Origin: Haemophilus influenzae
GTDB lineage: Bacteria; Pseudomonadota; Gammaproteobacteria; Enterobacterales; Pasteurellaceae
Reading direction: 5' to 3'
NCBI RefSeq assembly: GCF_900475755.1
Contig: NZ_LS483411.1
Span: 496,001-560,000 of the forward strand
DNA length: 64,000 nt
The notes under the pieces were generated by a model, which saw only the letters and a program-made list of their open reading frames with translations, had not been told where the DNA came from and ran no database searches. How positions within the stretch are numbered: the first letter of the stretch is position 1; each line of letters begins with the position of its first letter. Of the stretch, positions 1-64,000 are shown in pieces. Made by a program: the position numbers and the translations under genes.

Positions 1-171
1 AATTAGGTGTGTAAATTCTGCTTGAGGCAAATTTTACATAGGAAATTTTTCTATATTGCTTTAACGTTTTTTTATAGTAGAAGTATATACTCAGTTATGG
101 TTATGGTTACATAGTAAGCTTTTACTTTGTTCTAATTCACTTTAATAACCCTAAATAATTGAGGATTCCTT

Positions 172-1197
172 ATGAAAAGAAATTTATTAAAACAATCTGT
201 AATCGCTGTGTTAGTAGGTGGTGCATTACCAGTTTTGGCTTCTGCTAGTAATAGTGCTACTGTAGCAACTCAGTCACAGTCAGATACAGAATTAGATAAT
301 GAGATGATTTCTATCTTAGAGGATATTTCTAATATAAACGATGATCTTGATGGACTTACAAATAAAGTAGCTAGTCATTCTAGAACATTAGGTCGTCATA
401 CAAATAGACTCAATAATCTTAAAGATCTTGTAGAACGTTTGACAAATAGGGTAAATGGAGCTGCTAATGCACTTAGTTTACTTTCTCAAAATATTGGTTT
501 AAATAAAACTAACATCGAGAAAAAAGCAGACAAAACAGAAGTCTCTCTTTTGAAAAATAGGGTAGATGGAGCTGCTGGGGCACTTAATTTACTTTCTCAA
601 AATATTGGTTTAAATAAAACTAACATAGAGAAAAAAGCAGACAAAACAGAAGTCTCTCTTTTGAAAAATAGGGTAGATGGAGCTGCTGGGGCACTTAATT
701 TACTTTCTCAAAATATTGGTTTAAATAAAACCAACATAGAGAAAAAAGCAGACAAAACAGATGTAGATGCAAACAAAGCTGACATTGCAACTAACAAAGC
801 TGACATTGCAACTAACAAAGCTGACATTGCAACTAACAAAGCTGACATTGCAACTAACAAAGCTAACATTGCAACTAACAAAACTAACGTTGCAACTAAT
901 ACAGTTGTAATCGCAACTCACACTCAACGTCTTGATAATTTAGATAACAGAGTAAATAACCTTAATAAAGATCTTAAACGTGGTCTTGCTTCTCAAGCTG
1001 CATTAAATGGTTTATTCCAACCGTATAACGTAGGTAAATTAAATCTTACTGCTGCTGTAGGTGGTTATAAATCTCAAACTGCGGTTGCTGTAGGTACTGG
1101 TTATCGTTATAACGAAAATATCGCGGCTAAATCAGGTGTTGCTTTCACTCGTGGTGGCAGCGCAACTTATAATGTTGGCGTAAATTTTGAATGGTAA
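172..1197 (+). CDS. trimeric autotransporter adhesin, HadA/Cha type
   Basis: A 341-residue surface adhesin. Residues 1-25 form a signal peptide (basic start, hydrophobic core, small residues before SNSA). Residues 26 to about 265 are almost entirely predicted coiled-coil stalk, with no globular head recognisable. The last 75 or so residues form the YadA-type trimeric membrane anchor (LNGLFQPYNVGKLNLTAAVG onward, ending VNFEW). The stalk contains three 37-residue tandem copies (residues 90-126, 127-163, 164-200), then about seven heptads of the NKADIAT type (201-249). The N-terminus and anchor resemble what I recall of HadA of H. influenzae biogroup aegyptius and Cha of the cryptic genospecies, both adhesins of this class. 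It is much shorter than Hia/Hsf. A clear Shine-Dalgarno (GAGGA) precedes the ATG. Its target on host cells cannot be told from sequence. Confidence 0.88.
   Translation: MKRNLLKQSVIAVLVGGALPVLASASNSATVATQSQSDTELDNEMISILEDISNINDDLDGLTNKVASHSRTLGRHTNRLNNLKDLVERLTNRVNGAANALSLLSQNIGLNKTNIEKKADKTEVSLLKNRVDGAAGALNLLSQNIGLNKTNIEKKADKTEVSLLKNRVDGAAGALNLLSQNIGLNKTNIEKKADKTDVDANKADIATNKADIATNKADIATNKADIATNKANIATNKTNVATNTVVIATHTQRLDNLDNRVNNLNKDLKRGLASQAALNGLFQPYNVGKLNLTAAVGGYKSQTAVAVGTGYRYNENIAAKSGVAFTRGGSATYNVGVNFEW
439..771 (+). repeat. three 111-bp in-frame tandem repeats in the adhesin
   Basis: Units start at 439, 550 and 661 with an exact 111-base period (37 codons). Units two and three are almost identical over their shared length. 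Unit one differs more (NGAANALSL against DGAAGALNL). Because the unit is a multiple of three, gain or loss changes stalk length without breaking the frame. Confidence 0.93.
772..918 (+). repeat. 21-bp tandem repeats encoding coiled-coil heptads
   Basis: Seven consecutive 21-base units encode seven-residue repeats (consensus NKADIAT). The first four are identical at the protein level and nearly so in DNA. The last three drift (NKANIAT, NKTNVAT, NTVVIAT). Seven residues is the coiled-coil period, so each unit adds two helical turns to the stalk. Confidence 0.93.
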
Positions 1198-1227
1198 TTA
1201 GATAACTAATTTTCCATAACAGAAAAT

Positions 1228-1268
1228 AAATACCTGTTTTTGAGTAATATCAGAAACAGGTATTTTTT
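1228..1268 (+). terminator. rho-independent terminator of the adhesin gene
   Basis: A 12-base perfect stem (AAATACCTGTTT paired with AAACAGGTATTT, 1228-1239 and 1254-1265) is followed by a run of T, 30 bases after the adhesin stop. Confidence 0.85.
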
Positions 1269-1341
1269 ATAGGCTTCGTTTCGCACACTCGTTACTAGTG
1301 TGGATATGTGAATAAAATCAATAATATTTGGTGTATTTCAT

Positions 1342-1860
1342 CTATTTTATTAATTTTGTTAGCGGATAAAATAACTTTCTGTGTGTTCCTCCAAATTCTT
1401 TAAATTCAATAAACCCTAATCGTTCATAAAACGAGCTGGCATCATCATTTTTTGCTTCAACGACTAAAATTGTAGCAGCTACCGTAGCATTCTTAATCTT
1501 ATGAATGGCGTCTACAATTAGAAACTTTCCATACCCTTGCTTCTGGAAATTCGTATCAATGGCTAATCGCCCTATTAAAACAGCAGGAATATTAGGATAT
1601 GGTACACCTTTACTTATTCGTTCTTGTGGTATATCTGCAATTGGTATTGATAATGCCGATAAAGTGTAATAGCCAACAATCCTAGATTGTTGTTCATTTA
1701 TAAGCACAAAACACTTTGCAAGCCCTTTTTTTACATCTTGAGAAACGTACTTATGAAAGTAGTTTTCTAAAGGTTCAACTGAACAAGAAAATGAACTTCT
1801 CTCAATCTTTACATCTTCTAAGGGTAATACTCTTAAATATGCTAAATTTTCATTTATCAT
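1342..1860 (-). CDS. GNAT acetyltransferase toxin of a TacAT-type pair
   Basis: A 172-residue GNAT-fold acetyltransferase. The acetyl-CoA loop motif QKQGYG lies at residues 106-111 and a tyrosine in SFYERLGF (Tyr145) sits where TacT-like toxins have their catalytic tyrosine. Known members (TacT, AtaT, ItaT) acetylate the amino group of charged tRNAs and block translation; that activity is inferred here. I chose the ATG at 1860, not the upstream in-frame one at 1908, because it gives the usual family N-terminus, has AGGA before it, and overlaps the antitoxin gene's last 11 bases. That overlap predicts translational coupling with the antitoxin made first. Confidence 0.85.
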   Translation of the reverse strand: MINENLAYLRVLPLEDVKIERSSFSCSVEPLENYFHKYVSQDVKKGLAKCFVLINEQQSRIVGYYTLSALSIPIADIPQERISKGVPYPNIPAVLIGRLAIDTNFQKQGYGKFLIVDAIHKIKNATVAATILVVEAKNDDASSFYERLGFIEFKEFGGTHRKLFYPLTKLIK

Positions 1861-2149
1861 TATTTTTTCCTGTAATAGATAGATATGCTTCATACATATT
1901 AAGCGCATTTTTCATTGATTGATTAGGCTCAAATGGTTTACTTAGACTTTCAATCAGCAATGCTTGATCATTCACTGCTAAACGTAAAACTTGATGTTCT
2001 GAAATGGTCTTTTTGGCTTCCTCGTAAGCTACACTTACCACAAAGTCGGTTAATGTTCGCCCTGTAATTGCAGCCGCTTGTTTTAGTAATTCATATATAT
2101 CTATGTTTACTTTAGCCTCCAATCTAGCTTTTGTTACTTGTGTTTTCAT
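1850..2149 (-). CDS. DUF1778 antitoxin of the TacAT-type pair
   Basis: A 99-residue protein. Its N-terminal half fits the DUF1778 ribbon-helix-helix fold (a short strand near KARLEAKVNID, then helices through LLKQAAAITGRTLTDFVVSV). Its C-terminal half is the expected toxin-binding tail. Family members bind DNA as dimers, neutralise the GNAT toxin and repress their own promoter. The start at 2149 has a strong AAGGAGT six bases upstream. The gene precedes and overlaps the toxin, the standard order for this class. Confidence 0.85.
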   Translation of the reverse strand: MKTQVTKARLEAKVNIDIYELLKQAAAITGRTLTDFVVSVAYEEAKKTISEHQVLRLAVNDQALLIESLSKPFEPNQSMKNALNMYEAYLSITGKNNDK

Positions 2150-2173
2150 TCATCTACTCCTTATGTTGTTAAT

Positions 2174-2190
2174 ATAATATCTTATATTAT
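2174..2190 (-). promoter_or_regulatory. palindromic operator and promoter candidate for the toxin-antitoxin pair
   Basis: A perfect 7-base inverted repeat ATAATAT separated by three bases lies 25-41 bases upstream of the antitoxin start. It overlaps TATAAT-like sequence on the minus strand. Its position and symmetry fit autorepression by a ribbon-helix-helix dimer. This is inference from sequence only. Confidence 0.5.
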
Positions 2191-2235
2191 ACGGCTAATA
2201 GACGTACATTATCAAGAAAAATACAATACATATTT

Positions 2236-2413
2236 ATCGTTTTGGAGAGTGGGCGAGCTATCGTCCAAGTGTAATAAATATCAGGCTGGGACACAGCCGT
2301 CGAGCTTGTGAAGTGAACTTCATTGAGAAGTCAGCAGCAAGAACCCATCGAGAGTAACCCACGCAAAGCGTGGGAGCTAGTAGAAATTCCCGTCCTTTAG
2401 AGCGGGGAGTATG
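2236..2413 (+). mobile_element. remnant of an IS200/IS605-family (TnpB) right end with omega-RNA-like tail
   Basis: No transposase gene is present, but this stretch has the layout of a tnpB 3' end. An open stretch ends at TAA 2355-2357. A hairpin CCCACGC/GCGTGGG overlaps that stop region. A terminal GC-rich hairpin follows (CCCGTCCTTTAGAGCGGGGA, 2389-2408), then GTATG. I recognise this tail as the type found at the right end of OrfB/TnpB insertion sequences, where the transcript becomes the guide RNA. It ends directly against the trhP stop codon (2414-2416). I could not align it to a reference element, so the family call is from pattern memory. Confidence 0.6.
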
Positions 2414-3796
2414 TTAATTAGAATGTGGATTTCTTGTATTTGTATTAACTAAATTACGCATTAATAAAGCGTAATTTAAGTTAATATCTTGTGGCACATT
2501 TAAGAATACAAAATGCCCATCACCTAGTGCTGCATCAACTGCTTCATTTTTACGATTTAGCATTTTTTCAATTTTGAAATTAATATTGCCTTGTGGCGTC
2601 ATCATTTCTACCTTGTCGCCAAGTAAGAATTTGTTTTTTACTGCCACTTCAGCCATACCTTGTTCGTTACGTTTACCGGTAAATTCACCGACAAATTGCT
2701 GACGATCAGAAATAGAATAGCCATATTCGTAGTTTTGGTATTCATCATGCGTATGACGACGTAAGAAACCTTCGGTATAACCACGGTGTGCAAGGGATTC
2801 TAATGTATCCATTAAATTTTCATCAAATGGTTTGCCTGCTGCCGCGTCATCAATTGCCTTGCGGTAAACTTGAGCAGTTCTTGCACAATAATAAAATGAT
2901 TTAGTACGACCTTCGATTTTTAAAGAATGCACACCAAGTGCGGTCAATTTTTCCACGTGTTGTACGGCACGTAGATCTTTTGAATTCATAAAGTAGGTGC
3001 CGTGTTCATCTTCAAACGCCGTCATTTGCTCGTCAGGCTTTTGTGATTCGGTATAAAGGAAGACTTTATCCGTTACCGCACCCTCGCCTAAGGTTGGAGC
3101 AACATTTTTCACTTCAATTTGTTGAGCAGGATCGATTTTTGGCACAATGTTGCCCACTTCATCGGTGGTGCCTTCTTCCATTTTGTATTCCCAACGGCAA
3201 GCATTAGTGCAAGTGCCTTGGTTTGGATCGCGTTTGTTGATATAGCCAGAAAGCAAGCAACGACCAGAATACGCCATACATAACGCACCATGTACGAAAA
3301 TTTCGAGTTCAATATCTGGCACCTGTTGGCGAATTTCAGCAATTTCATCGATTGAAAGTTCGCGCGATAAAATCACACGAGTTAATCCCATTTGTTTCCA
3401 GAATTTCACTGTTGCCCAGTTTACCGCATTTGCTTGCACAGAAAGATGAATATCAATATTAGGGAAATTTTCACGCACCAACATAATTAAGCCTGGGTCA
3501 GACATAATTAAAGCATCTGGTTTCATATCGATGACAGGTTGTAAATCTTTAATAAAAGTTTTGAGTTTGGAATTATGGGGCGCAATGTTTACCACTACAT
3601 AGAATTTTTTGCCAAGGGAATGGGCTTCATCGATCCCGATTTTTAAATTGGCGTGATTAAATTCATTGTTACGCACGCGCAAGCTATAACGAGGTTGGCC
3701 TGCATAAACGGCATCTGCACCATAAGCAAACGCATAGCGCATATTTTTAAGAGAGCCTGCAGGGGAAAGTAATTCAGGTTTGAATTGGGTTGTCAT
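2414..3796 (-). CDS. trhP: tRNA hydroxylation protein P, U32 peptidase-like
   Basis: A 460-residue U32-family protein, near-identical in layout to E. coli YegQ/TrhP. The N-terminus carries the family pattern PELLSPAGSLKNMRYAFAYG. The iron-sulfur/U32 signature region follows (EIFVHGALCMAYSGRCLLSG, then GTCTNACRWEY). TrhP takes part in 5-hydroxylation of uridine 34 of certain tRNAs, using prephenate-derived chemistry; it is not thought to be a real protease. It is transcribed alone. An uptake signal lies inside the gene at 2936. A mobile-element tail abuts its stop codon, so its natural terminator may have been displaced. Confidence 0.9.
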   Translation of the reverse strand: MTTQFKPELLSPAGSLKNMRYAFAYGADAVYAGQPRYSLRVRNNEFNHANLKIGIDEAHSLGKKFYVVVNIAPHNSKLKTFIKDLQPVIDMKPDALIMSDPGLIMLVRENFPNIDIHLSVQANAVNWATVKFWKQMGLTRVILSRELSIDEIAEIRQQVPDIELEIFVHGALCMAYSGRCLLSGYINKRDPNQGTCTNACRWEYKMEEGTTDEVGNIVPKIDPAQQIEVKNVAPTLGEGAVTDKVFLYTESQKPDEQMTAFEDEHGTYFMNSKDLRAVQHVEKLTALGVHSLKIEGRTKSFYYCARTAQVYRKAIDDAAAGKPFDENLMDTLESLAHRGYTEGFLRRHTHDEYQNYEYGYSISDRQQFVGEFTGKRNEQGMAEVAVKNKFLLGDKVEMMTPQGNINFKIEKMLNRKNEAVDAALGDGHFVFLNVPQDINLNYALLMRNLVNTNTRNPHSN

Positions 3797-3962
3797 AATA
3801 TTCTCTTGTCTGATTTCAGGTCAGGGATTTGCGCTAGGCAAATCGTTAGGTGGGGTATTGTAGAGAAAATATTTGGCTTGTAAAGGAAAGTGCGGTCAAA
3901 TTCTTAGTAGAATTTTATGTAAAATTTAACCGCTTAATAGATTTTATTTAATTATACAAATC

Positions 3963-5267
3963 TTAGGATAGTAATTTATCTTTCGTTTCTGAAATAAACC
4001 ACAACCCGACCAAGCTCAATACAGCGTTTAGGGTTAAATAAATGCCCACGCCTTTTAAACCATAGTTGGCGTTGAGTGGTAAAGCAATCACAGCAGCCAC
4101 GCTTGCCCCGAATAAGCCTGCAATATTATAGGTTAAAGAGGCTCCTGAATAGCGAGCATGAGTGGGGAAGAGTTCAGGTAAAAAACTCGCTAATGGCCCA
4201 TAGCCCATTCCAATTAAGCCCATACCGATGATTAAAAACCAAAACAGACTAGCAGTTGTACCGTTTTCGAGAAATAACGGTAAGGATAAACTAAAAATCG
4301 CAACGCCAACAGTTGTCCAAATTAACCAAGTTCTTCGTCCGATTTTATCGATATATTTACCCGAAAGTGCAATAGTTATTGCCAAAGAAACCGCACTTGC
4401 CATCAATAAAGCGGTGAAAATTTGCGGGGAAAATCCTAATCCCATTGCATAGCCGGCTTCTGATACTGTTGGGGCAGATTTTGCATAAATTTGGCTAAAG
4501 GCAATCATAATATAGAACAGCACATAGCCTGCGATGCAAACCAACATTCCTAAGAAAAACGGCTTAAAATGAGTAGTGACAACTTCCAACATTGGTAAGC
4601 GTTTTGGTTGGGGTTTGTTGAGTGCGGCGAGGAAAATCGGGGCTTCAGTTAGTTTTAGGCGAACATATAAGCCAATTGCCACTAAGATAACGGAAGATAA
4701 AAACGGTATCCTCCACGCCCATTCCGCCATAGCTTCTTGCCCAAAAATTGCAGTAATGCCTAAGAATACGCCATTTGCCAACAACAAGCCAAGTGGTGCT
4801 CCAAGCTGTGGAAATGTGCCATACCAACCTCGTTTACCTTCGGGAGCATTTTCGACCGCAACTAACGCTGCACCGCCCCACTCTCCGCCTAAACCGATAC
4901 CTTGCCCGATGCGACACAAACAGAGCAAAATTGTTGCCCAAATACCGATGCTGTCATAAGTTGGCAACAAACCAATAACAACAGTGGAAACGCCCATCAA
5001 CAGCAAGCTCATCACAAAAGTATTTTTCCGCCCGAAACGGTCACCGAAATGCCCGAACAATATTGCTCCCAAAGGACGAGCAATAAAAGTGAGTGCTAAA
5101 GTGGAAAGGGCGGCAATCTGCCCTGAAAGTGGATCTGCGGCATGGAAGAATTGATGGTTAAATACCAATACCGCAGCCATTGCGTAAATGTAGTTATCGA
5201 AATACTCAATTGCGGTGCCGACCATCGTTGCCGTCGCAACCTGTTTTAGACTATTTTGCGTATTCAT
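3963..5267 (-). CDS. MFS transporter, last gene of the thiamin operon
   Basis: A 434-residue major-facilitator protein with about 12 membrane segments. It carries the loop motif GHFGDRFGRKNTF after the second helix and resembles the metabolite:H+ symporter (ShiA/ProP) branch. The start at 5267 is preferred over the upstream in-frame ATG at 5306 because GGAGG lies just before it. It overlaps thiE by 17 bases. Co-transcription with thiamin salvage genes under a TPP riboswitch suggests it moves a thiamin-related compound. I recall comparative work proposing a thiamin-regulated MFS carrier (ThiU) in Pasteurellaceae, but the substrate is inferred. Confidence 0.8.
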   Translation of the reverse strand: MNTQNSLKQVATATMVGTAIEYFDNYIYAMAAVLVFNHQFFHAADPLSGQIAALSTLALTFIARPLGAILFGHFGDRFGRKNTFVMSLLLMGVSTVVIGLLPTYDSIGIWATILLCLCRIGQGIGLGGEWGGAALVAVENAPEGKRGWYGTFPQLGAPLGLLLANGVFLGITAIFGQEAMAEWAWRIPFLSSVILVAIGLYVRLKLTEAPIFLAALNKPQPKRLPMLEVVTTHFKPFFLGMLVCIAGYVLFYIMIAFSQIYAKSAPTVSEAGYAMGLGFSPQIFTALLMASAVSLAITIALSGKYIDKIGRRTWLIWTTVGVAIFSLSLPLFLENGTTASLFWFLIIGMGLIGMGYGPLASFLPELFPTHARYSGASLTYNIAGLFGASVAAVIALPLNANYGLKGVGIYLTLNAVLSLVGLWFISETKDKLLS

Positions 5268-5931
5268 CGCTTGCCTCCCGTAATGCTTTTGTTGCTGCTT
5301 TAACATTTTCTGCTTGGCTGATGGCTGTAATTACTGCCACACCGTCCGCACCAAATTCTCGTAAGGTTTTAACGTGAGCTAACTTCACTCCACCAATTGC
5401 CACAAGCGGTTTAGTTATGCCCGCATTTCGCAAAGTTTGAATAAACGCCATTCCTAGCGTTGGCTTCGGATTCTCTTTTGATTGCGTTGGAAAAATCGGG
5501 CCAATTCCAAAATAATCAATTTCCGCTAAATTTTCCCCAATATTCGCCTCATCTAAACGATTCACCGACCAACCAATAATCAGCGGTTTATCTGTTTTAG
5601 CTCGAATCTCTTGCACAGGCATATCGCTTTGCCCAACGTGAATACCATCCGCCTCGATTTCCAACGCCAAATCAACGTTGTCGTCCACAATAAACGGTAC
5701 GCCATATTCACGGCACAAATCACGACAATTAATCGCCAGCGCCTTCTGTGCTGAGGGCGTATGTTCTAACGAAAATTTGCCTTTATCCCGAAATTGAAAG
5801 CAGGTAATCCCGCCTTCTAACGCTTGTTTTAGCACGAATAATAAATTTTCTGACAAGTTCTCGCCCAAATGACGGCAATCTTGCGTGCCTGCCACAAAGT
5901 AAAGCGGTAAGATTTTTTGAATGTTTTGCAT
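5251..5931 (-). CDS. thiE: thiamin-phosphate synthase
   Basis: A 226-residue TIM-barrel enzyme that joins HMP-pyrophosphate and thiazole phosphate to give thiamin phosphate. Visible motifs are QFRDKGK (diphosphate loop), DDNVDLALEIEADGIHVGQ, GIGPIFPT and VAIGGV. The ORF extends to 5985, but the ATG at 5931 has AAGGA upstream, gives the normal family start (LPLYFVAGT near residue 9) and sits 10 bases after thiD. H. influenzae cannot make the pyrimidine or thiazole itself, as far as I recall; ThiE finishes a salvage route fed by ThiD and ThiM. Confidence 0.93.
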   Translation of the reverse strand: MQNIQKILPLYFVAGTQDCRHLGENLSENLLFVLKQALEGGITCFQFRDKGKFSLEHTPSAQKALAINCRDLCREYGVPFIVDDNVDLALEIEADGIHVGQSDMPVQEIRAKTDKPLIIGWSVNRLDEANIGENLAEIDYFGIGPIFPTQSKENPKPTLGMAFIQTLRNAGITKPLVAIGGVKLAHVKTLREFGADGVAVITAISQAENVKAATKALREASDEYAK

Positions 5932-5941
5932 CTTCCAATCC

Positions 5942-6751
5942 TTAAAGGCGACTGTAAGCCCAATGATTGGTTGGTCCATGTCCATGCCCGATATTCAACG
6001 GGTGAGAAATCGCAGCGGTAATAAAATCTTTCGCTGTTTGCACCGCACTTTGCAACGGTTCACCTTTTGCCAATTCAGCGGTTAAACAGGCAGAAAAGGT
6101 GCAGCCTGTGCCGTGCGTATGAGGCGTATCAAAACGTGGACTTTGCAAAGCGAAATATTCGCCGTTTTGTAAAAGGATCCAATCTTGGCACAGCTCACTT
6201 TGCGAATTGAGCGAATGTCCACCCTTAATAATCACATTCTTCGCTCCCTGTTTTTGCAAGGCTTTTGCGGCTTGTTGAATACTGGTGTCGTCCACAATCG
6301 CAATCCCCGTTAAAGCTTCCGCTTCGGGAATGTTCGGTGTAATCACGTCTGTCAACAGCAGCAATTTTTGGCTTAACACACTCACCGCTTGCTGTTGCAA
6401 TAACGGTGCCCCACCTTTGGCGATCATCACTGGGTCTAGCACCAGCGTGCCGAATGGTTTATCAGCAAGAAAATCTGCCACGCATTCAATAATTTCTGCA
6501 TTGCCCAGCATACCAATTTTGCAACTTGCAATTTGGAAGTCATTTTTGACCGCTTCCAGTTGCGCTTGAATTGTTTTCAGTGGAATAGAGTGAATATCAA
6601 ATACGCCAAGGGTATTTTGTGCCGTAACTGCCGTGATTACTGAAGTACCAAACACGCCTTGCATTTGGAAGGTTTTAAGATCCGCCTGAATGCCTGCCCC
6701 GCCGCCACTGTCTGACCCTGCGATGGTTAAAACTTGTTTCACATTACTCAT
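5942..6751 (-). CDS. thiD: hydroxymethylpyrimidine/phosphomethylpyrimidine kinase
   Basis: A 269-residue ribokinase-fold enzyme that phosphorylates HMP twice to HMP-pyrophosphate. The N-terminal motif [15 protein letters not shown] and the C-terminal anion hole GTGCTFSA with catalytic Cys are both visible. The start at 6751 follows GAGGA and overlaps the end of thiM by 8 bases, which favours coupled translation. The longer ORF from 6796 would add 15 residues not typical of the family. Confidence 0.93.
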
Positions 6752-7535
6752 TGATGCGTCCTCTTTGTTCAATGATTTCAGGGGAAATGGCAGCAAGTTC
6801 GTCCAACAAACGGATTTGGAACTGTCCCACTTGTGTGGTTAAGCCTTGCGCCGCACGCTCGCCAGCAATGGTGTATGCTACACAGGCTTCTAATGTCGCA
6901 GAAAAATAATTCCCTTCACTTACCGCTAAAAAAGCCGCACACACGGCACTCAACAGACACCCCGAAGCCGTGACTTTCGGGAACAATGGCGTGCCGTTGT
7001 GAATGGTCGCAGTTTGTGTGCCATCGCTGACAATATCCACCATTCCGCTAATCAACACCGTACAGCCATGGCGTTGAGCCACTTTCTCGGCAACGGCTTT
7101 TAAATCCACTTCGCCCTGCCCTGCATCTACACCTTTTGCCTGCCATGCTTCTCCTGCAATCGCAGCCAGTTCACCTGCATTGCCACGAATCAGAGCAAAT
7201 TTTACCTCGGCTAAAAGCTCACGAATGGTCTCACGGCGATAGCTAGTTGCCCCCACACCAACAGGATCTAACACCACAGGAATCCCAACCGCATTCGCGG
7301 TTTTGCCCGCTAATAACATCGCCTCTCGCTCCTTTCCAATCAGCGTGCCGATATTAATGACCAACGCTTGACTGATTTTCGGTACTTCCTGCATTTCTTC
7401 GACATTCGCCGACATCAATGGCGAAGCCCCCAATGCCAACAAGCCATTGGCACTAAAATTCGCTGCCACAATGTTGGTGATGTTATGAATGAGCGGATTC
7501 TGCTCACGGATTTTGGATAGATAGATGGATTTCAT
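6744..7535 (-). CDS. thiM: hydroxyethylthiazole kinase
   Basis: A 263-residue thiazole kinase that phosphorylates salvaged 4-methyl-5-hydroxyethylthiazole. Typical motifs: [20 protein letters not shown] near the N-terminus, LDPVGVGAT, and [15 protein letters not shown] near the active site. The ORF runs 40 codons further upstream to 7655, but AGGAGA directly before 7535 and the family start ([20 protein letters not shown]) decide the start. It lies 14 bases after tenA. Confidence 0.93.
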
Positions 7536-7549
7536 TTTGTCTCCTGTTG

Positions 7550-8197
7550 TTATGCCAAATCCAACCCCATTTGCCAAAACGCAATTTCCATTCTGGTTGC
7601 GGTGGTGAAAATCTGTTGAATCTCGGCAAGTTGGCTTGGGTTTAGCGGTTTGCAAAGTGCTGTAAGAAAATCAACGGTTTCTTGGGCGGATTGTTGAAAT
7701 TCCTCGCTCGTATAGGTGTCAATCCACGTTTGATAAGGGTTGTTCGGTAAGCGAGGATAATGCTGAGTAATGTAACGGGCAACTTGAGCGTAACCCAAAG
7801 CACAAGGGGTCACGGCTGCATAAAGCTCAGCTAAACCGCCCGTCATGCCGCAATCAAGCAAATAGCGGGTATAAGCAATACAAGCGGCACTTTCTTGAGT
7901 AGCAAAAATCTCTTGTTCGCTAATGCCCCATTGGCGGCAATAATTTAAATGCAATTGAATTTCTTGGCAGAGTATCTCTAACGTTTTGCGAGGAATTTCC
8001 ATTTCCGCAAAATTTTTTGCTTTATATACACCCAAAGCAAAGGCTCGACTATAGTGGAACAGATAGAGGTAATCTTGCTTCAAATAATGCTGAAAACAAG
8101 CTTTTGGCAGCGTACCTTTTGCTAGCTGTTGCACAAATTCGTGTTCAATATATTGTTGCCAATAAGGTTGAGCTTGTTGAATGAGTTGTTCAATCAT
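7550..8197 (-). CDS. tenA: TenA aminopyrimidine aminohydrolase
   Basis: A 215-residue all-helical TenA/thiaminase II. The conserved catalytic cysteine sits in [11 protein letters not shown], and the acidic residue of YTSEEF near the C-terminus matches the family's catalytic glutamate region. TenA converts 4-amino-5-aminomethyl-2-methylpyrimidine from degraded thiamin to HMP. Downstream of thiZXY, it processes the imported pyrimidine before ThiD. Nine bases separate it from the thiY stop. Confidence 0.92.
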
Positions 8198-8206
8198 CTT
8201 TTTTCC

Positions 8207-9151
8207 TTATTTAATTTCTACCGCATATTCTTTCAACGCTAAGGCTTTTGGAATTAAGCCTTTTTGTTGCATAAATTCTGCCATTTGTTGATAACGTTTA
8301 ACGTCTAATTGGCGAGGTTTATTGGCTAAGAAGGGGAGCGTGTCTTTCCACGCTAGTTGGTTTAATGGCGTGTTGAGTTCGTTCGGTTTATAGCTTACAA
8401 AGGCTTGCCACGCTTCATTGGGGTGAGCTTGCAGATAGTCGGTGGCTTGTTCAAGTGCGGTTAAAAATGCAGATGTTTTTTTATCTGTTATGCTGTTTTT
8501 ATTGGTAACTAAAATCAATTCATCATAAGCAGGCACGCCATATTGTTCAGGGAAGAATGCGATACCTTCTTGCTTTTCTAAAGCAAGCTGATTGAGTTCA
8601 AAATTACGAAATGCACCAATCACAGCATCCACTTGTCCAGTTAAAAGAGAGGGCGAAAGCGACCAATTTACATTCACTAATTCCACATCTTTATTGCTTA
8701 AACCAATAGAATGAAGCATTGTATCAAGCAATCTATCTTCAAAACCGCTGACAGAATACCCCACTTTTTTACCTTTTAAATCAGCAAGGCTTTTCAAATT
8801 GCTCTTTTTTAGTACCACTACGCTATTTAATGGATTTGAAATCAGTGAACCCACTCGCACTAAAGGTAAGCCTTCTGCCACTTGTTGATAAAGCTGAGGT
8901 TGATAACTCACGGCTAAATCAACTTTTCCTGCCGCCGCTAATTTCGGCGGTAATGCGGGATCAGCAGGTTCGATAATTTCAACCTCAAGGTTATTTTTTT
9001 CAAAAAAGCCTTTTTGTTGAGCCACAATAATGGCAGCGTGATCGGGGTTTACATACCAATCTAGCATTATGCTGATTTTCTCCTTTGCCAAGCTAGGAAG
9101 CGTGAGCATTAGCCCCATTACAAAGCTGAAATAACGGATGATTGTCTTCAT
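8207..9151 (-). CDS. thiY: thiamin-pyrimidine ABC transporter substrate-binding protein
   Basis: A 314-residue NMT1/THI5-like periplasmic binding protein. The first 22 residues form a signal peptide ending SLA, followed by the fold start ISIMLDWYVNPDHAA. Family members bind formyl-aminopyrimidine or HMP-like precursors. The start at 9151 is set by AAAGGAG; the ORF's upstream extension to 9211 lacks a signal peptide at its end. An uptake signal lies inside the gene at 8453. Lipidation is not predicted, since no lipobox cysteine is visible. Confidence 0.88.
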   Translation of the reverse strand: MKTIIRYFSFVMGLMLTLPSLAKEKISIMLDWYVNPDHAAIIVAQQKGFFEKNNLEVEIIEPADPALPPKLAAAGKVDLAVSYQPQLYQQVAEGLPLVRVGSLISNPLNSVVVLKKSNLKSLADLKGKKVGYSVSGFEDRLLDTMLHSIGLSNKDVELVNVNWSLSPSLLTGQVDAVIGAFRNFELNQLALEKQEGIAFFPEQYGVPAYDELILVTNKNSITDKKTSAFLTALEQATDYLQAHPNEAWQAFVSYKPNELNTPLNQLAWKDTLPFLANKPRQLDVKRYQQMAEFMQQKGLIPKALALKEYAVEIK

Positions 9152-9173
9152 TTTTTTCTCCTTTAATGAAAAG

Positions 9174-9911
9174 TTAAACAGACCAAATAAAACGGTGTAA
9201 TAGCCTATCAATACTGAAATATAAACAGAGTGAAATTGACACTAAAATCAGTAAGGCAGCAAACATTAAATCGACTTGCATTCGGGCATTGGCGTGAATC
9301 ATCAAATACCCCAACCCTTCAGACGAACCTACCCATTCGCCTACCACCGCACCAATCGGGGCAACCGAAACCGCAATTCGCAAGCCCGAAGCAAAAGCAG
9401 GTAAAGCCGCAGGTAATCGCACTTTAAGTAATAAACGCAAGGGGGAAATGTTAAAGGTTTTCGCCAGATCGAGCCACGCTTGCGGGGCGTTGCGTAGTCC
9501 ATCATAACAAGCTGCCGTGACGGGGAAGTAGATAATCAGCACCGACATCACAATTTTGGATGCCATTCCATAGCCAAACCACAACACCAACAACGGTGCG
9601 ATAGCAAACACAGGAATCGCTTGCGAAATGACCAAAATCGGCAATAACACGGCAGAAATTTGACGAGAAAATGAGAGCAACAACGCCGAAATCAACCCAA
9701 ACAGAAAGCCTAACAACAGTCCTAAGCAGATTTCTAACAACGTGACTTGCGTATGCTGCCAAAGCAGCTCAGCGTGTGTGAACAACTGCTGCCCTACAGC
9801 TTGCGGTGAGGGAAAAATGTAGTGTGGAAAGCTGCCCAAGGTTGCAACCATTTGCCAGAGCATCAACAACATGCCTACAATTAAAAGCGGTTTAAGTAGG
9901 CGAATTTTCAT
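9174..9911 (-). CDS. thiX: thiamin-pyrimidine ABC transporter permease
   Basis: A 245-residue inner-membrane permease of the BPD_transp_1 family with about six membrane segments. An EAA-type loop is visible (NAPQAWLDLAKTFNISPLRL). The start at 9911 overlaps the ATPase stop by four bases (ATGA), which argues against the longer ORF start at 9956. It works with ThiY and ThiZ to import a thiamin pyrimidine precursor. Confidence 0.9.
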   Translation of the reverse strand: MKIRLLKPLLIVGMLLMLWQMVATLGSFPHYIFPSPQAVGQQLFTHAELLWQHTQVTLLEICLGLLLGFLFGLISALLLSFSRQISAVLLPILVISQAIPVFAIAPLLVLWFGYGMASKIVMSVLIIYFPVTAACYDGLRNAPQAWLDLAKTFNISPLRLLLKVRLPAALPAFASGLRIAVSVAPIGAVVGEWVGSSEGLGYLMIHANARMQVDLMFAALLILVSISLCLYFSIDRLLHRFIWSV

Positions 9912-10630
9912 TGTTCGCCCCCTAATTCTCTCAATAATTGCTGCTGCAACGCCCATAAATTGGCTTGATGCAACTCACGCGGAGCGTTCCCTTCGGGAAG
10001 AATTACCTCCGACAATGCTGTTTGATGAGTCTCAGGCGAACGCAACACAAAAATTCGATGGCTTAGTCGCAACGCCTCTTGCGGATCGTGGGTCACGAGC
10101 AGCACTGATTTATCTTCGAGCAGTTCAAAGGCTAAACCTTGAAGTTGATGGCGACTGATGGCATCAAGAGCGGAAAAAGGCTCATCTAGCAAAATCAAAT
10201 CTACCTCTTGCATTAAGGTGCGTGCCAAGGCAACCCGCTGTTTTTGCCCGCCTGAAAGTTGCGAACAAGGCTTGTGCCAATGTGCTGCCATTCCCACTTT
10301 TTCAAGCAACATTTTAGCTTTTTCAGTGGTTTTTGCAGATTTTCGTCCAAATAAGACCGCTTGCAATTGTACGTTATCGACAATTGATAGCCACGGATAA
10401 AGCGTCTCTTTTTGAGGCATCCACGCAATGCGAATTTTCGGTTCAAATAGGATTTTTCCCTGCACCACGCCTTGCGTTTCAATGCCCGACAGTAGTCGCA
10501 AAAGTGTCGATTTCCCCACGCCTGAACTGCCCAACAAGCTTACCCATTCGTTCGGCAACAGGGTTAAATTAAGATGCTCAAATAACGTTTGCCCATTAAA
10601 GGCAAGACTCAAATCTTGAATACGCACCAT
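9908..10630 (-). CDS. thiZ: thiamin-pyrimidine ABC transporter ATP-binding protein
   Basis: A 240-residue ABC ATPase with Walker A GSSGVGKST, signature LSGGQKQRVALARTL, Walker B LILLDEPFSALD and the switch histidine LLVTHD. It is the first gene of the thiamin operon and energises ThiX. I chose the ATG at 10630 (GAGG six bases upstream); the ATG at 10642 is also in frame. The 5' leader carries a TPP riboswitch. Confidence 0.9.
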   Translation of the reverse strand: MVRIQDLSLAFNGQTLFEHLNLTLLPNEWVSLLGSSGVGKSTLLRLLSGIETQGVVQGKILFEPKIRIAWMPQKETLYPWLSIVDNVQLQAVLFGRKSAKTTEKAKMLLEKVGMAAHWHKPCSQLSGGQKQRVALARTLMQEVDLILLDEPFSALDAISRHQLQGLAFELLEDKSVLLVTHDPQEALRLSHRIFVLRSPETHQTALSEVILPEGNAPRELHQANLWALQQQLLRELGGEQ

Positions 10631-10715
10631 CGCTCGCCTCAATGATTAAAGGGAATGCGTAATAAAAAGGAAAGGATAAGAAATGGAATGAAAAGAAAAT
10701 GGATTTATTGGCATA

Positions 10716-10792
10716 TTAGTTTCCTACGTCAGTGCTAACTGTTTCAGGTTCACGGGTATCATCTCAGCCTTTCGGCACCCCGACTAAAAGTG
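10716..10792 (-). promoter_or_regulatory. TPP riboswitch (THI element)
   Basis: On the minus strand the leader reads in order GGGGTGCC (10773-10780 region), CTGAGA (10762-10767), ACCCGTGAACCTG (10745-10757) and GACGTAGGAAA (about 10720-10730). These are the conserved core elements of the thiamin-pyrophosphate aptamer in the correct order and spacing. It controls the eight-gene salvage operon that starts at 10630. No clear terminator follows, so control is probably at translation initiation, with thiamin-pyrophosphate repressing. Confidence 0.95.
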
Positions 10793-10881
10793 GGAAAAAT
10801 TCTATACTGTAATGAAAAATAAAACAAGGCTGAATTTTATTTGCTTTGGTTTATGATTTTTTAGAAAAACTAAATTTATAA

Positions 10882-10919
10882 AAAATGCCTTTCCCATTTA
10901 TGAACGAAAAGGCATTTTT
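10882..10919 (-). terminator. rho-independent terminator of efp
   Basis: On the minus strand AAAAATGCCTTT pairs with AAAGGCATTTTT across a 15-base loop and is followed by T-rich sequence, about 80 bases after the efp stop. Confidence 0.8.
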
Positions 10920-10997
10920 ACCAAATGAATTTCAGTGCTTTTTATTACTGCAACATAATATATCGCAGAAATTAACCGCACTTTTTTATCTAAATGA

Positions 10998-11564
10998 TTA
11001 TTTTACGCGAGAGACGTATTCGCCAGAGCGGGTATCAACTCTGATAACTTCGCCGATTTGAACGAAAAGAGGAACTTTTACTACTGCGCCAGTGCTTAAT
11101 GTTGCTGGTTTACCGCCAGTACCTGCGGTATCGCCTTTTAAGCCTGGGTCTGTATCGACGATTTCTAATTCAACAAAGTTTGGTGGAGTAACAGTAATTG
11201 GTGCGCCGTTCCATAAAGTCACGATACAATCTGCTTGGTCTAATAACCATTTTTCTGCATCGCCTACAGCTTTTGCATCTGCAGAGTACTGTTCAAATGT
11301 TTCTGGGTGCATGAAGTACCAAAACGCATCGTCTTTGTATGAATAAGTTAAGTTAAGATCCATAACATCAGCCGCTTCAACTGAGGTGCCAGATTTAAAG
11401 TTTACGTCTAATACTTTGCCTGAAATTAATTTACGAATACGAGTACGAGTGAATGCTTGACCTTTACCTGGTTTTACAAATTCATTTTCAACGATTACAC
11501 AAGGCTCGCCGTCTTGCATAAATTTTAGACCCGGTTTGAAATCACTGGTAGTATATGTGGCCAT
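10998..11564 (-). CDS. efp: elongation factor P
   Basis: A 188-residue, three-domain factor that relieves ribosome stalling at proline runs. The modified lysine is Lys34 in KPGKGQAF. The presence of this lysine with a divergent epmB next door fits the beta-lysylation pathway; EpmA is not in this window. Full length for the family. The start at 11564 faces epmB across a 37-base gap, so the two promoters must overlap. Confidence 0.96.
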
Positions 11565-11601
11565 ATTTGAAATATCCTAAAAATGAGAGATGGTTTGAAA
11601 A

Positions 11602-12618
11602 GTGCGTATTTTAACCCAAGAACCCGTCATTAGAGAAGAACAAAATTGGCTCACAATTCTAAAAAATGCCATTTCAGATCCTAAATTGTTGCTAAAAGCC
11701 TTAAATTTACCAGAAGATGATTTTGAGCAATCCATTGCTGCGCGGAAACTTTTTCCCCTTCGCGTGCCACAACCTTTCATTGATAAAATGGAAAAAGGCA
11801 ATCCGCAAGATCCGCTTTTCTTGCAAGTGATGTGTTCTGATTTAGAGTTTGTACAAGCGGAAGGATTTAGTACAGATCCATTAGAAGAAAAAAATGCCAA
11901 TGCGGTGCCGAATATTCTTCATAAATATAGAAATCGCCTACTTTTTATGGCAAAAGGCGGTTGTGCAGTGAATTGTCGTTATTGTTTTCGCCGACATTTT
12001 CCTTACGATGAAAATCCAGGAAATAAAAAAAGCTGGCAGCTGGCATTAGATTACATTGCAGCGCATTCTGAAATTGAAGAAGTGATTTTTTCTGGTGGCG
12101 ATCCTTTAATGGCGAAAGATCACGAATTAGCGTGGCTAATAAAACATTTGGAAAACATACCGCACTTACAACGTTTGCGTATTCACACCCGTTTGCCTGT
12201 TGTCATTCCGCAACGAATTACTGATGAATTTTGCACTTTACTAGCAGAAACTCCTTTGCAGAAAGTTATGGTGACACACATTAATCATCCAAATGAAATT
12301 GATCAAGTTTTTACTAATGCGATGCAAAAATTAAATGCCGTGAATGTCACGCTTTTGAATCAATCTGTTTTGCTAAGAAGCGTGAATGATGATGCGCAAA
12401 TTCTAAAAATATTGAGCGATAAACTTTTTCAAACAGGAATTTTGCCTTATTACTTGCATTTGCTAGATAAAGTGCAAGGGGCGAGCCATTTTCTGATTAG
12501 CGATATTGAAGCTATGCAAATCTATAAAACCTTGCAATCTCTGACTTCTGGCTATCTTGTTCCTAAACTTGCACGAGAAATTGCGGGCGAGCCAAATAAG
12601 ACTTTATACGCAGAATAA
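11602..12618 (+). CDS. epmB: EF-P (R)-beta-lysine isomerase (lysine 2,3-aminomutase-like)
   Basis: A 338-residue radical-SAM, PLP-dependent enzyme. The CxxxCxxC iron-sulfur motif is in GGCAVNCRYCFRRHFPY, and SGGDPL is the SAM-binding GGE-like motif. It isomerises lysine to (R)-beta-lysine for attachment to Lys34 of EF-P by EpmA. Translation starts at GTG 11602; the nearest upstream in-frame ATG (11590) meets TGA two codons later. The adjacent efp supports the assignment. Confidence 0.93.
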   Translation: MRILTQEPVIREEQNWLTILKNAISDPKLLLKALNLPEDDFEQSIAARKLFPLRVPQPFIDKMEKGNPQDPLFLQVMCSDLEFVQAEGFSTDPLEEKNANAVPNILHKYRNRLLFMAKGGCAVNCRYCFRRHFPYDENPGNKKSWQLALDYIAAHSEIEEVIFSGGDPLMAKDHELAWLIKHLENIPHLQRLRIHTRLPVVIPQRITDEFCTLLAETPLQKVMVTHINHPNEIDQVFTNAMQKLNAVNVTLLNQSVLLRSVNDDAQILKILSDKLFQTGILPYYLHLLDKVQGASHFLISDIEAMQIYKTLQSLTSGYLVPKLAREIAGEPNKTLYAE

Positions 12619-12716
12619 GATCCGATAAAATACGCCTAATTTTCTCGCCGCACTTTTAGGTTTATCAATTTTGTGGCTAATTAATATGAATAAGAACAAG
12701 CATCAGGGGCAATCCA

Positions 12717-13919
12717 GTGAATTCTATGGATAAAAATGTACAATCATCCCAAAATGAATTAGATTTAGGGCTTAATCAAGCGGAGCCGATTACACCAAAG
12801 AAAACAATTCAGCCAAGTTCATCAATTTTAGGTAAAGCAAAAGGGTTGTTTACCAAAAAAAATCACGTGCAAACTAACTTTCAGCAACGTAAAGAACCCA
12901 CTTTTGGGCATACTCCTGCTCAAGAAAGCATACCTTTTATTTCTAGCGAAACATTGAGAACGGAACAAGAGCCTGTTCTTCAAACAAATTCCACAGAAGA
13001 AAATATTTCTGCGGTTGATGAAGAAATCAGTGCTGAAAATAATGCGGATGAAACCGTCGAAAAGGCTGAAAAACCTATTTTAGCCCAACCAGAAAAATGG
13101 AAAGTATTACAAGTATTGCCAGCAAAACATCGTCGTTTGTTTATGGCTATTTTTGTATTAGTTATTTTATTGATTATTTTCTTCGCATTAAAACCAAGTT
13201 CTGACACCGTTGAGTCTTTCACTCAATCTAACAGCAATGAAATTCCTGTGCAGTTCCAATCGTTAGATCAAAGTCAGCCAGTGGAAACCACGATTTTAGA
13301 TAATCCTCCTGCACAAAATCAAATGCCAAATGAAATGGCTGCGGCATCTGTTATGCCTATGCAACCAGTTCAAGCGGAACAGCCTCAAATGCAACCTGCA
13401 CAAACGCAAGCAGAACACCCAAAACCAACTGTGCCTGTTCAGCCGATGAAAAAAACGGTAGAGCCACAAGTTGTGCATAAAGATACCGCGAAAAAAGAAG
13501 TGAAAGTGGCGGAGAAAGCACAGGATCCATCAAAAGCAATGGAACAAAGCGTCGCTAAAACAGCAGGAAAAGCACCGATTGTTGAAGCCAAACCTGTTCA
13601 AGCTAAAAAAGAAAAGAAAGTTCAAATCGTTGATGCAAAACCTGTGAGTAAATCTACAGCCTCTCGCCTTTCAGCAAAAACATTAACTGTGCCGAAAGGT
13701 GTTTCGCTGATGCAAGTCTTCCGTGATAATCAACTTAATATTTCCGATGTAAACGCAATGAGCAAAGCAGCAGGGGCGGGCAATGTATTAAGTAGCTTTA
13801 AATCTGGCGATAAAGTAACGGTATCTGTGAATAATCAAGGGCGAGTAAATGAAATGCGTTTATCCAATGGTGCACGTTTTGTTCGTCAGTCTGATGGTTC
13901 TTATCAATATAAAAAATAA
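12717..13919 (+). CDS. oapA: opacity-associated protein A
   Basis: A 400-residue envelope protein. A cytoplasmic N-terminal third is followed by one membrane helix (LFMAIFVLVILLIIFFALKP, about residues 143-162), a long Q/P/A/K-rich periplasmic linker (about 180-310), and a C-terminal OapA/LysM-like domain (from TLTVPKGVSLMQVFRDNQLN). In H. influenzae OapA is linked to transparent colony form, epithelial attachment and nasopharyngeal colonisation; the domain suggests peptidoglycan binding. The start is GTG 12717 with AGGGG seven bases upstream; ATG 12726 is the alternative. The linker length is likely to vary between strains. Confidence 0.92.
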   Translation: MNSMDKNVQSSQNELDLGLNQAEPITPKKTIQPSSSILGKAKGLFTKKNHVQTNFQQRKEPTFGHTPAQESIPFISSETLRTEQEPVLQTNSTEENISAVDEEISAENNADETVEKAEKPILAQPEKWKVLQVLPAKHRRLFMAIFVLVILLIIFFALKPSSDTVESFTQSNSNEIPVQFQSLDQSQPVETTILDNPPAQNQMPNEMAAASVMPMQPVQAEQPQMQPAQTQAEHPKPTVPVQPMKKTVEPQVVHKDTAKKEVKVAEKAQDPSKAMEQSVAKTAGKAPIVEAKPVQAKKEKKVQIVDAKPVSKSTASRLSAKTLTVPKGVSLMQVFRDNQLNISDVNAMSKAAGAGNVLSSFKSGDKVTVSVNNQGRVNEMRLSNGARFVRQSDGSYQYKK

Positions 13920-13925
13920 TTTTTT

Positions 13926-13946
13926 GGGCGAGTAATCGCCTTTTTT
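13926..13946 (+). terminator. short hairpin and T-run after oapA
   Basis: GGCGA pairs with TCGCC across a four-base loop and is followed by six T, directly behind the oapA stop. oapB starts 32 bases later, so this may only reduce read-through. Confidence 0.6.
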
Positions 13947-13977
13947 CTTTTTAAGTTCTTTTCTCAAGGTAGGATTT

Positions 13978-14382
13978 ATGTTGAAAAAAACATCTCTTAT
14001 TTTTACCGCACTTTTGCTGGCTGGCTGTACGCAAAATACGAATGTGACAACGCCCCAAGCGCAAAAAATGCAAGTAGAAAAAGTGGATAAAGCCTTACAA
14101 AAAGGCGAAGCTGACCGATATTTATGTCAAGATGATAAAGTTGTTCGTGTTGTACACGCTACGCATAAAAAATACAAAAAAAATTTGCATTATGTCACTG
14201 TCACTTTTCAAGGCGTATCAGAAAAACTAACCTTAATGATTTCTGAACGTGGTAAAAATTACGCCAATATTCGTTGGATGTGGCAAGAGCGTGACGATTT
14301 TAGTACGCTAAAAACAAATCTTGGCGAAATTTTAGCGGTGCAATGTGTGTCACAAACAAGTGAACGCTTATCTGGACAATAA
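13978..14382 (+). CDS. oapB: opacity-associated protein B, lipoprotein
   Basis: A 134-residue lipoprotein. The signal peptide ends in the lipobox LLLAGC, giving a mature N-terminal Cys19 or so. The uptake signal ACCGCACTT (14005-14013) is built into the signal peptide, coding for part of TALLL. OapB is needed with OapA for the opacity phenotype in H. influenzae; its biochemical role is unknown to me. It lies two bases upstream of recO and is probably co-transcribed with it. Confidence 0.88.
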
Positions 14383-14384
14383 TC

Positions 14385-15095
14385 GTGCAAAGCGAACTTC
14401 AACGTGGTTTTGTTTTGCATCGCCGCCCTTACAGTGAAACGAGCTTATTGGTGGATTTATTCACTGAAGAAAGTGGGCGTTTAACAGTCATTGCAAAAGG
14501 GGCGCGTGCAAAGCGTTCATCTTGGAAGTCGGTCTTGCAACCTTTCACACCTTTATTGTTGCGTTGGACGGGAAAAAGCGCATTGAAAACCCTTACCAAA
14601 GCTGAACCTGCCGCAATTACACTTCCTTTACAACAAATCGCTCTTTATAGTGGCTTTTATGTAAATGAATTACTCACTCGTGTTATTGAGTCTGAAACGC
14701 CAAATCCTGCGCTATTTCAACATTATTTAAAATGCTTAACAGGCTTGGCAACGGAAAGCAACGTTGAGCCAACGTTGCGTCTTTTTGAATTTCAACTTTT
14801 ACAAATTCTTGGTTACGGCGTGGATTTTCTGCATTGTGCAGGTTCTGGCGAGCCTGTCGATTGCACAATGACATATCGTTATCGTGAGGAAAAAGGTTTC
14901 ATCGCGTCTTTAGTGAAAGATAATCTCACCTTTTACGGAAGAGATTTGTTAGCCTTTGAAGCCCTCGATTTTTCTGATGATGCGGTACGTCAAGCGGCAA
15001 AACGTTTTACTCGTATTGCACTGAAACCTTATCTTGGCGATAAACCGCTAAAAAGCCGAGAGTTATTCACTCAAAATATTTTACTTTTAAAATAA
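14385..15095 (+). CDS. recO: recombination mediator RecO
   Basis: A 236-residue protein with the RecO N-terminal OB-fold pattern ([20 protein letters not shown], then [13 protein letters not shown]). It acts with RecR to load RecA on SSB-coated gaps. Start is GTG at 14385, two bases after oapB. The stop overlaps the rlmD start by one base (TAATG). Confidence 0.93.
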
Positions 15096-16411
15096 TGGTT
15101 CTTCTTTATACCCCAAAGCAAAAAACAAAAAATGTTCAAACCATTACGGCGGATATTCTTGATTTAGATTATCAAGGTTTAGGCGTGGCGAAAATTAATG
15201 GTAAAACTTGGTTTATTGAAAATGCACTTCCGTACGAAAAAGTGGAATGTCGTATTTTGGAAGATAAACGCCAATATGGACACGCCATTGCAAAAAAATG
15301 GCGAGTAAAAAGCCCTGAACGTTTAGCACCAAAATGTGCTCATTTTATGCGTTGTGGTGGTTGCCAAGGGCAGCATATTCCTATTGAAATGCAGAGAAAA
15401 GCGAAAGAATCTGCATTGTTTAAACGATTAAGCAAATTACAGTCAGAACCGATTTCATTCCAACCTATGATTTGTGGCGACGCTTGGGCGTATCGTCGTC
15501 GTGTGCGTTTGAGTTTATGGTTTAATCCAAACACAAAACAAATCGACATGGGATTTCGTCAGAAAAATGCTAACGATTTAATACCCGTTCAATCTTGCGA
15601 AGTGGCTGAACCTGCAATTAATTGTTTACTGCCTAAATTAACCGCACTTTTAGGACAATTTTCTGCACCGAAACAGTTGGGGCATATTGAACTTGTGGCT
15701 GCCGATAATGGAGTCGCAATGTTGTTACGTTACACTAAAAACCTTGCGGAAATTGACCGCACTTTATTGCTCAAATTTGCTGAACAAAAAAAGTTAATGC
15801 TGTTTTTACAAAGCGACAAAGGCATTGAACAAAACTATGGCGATGCACCTTATTATCAATTTTCTGATGGCATAAAATTACATTTTGATATTCGTGATTT
15901 TATCCAAGTAAATCGTGCATTAAATGAACGTATGGTGAATACAGCCTTGGATTGGCTTGAATTGAGCCAACAAGATTGTGTGCTAGATTTATTTTGCGGT
16001 ATGGGAAATTTTACGCTGCCTCTTGCCAAACGCGTAAAAAGTGCGGTAGGAATTGAAGGCGTTTTTGAAATGGTGCAAAAAGCGGCACAAAATGCCACAA
16101 GAAACCAAATCAAAAATATTGAATTTTTCCAAGCGGATCTTGACCAATCCTTTGTTGAACAACCTTGGGCTAATCAGTCGTTCAATAAAATTTTGCTTGA
16201 TCCTCCACGCAGCGGCGCAGCTTTTGCGTTAAATGCGTTGTGCGAGTTGAAAGCAGAGAAAATTTTATATGTGTCTTGTAATCCCACAACATTGGTGCGT
16301 GATGCGGAAATTTTACGTGATTTTGGCTACAAGATTGAAAAAAGCTCAGTAATAGATATGTTTCCGCACACAGGGCATTTGGAATCAATAACCTTATTCA
16401 CTACAAAATAA
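15095..16411 (+). CDS. rlmD: 23S rRNA (uracil-1939-C5)-methyltransferase
   Basis: A 438-residue RumA/RlmD enzyme. An N-terminal TRAM domain (about 10-70) is followed by a 4Fe-4S cluster site (CAHFMRCGGC plus a later Cys in QSCEVAE), the SAM motif LDLFCGMGNFTLPLA, and the catalytic-cysteine motif YVSCNPTTLVRD. It methylates U1939 of 23S rRNA. Translation is coupled to recO through a one-base overlap. Three uptake signals fall inside the gene. Confidence 0.94.
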   Translation: MVLLYTPKQKTKNVQTITADILDLDYQGLGVAKINGKTWFIENALPYEKVECRILEDKRQYGHAIAKKWRVKSPERLAPKCAHFMRCGGCQGQHIPIEMQRKAKESALFKRLSKLQSEPISFQPMICGDAWAYRRRVRLSLWFNPNTKQIDMGFRQKNANDLIPVQSCEVAEPAINCLLPKLTALLGQFSAPKQLGHIELVAADNGVAMLLRYTKNLAEIDRTLLLKFAEQKKLMLFLQSDKGIEQNYGDAPYYQFSDGIKLHFDIRDFIQVNRALNERMVNTALDWLELSQQDCVLDLFCGMGNFTLPLAKRVKSAVGIEGVFEMVQKAAQNATRNQIKNIEFFQADLDQSFVEQPWANQSFNKILLDPPRSGAAFALNALCELKAEKILYVSCNPTTLVRDAEILRDFGYKIEKSSVIDMFPHTGHLESITLFTTK

Positions 16412-16488
16412 CTCGGTTATTCGGTACAATCTCAACCCAAAATAAAAGTGGCAGGAAGCGACTTTCTTTTCATTAACAAGGGGGTGTT

Positions 16489-18720
16489 ATGGTTGCTGTT
16501 CGTGGTTCTCATTTGTTAAATCCGCAGGATTTTGTGATTGAACAATGGTGTGCTGGCTTAAAACTGGCAGAACAAACAGAAAAAAGTTTGATCGATGCGT
16601 GGTATTACGTACGTGATTTAATGAATATCTATCCTGATGAAATGAAGAATGCGACCTTGATACTGCAGTCTGGCGTGGAAATGGTAGAAATTTTGCACGA
16701 ACTTAATATGGATGCGGAAACATTGCTTACTGCAATGCTGTTTCCTGTGGTTGCAAATAAATTAACAGACTGGGAAAGTCTAAAAGAAAAGTTTGGTGCG
16801 AAAATCACTAAATTGCTTAAAGGCGTGTTGGAAATGGATAATATTCGCCAACTCAATGCCAGCCATTCCGCTAATGCGTTACAAGTGGATAATGTTCGCC
16901 GTATGTTGTTGGCAATGGTGGACGATTTCCGCTGCGTAATCATTAAACTTGCTGAACGCATTACTTTCTTGCGTGATGCAGAGCATCGTTGCGCTGAAGA
17001 AGACAAAGTCCTTGCTGCCAAAGAATGTTCTTATATTTATGCCCCACTTGCCGATCGTCTTGGGATTGGTCAGTTGAAATGGGAGTTAGAAGATTACTGC
17101 TTCCGTTATCTCCATCCTGAACAATATCGCGTTATTGCTAAATTATTGCAGGAACGTCGTCTTGATCGTGAACATTATATTGCTGATTTCGTCAGTGAGT
17201 TGAGCGGTTATTTACGTGAAAATATTGAGCAAGTGGAAGTTTATGGTCGTCCGAAACATATTTACAGCATTTGGCGAAAAATGCAGAAAAAGCATCTTGA
17301 GTTTAGCGGTTTATATGATGTAAGAGCGGTCAGAATTATCGTGCAAAAATTGCAAGATTGTTATACCGCACTTGGGATTGTTCATACTCAATTTAAACAC
17401 TTACCCAAAGAATTTGACGATTATGTCGCGAACCCGAAACCGAACGGTTATCAATCTATTCATACTGTTGTTTTAGGTAAAGGTGGCAAGCCAATTGAAG
17501 TGCAAATTCGAACTCAACAAATGCATGATGATGCAGAGTTGGGTGTGGCTGCACACTGGAAATATAAAGAGGGCAATACAGGCAGTATGTCTGCCTACGA
17601 AGAAAAAATTGCATGGTTGCGTAAATTGCTAGCTTGGCAAGATGATATTACGGATTCAGGCGAAGTGATGGCAGAATTGCGTAGCCAAGTGTTTGATGAC
17701 CGCGTGTATGTGTTTACGCCGAAAGGCGAAGTGGTGGATTTGCCAACGGGATCTACGCCATTAGATTTTGCTTATGCCATTCATAGTGAAATTGGTCATC
17801 GCTGCATCGGGACAAAAGTGGCGGGGCGTATTGTGCCATTTACCTATCAGCTACAAATGGGCGATCAAATCGATATTATTACCCAGAAAAATCCTAACCC
17901 GAGCCGTGACTGGCTAAACCCAAATTTAGGATTTACCCATACGTCAAAATCTCGTGCCAAAATCCAAGCGTGGTTTAAAAAACAAGATCGCGATAAAAAT
18001 ATTCCAGCAGGAAAAGAATTACTCGATAATGAACTCGCGCGTTTAAATTTAAGTATTAAGCAAATAGAACCTTATGCATTGCCACGCTATAACTTGAAAA
18101 ATTTAGACGATCTTTATGCAGGTATTGGCAGTGGCGATATTCGTTTAAATAACTTAATCAATTTCTTACAAAGTAAATTGATTAAAGTGACTGCTGAAGA
18201 AGCGGATCAGGAAATTCTGCGTCACGTTGCTAATAAAAGTGCGGTAAATTCTCAGCAGAAATCTGAAAAGAACAATGGCTATGTGATTGTGGAAGGAGTA
18301 GGCAATCTTATGCATCATATTGCACGTTGCTGCCAGCCTATTCCCGGTGATGCGATTGTTGGTTATATCACAATGGGGCGTGGTATTTCTATTCACCGAG
18401 CGGATTGTGAACAATTCTTAGATTTACAAGTGGCTCATCCAGAACGCGTGGTGGAATCTATTTGGGGCGAAAATTATGCAAGTGGTTTCCATATTAATAT
18501 CCGTATTGTGGCAGGGGATCGCAATGGCTTATTGCGTGATATTACGACGGTTCTGGCAAATGAAAAAATTAGCGTATTAGGGGTCTCAAGCCGTGCTGAT
18601 ACCAAAAAACAGCTTGCTACCATTGATATGGAAATTGAACTCCATAATGTTGAAAGTTTAAGTAAAATATTGGCTCGATTAGCAAAATTAGATGATGTTA
18701 TCGAAGCCAAACGTTTATAA
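16489..18720 (+). CDS. relA: GTP pyrophosphokinase (ppGpp synthetase I)
   Basis: A 743-residue ribosome-associated stringent-response enzyme. Domain order: inactive HD-like hydrolase domain (about 50-200, with the HD pair replaced around FPVVANKLTDW), synthetase domain (YGRPKHIYSIWRKMQKKH to QIRTQQMHDDAELGVAAHWK, about 245-370), TGS domain (VFTPKGEVVDLPTGSTPLDF, about 410-470), a zinc-finger region (HIARCCQPIPGD), and a C-terminal ACT domain. Loss of the catalytic HD pair marks RelA rather than SpoT. GGGGGTG lies just before the ATG. Confidence 0.96.
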   Translation: MVAVRGSHLLNPQDFVIEQWCAGLKLAEQTEKSLIDAWYYVRDLMNIYPDEMKNATLILQSGVEMVEILHELNMDAETLLTAMLFPVVANKLTDWESLKEKFGAKITKLLKGVLEMDNIRQLNASHSANALQVDNVRRMLLAMVDDFRCVIIKLAERITFLRDAEHRCAEEDKVLAAKECSYIYAPLADRLGIGQLKWELEDYCFRYLHPEQYRVIAKLLQERRLDREHYIADFVSELSGYLRENIEQVEVYGRPKHIYSIWRKMQKKHLEFSGLYDVRAVRIIVQKLQDCYTALGIVHTQFKHLPKEFDDYVANPKPNGYQSIHTVVLGKGGKPIEVQIRTQQMHDDAELGVAAHWKYKEGNTGSMSAYEEKIAWLRKLLAWQDDITDSGEVMAELRSQVFDDRVYVFTPKGEVVDLPTGSTPLDFAYAIHSEIGHRCIGTKVAGRIVPFTYQLQMGDQIDIITQKNPNPSRDWLNPNLGFTHTSKSRAKIQAWFKKQDRDKNIPAGKELLDNELARLNLSIKQIEPYALPRYNLKNLDDLYAGIGSGDIRLNNLINFLQSKLIKVTAEEADQEILRHVANKSAVNSQQKSEKNNGYVIVEGVGNLMHHIARCCQPIPGDAIVGYITMGRGISIHRADCEQFLDLQVAHPERVVESIWGENYASGFHINIRIVAGDRNGLLRDITTVLANEKISVLGVSSRADTKKQLATIDMEIELHNVESLSKILARLAKLDDVIEAKRL

Positions 18721-18734
18721 AAATAGGAAAGTTT

Positions 18735-19091
18735 ATGTATAAAACAACGGGGCTAACTCATTTAATCAATTCCACTAAATATTCATTACAAGGCTTAAAA
18801 AGTGCGTTTAAGAATGAAACGGCCTTTCGCCAAGAGTGTTTTCTTGCCTGCATTTTAATTCCTCTTGCTTTCTTTTTAGGCGAAACAAAAATTGAAATTA
18901 TCTCGATGATTTCTTCTGTTTTGCTTGTGATGGCGTTAGAACTTTTAAACAGTGCGGTGGAAGCTGTCGTTGATCGCGTTGGTACAGAACGCCACGAACT
19001 TTCAGGGCGTGCGAAAGATCAAGGTTCTGCATCGGTATTTATTGCCCTTTGTATTGTCGGTATCGTTTGGGGCGGAATTTTATTCTTCTAG
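18735..19091 (+). CDS. dgkA: diacylglycerol kinase
   Basis: A 118-residue three-helix membrane kinase with the signature ELLNSAVEAVVDRVG followed by ELSGRAKDQGSASVF. It recycles diacylglycerol made during membrane-derived glucan or lipopolysaccharide decoration to phosphatidic acid. It follows relA by 14 bases, probably in one transcript, and ends at an uptake-signal terminator. Confidence 0.95.
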   Translation: MYKTTGLTHLINSTKYSLQGLKSAFKNETAFRQECFLACILIPLAFFLGETKIEIISMISSVLLVMALELLNSAVEAVVDRVGTERHELSGRAKDQGSASVFIALCIVGIVWGGILFF

Positions 19092-19098
19092 CCCTTCA

Positions 19099-19128
19099 AA
19101 AGTGCGGTAAGTTTTTACCGCATTTTTG
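19099..19128 (+). terminator. uptake-signal dyad terminator after dgkA
   Basis: TGCGGTAA (inside AAGTGCGGTAA) pairs with TTACCGCA across a short T loop and is followed by TTTTTG. Part of the stem is a complete uptake signal. Confidence 0.8.
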
Positions 19129-19173
19129 ATTTATTCAATCACGTCAAAATCATTTATAAAAATAAGGAAAAAT

Positions 19174-20106
<933 letters not shown>

Positions 20107-20107
<1 letters not shown>

Positions 20108-21153
20108 TGCAAAATAATTTAAATTTACACCGCACTTTGCTTGGCATCGCTGCGGTAATTATTATCTTAGCTGGCGTAAAATTGGCGGCAGAAATTGTGG
20201 TGCCATTTTTACTATCGCTATTTATTGCGATAATTTGTTCGCCGATAATTAAGGCGATGACCCAACGCCACGTCCCGCATTGGTTAGCCATTACTTTACT
20301 TTTCGTCTTGATTTCTTTGGTATTTTTCTTCTTAGTCGGGTTGATTAACAGCACAGCAAGAGAATTTACCCAATCTATTCCACAATATAAAATTTTGCTT
20401 TCACAACGCATAAATGATTTGACTGCTTTATCGCAACGTTTCAATTTGCCTTTCACGCTTTCGCGTGAAACCATCCAAGAAAATTTTGACCCAAGCATCA
20501 TTATGAATTTTGTGAGCCGAGTATTGCTGAATTTCTCTGGTGTGGTGAGTAATGTGTTTGTTTTAGTGTTAGTCGTGATTTTTATGCTTGCTGAAGCGCC
20601 AACGATGAAACATAAATTTGCTATGGTGATTAGCTCAACACATTATGATGCAGTCAAAGAAGAACGTCATATTGACCGAGTTTTGCAAGGCGTAATTGGT
20701 TATCTTGGAATTAAAAGCATCACGAGCTTACTGACTGGTGTTGGGGTATTTATTTTGTTGGAAGCCTGTGGCGTTCAATATGCCATTTTGTGGGCAACCT
20801 TGAGTTTCTTGCTGAATTATATTCCCAATATAGGTTCTATCATTGCAGCTATTCCGATTATTGTGCAAGCCTTATTACTGAACGGTTTTGGCATTGGCTT
20901 TGGCGTGGCAATTGGTGTTATTGCGATCAATATGGTTGTCGGTAACATTATTGAGCCTAAAATGATGGGACAACGATTAGGGCTTTCAACCTTAGTGGTG
21001 TTCCTTTCATTATTGTTTTGGGGATGGTTACTTGGAACAGTGGGAATGCTACTGTCTGTTCCTTTGACGATGGCATTAAAAATTGCCTTGGAGTCCAGTC
21101 CCAATACAGCGAAATATGCCTGTCTATTGGGGGATGTCGAAGATTTCAAATAG
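20107..21153 (+). CDS. AI-2E/PerM-family membrane permease
   Basis: A 348-residue multi-pass membrane protein of the AI-2E transporter (PerM/TqsA/YdgG) family. Hydrophobic hairpins lie at about 10-85, a soluble stretch at about 90-140, and further helices follow. The family motif GSIIAAIPIIVQALL and the region GNIIEPKMMGQRLGLSTLVV are near the C-terminus. Substrate unknown; some relatives export AI-2 or protons/Na+. Start GTG at 20107 shares one base with the glnB stop, so it is translationally coupled. Confidence 0.82.
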
Positions 21154-21167
21154 ATTTTAGAGATAAA

Positions 21168-21195
21168 AGTGCGGTGAATTTTCACCGCATTTTTT
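21168..21195. terminator. bidirectional uptake-signal terminator between permease and priA
   Basis: AAGTGCGGTGAA pairs with TTCACCGCATTTTTT around a two-base loop. The genes on both sides converge here and the stem reaches the priA stop codon. Confidence 0.8.
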
Positions 21196-23386
21196 ATGAT
21201 AAGTCTTGCGGATCAACGTCCAAAATTAACCGCACTTGGCTGTTTTTTTCAAGTTCGGCTTGTTGATATTCTCTCAATGCTTTTTGCAACGTCATTCTTG
21301 ACGGATGCTGCAATAATAACTGCCAGCGATATTGCCCTGCTTTTTTGCTGAACGGTGCAGGCATTGGACCAAGCATTTGTAATCCCGCGATTTGCTTTGA
21401 TTGAAAAAAATCTGCAATCTGGCTTAAGCAATTTTCTGCAAGCTCAGAATGTCTAGCCTGTGCTTTGAATAACGCCTGAAAAGTGAAAGGGGGTAATCCC
21501 ATTGAATGGCGTAATTGTAAGGTTTCTTTGGCAAAAGCTTGATAACCATTTGCCAATAAGGTGGTAAGCAAAGGATGATCGGGATAATGTGTTTGTAGCA
21601 CGACTTCGCCTTGTTTATCGGCACGTCCAGCACGTCCAGCAACTTGAATATAAAGTTGAGCTAAACGTTCTTCTGCACGAAAATCCAGTGAAAATAATGC
21701 ACTATCTACATTCACTAAGGCAACGAGGGTAACATTCGGAAAATGATGCCCTTTCGCAAGCATTTGTGTGCCAATCAAAATTTGGCTTTTGCCTTGTTGA
21801 ATATCTTCTAAATAACCTTCCAATTTTCCTTTACGCGAAGTACTATCGCGGTCGATTCGTGCTACAGAATAATGAGGAAATAGCGTTTTCAAGGTTTCTT
21901 CTAATTGTTCCGTGCCGAGACCTGTGGTGACTAAATGGGTAGAACCGCAATCGCCACATTGACGAGGAATAGTTTTCTGAGTGCCACAATGATGACAACG
22001 CAATACATTTTGATGTTGATGATAGGTATAAGGTTTTTCACAATGAGGGCATTGGGCGATCCAACCACATTCGTGGCAAAGCAATACGGGCGCAAAGCCA
22101 CGACGATTTAAGAAAAGCAACACTTGATTGCCTTTTTCAAGGTGGGCTTTCATTCGTTCCAATAAGGGTTTTGAAAGCCCGTTTTGTATGTTTTGATTTT
22201 TCAAATCAATAACGAAATGACGAAGTGCGGTAGAATTTCCCGCTCTTTTTGATAAAACTAAATGTTGGTATTTGCCGTTTTGTACATTATTAATACTTTC
22301 TAAACTTGGCGTGGCGGAGCCCATTAATACCGCAATATTTAGTTTTTGAGCCAGTACAATCGCTAAGTCTCGCGCATGGTAACGCCAACTGTCTTGCTGT
22401 TTGTAAGACGAGTCGTGTTCTTCGTCCAAAATAATTGCACCAAGATTAGAAAATTGCGTGAACAATGCCGATCTCGTGCCAATCACAATGGCATTTTGTC
22501 CAGAGCGGGCGCGATCCCATACATAAAGCCGTTGCGTATCGGTTAAATTAGAATGCAGTACATCAATTTCTACATTAAAACGTGCTTTAAAACGTTGCAC
22601 CGTTTGAGGTGTTAGTCCGATTTCGGGTACAAGCACCAATATTTGTTTACCCGATTTTAAAATTTCTTCAATATATTGCAGATAAATTTCTGTTTTGCCT
22701 GAACCTGTCACCCCATCGAGCAGCCATACGTTGAAACCAGAATGAAAGCGCAATTGACTAAACGATAAGGCTTGTTGCTTATTTAAGGTTAAACGATTTT
22801 CAGCATTGACAATTGGGTTATCGCCTAAGCTTTGTTGCCAGCTTAGGGGCTTTGTTTGGATAGTCATTTCCTCAATGAACCCTTTGGCTTTTAAGGCTGA
22901 CCAAATGGCAGAGGAAAAATTATTATTGCCTTTTTCAAGATCAGTTTCAGATAAGTATTGGAGGGCTTCAGCTTGCTTTTTCGAGCGTTTTAATTCGCCT
23001 TGTTCAAGGGCATTTTTCCCCGCATCTGTAATTCGCCAAAAAGTGCGGTCATTTTTCACCGCACTTTCGCCGTTACGTAATTTTACAGGCAAGGCTTGAA
23101 ATAACACATCGCCTAATCCTGCTTGATAATAATTTGCTGCCCAATGCAGCCAATTCCAATAAATAGGGGTAAAGATTGGTGCTAAATCTAATGGTTGAAG
23201 AATGGCTTTGAGCTTATCCTCTGGCACGTCCGATTTTGTCGGAAAATCAACCACAATGGCGATGCGTTTTTGCGTACCAAAAGGCACAAGAATACGCATA
23301 CCGATTTGTAATGAAACATCATCGGGGACGAGATAATCAAATAAACGAGGAAGCGGCACAGCCAGTGCCACTCGGACAATTTTCAT
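21194..23386 (-). CDS. priA: primosomal protein N', replication restart helicase
   Basis: A 730-residue superfamily-2 helicase that reloads the replisome at stalled forks. Features in order: N-terminal DNA-binding domain (MKIVRVALAVPLPRLFDYLV), Walker A GVTGSGKTE, DEEHDSSYKQQ box, zinc-binding cysteine cluster (CHECGWIAQCPHC and later CHHCG, CGDCGS), helicase motif VAGRAGRADKQGEV. The ORF extends 70 codons upstream, but the ATG at 23386 (AAGG before it) gives the family start and leaves room for divergent trmB. An inverted pair of uptake signals lies inside near 23040. Confidence 0.95.
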   Translation of the reverse strand: MKIVRVALAVPLPRLFDYLVPDDVSLQIGMRILVPFGTQKRIAIVVDFPTKSDVPEDKLKAILQPLDLAPIFTPIYWNWLHWAANYYQAGLGDVLFQALPVKLRNGESAVKNDRTFWRITDAGKNALEQGELKRSKKQAEALQYLSETDLEKGNNNFSSAIWSALKAKGFIEEMTIQTKPLSWQQSLGDNPIVNAENRLTLNKQQALSFSQLRFHSGFNVWLLDGVTGSGKTEIYLQYIEEILKSGKQILVLVPEIGLTPQTVQRFKARFNVEIDVLHSNLTDTQRLYVWDRARSGQNAIVIGTRSALFTQFSNLGAIILDEEHDSSYKQQDSWRYHARDLAIVLAQKLNIAVLMGSATPSLESINNVQNGKYQHLVLSKRAGNSTALRHFVIDLKNQNIQNGLSKPLLERMKAHLEKGNQVLLFLNRRGFAPVLLCHECGWIAQCPHCEKPYTYHQHQNVLRCHHCGTQKTIPRQCGDCGSTHLVTTGLGTEQLEETLKTLFPHYSVARIDRDSTSRKGKLEGYLEDIQQGKSQILIGTQMLAKGHHFPNVTLVALVNVDSALFSLDFRAEERLAQLYIQVAGRAGRADKQGEVVLQTHYPDHPLLTTLLANGYQAFAKETLQLRHSMGLPPFTFQALFKAQARHSELAENCLSQIADFFQSKQIAGLQMLGPMPAPFSKKAGQYRWQLLLQHPSRMTLQKALREYQQAELEKNSQVRLILDVDPQDLS

Positions 23387-23470
23387 AATCAACCTTGGGA
23401 AAAAATTTGCCCTATTATACGAGAAAAATTGGTATAATCGCCGCCAATTTTTTTCACGAACAAGATTTTT

Positions 23471-24211
23471 ATGACACAAACTTTTGCTGATCAAAAACGT
23501 AAAACCGTTGAAACCGCAGAATTTACCGAAGATGGCCGCTATAAACGCAAAGTCCGTAGTTTTGTTCTCCGCACTGGTCGTTTGAGCGAATTTCAAAGAA
23601 ATATGATGAATGATAACTGGGGAACACTTGGTTTAGATTATCAAACGGAACCTTTTGATTTTGCGAAGATTTATGGCAATGATAATCCAGTTGTATTAGA
23701 AATTGGCTTTGGAATGGGAAAATCGCTCGTGGATATGGCTTTTTCTAATCCCGACAAAAATTACCTTGGCATTGAAGTTCATACTCCAGGCGTTGGTGCT
23801 TGTATTGCTTATGCAGTGGAAAAAGGCGTCACGAATTTACGCGTGATTTGCCACGATGCAACGGAAATTTTACGAGACAGTATTGCAGATGGTGCACTTG
23901 GCGGTTTGCAATTATTTTTCCCCGATCCTTGGCATAAAGCAAAGCATCATAAACGTCGTATTGTTCAACCGCACTTTGTGACACAAGTTGTACAAAAATT
24001 AGGTGGAAATGGTTTTATCCATATGGCAACAGACTGGGAAAATTATGCAGAGCAAATGCTAGAAGTATTAAGCACGAATACCGATTTAGTGAATACCTCG
24101 AAAAATGGCGATTATATTCCAAGACCAGATTTTAGACCTTTAACTAAATTTGAAGCCAGAGGCCACAGACTTGGACACGGTGTTTGGGATTTATATTTTG
24201 TGAAGAAATAA
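23471..24211 (+). CDS. trmB: tRNA (guanine-46-N7)-methyltransferase
   Basis: A 246-residue SAM-dependent enzyme making m7G46 in tRNA. Motifs: [15 protein letters not shown] (SAM site), [29 protein letters not shown] (TrmB signature), [11 protein letters not shown]. Full length. It ends DLYFVKK, a sequence duplicated in degenerate form 150 bases downstream. Confidence 0.95.
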
Positions 24212-24228
24212 GCTGGTTTTAAATAATG

Positions 24229-24309
24229 CGTGGGCTTACGCCCACCCTACCACAAAATTTTCATAAACAACTATAATAATATTTCTCGTAGGGTGGGCGT
24301 AAGCCCACG
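24229..24309. repeat. inverted pair of REP-like elements with GTAG feet
   Basis: Two identical 22-base palindromic units face each other: the left unit at 24229-24250 reads on the minus strand, the right unit at 24288-24309 on the plus strand. Each begins with GTAG and then forms a hairpin GGTGGGC-GTAA-GCCCAC. The GTAG foot plus GC-rich stem is the hallmark of REP sequences mobilised by RAYT (TnpA-REP) transposases. 37 bases separate them. No RAYT gene is in the window. Confidence 0.75.
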
Positions 24310-24329
24310 AAATAACAAAAGAAATGCCT

Positions 24330-24395
24330 AATTTTGAGGCTAAAGACCACAAATTTAGGCTCAATATTTAGCATTTATACTTTGTGAAGAAATAA
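24330..24395 (+). pseudogene. decayed duplicate of the trmB 3' end
   Basis: The last 22 or so codons of trmB (from TTTGAAGCC to the TAA) recur here with the same spacing and no gaps. The final 27 bases or so are nearly identical (LYFVKK and TAA preserved at 24384-24395). The rest is altered mostly by G-to-A and C-to-T changes, one of which turns Trp into a stop. The REP-like pair lies between the working and the decayed copy. Confidence 0.75.
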
Positions 24396-24479
24396 GCGGA
24401 TTTTAACTAAACCCAATACCTAATTTATGAATTTAATATAAAATACGCGTTTGAATATAACCTTAATAGGAGAAATACA

Positions 24480-24824
24480 ATGTCTAAATCTTACAATCAA
24501 CGCCAACGCAAAAAACTTCATCTTGCGGAATTTCAAGAGCTTGGTTTTCTTGTCAATTTCCAATTTGCAGAAGGTACTTCGATTGAAACGGTAGATGAAA
24601 TCGTTGATCGTTTTATTAACGAAGTGATTCAACCAAATGGTCTAGCTTACGAAGGTAGCGGTTATTTACATTGGGAAGGTTTAGTTTGCCTAGAAAAAAT
24701 TGGCAAATGCGATGAAAGCCATCGTGAAACTGTGAAAAAATGGTTAGAAACAAATGGTTTGCAACAAATTGAAATAAGTGAATTATTTGACATTTGGTGG
24801 GAATATCCAGCAAAAGCAGAATAA
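24480..24824 (+). CDS. YggL family (DUF469) protein
   Basis: A 114-residue protein of the YggL/DUF469 family, often next to trmB in gamma-proteobacteria. The family start SYNQRQRKKLHLAEFQELGF and the end DIWWEYP are clear. A link of YggL to the 50S ribosomal subunit has been reported, but its function is not settled. AGGAG lies upstream of the ATG. A hairpin terminator follows. Confidence 0.85.
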   Translation: MSKSYNQRQRKKLHLAEFQELGFLVNFQFAEGTSIETVDEIVDRFINEVIQPNGLAYEGSGYLHWEGLVCLEKIGKCDESHRETVKKWLETNGLQQIEISELFDIWWEYPAKAE

Positions 24825-24837
24825 TCTAAATTGAAAG

Positions 24838-24868
24838 CAGCATAGCATAAATCGCTATGCTGTATTGT
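24838..24868 (+). terminator. terminator after yggL
   Basis: CAGCATAGC pairs perfectly with GCTATGCTG across a seven-base loop and is followed by TATTGTTTT, 14 bases after the stop. Confidence 0.75.
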
Positions 24869-24905
24869 TTTAATGCCTTGCAAAATTCATTAAACCTTAG
24901 ATTTT

Positions 24906-24959
24906 TTGATCTATAACAAATAAAGTTCAAATAATTGACAAACTACCTATTTTGGGTTG
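24906..24959 (+). promoter_or_regulatory. napF promoter region with FNR-like and possible NarP site
   Basis: TTGATCTATAACAA (24906-24919) differs from the FNR consensus TTGAT-N4-ATCAA at one position. TACCTAT (24944-24950) matches one heptamer of a NarP 7-2-7 site; the partner heptamer is poor. I recall published work showing FNR and NarP control of the H. influenzae napF promoter, which fits. The exact transcription start was not resolved. Confidence 0.55.
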
Positions 24960-25027
24960 TTTTCATTCATTTATCGTAAACACATAATCCGTCTTCTACA
25001 GAAGCATTTAGAAATATTTTAAAGACA

Positions 25028-25558
25028 ATGACCGTTGAAAATTTACCTCGCAGACAATTTTTACGCGGTAGATTTTCAACATTGAGCTGTTTAGAAAATA
25101 ATCAAAAACAGAATTTTGTGGGTATTAGACCGCCTTGGTCTGTGGAAAATTCTATTTTTGTGGAGCAATGTACACGCTGTGGCGATTGTCTTTCTGTCTG
25201 TGAAACCAATATTTTGGTAAAGGGCGATGCTGGCTTTCCTGAAGTTCGTTTTGATAATGGCGAATGTACTTTTTGTGGAAAATGTGCAGATGCTTGTAAA
25301 CAGCCTATTTTTCATCCTCGTGAGCAGTTGCCTTGGTCACATAAAATCGACATTGGCGTAGCTTGTTTAACTTTACACCGTATTGAATGCCGAACTTGCC
25401 AAGATAATTGTCCAGCTAATGCGATTCGTTTCAAATTACAAATGGGTGGCGTAGCACAACCTTTAGTTAATTTCGATGCTTGTAATGGCTGTGGGGCTTG
25501 TGTGCAAGGTTGCCCTGTGAATGCAATAACAATGAACGATCTAAAACAAAATGAATAA
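25028..25558 (+). CDS. napF: ferredoxin-type protein NapF
   Basis: A 176-residue cytoplasmic iron-sulfur protein with cysteine clusters CTRCGDCLSVC, CTFCGKCADAC, CRTCQDNCP and CNGCGACVQGCP. NapF is thought to help mature or load the NapA cofactor in the cytoplasm before Tat export. It is the first gene of napFDAGHBC and overlaps napD by 8 bases. Confidence 0.93.
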   Translation: MTVENLPRRQFLRGRFSTLSCLENNQKQNFVGIRPPWSVENSIFVEQCTRCGDCLSVCETNILVKGDAGFPEVRFDNGECTFCGKCADACKQPIFHPREQLPWSHKIDIGVACLTLHRIECRTCQDNCPANAIRFKLQMGGVAQPLVNFDACNGCGACVQGCPVNAITMNDLKQNE

Positions 25559-25832
25559 TACAAATTTAATATCAGAAAATGCGGGAGATTGGCACGTTGT
25601 TGGATTGATCGTGCAAGGTAATCCAAAAAAATTATCAGCAATTCAAACCGCACTTTTAGCGATTGAGCATACTGAAATTCCGACTTTTGATGAAAAACTT
25701 GGGAAATTTGTGGTGGTAATGCAATCGCACGATCAGCATCTCTTGCTTGAAAAAATGGAAAGTGTGAAAGATATCGACGGTGTGATTAATGTATCGTTGG
25801 TGTATCACGAGCAAGATGAACAAAATAAATAA
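25551..25832 (+). CDS. napD: NapA signal-binding chaperone NapD
   Basis: A 93-residue ferredoxin-fold chaperone (WHVVGLIVQGNPKKLSAIQT at the start, YHEQDE at the end). NapD binds the Tat signal peptide of NapA and delays export until the molybdenum cofactor is in. Its overlap with napF and place directly before napA suit that role. Confidence 0.9.
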   Translation: MNNTNLISENAGDWHVVGLIVQGNPKKLSAIQTALLAIEHTEIPTFDEKLGKFVVVMQSHDQHLLLEKMESVKDIDGVINVSLVYHEQDEQNK

Positions 25833-25868
25833 TTTTAAAATCAAACGTTTAACGTGGGGGAAAACGCG

Positions 25869-28352
25869 ATGAATTTAAGTCGTCGAGACTTTATGAAAGC
25901 CAATGCGGCTATGGCAGCCGCAACGGCAGCGGGGCTAACCATCCCAGTAAAAAATGTGGTCGCAGCCGAATCCGAAATTAAATGGGATAAAGGCGTATGT
26001 CGTTTCTGTGGTACTGGTTGTGCTGTGCTGGTTGGGACTAAAGATGGGCGTGTTGTGGCATCTCAAGGCGATCCTGATGCAGAAGTAAACCGTGGTTTAA
26101 ACTGTATTAAAGGCTATTTCTTACCGAAAATTATGTACGGTAAAGATCGTTTAACGCAGCCGCTTTTACGTATGACAAACGGAAAATTTGATAAGAACGG
26201 CGATTTTGCGCCAGTTTCTTGGGATTTTGCGTTCAAAACAATGGCTGAGAAATTCAAAGAAGCGTTTAAAAAGAACGGGCAAAATGCAGTGGGTATGTTC
26301 ACTTCTGGACAATCAACCATTTGGGAGGGTTATGCGAAGAACAAACTTTGGAAAGCAGGTTTCCGTTCTAACAACGTAGACCCAAATGCGCGTCACTGTA
26401 TGGCGTCTGCAGCTGTTGCATTTATGCGTACTTTCGGTATGGATGAACCAATGGGCTGTTATGATGATATTGAACAGGCAGACGCTTTCGTGCTTTGGGG
26501 ATCAAATATGGCGGAAATGCACCCAATTTTGTGGTCGCGCATTACTGATCGCCGTATCTCCAATCCTGATGTTCGTGTCACTGTTCTTTCGACTTACGAA
26601 CATCGTAGTTTTGAACTTGCCGATCACGGTTTGATATTTACACCGCAAACTGATTTGGCGATTATGAACTATATCATCAATTATCTTATTCAAAATAATG
26701 CGATTAATTGGGATTTTGTTAATAAACATACAAAATTTAAACGTGGAGAAACGAATATTGGCTATGGTTTGCGTCCAGAGCATCCGTTAGAAAAAGACAC
26801 GAATCATAAAACAGCTGGGAAAATGCACGATTCTTCTTTTGAAGAATTAAAGCAACTTGTCTCAGAATATACTGTGGAAAAAGTGTCGAAAATGTCTGGG
26901 TTAGATAAAGTTCAGTTAGAAACTTTAGCGAAACTTTATGCCGATCCAACGAAGAAAGTGGTTTCCTACTGGACAATGGGCTTTAACCAACATACACGTG
27001 GTGTGTGGGTAAACCAATTAATCTACAATATTCATTTACTTACTGGAAAAATTTCAATTCCGGGTTGTGGGCCATTTTCATTAACTGGTCAGCCTTCTGC
27101 TTGTGGTACAGCGCGTGAAGTAGGTTCATTCCCTCATCGTTTACCTGCCGACTTAGTGGTAACTAATCCTAAACACCGTGAAATTGCTGAACGTATTTGG
27201 AAATTACCAAAGGGGACGGTTTCTGAAAAAGTGGGGCTACACACAATTGCACAAGACCGTGCAATGAATGATGGCAAAATGAATGTGTTATGGCAAATGT
27301 GTAACAATAATATGCAAGCAGGGCCAAACATTAATCAAGAGCGTTTGCCAGGCTGGCGTAAAGAAGGCAACTTCGTGATTGTTTCAGATCCTTACCCAAC
27401 TGTATCCGCACTTTCCGCTGACTTAATTCTTCCAACGGCAATGTGGGTAGAAAAAGAGGGGGCTTACGGTAATGCAGAACGTCGTACTCAATTCTGGCGT
27501 CAGCAAGTCAAAGCACCAGGCGAAGCAAAATCAGACTTATGGCAATTAATGGAGTTCGCAAAATACTTTACGACTGATGAAATGTGGACAGAAGACTTAC
27601 TTGCACAAATGCCTGAATATAGAGGTAAAACTTTATATGAAGTGCTTTTCAAAAATGGTCAAGTAGATAAATTCCCATTGAGCGAACTTGCTGAAGGTCA
27701 ATTAAACGACGAATCAGAATATTTTGGTTACTACGTTCACAAAGGTTTATTTGAAGAATACGCTGAATTTGGTCGTGGTCACGGTCACGATTTAGCTCCA
27801 TTTGATATGTATCATAAAGCACGTGGTTTACGCTGGCCAGTTGTAGAAGGTAAAGAAACCTTGTGGCGTTACCGTGAAGGCTATGATCCGTATGTTAAAG
27901 AAGGGGAAGGTGTGGCTTTCTATGGTTATCCTGATAAGAAAGCGATTATTCTTGCGGTGCCTTATGAACCACCAGCTGAGTCACCCGATAATGAATACGA
28001 TTTATGGTTATCGACGGGTCGTGTTCTTGAACATTGGCATACGGGTACAATGACACGCCGTGTACCAGAATTGCATCGCGCATTTCCAAATAATTTAGTA
28101 TGGATGCACCCATTAGATGCACAAGCACGTGGTTTACGTCACGGCGATAAAATTAAGATTTCATCTCGTCGAGGCGAAATGATTTCTTACTTGGATACTC
28201 GCGGACGTAATAAACCACCTCGTGGCTTAGTATTTACCACTTTCTTTGATGCAGGTCAGCTTGCAAATAGCTTAACCCTAGATGCGACAGACCCAATTTC
28301 AAAAGAAACCGACTTCAAAAAATGTGCGGTAAAAGTGGAAAAGGCTGCGTAA
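25869..28352 (+). CDS. napA: periplasmic nitrate reductase catalytic subunit
   Basis: An 827-residue bis-MGD molybdoenzyme that reduces nitrate to nitrite in the periplasm. The Tat signal has SRRDFMK at residues 4-10. The 4Fe-4S ligands are Cys44, Cys47, Cys51 and Cys79. The molybdenum-ligand cysteine is Cys177 in NARHCMASA. The start is ATG 25869 preceded by GGGGGA; an in-frame GTG at 25854 would put five residues before the Tat region. Electrons come from NapC and NapB, and probably NapGH. The cofactor needs Mog (19174-19767). Confidence 0.96.
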
Positions 28353-28368
28353 AAACGATGTAAAAATC

Positions 28369-28420
28369 AACCGCACTTTATTTTCTCTCACCAATAAAAG
28401 AGGAAGATGAAAGTGCGGTT
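28369..28420 (+). promoter_or_regulatory. inverted uptake-signal pair enclosing the napG ribosome-binding site
   Basis: AACCGCACTTT (28369-28379) and AAAGTGCGGTT (28410-28420) can form an 11-base-pair stem. The loop holds the napG Shine-Dalgarno (AGAGGAAG), and the right arm begins at the A of its start codon region and covers codons 2-4. In mRNA this stem could slow napG translation or block 3' decay of napA message. This is inferred from sequence. Confidence 0.6.
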
Positions 28421-29246
28421 AAAATTTAAAAAGAAAATGAAGAAACCCGCTCTCAATCCTGAACGTAGAAAATTTCTCAAAGAAGCAACCCGTACTGCGG
28501 GTGGTTTAGCTGGCGTTGGGATTTTGTTGGGATTGCAGCAAAATCAAAGTCTTGCGCGAGAAGGTGTGCCATTACGTCCGCCCTTTGCTTTGCAAGATGC
28601 AAAAGCGTTTTCTGCCGCTTGTATTCGTTGTGGACAATGTGTTCAAGCCTGTCCTTATGACATGCTGCATTTAGCATCTTTATTATCGCCAGTAGAAGCG
28701 GGAACGCCGTATTTTATTGCGCGTGATAAACCTTGCGAAATGTGTCCCGATATTCCTTGTGCAAAAGCCTGTCCTAGTGGTGCATTAGATCGTCAAGCAA
28801 CAGATATTAATGAATCGCGTATGGGGCTGTCAGTACTGTTAGATCACGAAACTTGCTTAAATTATCAAGGATTACGTTGCGATGTTTGTTATCGGGTTTG
28901 TCCATTAATCGATAAAGCGATTACATTGGAAAAACAACATAATCCACGTTCTGATAAGCACGCGTTATTTATTCCAACAGTACATTCTGATGCTTGTACG
29001 GGATGTGGAAAATGTGAGCAAGCTTGTGTGTTAGAAGAAGCAGCGATTAAAATTTTACCAATGAATCTGGCAAAAGGTATGTTAGGTAAACATTATCGTT
29101 TAGGCTGGGAAGAAAAAGCGAAAGCGGGTCATTCTCTTGCGCCTAAAGATATGATTTCGTTGCCAACTCGAACGCCAGAGGGAGCTACAGTAATGCCTGA
29201 ACCAGCAGAACCCGTGCTTGCGCCTATTTTAGGGAGTGGCAAATAA
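28407..29246 (+). CDS. napG: ferredoxin-type protein NapG
   Basis: A 279-residue iron-sulfur protein exported to the periplasm. The N-terminus has a Tat-like [15 protein letters not shown] at about residues 18-32. Four cluster motifs follow ([46 protein letters not shown]). With NapH it forms a quinol-oxidising branch feeding NapC or NapA. The start at 28407 has AGAGGAAG close upstream; ATG 28437 is a possible alternative. Confidence 0.92.
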
Positions 29247-30109
29247 TGGCAAATGCACCAAAATTTGCAGGGAAAGAGGCTCGAGAAAAATGGGGCTGGT
29301 GGTATGCAAACCGCTTTTTGTTTTGGCGTCGATTAAGCCAACTCAGCATTCTTGCCATGTTTTTAAGCGGGCCTTATTTTGGCGTATGGATTTTAAAAGG
29401 TAATTATAGTGGAAGCTTATTGCTCGATACTATTCCATTAAGTGACCCTTTAATTACCGCTGAAAGCTTGGCTGCAAGACATTTACCAGATGCTCTCACT
29501 TTGATTGGTGCAGCGATTATTGTGTTATTTTACGCAGTACTTGGTAGTAAAGTGTTTTGTGGTTGGGTATGTCCGCTAAATGTTGTAACTGACTGTGCTG
29601 CGTGGCTTCGCCGTAAGTTAGGCATTCGCCAAACAGCAAAAATTTCGCGTAGTTTACGTTATGGCATTCTTGTGCTTATTTTACTAGGCAGCTGCGTAAG
29701 CGGAATGTTGCTTTGGGAGTGGGTTAATCCAGTGGCTGCTCTTGGCCGCGCCTTTGTGTTTGGTTTTGGTGCAACAGGCTGGCTATTACTTGTTATTTTT
29801 CTTTTTGATTTATTGATTGCAGAACATGGCTGGTGTGGACATCTTTGCCCAATTGGTGCTGCTTATGGTGTGATTGGTGCAAAAAGTTTAATCCGTATTA
29901 AAGTGATTGATCGTGCTAAATGCGATAATTGTATGGATTGCTACAATGTTTGTCCCGAAGCCCAAGTGTTACGTTCGCCTTTACACGGAAAAAAAGACGA
30001 AAGCCTACTCGTGCTTTCCAAAGATTGCATCAGCTGCGGACGTTGTATTGACGTTTGCGCTGAAAAAGTTTTTAAATTTTCGACCAGATTCGATCATTCA
30101 GGGGAGTGA
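29246..30109 (+). CDS. napH: quinol dehydrogenase membrane subunit NapH
   Basis: A 287-residue inner-membrane protein with four to five membrane segments, the two paired cytoplasmic motifs CGWVCP and CGHLCP, and two C-terminal 4Fe-4S sites (CDNCMDCYNVCP and CISCGRCIDVC). It oxidises quinol together with NapG. Its ATG overlaps the napG stop by one base. Confidence 0.93.
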   Translation: MANAPKFAGKEAREKWGWWYANRFLFWRRLSQLSILAMFLSGPYFGVWILKGNYSGSLLLDTIPLSDPLITAESLAARHLPDALTLIGAAIIVLFYAVLGSKVFCGWVCPLNVVTDCAAWLRRKLGIRQTAKISRSLRYGILVLILLGSCVSGMLLWEWVNPVAALGRAFVFGFGATGWLLLVIFLFDLLIAEHGWCGHLCPIGAAYGVIGAKSLIRIKVIDRAKCDNCMDCYNVCPEAQVLRSPLHGKKDESLLVLSKDCISCGRCIDVCAEKVFKFSTRFDHSGE

Positions 30110-30114
30110 TTAAT

Positions 30115-30558
30115 ATGACTAAACAGGTATCTAAAATTTTAGCGGGATTATTTACCGCACTTTTTGCTGGCTCACTGATGGCATCTGATGCACCAGCAGT
30201 GGGAAAAGATTTAACTCAAGCGGCTGAAAATATTGCACCCGCATTTCACAATCCACCGCGTCAAAGCGAATTACCCGCATTGAACTATGTAAACCAGCCT
30301 CCAATGGTTCCACATAGTGTTGCAAATTATCAAGTGACAAAAAATGTAAATCAATGTTTAAATTGTCACAGCCCAGAAAATTCTCGTTTGAGTGGTGCAA
30401 CTCGAATCAGCCCAACTCACTTTATGGATCGTGATGGAAAAGTAGGTTCAAGCTCCTCTCCGCGTCGTTATTTCTGTTTACAATGTCACGTTTCTCAATC
30501 AAACGTAGATCCAATTGTTCCAAATGATTTTAAACCGATGAAAGGTTACGGAAACTAG
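30115..30558 (+). CDS. napB: periplasmic di-haem cytochrome NapB
   Basis: A 147-residue c-type cytochrome with two haem sites, CLNCH and CLQCH. The N-terminal signal peptide ends near LMASDAP, and an uptake signal (ACCGCACTT, around 30154) codes part of it. NapB passes electrons from NapC to NapA. ATG 30115 has GGGGAG eight bases upstream; an in-frame GTG at 30106 overlaps napH. Confidence 0.93.
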   Translation: MTKQVSKILAGLFTALFAGSLMASDAPAVGKDLTQAAENIAPAFHNPPRQSELPALNYVNQPPMVPHSVANYQVTKNVNQCLNCHSPENSRLSGATRISPTHFMDRDGKVGSSSSPRRYFCLQCHVSQSNVDPIVPNDFKPMKGYGN

Positions 30559-30572
30559 TTTAAGAGGTCTAT

Positions 30573-31175
30573 ATGTCTGAGAAAAAACCAAATATCTTAA
30601 AGCGTTTCTGGCAATGGTTTAGAAAACCAAGCCGTATGGCAATTGGTACGATTATTATCTTATCGGCTATTGGCGGTATTCTTTCTTGGGTTGGTTTTAA
30701 CTATGGTTTAGAGAAAACCAACACAGAACAGTTCTGTGCAAGCTGCCATATGCAAGATGTTTATCCAGAGTATTTGCATAGTGTGCATTATCAAACTCGT
30801 ACTGGCGTGGGGGCAAGTTGTCCAGATTGTCACGTACCACACGAATTTGGTGCAAAAATGAAACGTAAAATTATAGCGGCTAAGGAAGTATATGCTCACT
30901 ATACTGGAAAAGTGGATACCTTAGAAAAATTCAATGCGCATCGTTTAGAAATGGCTCAAAATGAATGGGCTCGTATGAAAGCTAACGATTCTAAAGAATG
31001 TCGTAATTGCCATAATGTAGATCGAATGAATTTCAATGATCAACGTTCTGTGGCAGCACGTATGCACCAAAAAATGAAAACTGAGGGTAAAACTTGTATT
31101 GACTGCCATAAAGGTATTGCACACCAATTACCTGATATGAGTGGCGTTGAGTCAGGCTTCAAAGACGAGAAGTGA
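30573..31175 (+). CDS. napC: tetra-haem membrane cytochrome NapC
   Basis: A 200-residue NapC/NirT-family quinol dehydrogenase. One N-terminal membrane anchor (IGTIIILSAIGGILSWVGF, about 24-42) is followed by four haem sites: CASCH, CPDCH, CRNCH, CIDCH. It takes electrons from menaquinol or demethylmenaquinol to NapB. It is the last gene of the nap operon. Haem attachment needs the Ccm system, which is not in this window. Confidence 0.95.
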   Translation: MSEKKPNILKRFWQWFRKPSRMAIGTIIILSAIGGILSWVGFNYGLEKTNTEQFCASCHMQDVYPEYLHSVHYQTRTGVGASCPDCHVPHEFGAKMKRKIIAAKEVYAHYTGKVDTLEKFNAHRLEMAQNEWARMKANDSKECRNCHNVDRMNFNDQRSVAARMHQKMKTEGKTCIDCHKGIAHQLPDMSGVESGFKDEK

Positions 31176-31184
31176 TTTTCTAAA

Positions 31185-31222
31185 AATAGGCTGAAAAAAT
31201 ACCGCACTTTTATCAGCCTATT
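31185..31222 (+). terminator. hairpin after the nap operon
   Basis: AATAGGCTGA pairs perfectly with TCAGCCTATT. The loop contains a full uptake signal. The sequence after it is AT-rich without a clean T-run, so terminator strength is uncertain. Confidence 0.6.
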
Positions 31223-31241
31223 ATAAATTTGGGTAGTTTAT

Positions 31242-31292
31242 AAAAAAATCTGCACTTTAATTCGCTGATTTCTTCAGCCTTTAAGGTGCAGA
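31242..31292 (-). terminator. rho-independent terminator of adk
   Basis: On the minus strand a 12-base stem with one G-U pair (TCTGCACCTTAA with TTAAAGTGCAGA) is followed by seven T. It lies about 40 bases beyond the adk stop. Confidence 0.8.
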
Positions 31293-31334
31293 CTAATTAT
31301 ATTTTCTAAAGTGCGGTTAATTTTTAGATTATTT

Positions 31335-32006
<672 letters not shown>

Positions 32007-32062
32007 TTAAGATACTGATAAAGAATAGTGTGGTCAAATTTTTTATAATTTTTACCGCACTT

Positions 32063-33340
32063 TTATACAAAGCTGGTCTTATGATTTTGTTGATTCCAAG
32101 GTGCTACCCAAAATAAACAAAGCATGCCTGGAATCGCTAAAAATAAACAAAACCAAAAATACTGATAATACCCCACTGCTCCCACTACATAACCAGAAAG
32201 CATACCTAAAACTTTACTAGGCAAAGCTGAAAGGCTTGTAAAAAGTGCAAGTTGCGTTGCAGTATAAAGCGGATTACTCTCACGCGCCATAAAAGCCACA
32301 AAAGCCGCGGTGCCAAGTCCAACGCCGATATATTCTGCGGCAATCACAACACCTAGTTTCCATAACTCGGCTGATGTAATAACATCAAAATGACCGAAAG
32401 CAGACAACCAAATAAACCCACCAATTGTTACCATTTGTACAAGCCCAAATAGCCACAATGCACGGTTAATACCCAGTTTTATTATTATCACACCACCAGC
32501 AAGCCCAGATAAAATGCTTGACCAAAGTGCGGTACTTTTTACAACAATAGCTATATCCTCTTTGCTAAACCCCATATCATAAATAAATTTGGTTTGTAGC
32601 GTTGTGGCAAAAGAATCCCCGAACTTATACAAAAACAAAAACAGTAAAAAACCGATAGCCTGAATAACGCCCTTACGCTGGAAAAATTCTTGTAATGGAA
32701 TCCAAAATGCTTGATAGAACGGCTGATTAGTTTGCTGCATGTCTATTTTTGGCTCTTTTGCTAAAAATAACGTCATAAAGATGCCCGCTAACATACAAAG
32801 TGCGGTCCATAAAAAGACAGTTTCCCAAGGATAAATCGCCGCCAAATAGAGCGATAATCCACCCGGAATTAATCCCGCAATTCGATAAGCATTAATATGA
32901 ATAGTGTTTCCCAAACCTAATTCATGATCACTCAAAATCTCACGACGATACGCATCCAACACGATATCTTGTGTGGCTGAAAAAAAGGCGATAAGCAACG
33001 CAATATTTGCCACCACGCTCAGTTGTGTGAGCGGATCAAACAGGCTAATGATGTAAAGTAAAATCAATAATGCCACTTGTGAAAGCAGCATCCAGCTACG
33101 ACGACGCCCTAAAAAACTCGGGAAATAACGATCCAATAATGGTGCCCACAAAAATTTCAATCCATAAGGCAACATCACGCCAGTTACTGCACCAATAAGC
33201 TCAATTGAGAGATGCTTATCCGTCAGCCAAACAGGCAACATTTGCAATAACACAAATAATGGCAAACCAGAATTAAAACCTGTGAATACGCAAATCAACA
33301 TTTTGCGTGTAAAAATTTGGGAAGAAAGGGAATTTGACAT
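32063..33340 (-). CDS. ampG: muropeptide permease AmpG
   Basis: A 425-residue MFS-type inner-membrane protein with about 12 segments, importing GlcNAc-anhydroMurNAc peptides for cell-wall recycling. The start KMLICVFTGFNSGLPLFVLL and GVMLPYGLKFLWAPLLDRY are typical. It is shorter than E. coli AmpG (about 490) because it lacks extra C-terminal helices, as I recall for Pasteurellaceae. No Shine-Dalgarno is visible; a complete uptake signal occupies the bases directly before the ATG. Confidence 0.9.
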   Translation of the reverse strand: MSNSLSSQIFTRKMLICVFTGFNSGLPLFVLLQMLPVWLTDKHLSIELIGAVTGVMLPYGLKFLWAPLLDRYFPSFLGRRRSWMLLSQVALLILLYIISLFDPLTQLSVVANIALLIAFFSATQDIVLDAYRREILSDHELGLGNTIHINAYRIAGLIPGGLSLYLAAIYPWETVFLWTALCMLAGIFMTLFLAKEPKIDMQQTNQPFYQAFWIPLQEFFQRKGVIQAIGFLLFLFLYKFGDSFATTLQTKFIYDMGFSKEDIAIVVKSTALWSSILSGLAGGVIIIKLGINRALWLFGLVQMVTIGGFIWLSAFGHFDVITSAELWKLGVVIAAEYIGVGLGTAAFVAFMARESNPLYTATQLALFTSLSALPSKVLGMLSGYVVGAVGYYQYFWFCLFLAIPGMLCLFWVAPWNQQNHKTSFV

Positions 33341-33482
33341 AAAGTGCGGTTAATTTTGGTTGTATTTTAGAAATTTCGCCTTTCAATTAAAGGATTTTTG
33401 TAAAAATTAGGGGATTTTTAATCATTCCCCCCAATGTTTAGCATTCTTCTTCCTAAAAAAGAAAAACAAATATTAGAGAATA

Positions 33483-34499
33483 TTAATCTCTGTACCCTTT
33501 GGGATTATTTTTCTGCCAGTTCCACGTATCTTGCATCATTTTTTCAAGACCACGTTCTGCCACCCAACCAAGCTCTTTTGCAGCTAAACTTGGATCAGAA
33601 TAACAAGTGGCAATATCGCCAGGGCGGCGTTCTACAAGTTTATATGCAATTGTAATATCGTTGGCTTTTTCAAAGGCTTTTACCATATCTAATACGGAAT
33701 AACCATGACCTGTACCAAGGTTATAAATATGTAAACCAGAGTCATTTTCATGACGTTGAAGCGCTTTTAAATGTCCCACGGCTAAATCCACTACATGAAT
33801 ATAATCACGCACCCCAGTTCCATCGTGAGTGTCATAATCACTACCAAATACAGAAAGTTGTGCTAATTTACCGATAGCAACTTGGCTAATATAAGGTAAT
33901 AAATTATTTGGAATGCCATTTGGATCTTCACCAATCAAGCCACTTTCATGCGCCCCAACTGGATTAAAATAACGCAAGATGGTCATGCTAAATTTTGGTT
34001 CCGCTTTTGCTGTATCGCGTAAAATCTGCTCAACCATATATTTAGAGGTACCATAAGGATTGGTTGTACCGCCGACTTCACAATCTTCTGTAATTGGAAT
34101 AATTTTTGGATCACCGTAAACCGTTGCAGATGAGCTAAACACAAAGTTCCAAACACCCGCTTTTTTCATTTCTTGAATTAATACAAGGGTGCCAGCGACA
34201 TTGTTCATGTAATATTCTGTCGGCTTTTGAACACTTTCCCCTACGGCTTTTAACCCTGCAAAGTGAATAACAGAGCTAATCTCATTTTCTGCAAAAATTT
34301 TTTGTAACAAAGTACGATCTAAAATATCGCCTTCATAAAACTTTGCGTCTTTGCCCGTAATTTGTTTTACGCGTTCAAGGGATTTTGGCGATGAATTGCA
34401 AAGATTATCTAATACCACCACCTCTTTGCCAGCATTTAATAATTCTACAACTGTGTGAGAACCGATATAACCGGCACCACCTGTCACTAAAATGGCCAC
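33483..34499 (-). CDS. galE: UDP-glucose 4-epimerase
   Basis: A 338-residue short-chain dehydrogenase-type epimerase supplying UDP-galactose for lipooligosaccharide. NAD motif GGAGYIGS, serine region FSSSATVYG, and catalytic YxxxK in YGTSKYMVE. The start is GTG 34499, with AAGGAGAT just before it and family-standard [13 protein letters not shown] at residue 3; the open frame to 34595 runs through the rhlB stop. GalE affects virulence of H. influenzae through LOS galactose. Confidence 0.94.
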
Positions 34500-34542
34500 A
34501 ATGATCTCCTTATTAATTATTGAGACTAAAAAAATTATATCA

Positions 34543-35790
34543 CTATTTTGTGTGATAAGAAAGATGTCTTGTATGCCCTTGCGGTCGCACCGCACGTTTT
34601 AAACGATATGGTTTCGGCAGTTCAAGCAAGGCTTCTGTTTCATATTGGCTCACTGGGATAGAATGGCCAATATATTCTTCAATTGCTGGTAAATTCATCG
34701 CATATTCTTCGCAAGCGAAACTAATAGAAACACCACTTTCCCCTGCTCGTCCAGTACGGCCAATTCGGTGAACATAATCTTCTCGATCATCGGGTAAATC
34801 ATAATTGAAAACATGCGTCACATCAGAAATATGCAAGCCACGAGCAGCCACATCTGTTGCTACTAAAATATCTAAATTACCATCAGTAAATTGTTTTAAT
34901 AAGGACAAACGTTTTTTCTGTGCTACATCGCCAGTCAGTAAGCCGACACGATGCCCATCAGCAGCCAAATAACCCCAAATTTCTTCACAACGATGTTTCG
35001 TATTAGCAAATACAATACAACGCTCAGGCCATTCATCTTCCATTAAGGTTAAGAGAAGTGCCATTTTATCCTGATTAGATGGATAAAAAAGTTCTTCTTT
35101 AATGCGATGTCCTGTCTTTTGTTCTGGTTCTATTTCAATATATTCAGGATCATTCATATCTTCAAATGCTAATTCACGCACTTTATAAGAAAGCGTCGCT
35201 GAAAATAACATCGTTAAACGCACTTGCGGAGTGGGGCATTTACGCAATAAATAACGAATATCACGGATAAATCCAAGATCGAACATTCGATCCGCTTCAT
35301 CTAGCACGACAACTTGAATTTCATCTAAACAAATTACGCCTTGTTTCACATAATCAATGACTCGCCCCGTCGTACCAATCAAAATATCTACGCCACGCTC
35401 AATCGCTTGTAGTTGTTTATCATAACCATCGCCACCATAGGCAAGTGCGGTTTTTAATCCACAGGCTTTTGCAAGAAATTCTGCGTCATTACTAATCTGC
35501 ACCGCTAATTCTCGAGTAGGTGCTAAAATCAAAGCTCTTGGGTGAGGATATTCCAGATTAGGATCTTGGTGAGTTAAAAGATGGTGAAAAGTAGCCGTTA
35601 AAAAAGCCATTGTCTTGCCTGTACCAGTTTGAGCTTGTCCTGCGACATCGCGTCCATTTAAACTGATAGGCAAGGATAAAGCCTGAATTGGGGTACAAAA
35701 ATCAAAGCCTTTTTTTGCCAAAGCATCTCGTACAATCGGATGTAGAGGAAGATCGGAGAATCGTTGTTGGCTTAAATAATCTTGTTGCAT
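34543..35790 (-). CDS. rhlB: ATP-dependent RNA helicase RhlB
   Basis: A 415-residue DEAD-box helicase, the RNA-unwinding part of the degradosome. Motifs: Q motif ([11 protein letters not shown]), [36 protein letters not shown], and [13 protein letters not shown]. The N-terminus and short C-terminal tail match RhlB rather than SrmB or DeaD. PNPase, another degradosome partner, is at 60061-62190. Confidence 0.92.
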
Positions 35791-35871
35791 AAAAATTACA
35801 TTTTAGAATAATAAAATTACGTTTAGCATAGCATTTTTAGGAAAAATCCTCAAAAAAGCACCGCACTTATA

Positions 35872-35903
35872 AAAATTAACCGATAGGGTTTCCTATCGGT
35901 TAA
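35872..35903 (-). terminator. terminator of coaE-yacG
   Basis: ACCGATAGG pairs perfectly with CCTATCGGT around a four-base loop, followed on the minus strand by TTAATTTTTAT, just after the yacG stop. Confidence 0.8.
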
Positions 35904-35906
35904 TCT

Positions 35907-36768
<862 letters not shown>

Positions 36769-36796
36769 AACCATATAATCAACGAAAGAAAATAAA

Positions 36797-38062
36797 TCAT
36801 TTCGGATAAACTGGAAGACGTTTACAAATTGCTAATACTTTTTCTTTAGTTTCAGCAATCACTTGTTCTTCATTTTCTTTGCCTAAAGCATCTAAAACAT
36901 CACACATCCAGCCAGCTAATTCACGCACATCATTTTCATTGAAACCACGGCGAGTCACAGATGGTGTGCCTACACGGATACCTGAAGTAACAAATGGTTT
37001 TTGCGGATCATTTGGTACAGCGTTTTTGTTCACGGTAATATTTGCTTTGCCTAATGCCGCATCAGCTGCTTTACCTGTTAATCCTTGTTTAATGAAACTT
37101 ACTAAGAACAAGTGGTTTTCAGTACCATTTGATACAACGTCATAATCACGTTGTTTAAATACATCAACCATTGCTTTCGCATTTTTGATTACATTTGCTT
37201 GGTATTCTTTATATTGAGGCTCTAATGCTTCTTTAAAGCAAACTGCTTTTGCCGCAATAATATGAACTAATGGACCACCTTGATTTGCGGGGAATACAGA
37301 TGATTGTAATTTTTTGTAGATTTCTTCATTGCCACAAGATGAAAGAATTAAACCACCACGTGGACCGCCTAAGGTTTTGTGGGTTGTAGTGGTTACAACG
37401 TGTGCGTGCGGAAGTGGATTTGGGTATAAACCTGCTGCGATTAAACCTGCAACGTGTGCCATATCCACAAATAAATACGCACCCACTTCATCTGCGATTT
37501 CACGCATTTTCGCCCAATCCACAACTTGTGAATAAGCCGAGAAACCAGCAACGATAAGTTTTGGTTTACATTCTAATGCTTTTTGACGAACATCTTCATA
37601 ATCAATTAAGCCATCCGCAGTGATTCCATAAAGCACAGAGTTATAAATCTTGCCAGAGAAACTGACTTTTGCACCGTGAGTTAAGTGACCACCGTGAGCC
37701 AAATCCATACCTAAAATAGTATCGCCTGCATTAATCAACGCACCATACACTGCAGCGTTTGCTTGTGAACCAGAGTGCGGTTGAACATTCACGTAATCTG
37801 CACCAAATAATTCTTTCGCACGATCAATGGCTAACTGCTCCACAATGTCTGCATACTCACAACCACCGTAATAACGTTTACCTGGATAGCCTTCAGCGTA
37901 TTTATTAGTGAATTGTGAACCTTGAGCTTCCATCACACGCGGACTAGCATAGTTTTCAGATGCAATGAGTTCGATATGTTCTTCTTGACGACGATTTTCA
38001 TCTTGGATCGCTTGCCACAATACCGGGTCGTAATCAGCGATAGTCATATTTCTTGTAAACAT
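36797..38062 (-). CDS. glyA: serine hydroxymethyltransferase
   Basis: A 421-residue PLP enzyme converting serine and tetrahydrofolate to glycine and methylene-THF. The PLP lysine lies in [15 protein letters not shown]. Full length. AGGAGAA lies just before the ATG. It supplies one-carbon units to the purine genes purH and purD just upstream. A perfect MetR-type site lies 96 bases ahead of the start. Confidence 0.97.
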
Positions 38063-38157
38063 TGTGTTCTCCTGTTATGTAATTTATGGCAGATAGTTTA
38101 ACTGTTTATGGATAAAAACTTAATTAAAATTTCATTCCTAAATTTTCATTACTTAAA

Positions 38158-38170
38158 TGAAATTAATTCA
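38158..38170 (-). promoter_or_regulatory. MetR-like site upstream of glyA
   Basis: TGAAATTAATTCA fits the MetR consensus TGAA-N5-TTCA exactly. MetR activates glyA in E. coli. The site overlaps an AT-rich dyad behind purD, so chance is possible. Confidence 0.35.
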
Positions 38171-38185
38171 TCATAATGATATGAA

Positions 38186-39475
38186 TTATTTTTGCAACTC
38201 TCGTTCAACAGCCCTATACCCAATATCTCGACGATAAAAACGCCCAGACCATTGAATTTGCTCAGCCAATTTTAACGCTTTCTGCTGTGCCTCAAATACG
38301 CTTTCGCCTAATGCAGTTACACAAAGTACACGACCGCCGTTTGTTACTAGCTTGCCTTCTTGTTCTGCGACACCCGCTAAGAAAACTTTCTCGTTTTTGA
38401 CCGCACTTTTAGGCAATCCGCTGATTTCATCGCCTTTGCGATAATCTTTTGGGTATCCTTCTGCAGCCAATACGATACCTAAAGAAGCCTGTTGATCCCA
38501 CTGTGATGTTACTTCATCTAATTTGCCGTCACAGGCTTTAAGACAGAGTTCAACAAGGTCTGATTTGAGACGTAGCATTATTGGTTGCGTTTCCGGATCG
38601 CCAAAACGACAGTTAAATTCGATCACTTTCGGCTGACCATTCGGCATAATCATTAATCCTGCATACAGGAAGCCAGTATAAACATTGCCTTCTTCCGCCA
38701 TGCCATTAACCGTCGGATAAATCACTTCCCGCATAATGCGACTATGAATTTCGGGTGTTACCACAGGTGCAGGCGAATACGCACCCATACCGCCTGTATT
38801 TAATCCCGTATCATTTTCGCCAACACGTTTATGATCTTGGCTAGTCGCCATAGGCTCAACATTTTTACCGTCTACCATTACGATAAAACTGGCTTCTTCG
38901 CCATCTAGAAACTCTTCAATTACTACTTGGCTCCCCGCTTCGCCAAAGGCATTGCCAGAAAGCATATCATGCACAGCGTTTTCCGCCTCTTGCAAGGTCA
39001 TCGCAACGATTACGCCTTTACCCGCAGCTAAACCATCTGCTTTAACGACAATTGGTGCGCCTTTCTCACGCAAGTAAGCCAATGCTGGTTCGACTTCGGT
39101 AAAGTTTTGATATTCCGCTGTTGGAATTTTATGACGAGCAAGAAAATCTTTAGTAAATGCTTTTGAACCTTCTAATTGTGCCGCTGCTTGAGTTGGGCCA
39201 AAAATTTTCAATCCTGCCTTGCGAAATGTATCAACAACACCAACTACTAACGGAGCTTCAGGGCCAACAATGGTTAATCCAATTTGTTTATCTTGAGCAA
39301 ATTTCACTAAGGCTGGAATATCTGTCGCAGAAATATTCACGTTTTCTACTTTGTGTTCCAATGCAGTGCCAGCGTTACCTGGTGCGACAAAAACTTTATC
39401 CACAAGTGGAGATTGTGCAGCTTTCCAAGCCAGAGCGTGTTCACGACCGCCGTTTCCGATGATAAGAATGTTCAT
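38186..39475 (-). CDS. purD: phosphoribosylamine-glycine ligase
   Basis: A 429-residue ATP-grasp enzyme joining phosphoribosylamine and glycine. Start MNILIIGNGGREHALAWK, ATP-grasp region VVKADGLAAGKGVIVA, metal-site FNCRFGDPETQ. It follows purH by 64 bases and is probably co-transcribed. The glycine it uses is made by the neighbouring glyA. Confidence 0.96.
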   Translation of the reverse strand: MNILIIGNGGREHALAWKAAQSPLVDKVFVAPGNAGTALEHKVENVNISATDIPALVKFAQDKQIGLTIVGPEAPLVVGVVDTFRKAGLKIFGPTQAAAQLEGSKAFTKDFLARHKIPTAEYQNFTEVEPALAYLREKGAPIVVKADGLAAGKGVIVAMTLQEAENAVHDMLSGNAFGEAGSQVVIEEFLDGEEASFIVMVDGKNVEPMATSQDHKRVGENDTGLNTGGMGAYSPAPVVTPEIHSRIMREVIYPTVNGMAEEGNVYTGFLYAGLMIMPNGQPKVIEFNCRFGDPETQPIMLRLKSDLVELCLKACDGKLDEVTSQWDQQASLGIVLAAEGYPKDYRKGDEISGLPKSAVKNEKVFLAGVAEQEGKLVTNGGRVLCVTALGESVFEAQQKALKLAEQIQWSGRFYRRDIGYRAVERELQK

Positions 39476-39504
39476 AATAATCCTAGTATCTTTTTGAATT
39501 TAAT

Positions 39505-39525
39505 CCCCTCTTTACGAAAGAGGGG
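39505..39525 (-). repeat. strong hairpin between purH and purD
   Basis: CCCCTCTTT pairs perfectly with AAAGAGGGG around a three-base loop. No T-run follows on the minus strand, so it looks more like an mRNA-stabilising or processing stem between two operon genes than a terminator. Confidence 0.6.
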
Positions 39526-39539
39526 GAGAGTTAGATAAA

Positions 39540-41138
39540 TTAATGTCTAAAATGTCGCATCCCAGTTAATACCATGACCATATTATGTTCATCCGCGGCA
39601 TCGATGACTTCTTGATCACGCATTGAACCACCTGGGTGGATCACACATTGAATGCCCACTTTCGCCGCTGCATCAATGCCATCACGGAATGGGAAGAAAG
39701 CATCAGATGCCATTACACAACCAGCCACTTTTAAGCCTTCATCTTGCGCTTTGATACCTGCAATCTTCGCAGAATATACGCGGCTCATTTGACCTGCACC
39801 AATGCCAACAGTTTGATTATCTTTAGCGTAAACAATGGCATTAGATTTCACAAATTTTGCCACTTTCCAGCAGAACAATAAGTCTTTTAATTCTTGTTCA
39901 GTTGGCTGACGTTTACTCACCACTTTTAAATCATCCAAACCAACCATACCTAAATCAGCATCTTGTACTAATAAACCACCATTTACACGTTTGAAATCTA
40001 AACGTTCAGAACGTGAGGTCAATCCTCCACATTCAAGCAAACGGACATTTTTCTTGCGTTGTATTACTTCTTGCGCTTCAGCAGAAACTTTCGGTGCAAT
40101 AATCACTTCGACGAATTGGCGTTCCACAATTTCATTTGCTGTTTTTTCATCTAATTCACGGTTAAAAGCAAGAATTCCGCCAAATGCAGAGGTTGGATCG
40201 GTTTGGTAAGCGCGATGATAAGCATCTAAAATATCCTTACCTAACGCCACACCACACGGATTAGCGTGTTTAACGATAACACAAGCTGGCTCATCAAATT
40301 CTTTCACGCATTCAAGTGCAGCATCGGTGTCGGCAATATTATTGTAAGATAATGCCTTACCTTGCAGTTGATTAGCCGTAGCCACGCTCGCTTCTTTCAC
40401 ATTCAAATCAACATAGAAAGCAGCATTTTGATGGGCGTTTTCGCCGTAACGCATAGTTTGTTTACGCACGAAGTTAAGGTTTAAAGTTCGTGGGAATTGA
40501 CCGCACTTCGCATTCGCCTCTTCTTCCTCTGCAATATGATAAGGTTTTACTAGCTGACCGAAATAGTTGGCAATCATAGAATCATATTGAGCGGTATGTT
40601 CAAATGCTTTAATCGCAAGGTCAAAACGAGTTTCAAAAGTTAGGCTGTTTTGGTGTTTATCCATTTCTGTAAGAATGGCGTTAAAATCATTATTATTAAC
40701 TACGATTGCTACATCTTTATGGTTTTTCGCCGCAGAACGCACCATTGTTGGCCCCCCAATATCGATATTTTCTACCGCATCAGTCAAGGTGCAATCTGGT
40801 TTAGCAACGGTAGCTGCAAAGGGATATAAATTCACAACAACCATATCAATGCCTTCAATACTATGTTGTTGCATAATGGCATCGTCCGTACCACGGCGAC
40901 CAAGAATACCGCCATGTACTTTTGGGTGTAAGGTTTTTACTCGACCGTCCATCATTTCTGGGAAACCTGTGTAATCAGACACTTCAATTACAGGTAAACC
41001 ATTTTGTGCTAAAAGTTTTGCCGTTCCGCCTGTTGAAAGTAGTTTTACACCACGTTTAACTAAACCTTGAGCAAACTCTACAATACCCGTTTTATCATAC
41101 ACACTCAGTAAAGCCTGACGAATTGGACGATCTGTCAT
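39540..41138 (-). CDS. purH: bifunctional AICAR transformylase / IMP cyclohydrolase
   Basis: A 532-residue enzyme for the last two steps of IMP synthesis. N-terminal cyclohydrolase ([27 protein letters not shown]), C-terminal transformylase with [12 protein letters not shown] and [14 protein letters not shown], ending at GMRHFRH. A PurR box lies about 50-65 bases upstream of the start. Confidence 0.96.
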
Positions 41139-41186
41139 TGTATTTTCCTTTCATTAAATAGTTAAAAATAAGCGATGAGAATTATA

Positions 41187-41202
41187 ACGCAAACGTTTGC
41201 TT
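41187..41202 (-). promoter_or_regulatory. PurR operator of purHD
   Basis: ACGCAAACGTTTGCTT contains the perfect 12-base palindrome GCAAACGTTTGC and matches the E. coli PurR consensus at 15 of 16 positions. Its place just upstream of purH fits purine repression. Confidence 0.85.
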
Positions 41203-41264
41203 AAATATAGAAAAGATTAAATATAATTTCTTAACGTGCGGTAAAAATACGATAAATTTCAGGC

Positions 41265-41290
41265 ATAAAAAAGCCCACATAAATGTGGGC
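41265..41290 (-). terminator. terminator of the DoxX gene
   Basis: GCCCACAT pairs perfectly with ATGTGGGC across two bases and is followed on the minus strand by TTTTTTAT. It lies 36 bases past the stop. Confidence 0.85.
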
Positions 41291-41325
41291 AAAAATAAGG
41301 ATAAAATTATGAAACTACAACTAAA

Positions 41326-41730
41326 CTACTTTTTAAAAAACTTATTATCTAAAGCACAAGCACCTGCGCCAGAAAATACAAAATATAGAAAGAGAAGTGA
41401 GTAAAGTAATGCAAGTTCGCCGCCATTTGCAATTGGGAAAAATAGATTTCCTTTTCCTGCTACGTGCATAAAGAAATAGGCATATGCCATTTCCCCTGAC
41501 AAAATAAACGCAGCTTGGCGTGTAAATAAACCTAAGATTAATAAAATGGAACCAACAATTTCAATTACGCCTGCCACTAGTAGCATTGGATCGCCTACTG
41601 CACCATTTCCTCCAGTCATAGAAATTGGAAATTCCAAAAATTTTGCCGTGCCGTGTAAAATAAACATATAAGCGACAACGATACGTAAAAATGCCAAGAA
41701 ATACGGGCGATATTTTTCAAGATTGTTCAT
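41326..41730 (-). CDS. DoxX-family membrane protein
   Basis: A 134-residue protein with four membrane segments and the DoxX start FLAFLRIVVAYMFILHGTAKF, then GVIEIVGSILLILGLFTR. DoxX proteins have been tied to redox and thiol stress in some bacteria, but no reaction is established for this branch. It is transcribed alone or with dsbD upstream (112 bases away), a thiol-redox gene. Confidence 0.82.
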   Translation of the reverse strand: MNNLEKYRPYFLAFLRIVVAYMFILHGTAKFLEFPISMTGGNGAVGDPMLLVAGVIEIVGSILLILGLFTRQAAFILSGEMAYAYFFMHVAGKGNLFFPIANGGELALLYSLLFLYFVFSGAGACALDNKFFKK

Positions 41731-41842
41731 TTTGCTTTCCTTTTGTTTAAAGATGAATTAAAACGGCGTCATATTAATCTTTAACGGATAGTCAAACAAT
41801 AATTAAAATTGAAAAATACTTTTTACCAAAAGTAAAAAATAA

Positions 41843-43582
41843 CTAAAGTAGCTTTTCAATCCAATTAGAAAAAGCATCAGCATCCATAAAGCCCGTTACT
41901 CTACTTCCTTTAATTTCATTATTTTGCTGATCAAAAAATAAAATCGTAGGCAATCCCATTACCTTAAAGCGTTCCATTAATGCTTTATTTTCTGGGCTAT
42001 TCTTTGTCATATTCACTTGTAACAATAAGATATTTTGAAATTGCTGTTGCACTTTTGGATCTGCAAAAGTCAGCTTTTCAAATTCTTTACAAGCCACACA
42101 CCAATCCGCGTATAAGTCCAACATCGCGATCGAATGTGGATTTTCCGCTAAAGTGCGGTCAAGTTCTTCAATATTTTTAATCTGCTTAAATTTAACTTGA
42201 GAAACAGACTTATTTTCTACCGCACTTTGTGTTGCAGTTTGGGTTTGCCAAATCCAATTTTGCAGGGGTTGTACAGTAACCATAGCCAACGCAAAACTAA
42301 TAATTTTAATGGCATAGCCAAAACCGTTCTTAGACATCTGCAACGAAAACCAAATAAAGAATGCTGTCGCTAATCCAGCCCATAAGCGTGGCTCCCATAC
42401 TTCAGGCAAAATACGAGAAAGTAAAAATACAGGTAACGCCAACATAACAAAGCCGAATGTTTGTTTTACGGTATTCATCCATTCGCCTGATTTTGGCAAA
42501 ATTTTATTACCAAACAATGTGATTAACATTAGCGGCACGCCCATACCCAGTGCAAGTAAATAAAGGGTTGCTGCACCTGTGAATAAATCGCCACTTTGTG
42601 CCACATAAAGTAAAGCACCAGAAAGTGGCGCAGATGTACAAGGCGATGCCACCAGCCCAGCAATCATTCCCATCGCAAAGGCACCGCCAAAAGCACCTGA
42701 GGTTTGTTTTTGGCTCCATGTATTGAGTTTATTTTGTAAGCTATTTGGTAATTGAATAGTAAATAAGCCAAACATTGAAAGGGCAAGAGCAACAAATAAA
42801 ATAGAAAGCCCGATCATCACATAAGGATGTTGCAAAGCAATTTGGAACGGCAAACCGATGGCTGCCACTGCAAGCCCTAACAAAGTGTAAGTCAGTGCCA
42901 TACCTTGAACGTAAAGAAAAGCTAAACTAAACGCACGCATCATATTTGGACGTTGTTGCTGACCGATAACAATAGCAGAAAGCAACGGTAACATTGGCAA
43001 TACGCAAGGCGTAAAAGCCAGTCCCAATCCCAATAAAAAGAAACCGAAAATTGCCCATTTACTATGGAATAAACCATCAGCTAAACGATCTTGTTCAGAT
43101 AAAAGTGCGGTATTTTTTTCAACTGTTTTTTCGACAATTTGCTCTTGAGAAAGTGCTAAATCGCCAATTCGTAATACTTTAGTTTCAGGCGGATAGCAAA
43201 AACCTTCGGTACACCCTTGATAAGTAATTTCAACCTTATCATCAGCATTATTAAATGCTCCGCTAAATATGCCATCAATTGAGTGAGTAAAAACTTTTAC
43301 TTCGCCAAAATAAGGATCTTGATGTAATTCCGCTGCCTGTTGTGTATGCAAAGAGAGAGGATTTGATTTACCGACTAACTCAGCACTAATTTTATCTTGA
43401 TACAAATAATAGCCATCGGCAATATCCCAATGGGCTTGTAACTGGCTTTTATCTGTAGATAAAGTAGCAGAAAAAGCAAAAGCATCATCTACTTTTAAAA
43501 AGGTTTGTTTTTTATCGAATAAACCTGAATTAGCCGCAAAAGCAGTGAAAATCAGCGTAAAAAAAAGAAAGAGTTTTTTCAT
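41843..43582 (-). CDS. dsbD: thiol:disulfide interchange protein DsbD
   Basis: A 579-residue inner-membrane electron carrier from cytoplasmic thioredoxin to periplasmic DsbC/DsbG and cytochrome maturation. Signal peptide 1-17, N-terminal periplasmic domain with Cys pair in CTEGFCYPPE, eight-helix core with cysteines in TPCVLPMLP and SPCTSAPL, and C-terminal thioredoxin domain with CVAC in DWCVACKEF. It supports NapB and NapC haem attachment indirectly. Divergent from arcA. Confidence 0.95.
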   Translation of the reverse strand: MKKLFLFFTLIFTAFAANSGLFDKKQTFLKVDDAFAFSATLSTDKSQLQAHWDIADGYYLYQDKISAELVGKSNPLSLHTQQAAELHQDPYFGEVKVFTHSIDGIFSGAFNNADDKVEITYQGCTEGFCYPPETKVLRIGDLALSQEQIVEKTVEKNTALLSEQDRLADGLFHSKWAIFGFFLLGLGLAFTPCVLPMLPLLSAIVIGQQQRPNMMRAFSLAFLYVQGMALTYTLLGLAVAAIGLPFQIALQHPYVMIGLSILFVALALSMFGLFTIQLPNSLQNKLNTWSQKQTSGAFGGAFAMGMIAGLVASPCTSAPLSGALLYVAQSGDLFTGAATLYLLALGMGVPLMLITLFGNKILPKSGEWMNTVKQTFGFVMLALPVFLLSRILPEVWEPRLWAGLATAFFIWFSLQMSKNGFGYAIKIISFALAMVTVQPLQNWIWQTQTATQSAVENKSVSQVKFKQIKNIEELDRTLAENPHSIAMLDLYADWCVACKEFEKLTFADPKVQQQFQNILLLQVNMTKNSPENKALMERFKVMGLPTILFFDQQNNEIKGSRVTGFMDADAFSNWIEKLL

Positions 43583-43646
43583 AGAATTGAGTGTAAAAAT
43601 ATAAATGTTCGAAATTCTATCACAAAGAAAGTTGAATACCTAAAAC

Positions 43647-43662
43647 TATGATTTAGATCACA
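43647..43662. promoter_or_regulatory. CRP-like site between dsbD and arcA
   Basis: TATGA-N6-TCACA differs from the CRP core TGTGA-N6-TCACA at one position. It lies 65 bases upstream of dsbD and about 110 upstream of arcA. Either gene could be the target. Confidence 0.35.
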
Positions 43663-43773
43663 AAAAGGAAAATCAGGTAAAAAATCACCGCACTTTTTTA
43701 TTGTTACAATAATGTTGCACAGCTAGAATGATAGCTTTGATAGCATACGCCAAAATAAGTATAAGGATGGAAA

Positions 43774-44484
43774 ATGGCTACTCCAAAAATTCTCGTTGTT
43801 GAAGATGAAATCGTCACTCGAAATACGCTTAAAGGGATTTTTGAAGCGGAAGGATATGATGTATTTGAAGCAGAAAATGGTGTTGAAATGCATCATATAT
43901 TGACAAATCATAATATTAATTTGGTTGTGATGGATATTAATTTACCAGGTAAAAACGGCTTATTATTGGCAAGAGAACTCCGTGAAGAATTAAGCTTACC
44001 TCTTATTTTTTTAACTGGTCGAGATAATGAAGTGGATAAAATTTTAGGTCTGGAAATTGGTGCCGACGATTATTTAACCAAACCTTTTAACCCTAGAGAA
44101 CTGACTATCCGCGCACGTAATCTATTGCATCGTACAATGCCACATCAAGAAAAAGAAAATACATTTGGTCGAGAATTCTATCGTTTTAATGGTTGGAAAT
44201 TAGACCTAAATAGCCACAGTTTAATTACACCAGAAGGACAAGAATTCAAACTTCCTCGCAGTGAATTCCGTGCAATGTTACATTTCTGTGAAAATCCAGG
44301 AAAATTGCAAACGCGCGAAGAATTGCTGAAAAAAATGACGGGACGAGAGTTAAAACCTCAGGATCGTACCGTAGATGTCACAATTCGACGTATCAGAAAA
44401 CATTTTGAAGATCATCCAAATACTCCAAATATCATTATGACTATACATGGAGAAGGCTATCGTTTTTGTGGAGATATTGAATAA
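43774..44484 (+). CDS. arcA: aerobic respiration control response regulator ArcA
   Basis: A 236-residue OmpR-type regulator. Receiver domain 1-120 with phosphorylated Asp54 in VVMDINLPG, and a winged-helix DNA-binding domain from about 135 ([27 protein letters not shown]). With sensor ArcB it represses aerobic respiration genes at low oxygen. In H. influenzae ArcA also affects serum resistance. AAGGATGG precedes the ATG. Confidence 0.95.
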
Positions 44485-44883
44485 AGTGATTTTTCTACAT
44501 AAAAATTCCTTTTTGAAATTCATTTCCTGTTTTGTTAGAATTCGCACACTTTTCAGTATCTAATGAAAAGTGAGTTCGGATGAAGGTAGCTGGAGAGCGG
44601 GGAATTGACCCCACACCGACGATGTAAAATCTTTCAGGTGCGATGGCAGGGACTGTTACTGGACGAACCCTTGGAGAGATCCATTTTAGAAATGGACGCC
44701 GAAGGCGCAAAAGAGCGGTTAATTTTTTAATCGTTTTTCAAACGCTCAGGCAAAAGGACAGGGGCAAAAGACAATCTATTGTAAGTGTGGAAATTATCTA
44801 TCTTTTCACCGCACTTTCTTTTCCATTGTATCTTTTCGTCTTCTTGTCGTGTTTATTTTTGATTTAAACGACGAGGAATCACA
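44485..44883 (+). other. leader of the AGCS symporter gene
   Basis: Of this 399-base gap, 44525-44580 is promoter-like AT-rich sequence and 44586-44766 is the glycine riboswitch. The rest is expression platform. AAGTGTGG (44783) can pair with CCGCACTT (44811) ahead of a T-rich stretch. A GTCGT-TTTA dyad around 44848-44872 ends in the Shine-Dalgarno GAGGA. These are candidate terminator and ribosome-site-masking stems. Confidence 0.55.
44586..44766 (+). promoter_or_regulatory. tandem glycine riboswitch
   Basis: Two glycine aptamers in tandem. Aptamer one (about 44586-44656) has GGAGAGCGG, CACCGACG and CAGGTGCGATGGCAGGGACTG-like ending. Aptamer two (about 44670-44762) has GGAGAGATCC, CGCCGAAGGCGCAAAAG and CTCAGGCAAAAGGACAGG. 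Core elements are in canonical order. It precedes an AGCS amino-acid symporter, a known glycine-riboswitch target. The CDS starts 120 bases after aptamer two. Confidence 0.95.
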
Positions 44884-46254
44884 ATGACAATTGAGTCAAT
44901 TCTTTCAGCTATTGATAGCTTTATTTGGGGCGCACCGCTACTTATATTATTATCTGGTACAGGACTCTATTTAACGTTACGCTTAGGCTTTATTCAAATT
45001 CGCTACTTACCACGCGCACTAGGTTATTTGTTCAAAAAAGATAAAGGTGGAAAAGGGGATGTTTCCTCTTTTGCCGCACTTTGTACCGCATTAGCAGCAA
45101 CAATTGGAACGGGTAATATTGTGGGCGTTGCAACTGCGGTACAAGCAGGTGGGCCAGGGGCTATTTTTTGGATGTGGCTGGTTGCTTTGTTAGGAATGGC
45201 AACAAAATATGCCGAATGTTTACTCGCAGTTAAATATCGTGTTCGTGATAAAAATGGCTTTATGGCTGGCGGCCCGATGTATTACATTGAACGCGGACTA
45301 GGTATTAAATGGCTGGCAAAATTATTTGCATTATTTGGTGTAATGGTGGCCTTTTTCGGAATAGGTACATTCCCACAAGTGAATGCAATTACTCACGCAA
45401 TGCAAGACACTTTTAACATTCCCATTTTAGTTACAGCAATTATTGTTACACTTTTAGTCGGCTTAATCATTCTTGGCGGAGTTAAACGTATCGCAATCGC
45501 ATCATCAGTAATTGTGCCGTTTATGGCGATTTTATACGTCACAACTTCACTGGTTATTATCCTTTTGAATATAGAAAAAGTACCAGATGCGATTTTATTG
45601 ATTATTGATAGTGCTTTTGATCCACAAGCAGCATTAGGCGGTGCCGTAGGGCTTACTGTGATGAAAGCGATTCAATCAGGCGTTGCGCGCGGCATTTTCT
45701 CCAATGAATCTGGTTTAGGAAGCGCACCAATTGCAGCCGCAGCGGCACAAACTCGCGAGCCTGTTCGTCAAGGTTTAATTTCTATGACAGGAACATTCTT
45801 GGATACCATTATTGTTTGTACGATGACGGGGATTGTATTGGTATTGACTGGGGCGTGGAACAATCCTGAATTAGCAGGTGCTACCGTCACAAACTATGCC
45901 TTTGCACAAGGTTTAGGCACATCAATTGGCGCAACGATTGTAACAGTCGGTTTATTATTTTTTGCATTTACAACTATTTTAGGTTGGTGTTATTACGGGG
46001 AACGTTGTTTCGTTTATCTTGTGGGTATTCGTGGCGTAAAACTATATCGTCTAGCTTATATTATGTTGGTTGGTTTAGGGGCATTCTTACACTTAAATTT
46101 AATCTGGATTATCGCCGATATTGTAAATGGTTTGATGGCTTTCCCAAATCTTATCGCGCTTATTGGATTGCGAAAAGTGATCGTTGAAGAAACAAAAGAT
46201 TATTTTCAACGTTTAAAAATTAATCATTATGATCAAGATGAAGTGATAAAATAG
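44884..46254 (+). CDS. sodium:alanine/glycine symporter, AGCS family
   Basis: A 456-residue membrane protein with about 11 segments. AGCS signatures: FAALCTALAATIGTGNIVGVA and AGGPGAIFWMWLVALLGMATKYAE. It takes up small neutral amino acids with Na+. The glycine riboswitch in its leader points to glycine as substrate or cue. GACGAGGAATCACA precedes the ATG. Confidence 0.93.
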   Translation: MTIESILSAIDSFIWGAPLLILLSGTGLYLTLRLGFIQIRYLPRALGYLFKKDKGGKGDVSSFAALCTALAATIGTGNIVGVATAVQAGGPGAIFWMWLVALLGMATKYAECLLAVKYRVRDKNGFMAGGPMYYIERGLGIKWLAKLFALFGVMVAFFGIGTFPQVNAITHAMQDTFNIPILVTAIIVTLLVGLIILGGVKRIAIASSVIVPFMAILYVTTSLVIILLNIEKVPDAILLIIDSAFDPQAALGGAVGLTVMKAIQSGVARGIFSNESGLGSAPIAAAAAQTREPVRQGLISMTGTFLDTIIVCTMTGIVLVLTGAWNNPELAGATVTNYAFAQGLGTSIGATIVTVGLLFFAFTTILGWCYYGERCFVYLVGIRGVKLYRLAYIMLVGLGAFLHLNLIWIIADIVNGLMAFPNLIALIGLRKVIVEETKDYFQRLKINHYDQDEVIK

Positions 46255-46262
46255 TTAAATAA

Positions 46263-46306
46263 AAGGTGCTGTTCAGCAAATTCTGTGAAACAGCACCTTT
46301 ATTTTT
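46263..46306. terminator. bidirectional terminator between symporter gene and queH
   Basis: AAAGGTGCTGTT pairs with AACAGCACCTTT and is flanked by A-rich and T-rich tails on both sides. Both genes converge on it. Confidence 0.85.
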
Positions 46307-46312
46307 CTATTT

Positions 46313-47050
46313 TTAATCAGCACTATAATATAATTTTCCGATTTCAATTTTTTGACGACCCGTATCTTCTCGCCATTTATTACTATCACGTAAAGAATAC
46401 ACACAACCGCAATATTCTTGTTGATAGAATCGTTCACGCTTACTAATCTCAATCATACGCTGTGAACCACCTTCCTTGCGCCAGTTATAATCCCAATAAA
46501 CAACATCATCATATTTTTCCGCCGCACGATGCCCACAGCCATTGATTTGATTCATATCTTTCCAGCGAGAAATACCAAGACAACTAGTAAATACAGGGAA
46601 GCCGTGTTTATGTGCATATTCAGCCGTTTTTTCAAAACGCATATCAAAACACATTGTGCAGCGAATGCCTCTTTCAGGCTCCCATTCCATACCCTTAGCA
46701 CGATCAAACCAATTTTGGCGATCGTAATCGGCATCAATAAATGGAATACCAAATTTTTTTGCAAAACGGATATTTTCTTCTTTACGAATTAAATATTCTT
46801 TGAGTGGATGAATGTTTGGATTATAAAAATAAATCGTAAATTCAATGCCTGATGCAAGAATTGCTTCCATCACTTCGCCAGAGCAAGGCGCACAACAAGA
46901 ATGCAAAAGGAGCTTATTGTGTCCATCTGGCAACTCAAGTTTTTCACGAATAAAAGGTGCGTTAGGATCCTTACGGATTTTTTGTTTTCGCGGTTTAGTT
47001 TGAAAATTGACCGCACTTTTTTCTAGTTTAGGTTGAAGTTCTGTATTCAT
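46313..47050 (-). CDS. queH: epoxyqueuosine reductase QueH
   Basis: A 245-residue DUF208/QueH enzyme that reduces epoxyqueuosine to queuosine in tRNA. Cysteine pairs [21 protein letters not shown] and YCGCVYS supply the iron-sulfur and metal sites. QueH replaces QueG in many bacteria. A preQ1-controlled precursor transporter lies at 58560-59267, so two queuosine functions are in this window, 12 kb apart. Confidence 0.9.
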
Positions 47051-47100
47051 AAAGTTTAATTAAAATTAATGGGTATCAAGTATATAAGCTAAATTATGGA

Positions 47101-48090
47101 CTAATAATTTCTATCCACAGACAAATATGCCAATGAAATTAACGCTTGTTTATATTCACTTTCTGGCAAAATTTCGATTGCATCCACTGCTTTTTGAGCC
47201 TCTTCTTTTGCACGATTCATCGCATAATCTAAAGACTTATGCTCAGCCATAATAGCTAATACTTCATCAATAGCTTCACGTTTACCGCCTTGCTCAATCG
47301 CTTCGCGAATTAAAGCTGCCTGTTGAGCATTACCATGACGCATAGCATGTAGCAGAGGAAGGGTTGGTTTTCCTTCAGCTAAATCATCGCCTACATTTTT
47401 ACCCAGAGCTTGTGCATTTGCACTATAATCCAATACATCATCCACGAGTTGGAATGCAGTGCCAAGATAACGCCCATAATTTTGTAAAGCCTTTTCTTGA
47501 GGTTCTGTTCCACCGGCGACAATTGCCGCAGCTTGACCAGCCACTTCAAACAAACGCGCAGTTTTACTATAAATTACACGCATATAATTAGTTTCGCTCG
47601 TTTCAGGATCATTAACATTCATTAGCTGCTGAACTTCGCCTTCCGCTAAAACGTTAGTCGCATCCGCCATAATACTTAAAATTTTCAATGATTCTAATTG
47701 TGCAACTAATTGAAATGCACGCGTATAAATAAAATCGCCTACCAACACACTCGCCGCATTGCCAAATTCAGCATTCGCCGTAGCACGCCCACGACGCATA
47801 TCAGATTCATCTACTACATCATCGTGTAATAAAGAAGCGGTATGAATAAATTCAACAAAAGTAGCACAAGTAATTGAATTAGATCCTTCGAACCCTAAAG
47901 ATTGAGCTGCAAGCACTGCGATCAACGGGCGTATCCGCTTACCGCCACCTTGAACAATATAAAAACCTAACTGTCCTATTAATGGAACATCTGAATTAAG
48001 CTGAGCAAGAATATTTTGATTAACTTTTTGCATATCGGGATCTGCAAGTTTCTGGATCGCGTCTATGCTCATAAGATCTTGTTTCTTCAT
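47101..48090 (-). CDS. ispB: polyprenyl diphosphate synthase
   Basis: A 329-residue trans-prenyltransferase making the quinone side chain. First aspartate motif LLHDDVVDESDMRRG, second LVDDVLDY. It is an IspB-type octaprenyl enzyme by similarity; chain length may be shorter in Haemophilus. The start could be 48090 or the ATG six codons later; neither has a strong ribosome site. Divergent from rplU. Confidence 0.92.
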   Translation of the reverse strand: MKKQDLMSIDAIQKLADPDMQKVNQNILAQLNSDVPLIGQLGFYIVQGGGKRIRPLIAVLAAQSLGFEGSNSITCATFVEFIHTASLLHDDVVDESDMRRGRATANAEFGNAASVLVGDFIYTRAFQLVAQLESLKILSIMADATNVLAEGEVQQLMNVNDPETSETNYMRVIYSKTARLFEVAGQAAAIVAGGTEPQEKALQNYGRYLGTAFQLVDDVLDYSANAQALGKNVGDDLAEGKPTLPLLHAMRHGNAQQAALIREAIEQGGKREAIDEVLAIMAEHKSLDYAMNRAKEEAQKAVDAIEILPESEYKQALISLAYLSVDRNY

Positions 48091-48304
48091 TTTTTCATCA
48101 ATTATTAGTCAAAAGTGCGGTGCATTTTACCCGAATTTTCAGACTTTCTGAAATCAATCCGCAAATGAAGGGAATTTTTTTATTTTATTGTAAATAAATT
48201 CTTGCCATAGGTAGGATTTTTCCGTAGAATTTGCCACCTATTTTATATGAATTTTTAAGTGTGGACTGCTAAAGAGCAGAGAAACACAATTAAGCGGAGT
48301 ATTT

Positions 48305-48616
48305 ATGTACGCAGTTTTCCAAAGTGGCGGTAAACAACACCGTGTGAGCGAAGGTCAAGTTGTTCGTTTAGAAAAACTTGAACTTGCAACTGGCGAAACA
48401 GTTGAGTTCGATTCTGTGTTGATGGTCGTTAATGGTGAAGATGTTAAAATTGGTGCACCAGTAGTTGCTGGTGCAAAAGTAGTGGCTGAAGTTGTTGTAC
48501 AAGGTCGTGGCGAGAAAGTTAAAATCGTTAAATTCCGTCGTCGCAAACACAGCCGTAAACAACAAGGTCATCGTCAGTGGTTCACAGAAGTGAAAATCAC
48601 TGGGATTCAAGCATAA
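48305..48616 (+). CDS. rplU: 50S ribosomal protein L21
   Basis: A 103-residue ribosomal protein with [20 protein letters not shown] at the start and [16 protein letters not shown] near the end. It heads the conserved order rplU-rpmA-DMT permease-obgE. A good AAGCGGAG site precedes the ATG. Confidence 0.97.
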
Positions 48617-48636
48617 TTTCAGAGGAGATCAAGTAG

Positions 48637-48894
48637 ATGGCAACTAAAAAAGCTGGTGGTTCAACTCGTAACGGTCGCGATTCTGAAGCTAAACGCCTTG
48701 GTGTTAAACGTTTCGGTGGCGAATCTGTATTAGCAGGTAGTATTATTGTTCGCCAACGTGGTACTAAATTCCACGCAGGTAACAACGTAGGAATGGGAAG
48801 AGATCACACCTTATTTGCAACCGCAGATGGCAAAGTTAAATTTGAAGTAAAAGGCGAGAAAAGCCGTAAATACGTAAGTATTGTTACTGAATAA
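48637..48894 (+). CDS. rpmA: 50S ribosomal protein L27
   Basis: An 85-residue ribosomal protein whose N-terminus reaches the peptidyl-transferase centre. Start [20 protein letters not shown]. Gram-negative type without the cleaved extension. AGAGGAG precedes the ATG. Confidence 0.97.
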
Positions 48895-48912
48895 TTTAAA
48901 ATCTATTCCATT

Positions 48913-48946
48913 GAAACGCCCTACAATTTTGTGGGGCGTTTTGTCT
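48913..48946 (+). terminator. terminator after rpmA
   Basis: AAACGCCC pairs with GGGCGTTT across a 12-base loop followed by TGTCTTTCTT. The downstream permease may still be reached by read-through. Confidence 0.75.
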
Positions 48947-48974
48947 TTCTTAATTTCACATAAGTGAGAACGCA

Positions 48975-49895
48975 ATGAAACAACAACCTTTACTAGGCTT
49001 TACCTTTGCACTTATTGCTGCAATGGCTTGGGGATCATTGCCTATTGCCTTGAAACAAGTTTTGTCTGTAATGAATGCGCAAACTATCGTATGGTATCGT
49101 TTCATTATTGCTGCAGTTTCATTATTGGCTTTACTTGCTTATAAAAAACAATTACCTGAATTAATGAAAGTTCGCCAATATGCGTGGATTATGCTTATTG
49201 GAGTAATTGGTCTTACCGGCAATTTTCTATTATTTAGTAGCTCGCTGAATTACATTGAACCGTCAGTTGCACAAATTTTTATTCATTTATCATCTTTTGG
49301 AATGCTCATCTGTGGTGTACTAATTTTCAAAGAAAAATTAGGGCTGCACCAAAAGATCGGACTTTTCTTATTATTAATTGGTTTAGGCTTATTCTTTAAT
49401 GATCGTTTTGCTGTATTTTCTGGACTAAATCAGTATTCAATAGGTGTCATTTTAAGTGTAGGGGGCGCTCTTATTTGGGTCGCTTATGGAATGGCGCAAA
49501 AATTAATGTTACGTAAATTTAATTCACAACAAATCTTGCTAATGATGTATTTAGGTTGTGCCATAGTCTTTATGCCGATGGCTGAATTCTCGCAAGTGCA
49601 AGAACTCACACCTTTAGCTCTGATTTGTTTTATTTACTGCTGTTTAAATACCTTAATTGGATACGGCTCTTATGCGGAAGCACTTAATCGTTGGGATGTA
49701 TCAAAAGTCAGTGTTGTTATCACACTTGTACCTCTTTTCACAATCCTATTTTCCCATATTGCCCATTATTTTAGCCCATCAGATTTTGCAGCCCCAGAAT
49801 TGAATAATATTAGCTATATTGGCGCATTTGTTGTAGTATGCGGGGCAATTTTATCCGCGATTGGACATAAATTATTACCGCATAAAACTCATTAA
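48975..49895 (+). CDS. EamA/DMT-family permease
   Basis: A 306-residue protein with ten membrane segments in two EamA repeats (first from FTFALIAAMAWGSLPIALKQ, second from IGVILSVGGALIWVAYGMAQ). Drug/metabolite transporters of this type lie between rpmA and obgE in many gamma-proteobacteria. Substrate unknown. Confidence 0.85.
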   Translation: MKQQPLLGFTFALIAAMAWGSLPIALKQVLSVMNAQTIVWYRFIIAAVSLLALLAYKKQLPELMKVRQYAWIMLIGVIGLTGNFLLFSSSLNYIEPSVAQIFIHLSSFGMLICGVLIFKEKLGLHQKIGLFLLLIGLGLFFNDRFAVFSGLNQYSIGVILSVGGALIWVAYGMAQKLMLRKFNSQQILLMMYLGCAIVFMPMAEFSQVQELTPLALICFIYCCLNTLIGYGSYAEALNRWDVSKVSVVITLVPLFTILFSHIAHYFSPSDFAAPELNNISYIGAFVVVCGAILSAIGHKLLPHKTH

Positions 49896-51134
<1,239 letters not shown>

Positions 51135-51165
51135 GAAAGTCTAATTTTGTAAGCATTAAAACTTT

Positions 51166-51195
51166 AAAAGCACCTAAAACTTTTAGGTGCTTTTT
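51166..51195. terminator. bidirectional terminator between obgE and ndk
   Basis: AAAAGCACCTAAAA pairs perfectly with TTTTAGGTGCTTTT around one base. It lies between two convergent genes. Confidence 0.85.
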
Positions 51196-51203
51196 GCTAT
51201 CAA

Positions 51204-51629
51204 TTAACGCTCAAAAATTTCACAATCAGTAAAGAAATAAGCAATTTCACGATTTGCATTTTCTATACTATCTGATCCGTGAACCGAATTCTCACGCTGA
51301 CTCAATGCAAACTCTTTACGAATTGTCCCTTCTGCGGCAGTTTCTGGATTCGTTGTACCAATCAAAGTGCGGTAATCTTTCACTGCATTTTCTTTTTCAA
51401 GAACAGAAACCACTATCGGCGAAGACATCATATATTCAACTAAAGGAGCAAAAAATTCTTTGCCTTGATGCTCTGCATAAAAGCCTTCAGCCTGCTCACG
51501 AGTTAGGCGTACCATTTTAGAGGCTATGATTTTAAAGCCATTTTGCTCAAAACGAGTTAAGATTGCTCCAATAAGATTACGCTTTACCGCATCAGGTTTA
51601 ATAATCGAAAAAGTTCTTTCTGTCATCAT
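51204..51629 (-). CDS. ndk: nucleoside diphosphate kinase
   Basis: A 141-residue enzyme moving phosphate from ATP to other NDPs. Start [16 protein letters not shown] and active-site histidine in [15 protein letters not shown]. Two adjacent ATG codons (51629 and 51626) are both possible. The gene follows pepB by 6 bases, or 9 from the second ATG. Confidence 0.96.
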
Positions 51630-51635
51630 ATCTCC

Positions 51636-52940
51636 TTACTTCAATGATTTTGATAACATTAAATTTGCTAAAGTTTGCACACCAATCCCTGTTGCCCCAA
51701 CAGCCCATAAATCACTACCAGATTTACGATAAGTTGCGGAACAATCAATATGCAACCAATTTTGTTGATAATTTTTTACAAAATACGATAAAAATGCCGT
51801 TGCTGTACTTGCCCCCGCCCCAACTGGAACAGAACCAATATTAGCAATATCTGCAAAAGATGAATTAATTTGTGAGCGATGAAAATCTTCAAATGGTAAA
51901 CGCCAGAAAGGTTCATTTTCTTCTTGTGCTGATTGGAAAAGATTCTTCACGAGATCATCATCCATAGATAATACCGAATGATAGTCATTTCCTACTGCCA
52001 TTTTTGCTGCGCCAGTTAAAGTTGCACAATCAATAATAAAATCTGGATTTTGGCTGTCCGCTTCAATCAATCCATCAGCCAACACCAAACGCCCTTCAGC
52101 GTCAGTATTCAGCACTTCTGCTGTCACGCCATTTTTATAAGTAATAATATCGCCTAGTTTAAAGGCATTATTGCTTACCAAATTTTCTGCACAACATAAA
52201 TACAGTTTAACGCGTTGATTTAATCCGCGAGCGATAGCGAAACCTAATGCCCCCGTTAATAATGCTGCCCCACCCATATCGGTTCGCATTGTGCTCATTC
52301 CATCACTTGGTTTGATACTGTAGCCGCCACTGTCAAAAGTAATCCCCTTACCAACTAAACAAGCTAACACTGGCGCATTCGGATCTTGTGTTGGATTGAA
52401 ATCAAGTTGCAACATAGCTGGCAAGTTGGCAGAGCCTTTACCCACAGTCCAAATTCCGTGATAACCTTGTTGCTCAAGTTCCTCTCCAGAAATAATCTTA
52501 AAACTTACCGCACTTTTTTCATTATAAATATCAGCTTGGTTTAAAATAAATTCAGCCGCACGTTCTGCTAATTTTACTGGTGTTAGGCTTTGTGCTGGCT
52601 CATTAATAATCCCACGTACAAAATCGCCACATTCAATACGCGCTAATAATTCATCTTGCGGTTCATCATCTAAATGCGGAAACTCAATCCCGTAATCTTG
52701 TTTTGCGGTATAAAAACCTTGATAAAACGCCCAGCAAAATTCTAAATCCCATTCTTCACCGAGCAATTCCACATCTTTAATTCCCTGCCCACGCAATTTA
52801 CGAGCAGCTTGTTGAACTAAAGTGCGGTCAGTTTTTTCATTATTTTTTAAATGAATTGTTGCTTTATTAGAGACAAAGCTCAAAATAGCATTTTTTCCCC
52901 AAGCATCATTCGCTAAGTTATTTGAAAGTGTAATTTGCAT
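51636..52940 (-). CDS. pepB: peptidase B (M17 leucyl aminopeptidase family)
   Basis: A 434-residue cytosolic aminopeptidase needing two metal ions. Signatures [19 protein letters not shown] and the M17 motif NTDAEGRL. It trims short peptides. The ATG at 52940 gives the family start; the ORF begins eight codons earlier. Two uptake signals lie inside. Probably transcribed together with ndk. Confidence 0.93.
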
Positions 52941-53016
52941 ATTTATTCCCCCATGTATAAACAAAATAAATTTAGAAACTATACCAGCTTTATTTCTAAT
53001 AGTTAATTATTTGACC

Positions 53017-54060
53017 TTATTCACTCACTTTTTGACACCATTCTTGATGATTTAAATACCAAATTACCGTTTTTCTTAATCCCGATTCAAAAGTTTCTTT
53101 AGGTATCCAGCCTAGTTTATGATTGATTTTACTTGTATCAAGTGCATAACGAAGATCGTGACCTGGTCTATCTTGCACATAACAAATTAAATCTTCATAT
53201 TTATCAATATATTTTGGCTTATTAGGTAAAAATTCTTCCAGCAAAGAACAAATAGAACGCACTACATCAATGTTGGACTTTTCATTATTTCCGCCAATAT
53301 TATAGGTTTCCCCAATATTTCCTTTCATCAAAACGTTATATAGTGCATCAATATGATCTTCAACAAATAACCAATCTCTAATTTGTAAACCATCGCCATA
53401 AATAGGCAGTGTTTTTCCCTCTATCGCATTTAAAATCATCAATGGAATTAATTTTTCAGGGTACTGATACGGGCCATAATTATTTGAACTATGTGTAATA
53501 ATTGTCGGTAACCCATATGTTCTATACCAAGCCTGCACAAGATGATCGCTTGCCGCCTTTGAAGCAGAATAAGGGCTGCTAGGTTTATAAGCTGATGTTT
53601 CAGTAAATAAACCCTCATTACTTTTTAAATCGCCATAAACTTCATCGGTGGAAATATGTAAGAATCGGAAGCTGGATTTTTTTTGATTATCTAAACGATG
53701 CCAGTAATCTAGAGTTGATTCAAGTAGCCTATAAGTTCCTACAATGTTAGTTTGTATAAACTCCGAAGACGCATTTATAGAACGATCAACGTGACTTTCA
53801 GCAGCAAGATGGATAACAGCATCAGGTTGGTATTGTGCAAAAATATAAGACAACGCTTTAGTATCACAAATATCTGCTTGTACAAAAGCATAACGTGGAT
53901 GGTTTTCTACGGTTTTAAGTGAGGCTAAATTTCCTGCATAAGTCAGCTTATCAACATTTACGATCTTATTATGTGTCTTTTCAAGAAGATAACGGACAAG
54001 CGCAGAACCAATAAACCCCGCTCCACCAGTGACTAGAATTGTTCTATTTGTATTCGACAT
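53017..54060 (-). CDS. rffG: dTDP-glucose 4,6-dehydratase
   Basis: A 347-residue NAD-dependent sugar dehydratase. NAD motif [20 protein letters not shown] (STDEVYGD), catalytic [10 protein letters not shown], and [15 protein letters not shown]. It makes dTDP-4-keto-6-deoxyglucose. No partner gene (rmlA, rmlC, rmlD or a glycosyltransferase) is near: pepB and glnA lie directly on either side. In Rd I recall a lipooligosaccharide cluster at this place, so this gene looks like what remains or what is shared. Confidence 0.92.
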
Positions 54061-54096
54061 TTTTACCCGAGTCTCGTTATAAACAATTTCAAACGA

Positions 54097-54126
54097 AAAG
54101 TGCGGTAAATTCTACCGCACTTTTAA
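54097..54126 (-). terminator. uptake-signal dyad terminator of glnA
   Basis: AAAAGTGCGGTA and TACCGCACTTTT form a 12-base stem of two opposed uptake signals around five bases. It lies between glnA and rffG. Confidence 0.85.
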
Positions 54127-54146
54127 AAATGATTACGTCAATGACA

Positions 54147-55565
54147 TTACGCATAATACATTTCAAACTCAACTGGATGTGGTGCCATATTTAAACGTTC
54201 CACTTCTTTACGTTTGATACTGATAAACGCATCAATAAAATCTTTAGCAAATACGCCACCTTGAGTTAAAAATTCATAGTCTTTTTCTAATGAATTCAAT
54301 GCTTCTTCTAAAGAGCTTGCAACCGCTGGAATATCTTTTAATTCTTCTGGTGGAAGATCGTAAAGATTTTTATCCATTGCATCGCCTGGGTGGATTTTAT
54401 TTACCACGCCATCAAGGCCTGCCATCAATAATGCAGCGAATGCAAGATATGGGTTTGCTAAAGGATCAGGGAAACGCGCTTCTATTCGAATCGCTTTCGG
54501 ATTGGTTACAGCAGGAATACGAATTGAGGCAGAACGGTTGCTTGCGGAATAAGCCAGCAATACTGGCGCTTCATAACCAGGTACCAAACGTTTATATGAA
54601 TTAGTGCTTGGGTTAGTGAACGCATTTAATGCTTTAGCGTGCTTAATGATACCGCCGATGTAATAAAGTGCGGTTTCAGAAAGACCTGCATATTTATCGC
54701 CTTGGAAAATATTTTTGCCATCTTTACTTAACGACATATTACAGTGCATACCCGAACCATTATCTCCAGTAATTGGTTTGGGCATAAAACACGCCGTTTT
54801 ACCGTGCTCTAATGCAACGTTTTGTACGACATGTTTATAAATTTGAGTTTCATCCGCTTTTAAAGTTAGCGTATTAAATTTAGTCGCAATTTCGTTTTGC
54901 CCTGCAGTCGCCACTTCATGATGATGGGCTTCAATGACTAATCCCATTTCTTCTAAAATCAAGCACATTTCAGAACGAATATCGTGCGCACTATCAATCG
55001 GTGCAACGGCACAATATCCGCCTTTTTTTAATGGGCGATAAGCATTATTGCCTTCTTCATATTTTTTATTCGTGTTCCAAGCAGCTTCTATATCATCAAT
55101 AGAAAAAGATGCTTTGTTCATTGATACATTAAAACGCACATCATCAAATAAGAAGAATTCAGGCTCTGGGCCGAAAAAAGCTTGATCCGCAATACCTGTT
55201 GAACGCATATAATTTTCTGCACGAATTGCAATAGAGCGCGGATCGCGATCATAGCTTTGCATTGTCGTTGGTTCATAAACACTACAACGAATAGAAAGCG
55301 TTGGGATTTGCGCGAATGGATCGACAACTGCAGTTTCAGCCATTGGCATAAGCAACATATCGGCTTTATTAATAGTCTTCCATCCTTCTACAGAGGAACC
55401 ATCAAACATCTTGCCGTCTTCAAACATATCTTCATCAACAAGGCTAACTGGGATAGAAACACCATGTTCTTTACCTTTAATATCGGTAAATCGAAGAAGT
55501 ACAAATTTCACATTATTTTCTTCAATTAGCTTAAATACATTGGCGATTGCATTTGCGTTTGGCAT
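54147..55565 (-). CDS. glnA: glutamine synthetase type I
   Basis: A 472-residue GSI-beta enzyme. Signatures [11 protein letters not shown], the ATP-binding [12 protein letters not shown], and the adenylylation tyrosine in [11 protein letters not shown]. It assimilates ammonia and is regulated through GlnE and GlnB (19769-20107). AGGAT precedes the ATG. The gene stands alone without ntrBC. Confidence 0.97.
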
Positions 55566-55717
55566 TAGAAAATCCTCTATGGTTAGTCTTATTAAGATAA
55601 GCGCACATTATAACGTAGCCATGCTATTTTTTCATGAAATTTATTTTTCTTATTCTAGCCATAGCAGAAAAAGAAAAATACATGTATAATTTTTGCCTTT
55701 TCGACAAATGTAGAAAT

Positions 55718-55772
55718 GTAGGGTGCAATTCATTGCGCCATTTTTTATGTAACAATGCAATAAAAATTGCAT
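55718..55772 (+). repeat. REP-like palindromes in the typA leader
   Basis: GTAG (55718-55721) leads a hairpin GGTGCAAT-TC-ATTGCGCC (55722-55739), the same GTAG-foot design as the pair behind trmB. A second perfect hairpin, ATGCAAT-AAAA-ATTGCAT, follows at 55755-55772, 24 bases before the typA start. Confidence 0.6.
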
Positions 55773-55796
55773 CTTATCCAATTAAAGCATTAAACA

Positions 55797-57647
55797 ATGA
55801 AAAACGAAATTGATATTAAAAAACTCCGTAACATCGCCATTATTGCGCACGTAGACCATGGTAAAACCACTCTTGTAGATAAACTTCTTCAACAATCTGG
55901 TACTTTTGAATCTGCTCGTGGCGATGTAGATGAACGCATTATGGACTCAAACGATCTTGAAAAAGAACGTGGCATTACCATTCTTGCAAAAAATACTGCG
56001 ATTAACTGGAATGACTACCGCATTAACATCGTGGATACTCCAGGGCACGCAGACTTCGGTGGCGAAGTTGAACGTGTACTTTCTATGGTGGATTCTGTTC
56101 TATTAGTTGTTGATGCGTTTGATGGCCCAATGCCACAAACCCGTTTCGTGACACAAAAAGCATTCGCTCACGGCTTAAAACCAATCGTCGTAATTAATAA
56201 AGTTGATCGCCCTGGTGCACGTCCAGACTGGGTTGTGGATCAAGTATTTGACTTATTTGTCAATCTTGGTGCAAGCGATGAACAATTAGACTTCCCAATT
56301 ATCTATGCTTCAGCATTAAATGGTGTTGCAGGTCTTGAACACGAAGATTTAGCGGAAGATATGACGCCATTATTTGAAGCCATTGTGAAATATGTAGAAC
56401 CGCCCAAAGTAGAACTTGATGCGCCATTCCAAATGCAAATTTCACAATTAGACTACAACAACTATGTAGGTGTTATTGGTATTGGTCGCATTAAGCGTGG
56501 TTCGATTAAACCAAACCAACCAGTTACTATCATCAATAGTGAAGGAAAAACTCGTCAAGGTCGTATCGGTCAAGTACTTGGTCATCTTGGTTTACAACGT
56601 TATGAAGAAGACGTTGCTTACGCAGGCGATATCGTGGCAATCACGGGTTTAGGAGAATTAAACATTTCAGATACGATTTGTGATATTAACGCAGTTGAAG
56701 CACTTCCATCATTAACGGTTGATGAACCAACAGTCACCATGTTCTTCTGTGTAAATACCTCTCCGTTTGCAGGGCAAGAAGGAAAATACGTTACATCGCG
56801 TCAAATTCTTGAACGCTTAAATAAAGAATTGGTTCACAACGTGGCGTTACGTGTAGAAGAAACCCCAAACCCAGATGAATTCCGTGTTTCTGGTCGTGGC
56901 GAATTACACCTTTCTGTATTAATTGAAAATATGCGTCGTGAAGGTTATGAACTTGCCGTTTCTCGTCCAAAAGTAATTTATCGTGATATTGACGGTAAAA
57001 AACAAGAACCATACGAACAAGTAACTATTGATGTGGAAGAACAGCATCAAGGTTCTGTAATGGAAGCATTGGGTATCCGTAAAGGTGAAGTTCGAGACAT
57101 GTTGCCTGACGGTAAAGGCCGCGTTCGCTTAGAATATATCATTCCTAGCCGCGGATTAATTGGCTTCCGTGGGGACTTTATGACCATGACTTCTGGCACA
57201 GGCTTACTTTACTCAAGTTTTAGCCACTATGATGAAATTAAAGGTGGAGATATTGGCCAACGTAAAAACGGCGTATTAATTTCTAATGCAACAGGTAAAG
57301 CACTTGGCTACGCATTATTTGGCTTACAAGAACGTGGTAAGTTAATGATTGATGCAAACGTAGAAGTTTATGAAGGCCAAATTATCGGTATTCATAGCCG
57401 TTCAAATGACTTAACCGTGAACTGCTTGCAAGGTAAAAAACTGACGAATATGCGTGCTTCAGGTAAAGACGATGCGATTGTGCTGACTACACCTGTAAAA
57501 TTCAGTCTTGAACAAGCCATTGAATTTATCGATGACGATGAATTAGTGGAAGTGACACCTGAATCGATTCGTATCCGTAAAAAACTTTTAACGGAAAACG
57601 ATCGTAAACGTGCAAATCGTACAACGACAAGTACTAGCACGCATTAA
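55797..57647 (+). CDS. typA: ribosome-binding GTPase TypA/BipA
   Basis: A 616-residue translational GTPase. G1 [54 protein letters not shown], then EF-G-like domains and the BipA C-terminal domain with [23 protein letters not shown]. It acts in ribosome assembly and stress adaptation, notably cold. No clear Shine-Dalgarno is visible; hairpins lie just upstream. Confidence 0.96.
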
Positions 57648-57679
57648 TAAACAACTTTAGCACGAAAATTTGTAAAAAA

Positions 57680-57722
57680 ATTAACCGCACTTTGGGGATA
57701 CAACTAAAGTGCGGTTATTTTT
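57680..57722. terminator. uptake-signal dyad terminator between typA and pdxH
   Basis: TTAACCGCACTTT pairs with AAAGTGCGGTTAT around a 15-base loop, with T-run on the plus strand. Two opposed complete uptake signals make the stem. Convergent genes on both sides. Confidence 0.85.
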
Positions 57723-57734
57723 ATGCTCAATTTA

Positions 57735-58367
57735 CTAAGGCGAAAGTCTTTCTCTAATCCAATTATCGCTTTCTTTACGATAACGAATGCGATCATGTAA
57801 ACGGCTTGGTCGCCCTTGCCAAAATTCCACGGTTTCTGGCACGACTAAATAGCCGCCCCAATAATCTGGTCGAGGCACGTTTAACGGATGTTTAGCAACA
57901 ACCAATGCGGCTTTTGCTAGTAAAGATTTATAATTAGAAATCACCGCACTTTGTTCACTTGCCCAAGCACCTATACGACTGGTGTAAGGTCGGGTAGCAA
58001 AATATTTATCGGATTGTTCTGCTGAAATTTTAACCGCCTTACCTTCAATTCTCACTTGGCGTTCCAATTCAGGCCAAAAGAAAGTCAGCGCGACATAAGG
58101 ATTACGCTCAATACAGCTGCCTTTTCGGCTAAGATAATTGGTAAAAAAGACAAAACCTTGTTTAGTGACTTCTTTTAGCAAAACCATTCGGCTATTTGGG
58201 CGACCTTGTTCATCAACAGTCGCAATATTCATTGCGGTAGGTTCATTAACTTGCGCATGAATAGCCTCTTTCTGCCACTGTTCAAATTGCGAAATTGGAT
58301 TCTCATAGCAATCATTTTGTGAAAGCACGCGTTTAGTATATTCATCACGAATATTGTGTAACTCCAT
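57735..58367 (-). CDS. pdxH: pyridoxine/pyridoxamine 5'-phosphate oxidase
   Basis: A 210-residue FMN enzyme making pyridoxal phosphate. Motifs [42 protein letters not shown], and the C-terminal [15 protein letters not shown]. The ORF opens at 58424, but ATG 58367 has AAGGAG upstream and the family start. Confidence 0.93.
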
Positions 58368-58513
58368 TTTTTCTCCTTTTAAATTTGATGAAAAACGCAA
58401 ATAGAATAAAGTCTGTAAAATCATTCGTCAATTTTCATAAAATATAAAACTCAAATGCAATCACCCCTTGCAATTATTAGAAATATGCGTATCATCTAGC
58501 CCCCTATATTCAA

Positions 58514-58553
58514 CCTCGGGTTCCCTAACCCCGATTTATTTAAACTAAAAAGG
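58514..58553 (+). promoter_or_regulatory. preQ1-I riboswitch
   Basis: TCGGG (58516-58520) pairs with CCCGA (58529-58533). The loop TTCCCTAA and the A-rich tail AAACTAAAAAGG (58542-58553) give the class I preQ1 pseudoknot. The tail's AAGG is also the Shine-Dalgarno seven bases before the ATG, so binding would mask ribosome entry. It controls a queuosine-precursor transporter, as known for this class. Confidence 0.9.
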
Positions 58554-58559
58554 TACAAT

Positions 58560-59267
58560 ATGAAATTAAACTCTCCGATCTTTAATGATCAACAAAAACG
58601 TCGTGCAATCATCTGGCTCAGCTTTTTCCACATATTCATCATTGCCGCAAGCAATTACTTTGTTCAAATCCCTTTTGAAATTACGCTAAAATTGACCGCA
58701 CTTGGTGCAGCAAACGATTTTTCCTTCCACAGCACTTGGGGAACGCTCACATTCCCATTTATCTTTTTAGCTACTGATTTAACTGTGCGTATTTTCGGTG
58801 CGGAAGATGCGAGAAAAATCATCTTCGTGGTAATGTTTCCTGCATTGATTGTAAGTTACGTCATATCGGTTTTATTCTCTGAAAGCAAATTCCAAGGTTT
58901 TGAATCATTAACGCATTTTGATCTATTTGTATTCCGTATTGCTATTGCGAGCTTTGCCGCTTACGTGGTAGGACAATTGCTTGATGTGATCGTATTTAAC
59001 CGCTTACGCCAGTTAAAAACATGGTGGGTGGCACCAACTAGCTCAATGACATTCGGCTCAATGGCAGATACCTTTGTTTTCTTCAGTGTAGCCTTCTATC
59101 AAAGTGCAGATCCGTTCATGGCTGAACACTGGGCACAACTCGGCTTTGTAGATTACCTGTTTAAGCTATTTGTCGGCATTATATTATTCGTACCAGCCTA
59201 TGGCGTAGTATTAAATGTTATTTTACGAAAACTACAAATGCTCGTAACAGAACGCGTTCCTGCATAA
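58560..59267 (+). CDS. yhhQ: queuosine precursor transporter (YhhQ/QPTR family)
   Basis: A 235-residue membrane protein of the COG1738/VUT family with six to seven segments. Signature region GTLTFPFIFLATDLTVRIFG and WVAPTSSMTFGSMADTFVFF. Family members import preQ0, preQ1 or queuine. The preQ1-I riboswitch in its leader supports this assignment directly. An uptake signal lies within the second segment. Confidence 0.9.
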   Translation: MKLNSPIFNDQQKRRAIIWLSFFHIFIIAASNYFVQIPFEITLKLTALGAANDFSFHSTWGTLTFPFIFLATDLTVRIFGAEDARKIIFVVMFPALIVSYVISVLFSESKFQGFESLTHFDLFVFRIAIASFAAYVVGQLLDVIVFNRLRQLKTWWVAPTSSMTFGSMADTFVFFSVAFYQSADPFMAEHWAQLGFVDYLFKLFVGIILFVPAYGVVLNVILRKLQMLVTERVPA

Positions 59268-59289
59268 ACTAAATTTCTGGCGCATATAA

Positions 59290-59329
59290 AACAATTAATC
59301 CCACTCTTTTGAGTGGGATTAATTGTTTT
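59290..59329. terminator. long bidirectional terminator
   Basis: AACAATTAATCCCACTC pairs perfectly with GAGTGGGATTAATTGTT around TTTT, with T-run. A 17-base stem lies between yhhQ and the YhcH-family gene, which converge. Confidence 0.9.
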
Positions 59330-59349
59330 TGAAATACTGCAAATAAAAA

Positions 59350-59865
<516 letters not shown>

Positions 59866-59880
59866 TTAAATGAAATAAAG

Positions 59881-59910
59881 TTACCAATCACACAAAAACC
59901 TCTGTATAAT
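59881..59910 (+). promoter_or_regulatory. promoter of pnp
   Basis: TATAAT (59905-59910) is a perfect -10 box. TTACCA (59881-59886) lies 18 bases upstream as a weak -35. About 140 bases of leader would follow. Confidence 0.6.
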
Positions 59911-59937
59911 GCTTAGGCTTTATTTTCTACATTAGCG

Positions 59938-60011
59938 TGCGGCTATCAAAAGAAATTTTTAAACGTCCAAAGTGCGGTCATTTCTTCGAAAGATTTCTTT
60001 TGCTAGTCGCA
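59938..60011 (+). promoter_or_regulatory. long double-stranded leader of pnp
   Basis: TGCGGCTATCAAAAGAAAT (59938-59956) pairs with ATTTCTTTTGCTAGTCGCA (59993-60011): 19 positions with one G-U and one mismatch. In E. coli a similar pnp leader stem is cut by RNase III and PNPase then represses its own mRNA; the same autocontrol is inferred here. An uptake signal lies in the loop. Confidence 0.7.
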
Positions 60012-60060
60012 ATCTGGAAAATAAGGCATTGTTTTTAATATAAATTTTAAGGAAAACATT

Positions 60061-62190
60061 GTGAATCCAATTGTTAAACAATTTAAATACGGTCAGCATA
60101 CCGTAACCCTAGAAACTGGCGCAATTGCACGTCAAGCAACTGCTGCAGTGATGGCAAGCATGGACGATACCACGGTATTCGTGACTGTTGTGGCTAAAAA
60201 AGATGTGAAAGAAGGTCAAGACTTCTTCCCATTAACCGTAAACTACCAAGAGCGTACTTATGCGGCGGGTAAAATCCCTGGTGGTTTCTTCAAACGTGAA
60301 GGTCGTCCATCTGAAGGCGAAACTTTAATTGCACGTTTAATCGACCGTCCAATTCGTCCATTATTCCCAGAAGGTTTCTTCAACGAAATCCAAGTTGTGG
60401 CAACTGTAGTTTCTGTAAACCCACAAATCAGCCCTGACTTAGTGGCAATGATTGGTGCTTCTGCAGCATTAACCTTATCTGGTGTGCCTTTCAACGGCCC
60501 TATCGGTGCGGCGCGCGTTGGTTTTATCGATAACCAATTCGTATTAAACCCAACGATGGCTGAACAAAAACAAAGCCGTTTAGACTTAGTAGTTGCAGGT
60601 ACTGACAAAGCCGTATTAATGGTTGAATCTGAAGCCGACGTTTTAACTGAAGAACAAATGTTAGCGGCGGTCGTATTCGGTCATCAACAACAACAAGTTG
60701 TGATTGAAGCAATCAAAGAATTTGCAAAAGAAGCGGGCAAACCACGTTGGGATTGGGTTGCGCCACAACCAAACACAGATTTAATCAATAAAGTAAAAGC
60801 AATTGCTGAAGCGCGTTTAGGCGATGCATACCGCATTACTGAAAAACAAGCACGTTACGAACAAATCGATTCGATTAAAGCAGATGTGATTGCACAAATC
60901 ACAGCTGAAGATGAAGAAATCAGCGAAGGTAAAATCGTGGATATTTTCACCGCACTTGAAAGCCAAATCGTTCGTGGCCGTATCATTGCAGGCGAACCAC
61001 GTATTGATGGTCGTACCGTTGATACCGTTCGTGCATTAGATATTTGTACTGGTGTATTACCACGTACTCACGGTTCTGCAATTTTCACCCGTGGTGAAAC
61101 GCAAGCATTAGCTGTTGCAACGTTAGGTACTGAACGTGATGCACAAATCATTGATGAATTAACAGGTGAACGCCAAGATCACTTCTTATTCCATTATAAT
61201 TTCCCTCCATATTCTGTAGGCGAAACAGGAATGATCGGTTCTCCAAAACGTCGTGAGATCGGTCACGGTCGTTTAGCAAAACGTGGTGTAGCGGCTGTTA
61301 TGCCTAGCCTTGCGGAATTCCCGTATGTTGTGCGTGTTGTATCTGAAATTACTGAATCTAATGGTTCTTCTTCTATGGCGTCTGTATGTGGTGCGTCTTT
61401 AGCATTAATGGATGCCGGTGTTCCAATCAAAGCCGCTGTTGCAGGAATCGCAATGGGCTTAGTGAAAGAAGAAGATAAATTCGTGGTGCTTTCAGATATT
61501 TTAGGCGATGAAGACCATTTGGGCGATATGGACTTTAAAGTGGCAGGTACACGTGAAGGTGTCACTGCGCTTCAAATGGACATCAAAATTGAAGGTATCA
61601 CACCTGAAATTATGCAAATTGCATTAAACCAAGCGAAAAGTGCACGTATGCACATTCTTGGTGTAATGGAACAAGCAATCCCTGCTCCACGCGAGGATAT
61701 TTCTGACTACGCACCACGTATCTATACAATGAAAATTGATCCTAAAAAAATCAAAGATGTGATTGGTAAAGGTGGTGCAACAATCCGCTCACTAACTGAA
61801 GAAACTGGCACTTCTATCGATATTGATGACGATGGTACAGTGAAAATTGCCGCAGTCGATGGCAATGCTGCGAAAAATGTAATGGGACGCATTGAAGAAA
61901 TCGTTGCAGAAGTTGAAGCTGGTGCAATTTACAAAGGTAAAGTCACTCGTCTTGCTGATTTTGGTGCATTCGTCGCAATCGTTGGAAATAAAGAAGGTTT
62001 AGTTCATATTTCTCAAATTGCTGAAGAGCGCGTAGAGAAAGTGAGTGATTACCTCCAAGTGGGTCAAGAAGTAAACGTAAAAGTTGTTGAAATCGATCGT
62101 CAAGGTCGTATTCGTTTAACAATGAAAGACTTGGATCCAAAACAAGAAACTGAAATTAACCAAGAAATGTCTTCCGAAGAACAAGAATAA
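60061..62190 (+). CDS. pnp: polynucleotide phosphorylase
   Basis: A 709-residue 3'-5' exoribonuclease trimer of the degradosome. Two RNase PH-like domains ([30 protein letters not shown] region, and [18 protein letters not shown]), then KH ([20 protein letters not shown], about 560-580) and S1 ([18 protein letters not shown], about 622-690). Start is GTG 60061 with AAGGAAAA upstream. Confidence 0.97.
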
Positions 62191-62207
62191 TCTTGGAATA
62201 TCGAATC

Positions 62208-62242
62208 AAAACTTGGTAGCAACTGCTGCCAAGTTTTGTTGT
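62208..62242 (+). terminator. terminator after pnp
   Basis: AAAACTTGG pairs perfectly with CCAAGTTTT across a 12-base loop and is followed by GTTGTTTTCC. nlpI starts 30 bases later and may be read through. Confidence 0.7.
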
Positions 62243-62271
62243 TTTCCAACTTTTAGGCATAAAGAAAGCAA

Positions 62272-63204
62272 ATGCGGTGTTTTCGCTTATCTCGCCATTT
62301 TATAGTCTATTTATTTAGCTTATGTGCGATCTTATTCCTTGCAGGCTGTGTTCAGTCTAGGGGCAGTTTTGTGTCTAAAAATCATGTCGTGTTGGCTGAA
62401 CAAAATCCGAATACTCACTTTGAACAAGAAGTGATGATCGTGCGATTAAGCCAAGTACTACTGGTTGGAAAAATGAGTAATGAAGAACGTGCATTGCTAC
62501 ATTTTGAACGTGGCGTACTCTATGATTCTCTTGGATTATGGGGACTTGCTCGTTACGATTTTACTCAAGCTCTTGCATTACAGCCTAAAATGGCTTCTGT
62601 GTACAATTACTTAGGGCTTTATTTGTTGCTTGAAGAAGATTACGACGGCGCATTGGATGCTTTCAATACGGTGTTTGAATTAGATTCAGGTTATGACTAT
62701 ACCCACCTTAATCGTGGTTTAAATTTTTATTATGTAGGACGCTACCATCTTGCTCAGCAAGATTTCTTACAGTTCTACCAAGCCGATACAAAAGATCCCT
62801 ATCGTGTCTTATGGCTATATTTGAACGAACAAAAATTAAAACCACAAGAAGCCCAAACAAACCTTGTTGAACGAGCAAAAGGGCTATCAGAGGACTTCTG
62901 GGGTACACATATCGTTCAATATTACTTAGGACACATCTCTGTAGAAGAATTACAACAACGTGCGAATGGATTTGCTGAAAATTCGCAACAATATGCTGAA
63001 ATTCTCACAGAAACCTATTTTTATCTAGCAAAACAAAAACTCAATGTAGGGCTAGTAGATGAAGCAGCAGCTTTATTTAAACTAGCTATGGCAAATCAGG
63101 TTTATAACTTTGTTGAGTATCGTTTTGCTGCGTTTGAACTAATGAAATTAAAACCGGTTCAAACAGAAGACGAAAAAGAAGAGAAAAGTGCGGTGGCAAA
63201 ATAA
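62272..63204 (+). CDS. nlpI: outer-membrane lipoprotein NlpI, TPR protein
   Basis: A 310-residue lipoprotein. Signal peptide ends with lipobox FLAGC (Cys26). TPR helices follow (from EERALLHFERGVLYDSLGLW, PKMASVYNYLGLYLLLEEDY, DYTHLNRGLNFYYVGRY). NlpI is an adaptor of murein hydrolases such as MepS in E. coli. The order pnp-nlpI-deaD is conserved. An uptake signal lies in its last codons. Confidence 0.93.
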   Translation: MRCFRLSRHFIVYLFSLCAILFLAGCVQSRGSFVSKNHVVLAEQNPNTHFEQEVMIVRLSQVLLVGKMSNEERALLHFERGVLYDSLGLWGLARYDFTQALALQPKMASVYNYLGLYLLLEEDYDGALDAFNTVFELDSGYDYTHLNRGLNFYYVGRYHLAQQDFLQFYQADTKDPYRVLWLYLNEQKLKPQEAQTNLVERAKGLSEDFWGTHIVQYYLGHISVEELQQRANGFAENSQQYAEILTETYFYLAKQKLNVGLVDEAAALFKLAMANQVYNFVEYRFAAFELMKLKPVQTEDEKEEKSAVAK

Positions 63205-63382
63205 GTACTTAGGGTAGGTATACCCTAAGTTATGCAAAGCGGTTCTCCTTTGGAGAACTGCTCTCCTCCAACGAGGCAGCACTAAAATTAGCCTAGAGTA
63301 TATTTACCCTAGGACTACGTTTTAATAGCAACATAAACCCGAAAGCCCGTTGAGCTTTCCTTATTTATATTCGAGTATTTTA
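63205..63382 (+). other. structured deaD leader with three hairpins
   Basis: ACTTAGGGTA-GGTA-TACCCTAAGT (63207-63230) is a perfect palindrome of ten base pairs. GCGGTTCTCC-TTT-GGAGAACTGC follows (63239-63261), then CCTAGAGTA-TAT-TTACCCTAGG (63292-63313), which resembles the first. Near 63340-63360 GAAAGC and GCTTTC pair. No ORF is visible. Leaders of deaD are long and regulated in other bacteria. Confidence 0.6.
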
Positions 63383-64000
63383 ATGACTGACAAAATTACT
63401 TTTAATGACTTAGGCTTACCTGAGTTCATCTTAAAAGCTGTTTCTGACTTAGGTTTTGAAACCCCTTCTCCAATTCAACAAGCTTGTATCCCACATTTGC
63501 TCAGTGGCAATGATGTGCTAGGTATGGCACAAACAGGTAGTGGTAAAACCGCTGCTTTTGCACTGCCTTTATTAGCACAAATCGATCCAAGTGAAAAACA
63601 TCCACAAATGTTAGTAATGGCACCTACTCGCGAACTTGCTATTCAAGTTGCCGATGCGTGCGAACAATTTGTTAAATATGCTCATGGCTCCCGCATTGTT
63701 ACCTTATATGGCGGGCAACGTTATGACATCCAACTTCGTGCATTAAAACAAGGCGCACAAGTGGTTGTGGGTACACCAGGTCGTATTCTTGACCATATTC
63801 GCCGCGGCACATTAAATCTTTCTGAACTTCGTTTTATCGTATTAGATGAAGCCGATGAAATGCTACGTATGGGTTTCATTGATGATGTAGAAACCGTGAT
63901 GGCTGAACTACCAGAAAATCATCAAACTGCGTTATTCTCTGCAACAATGCCTGAACCGATCCGTCGTATTACGAAACGTTTTATGAATGATCCGAAAGAA
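63383..64000 (+). CDS. deaD: cold-shock DEAD-box RNA helicase DeaD/CsdA (5' part only)
   Basis: The first 206 codons of a DEAD-box helicase, open to the window edge and truncated only by it. Motifs seen: Q motif ([13 protein letters not shown]), [58 protein letters not shown]-terminus and place after pnp-nlpI mark DeaD rather than RhlB. It unwinds RNA in 50S assembly and cold adaptation. Confidence 0.94.

What the first reader, a model, noticed from the sequence alone, without database searches (positions are those of the whole stretch)
172..1197. Short trimeric adhesin built from two nested repeat systems
The stalk combines three 111-bp units and seven 21-bp units, both multiples of three. 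Copies two and three of the long unit are nearly identical, so the array expanded recently. For the related Cha adhesin, repeat number is known to tune adhesion; here the long unit is 37 residues, not the 28 I recall for Cha, so this may be a distinct allele class of the HadA/Cha family. No head domain is visible: binding would have to come from the stalk or the short N-terminus.
Basis: partly seen in the sequence, partly recalled or inferred. Interest (0 to 1): 0.7.

Follow-up and report, generated by a model that had tools for sequence, protein, structure and literature searches.

The report
Headless trimeric adhesin with jointed stalk
This Haemophilus gene makes a short three-stranded surface fibre whose repeated stalk pieces look as if they can be added or lost without breaking its coil; it is one more member of a known adhesin family, and the odd length of its repeat can be explained.

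Summary
In detail: 172-1197 encodes a 341-residue YadA-type trimeric autotransporter (TAA) with three 111-bp units (430-762), then a run of 21-bp heptad units, end to end rather than nested. The 37-residue unit equals four heptads plus a nine-residue nonad, IEKKADKT[E/D], which matches the beta-layer motif IENKADKAD of OMP100 (PDB 5APP). With nonads 31 of 32 core 'a' positions are hydrophobic, with pure heptads 12 of 32. In an AlphaFold monomer the stalk helix breaks only inside the KAD of the three nonads. Gaining or losing a unit should therefore keep frame and register.

The unit is not new: it is verbatim in 5 of 148 fetched relatives, and 37-residue copy-number differences occur in two other sequence groups. 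The gene follows srmB. Of 10 genus genomes, two others (H. haemolyticus) carry there a TAA with similar ends but a NadA-like head; one keeps a relic; six show no anchor within 1.5 kb. So this looks like a headless, HadA-like passenger at an exchangeable slot.

Adhesion, allele variation at this locus and identity with HadA are untested.

The parts
172..249 (+). Sec signal peptide (about residues 1-26; cleavage point inferred)
   Evidence: Hydrophobic N-terminus shared with relatives; cleavage site judged by eye, not predicted by a tool
250..429 (+). Short N-terminal segment and N-terminal coiled coil (residues 27-86) with the neck motif GRHTNRLNNLK; no head domain
   Evidence: Heptad register from residue 52; AF2 helix from residue 31; motif GRHT[NT]RLNNLK in 11 of 148 fetched relatives, 0 of those 11 with the NadA-like head pattern
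430..540 (+). 37-residue unit 1 (four heptads + nonad), diverged edge copy
541..651 (+). 37-residue unit 2
   Evidence: 2 of 111 bases differ from unit 3
652..762 (+). 37-residue unit 3
514..540 (+). Nonad 1 IEKKADKTE (predicted beta-layer at KAD, residues 118-120)
   Evidence: OMP100 motif IENKADKAD, 5app match, AF2 helix break at 119-120, coordinates checked
625..651 (+). Nonad 2 IEKKADKTE
   Evidence: AF2 helix break at 156-157
736..762 (+). Nonad 3 IEKKADKTD
   Evidence: AF2 helix break at 193-194
763..909 (+). Seven heptads with Asn at position d (VDANKAD, IATNKAD x3, IATNKAN, IATNKTN, VATNTVV)
   Evidence: helix unbroken 195-281 in AF2
910..1014 (+). Conserved C-terminal coiled coil leading into the anchor
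   Evidence: Invariant columns from H250 in the alignment of 28 proteins; YadA anchor structure 2lme matched from residue 253
1015..1197 (+). YadA-type beta-barrel membrane anchor (PF03895) and stop codon
   Evidence: PF03895 residues 282-341, E 3e-16
1228..1265 (+). Terminator-like hairpin: 16-pair stem followed by a T run
   Evidence: -20.1 kcal/mol, z -6.15; the consensus scan, which allows loops of 3-8 and its own stem rule, listed none
3..171 (+). Region between srmB (which ends at window 2) and the adhesin, similar to the same region in the two H. haemolyticus slots
   Evidence: SrmB named by NCBIfam NF008394

Best explanation
A trimeric autotransporter adhesin of the YadA/NadA type without a head. 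Exported by Sec, its C-terminal segments form a trimeric barrel in the outer membrane and the rest stands out as a three-stranded coiled coil. The stalk is built from heptads, some with Asn in the core, and three nonads, each expected to make a beta-layer in which the three chains cross. Each 111-bp unit encodes four heptads plus one nonad and each 21-bp unit one heptad. Recombination or slippage between copies would lengthen or shorten the stalk in fixed steps while keeping reading frame and register: a length adjustment rather than an on/off switch. Ligand contact would come from the coiled-coil tip or the stalk surface. The gene occupies a slot behind srmB where related strains carry headed versions with similar ends, so the passenger is exchangeable. 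Shown by sequence: anchor, repeat phases, nonad motifs, slot, copy-number differences among relatives. Predicted by model: helix breaks at the nonads. Inferred: Sec export, trimer assembly, beta-layers, adhesion, length adjustment at this locus, exchange.
For: PF03895 E 3e-16; PDB sequence matches 2lme 1.5e-26 and 5app 0.00056, the latter aligned so that NKTNIEKKADKTDVDANKADIATN meets NKKAIENKADKADVEKNRADIAAN. PMC4786415 passages: IENKADKAD is a two-residue insertion making a nonad among N@d heptads, its central KAD forming the beta-layer. Register from residue 52: 31 of 32 a positions are I/L/V/M/F with nonads, 12 of 32 with pure heptads; 6 of 20,000 random placements of three two-residue insertions did as well. 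AF2: helices 31-118, 121-155, 158-192, 195-281. Near kin: five pairs at 93% identity or more, single gaps of 14, 63, 28, 28 and 56 residues, all multiples of 7. 37-residue gaps in 21 listed pairs from two sequence groups. Slot: TAA anchor after srmB in 3 of 10 genus genomes, relic in 1, no anchor found within 1.5 kb in 6; NadA-type head in the M19501 slot protein, near-identical in M19187.
Against: No relative at 93% identity or more to the window's protein was among those fetched, so repeat-number change of this very allele is not observed; the database listing was cut at 120 of 1,544. Only 14 of 32 d positions are I/L/V/M/F; 10 are Asn. In the wider set of 1,187 pairs only 90 of 1,835 gaps were multiples of 7, and some sizes (29, 2, 5, 11 residues) fit neither heptads nor nonads. 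The AF2 model is a monomer with mean pLDDT 69.9 and pTM 0.29, pLDDT falls to 61-77 around the breaks, and the anchor is below 50; Foldseek found nothing at E <= 0.001. There are no expression or adhesion data here.
Confidence: 0.7

Rival explanations
1. The stalk is only a spacer or a remnant: the gene lost its head and is not an effective adhesin; the repeats drift neutrally.
For: No head, while the same slot in two H. haemolyticus strains has a NadA-like head; G007 keeps only the start of such a gene; the window lacks 22 bp of the upstream region, including the TATAAT found in both H. haemolyticus strains, and the promoter scan found no more sites than in shuffles.
Against: The frame is open, signal-like N-terminus and anchor are intact, and a terminator-like hairpin is present. 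Eleven of 148 fetched proteins share the neck motif without the NadA-like head pattern, so the headless form is a lasting type.
Confidence: 0.2
2. Variation mainly serves antigenic change (different surface epitopes), not length or adhesion adjustment.
For: N-terminal regions and stalks differ strongly between relatives while anchors are nearly invariant; the closest N-terminus over its full length is P0008, 47% over 99% of residues 20-123.
Against: Units 2 and 3 are nearly identical, so adding copies creates few new epitopes; replacing the passenger would do that better.
Confidence: 0.25
3. The 37-residue period is another sum (for example 15+15+7 or 11+11+15 residues) with continuous helix, not heptads plus a nonad.
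For: YadA uses 15-residue repeats (PMC3309571, section 12); 37 can be summed in these ways.
Against: Heptad phase runs on both sides, with 31 of 32 a positions hydrophobic only if two residues are inserted at each KAD; the motif is near-identical to the solved nonad; AF2 breaks helices there. The other sums were not scored.
Confidence: 0.07

Closest known systems
OMP100 of Actinobacillus (Aggregatibacter) actinomycetemcomitans, PDB 5APP (alpha/beta coiled coils, PMC4786415, passages)
   Same: N@d heptads around a KAD nonad (IENKADKAD against IEKKADKTE); sequence match E 0.00056
   Different: The solved construct has one nonad; here the nonad is part of a unit present three times in tandem
Unnamed Haemophilus YadA-like proteins P0001, P0002, P0005, P0008, P0009 (sources name P0002 and P0005 as H. 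influenzae)
   Same: Same signal peptide, neck motif, 37-residue unit, Asn heptads and anchor; exact unit in P0001, P0002, P0005, P0009 and P0148
   Different: One full 37-residue unit (with nonad) each, against three here; different N-termini and heptad counts
HadA / TabA-TahA family of H. influenzae biogroup aegyptius (PMC3309571, section 12)
   Same: Short TAA gene without simple sequence repeats; HadA G+C 35% in Table 2, here 34.3%; the HadA paper's title calls it an atypical coiled-coil adhesin (reference seen)
   Different: HadA is 256 aa and found only in the Brazilian purpuric fever strain of the two compared; its sequence and locus were not available
Cha of Haemophilus cryptic genospecies
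   Same: In-frame tandem stalk repeats whose number differs; 28 residues would be four heptads (inference)
   Different: Repeat is 28, not 37 residues; Cha sequence not available
NadA of Neisseria meningitidis
   Same: Coiled-coil TAA; stalk and C-terminal coil match 6tik_C ('putative adhesin/invasin'; that this is NadA is recalled), E 1.5e-12; the M19501 slot protein matches 6eup, 6eun and 4cjd NADA from its residue 39-46 on
   Different: The window protein shows no match to the NadA head

Membership tests
YadA-type trimeric autotransporter (type Vc) | C-terminal YadA anchor domain | tested here: met
   PF03895, 59.7 bits against cut-off 22.7, profile 1-60 of 60
YadA-type trimeric autotransporter (type Vc) | Coiled-coil passenger | tested here: met
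   Heptad register, AF2 helices
YadA-type trimeric autotransporter (type Vc) | Signal peptide | tested here: inconclusive
   Judged by eye and by conservation; no predictor was run
YadA-type trimeric autotransporter (type Vc) | Trimer at the cell surface | not testable with these tools
   Only a monomer prediction was possible
Alpha/beta coiled coil with nonads (OMP100 type) | Two-residue insertion in a heptad with KAD core | tested here: met
   Three sites, residues 115-123, 152-160, 189-197
Alpha/beta coiled coil with nonads (OMP100 type) | Beta-layer: chains leave the helix at KAD and cross in the trimer | tested here: inconclusive
   Helix breaks at 119-120, 156-157, 193-194 in an AF2 monomer; no trimer
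HadA | Sequence similarity to HIBPF19140 and same locus | not tested
   Sequence not available; paper not held
HadA | Length 256 aa | tested here: not met
   341 aa here, 256 aa in PMC3309571 Table 2; length alone can vary with repeats
Cha | 28-residue tandem repeats | tested here: not met
   Unit is 37 residues; Cha 28 residues per PMC3498257 passage
NadA | NadA head domain | tested here: not met
   No match of the window protein to 6eup or 6eun at E <= 0.1, and 4cjd only at its residues 141-200; the M19501 slot protein matches all three

The most novel reading that the evidence does not exclude
In this Haemophilus family the stalk is a set of interchangeable, register-safe modules made of heptads and beta-layer nonads (7, 9, 16, 28, 37 residues). 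Tandem duplication copies whole structural modules, so bacteria adjust fibre length, and the number of chain-crossing clamps along it, without disturbing the fold; meanwhile the srmB-linked locus exchanges headed for headless passengers. The variable repeat would then be a structural module, not just a DNA period.
Probability: 0.45. Interest if true: 0.55.

Novelty: new member of a known kind. Interest (0 to 1): 0.4.

Why it matters
It explains a puzzling 37-residue period as 28+9 and ties tandem-repeat variation in bacterial adhesins to a solved structural element, giving a simple test for which repeat sizes an adhesin stalk can tolerate. It also points to one chromosomal slot where headed, headless and lost adhesins can be compared directly.

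Tried and rejected
General rule that all gaps are multiples of 7, or sums of 7 and 9: not upheld across the wider set (90 of 1,835 gaps are multiples of 7; 183 gaps of 29 residues), so it is claimed only for the near kin and as a description of named units. Phase variation by simple sequence repeats: the upstream region has only TTATGG twice (95-106), with TTATGC three times in M19501 and M19187. Promoter scan: 5 sites, 6.5 expected in shuffles. Foldseek against PDB: 20 matches at E <= 10, none at E <= 0.001. NCBIfam YadA, EmaA and BimA models matched far below cut-off. The search for related loci in genome contigs returned three loci, two H. haemolyticus and one Selenomonadales record with a 1,575-residue frame. 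The species of the window genome was not settled: srmB and yegQ/trhP DNA are 93-95% and 90-96% identical to the nine other genus genomes. The name hadA is also used for unrelated-by-name H. sputorum genes in PMC12979206 (passages). PMC7247748 and PMC4820727 gave nothing on HadA's structure.

Literature: searches for nonads with Haemophilus or coiled coil and for srmB with trimeric autotransporter and Haemophilus (0 papers) listed no description of this slot, or of nonads in Haemophilus stalk repeats, beyond PMC4786415; the library lacks most subscription papers, so this is weak evidence of novelty. H. influenzae type f KR494 is reported to have seven YadA-like TAAs of 213-629 aa of unknown function (PMC3928620, passages), so proteins of this kind are already in print.

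Full report
What is there. The ORF at 172-1197 encodes 341 residues: a signal-like N-terminus, a long coiled coil and a YadA anchor (PF03895, residues 282-341, E 3e-16; 2lme YadA anchor, E 1.5e-26). Tandem Repeats Finder gives a 111-bp array (438-761, 2.9 copies) followed by a 21-bp array (772-899, 6.1 copies). In structural phase the long units are 430-540, 541-651 and 652-762. Units 2 and 3 differ at 2 of 111 bases, units 1 and 2 at 12.

Why 37 residues. Walking the heptads, the unit reads VSLLKNR VDGAAGA LNLLSQN IGLNKTN IEKKADKTE: four heptads and nine residues. The nine-residue piece matches IENKADKAD of OMP100, described in the passages of PMC4786415 that I read as a heptad with a two-residue insertion. 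There the central KAD leaves the helix and the three chains cross in a triangular beta-layer, and it sits among heptads with Asn at position d, as here. The PDB sequence search aligns the window's protein to that construct (5app, E 0.00056). With nonads at residues 115, 152 and 189, 31 of 32 'a' positions from residue 52 to 275 are I, L, V, M or F; with pure heptads 12 of 32; 6 of 20,000 random placements of three two-residue insertions did as well. The d positions are less clean: 14 of 32 are I, L, V, M or F and 10 are Asn. AlphaFold2 on an alignment of 28 sequences gives helices 31-118, 121-155, 158-192 and 195-281, so the only breaks in the stalk fall inside the KAD of the three nonads. The model is a monomer, mean pLDDT 69.9, pTM 0.29, anchor unreliable; Foldseek found nothing at E <= 0.001. 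The beta-layers are therefore predicted, not shown.

Relatives. Of 1,544 proteins with E <= 0.001 the best 120 were listed; with a second search from P0008 (120 of 1,309 listed) and one with residues 20-123 (18 of 18), 148 relatives were in hand. None is close over its whole length: P0001 68% and P0002 69% over 99% of the query; higher values cover less than half of it. The database is clustered at 90% identity and may leave out the window's own record. The unit (36 of its 37 residues) is verbatim in 5 of 148 (P0001, P0002, P0005, P0009, P0148). By a pattern on 147 relatives plus the window protein, the window alone has three full 37-residue units; four proteins have two, twelve have one and 131 none; the pattern misses diverged forms such as that of P0042. 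Other relatives show 9-residue and 16-residue (heptad plus nonad) tandem units (P0010, P0042) and a 28-residue unit without a nonad (P0023, P0025, P0028). The neck motif GRHT[NT]RLNNLK is in 11 of 148; none of the 11 has the NadA-like head pattern, which 32 of 148 have.

Copy-number differences. Among eleven near-kin names that I asked to see (the window, P0001, P0002, P0004, P0005, P0008, P0009, P0023, P0025, P0028, P0032), five pairs reach 93% identity. Each differs by a single gap: 14, 63, 28, 28 and 56 residues, all multiples of seven. None of the five involves the window. A 37-residue gap appears in 21 listed pairs (those with at most three gaps) from two sequence groups: P0006/P0007 against P0015/P0016, and P0042, P0048, P0050-P0052, P0054, P0056 against members of P0142-P0147. 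These are pairs, not independent events. Against a general rule: in all 1,187 pairs, 90 of 1,835 gaps are multiples of seven, and 29-residue gaps (183) fit neither heptads nor nonads.

The locus. Upstream lies srmB (NCBIfam SrmB, 737.5 bits against cut-off 507), ending at window position 2. Downstream, on the other strand, are a GNAT/TacA1-type toxin-antitoxin pair and trhP (NCBIfam; called yegQ in my notes, from recall). Their slots share with the window the stretch from the end of srmB through the signal peptide (81% over 314 and 337 bp) and the C-terminal third with the hairpin (92-93% over 439 and 453 bp). Between these only a 92-bp heptad stretch matched, in M19501 (75%). The M19501 protein matches NadA structures from its residue 39-46 on (6eup 3.1e-08, 6eun 3.1e-08, 4cjd 0.00066; that 6eup and 6eun are NadA is recalled). 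The M19187 protein is 81% identical to it, nearly identical in the head part. G007 keeps part of the upstream region (window 92-187, 84%), the start codon and four further codons; the rest of the gene and its hairpin are missing. In the other 6 of 10 (G002, G004, G005, G006, G008, G009) no anchor was found there at E <= 1e-5; some of them have TAAs elsewhere. The 16-kb region has 11 copies of the uptake sequence AAGTGCGGT, 0.08 expected, none inside the adhesin gene; exchange by transformation is plausible, an inference.

How it most likely works. It is a short trimeric fibre without a head, anchored by its barrel. Repeat units add whole structural modules, so length could change without losing expression or fold. 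Stalk-borne binding has a precedent in BadA, whose fibronectin binding depends mainly on stalk motifs (PMC9602544, start of abstract and passages). For Cha, expansion of repeats lowered binding (PMC7142374, passage). Whether this protein binds anything, and what, is untested.

Known or new. It is a new member of the Haemophilus YadA-like trimeric autotransporters. PMC3309571 describes a ten-member family in biogroup aegyptius including HadA (256 aa, no simple repeats; section 12 read), and PMC3928620 seven YadA-like TAAs of unknown function in a type f strain (passages). The HadA and Cha papers were not held, so identity with HadA remains open. The added value here is the explanation of the 37-residue period, copy-number differences of such units in relatives, and the srmB slot with headed, headless and lost versions.

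Noticed in passing
window 1342-2149, minus strand: Toxin-antitoxin pair beside the adhesin: GNAT acetyltransferase (PF13673, E 7.2e-10) and TacA1-like antitoxin (PF08681, E 6.6e-26); frames of the same size also follow srmB in G007.
   Followed up: partly
window 51021-51106: A 39-bp repeat (2.2 copies) in the 3' end of the obg GTPase gene (49923-51134, TIGR02729) gives two acidic blocks DDDEDWDDDWTEE at the C-terminus.
   Followed up: no
window 74-112: Upstream of the adhesin the window lacks 22 bp, including a TATAAT, that both H. haemolyticus strains have, and carries TTATGG twice where they have TTATGC three times.
   Followed up: partly
L055 2808-2903 (genome G007): Relic of the same adhesin gene behind srmB: part of the upstream region and the first codons kept, the rest lost.
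   Followed up: partly
G000: L001, L003, L004, L005/L062, L006: Five further YadA-anchor loci in the same genome: one open frame of 2403 aa (Hsf-sized, name recalled) and four with open frames of 417, 187, 426 and 121 aa, some of which look truncated or interrupted.
   Followed up: partly
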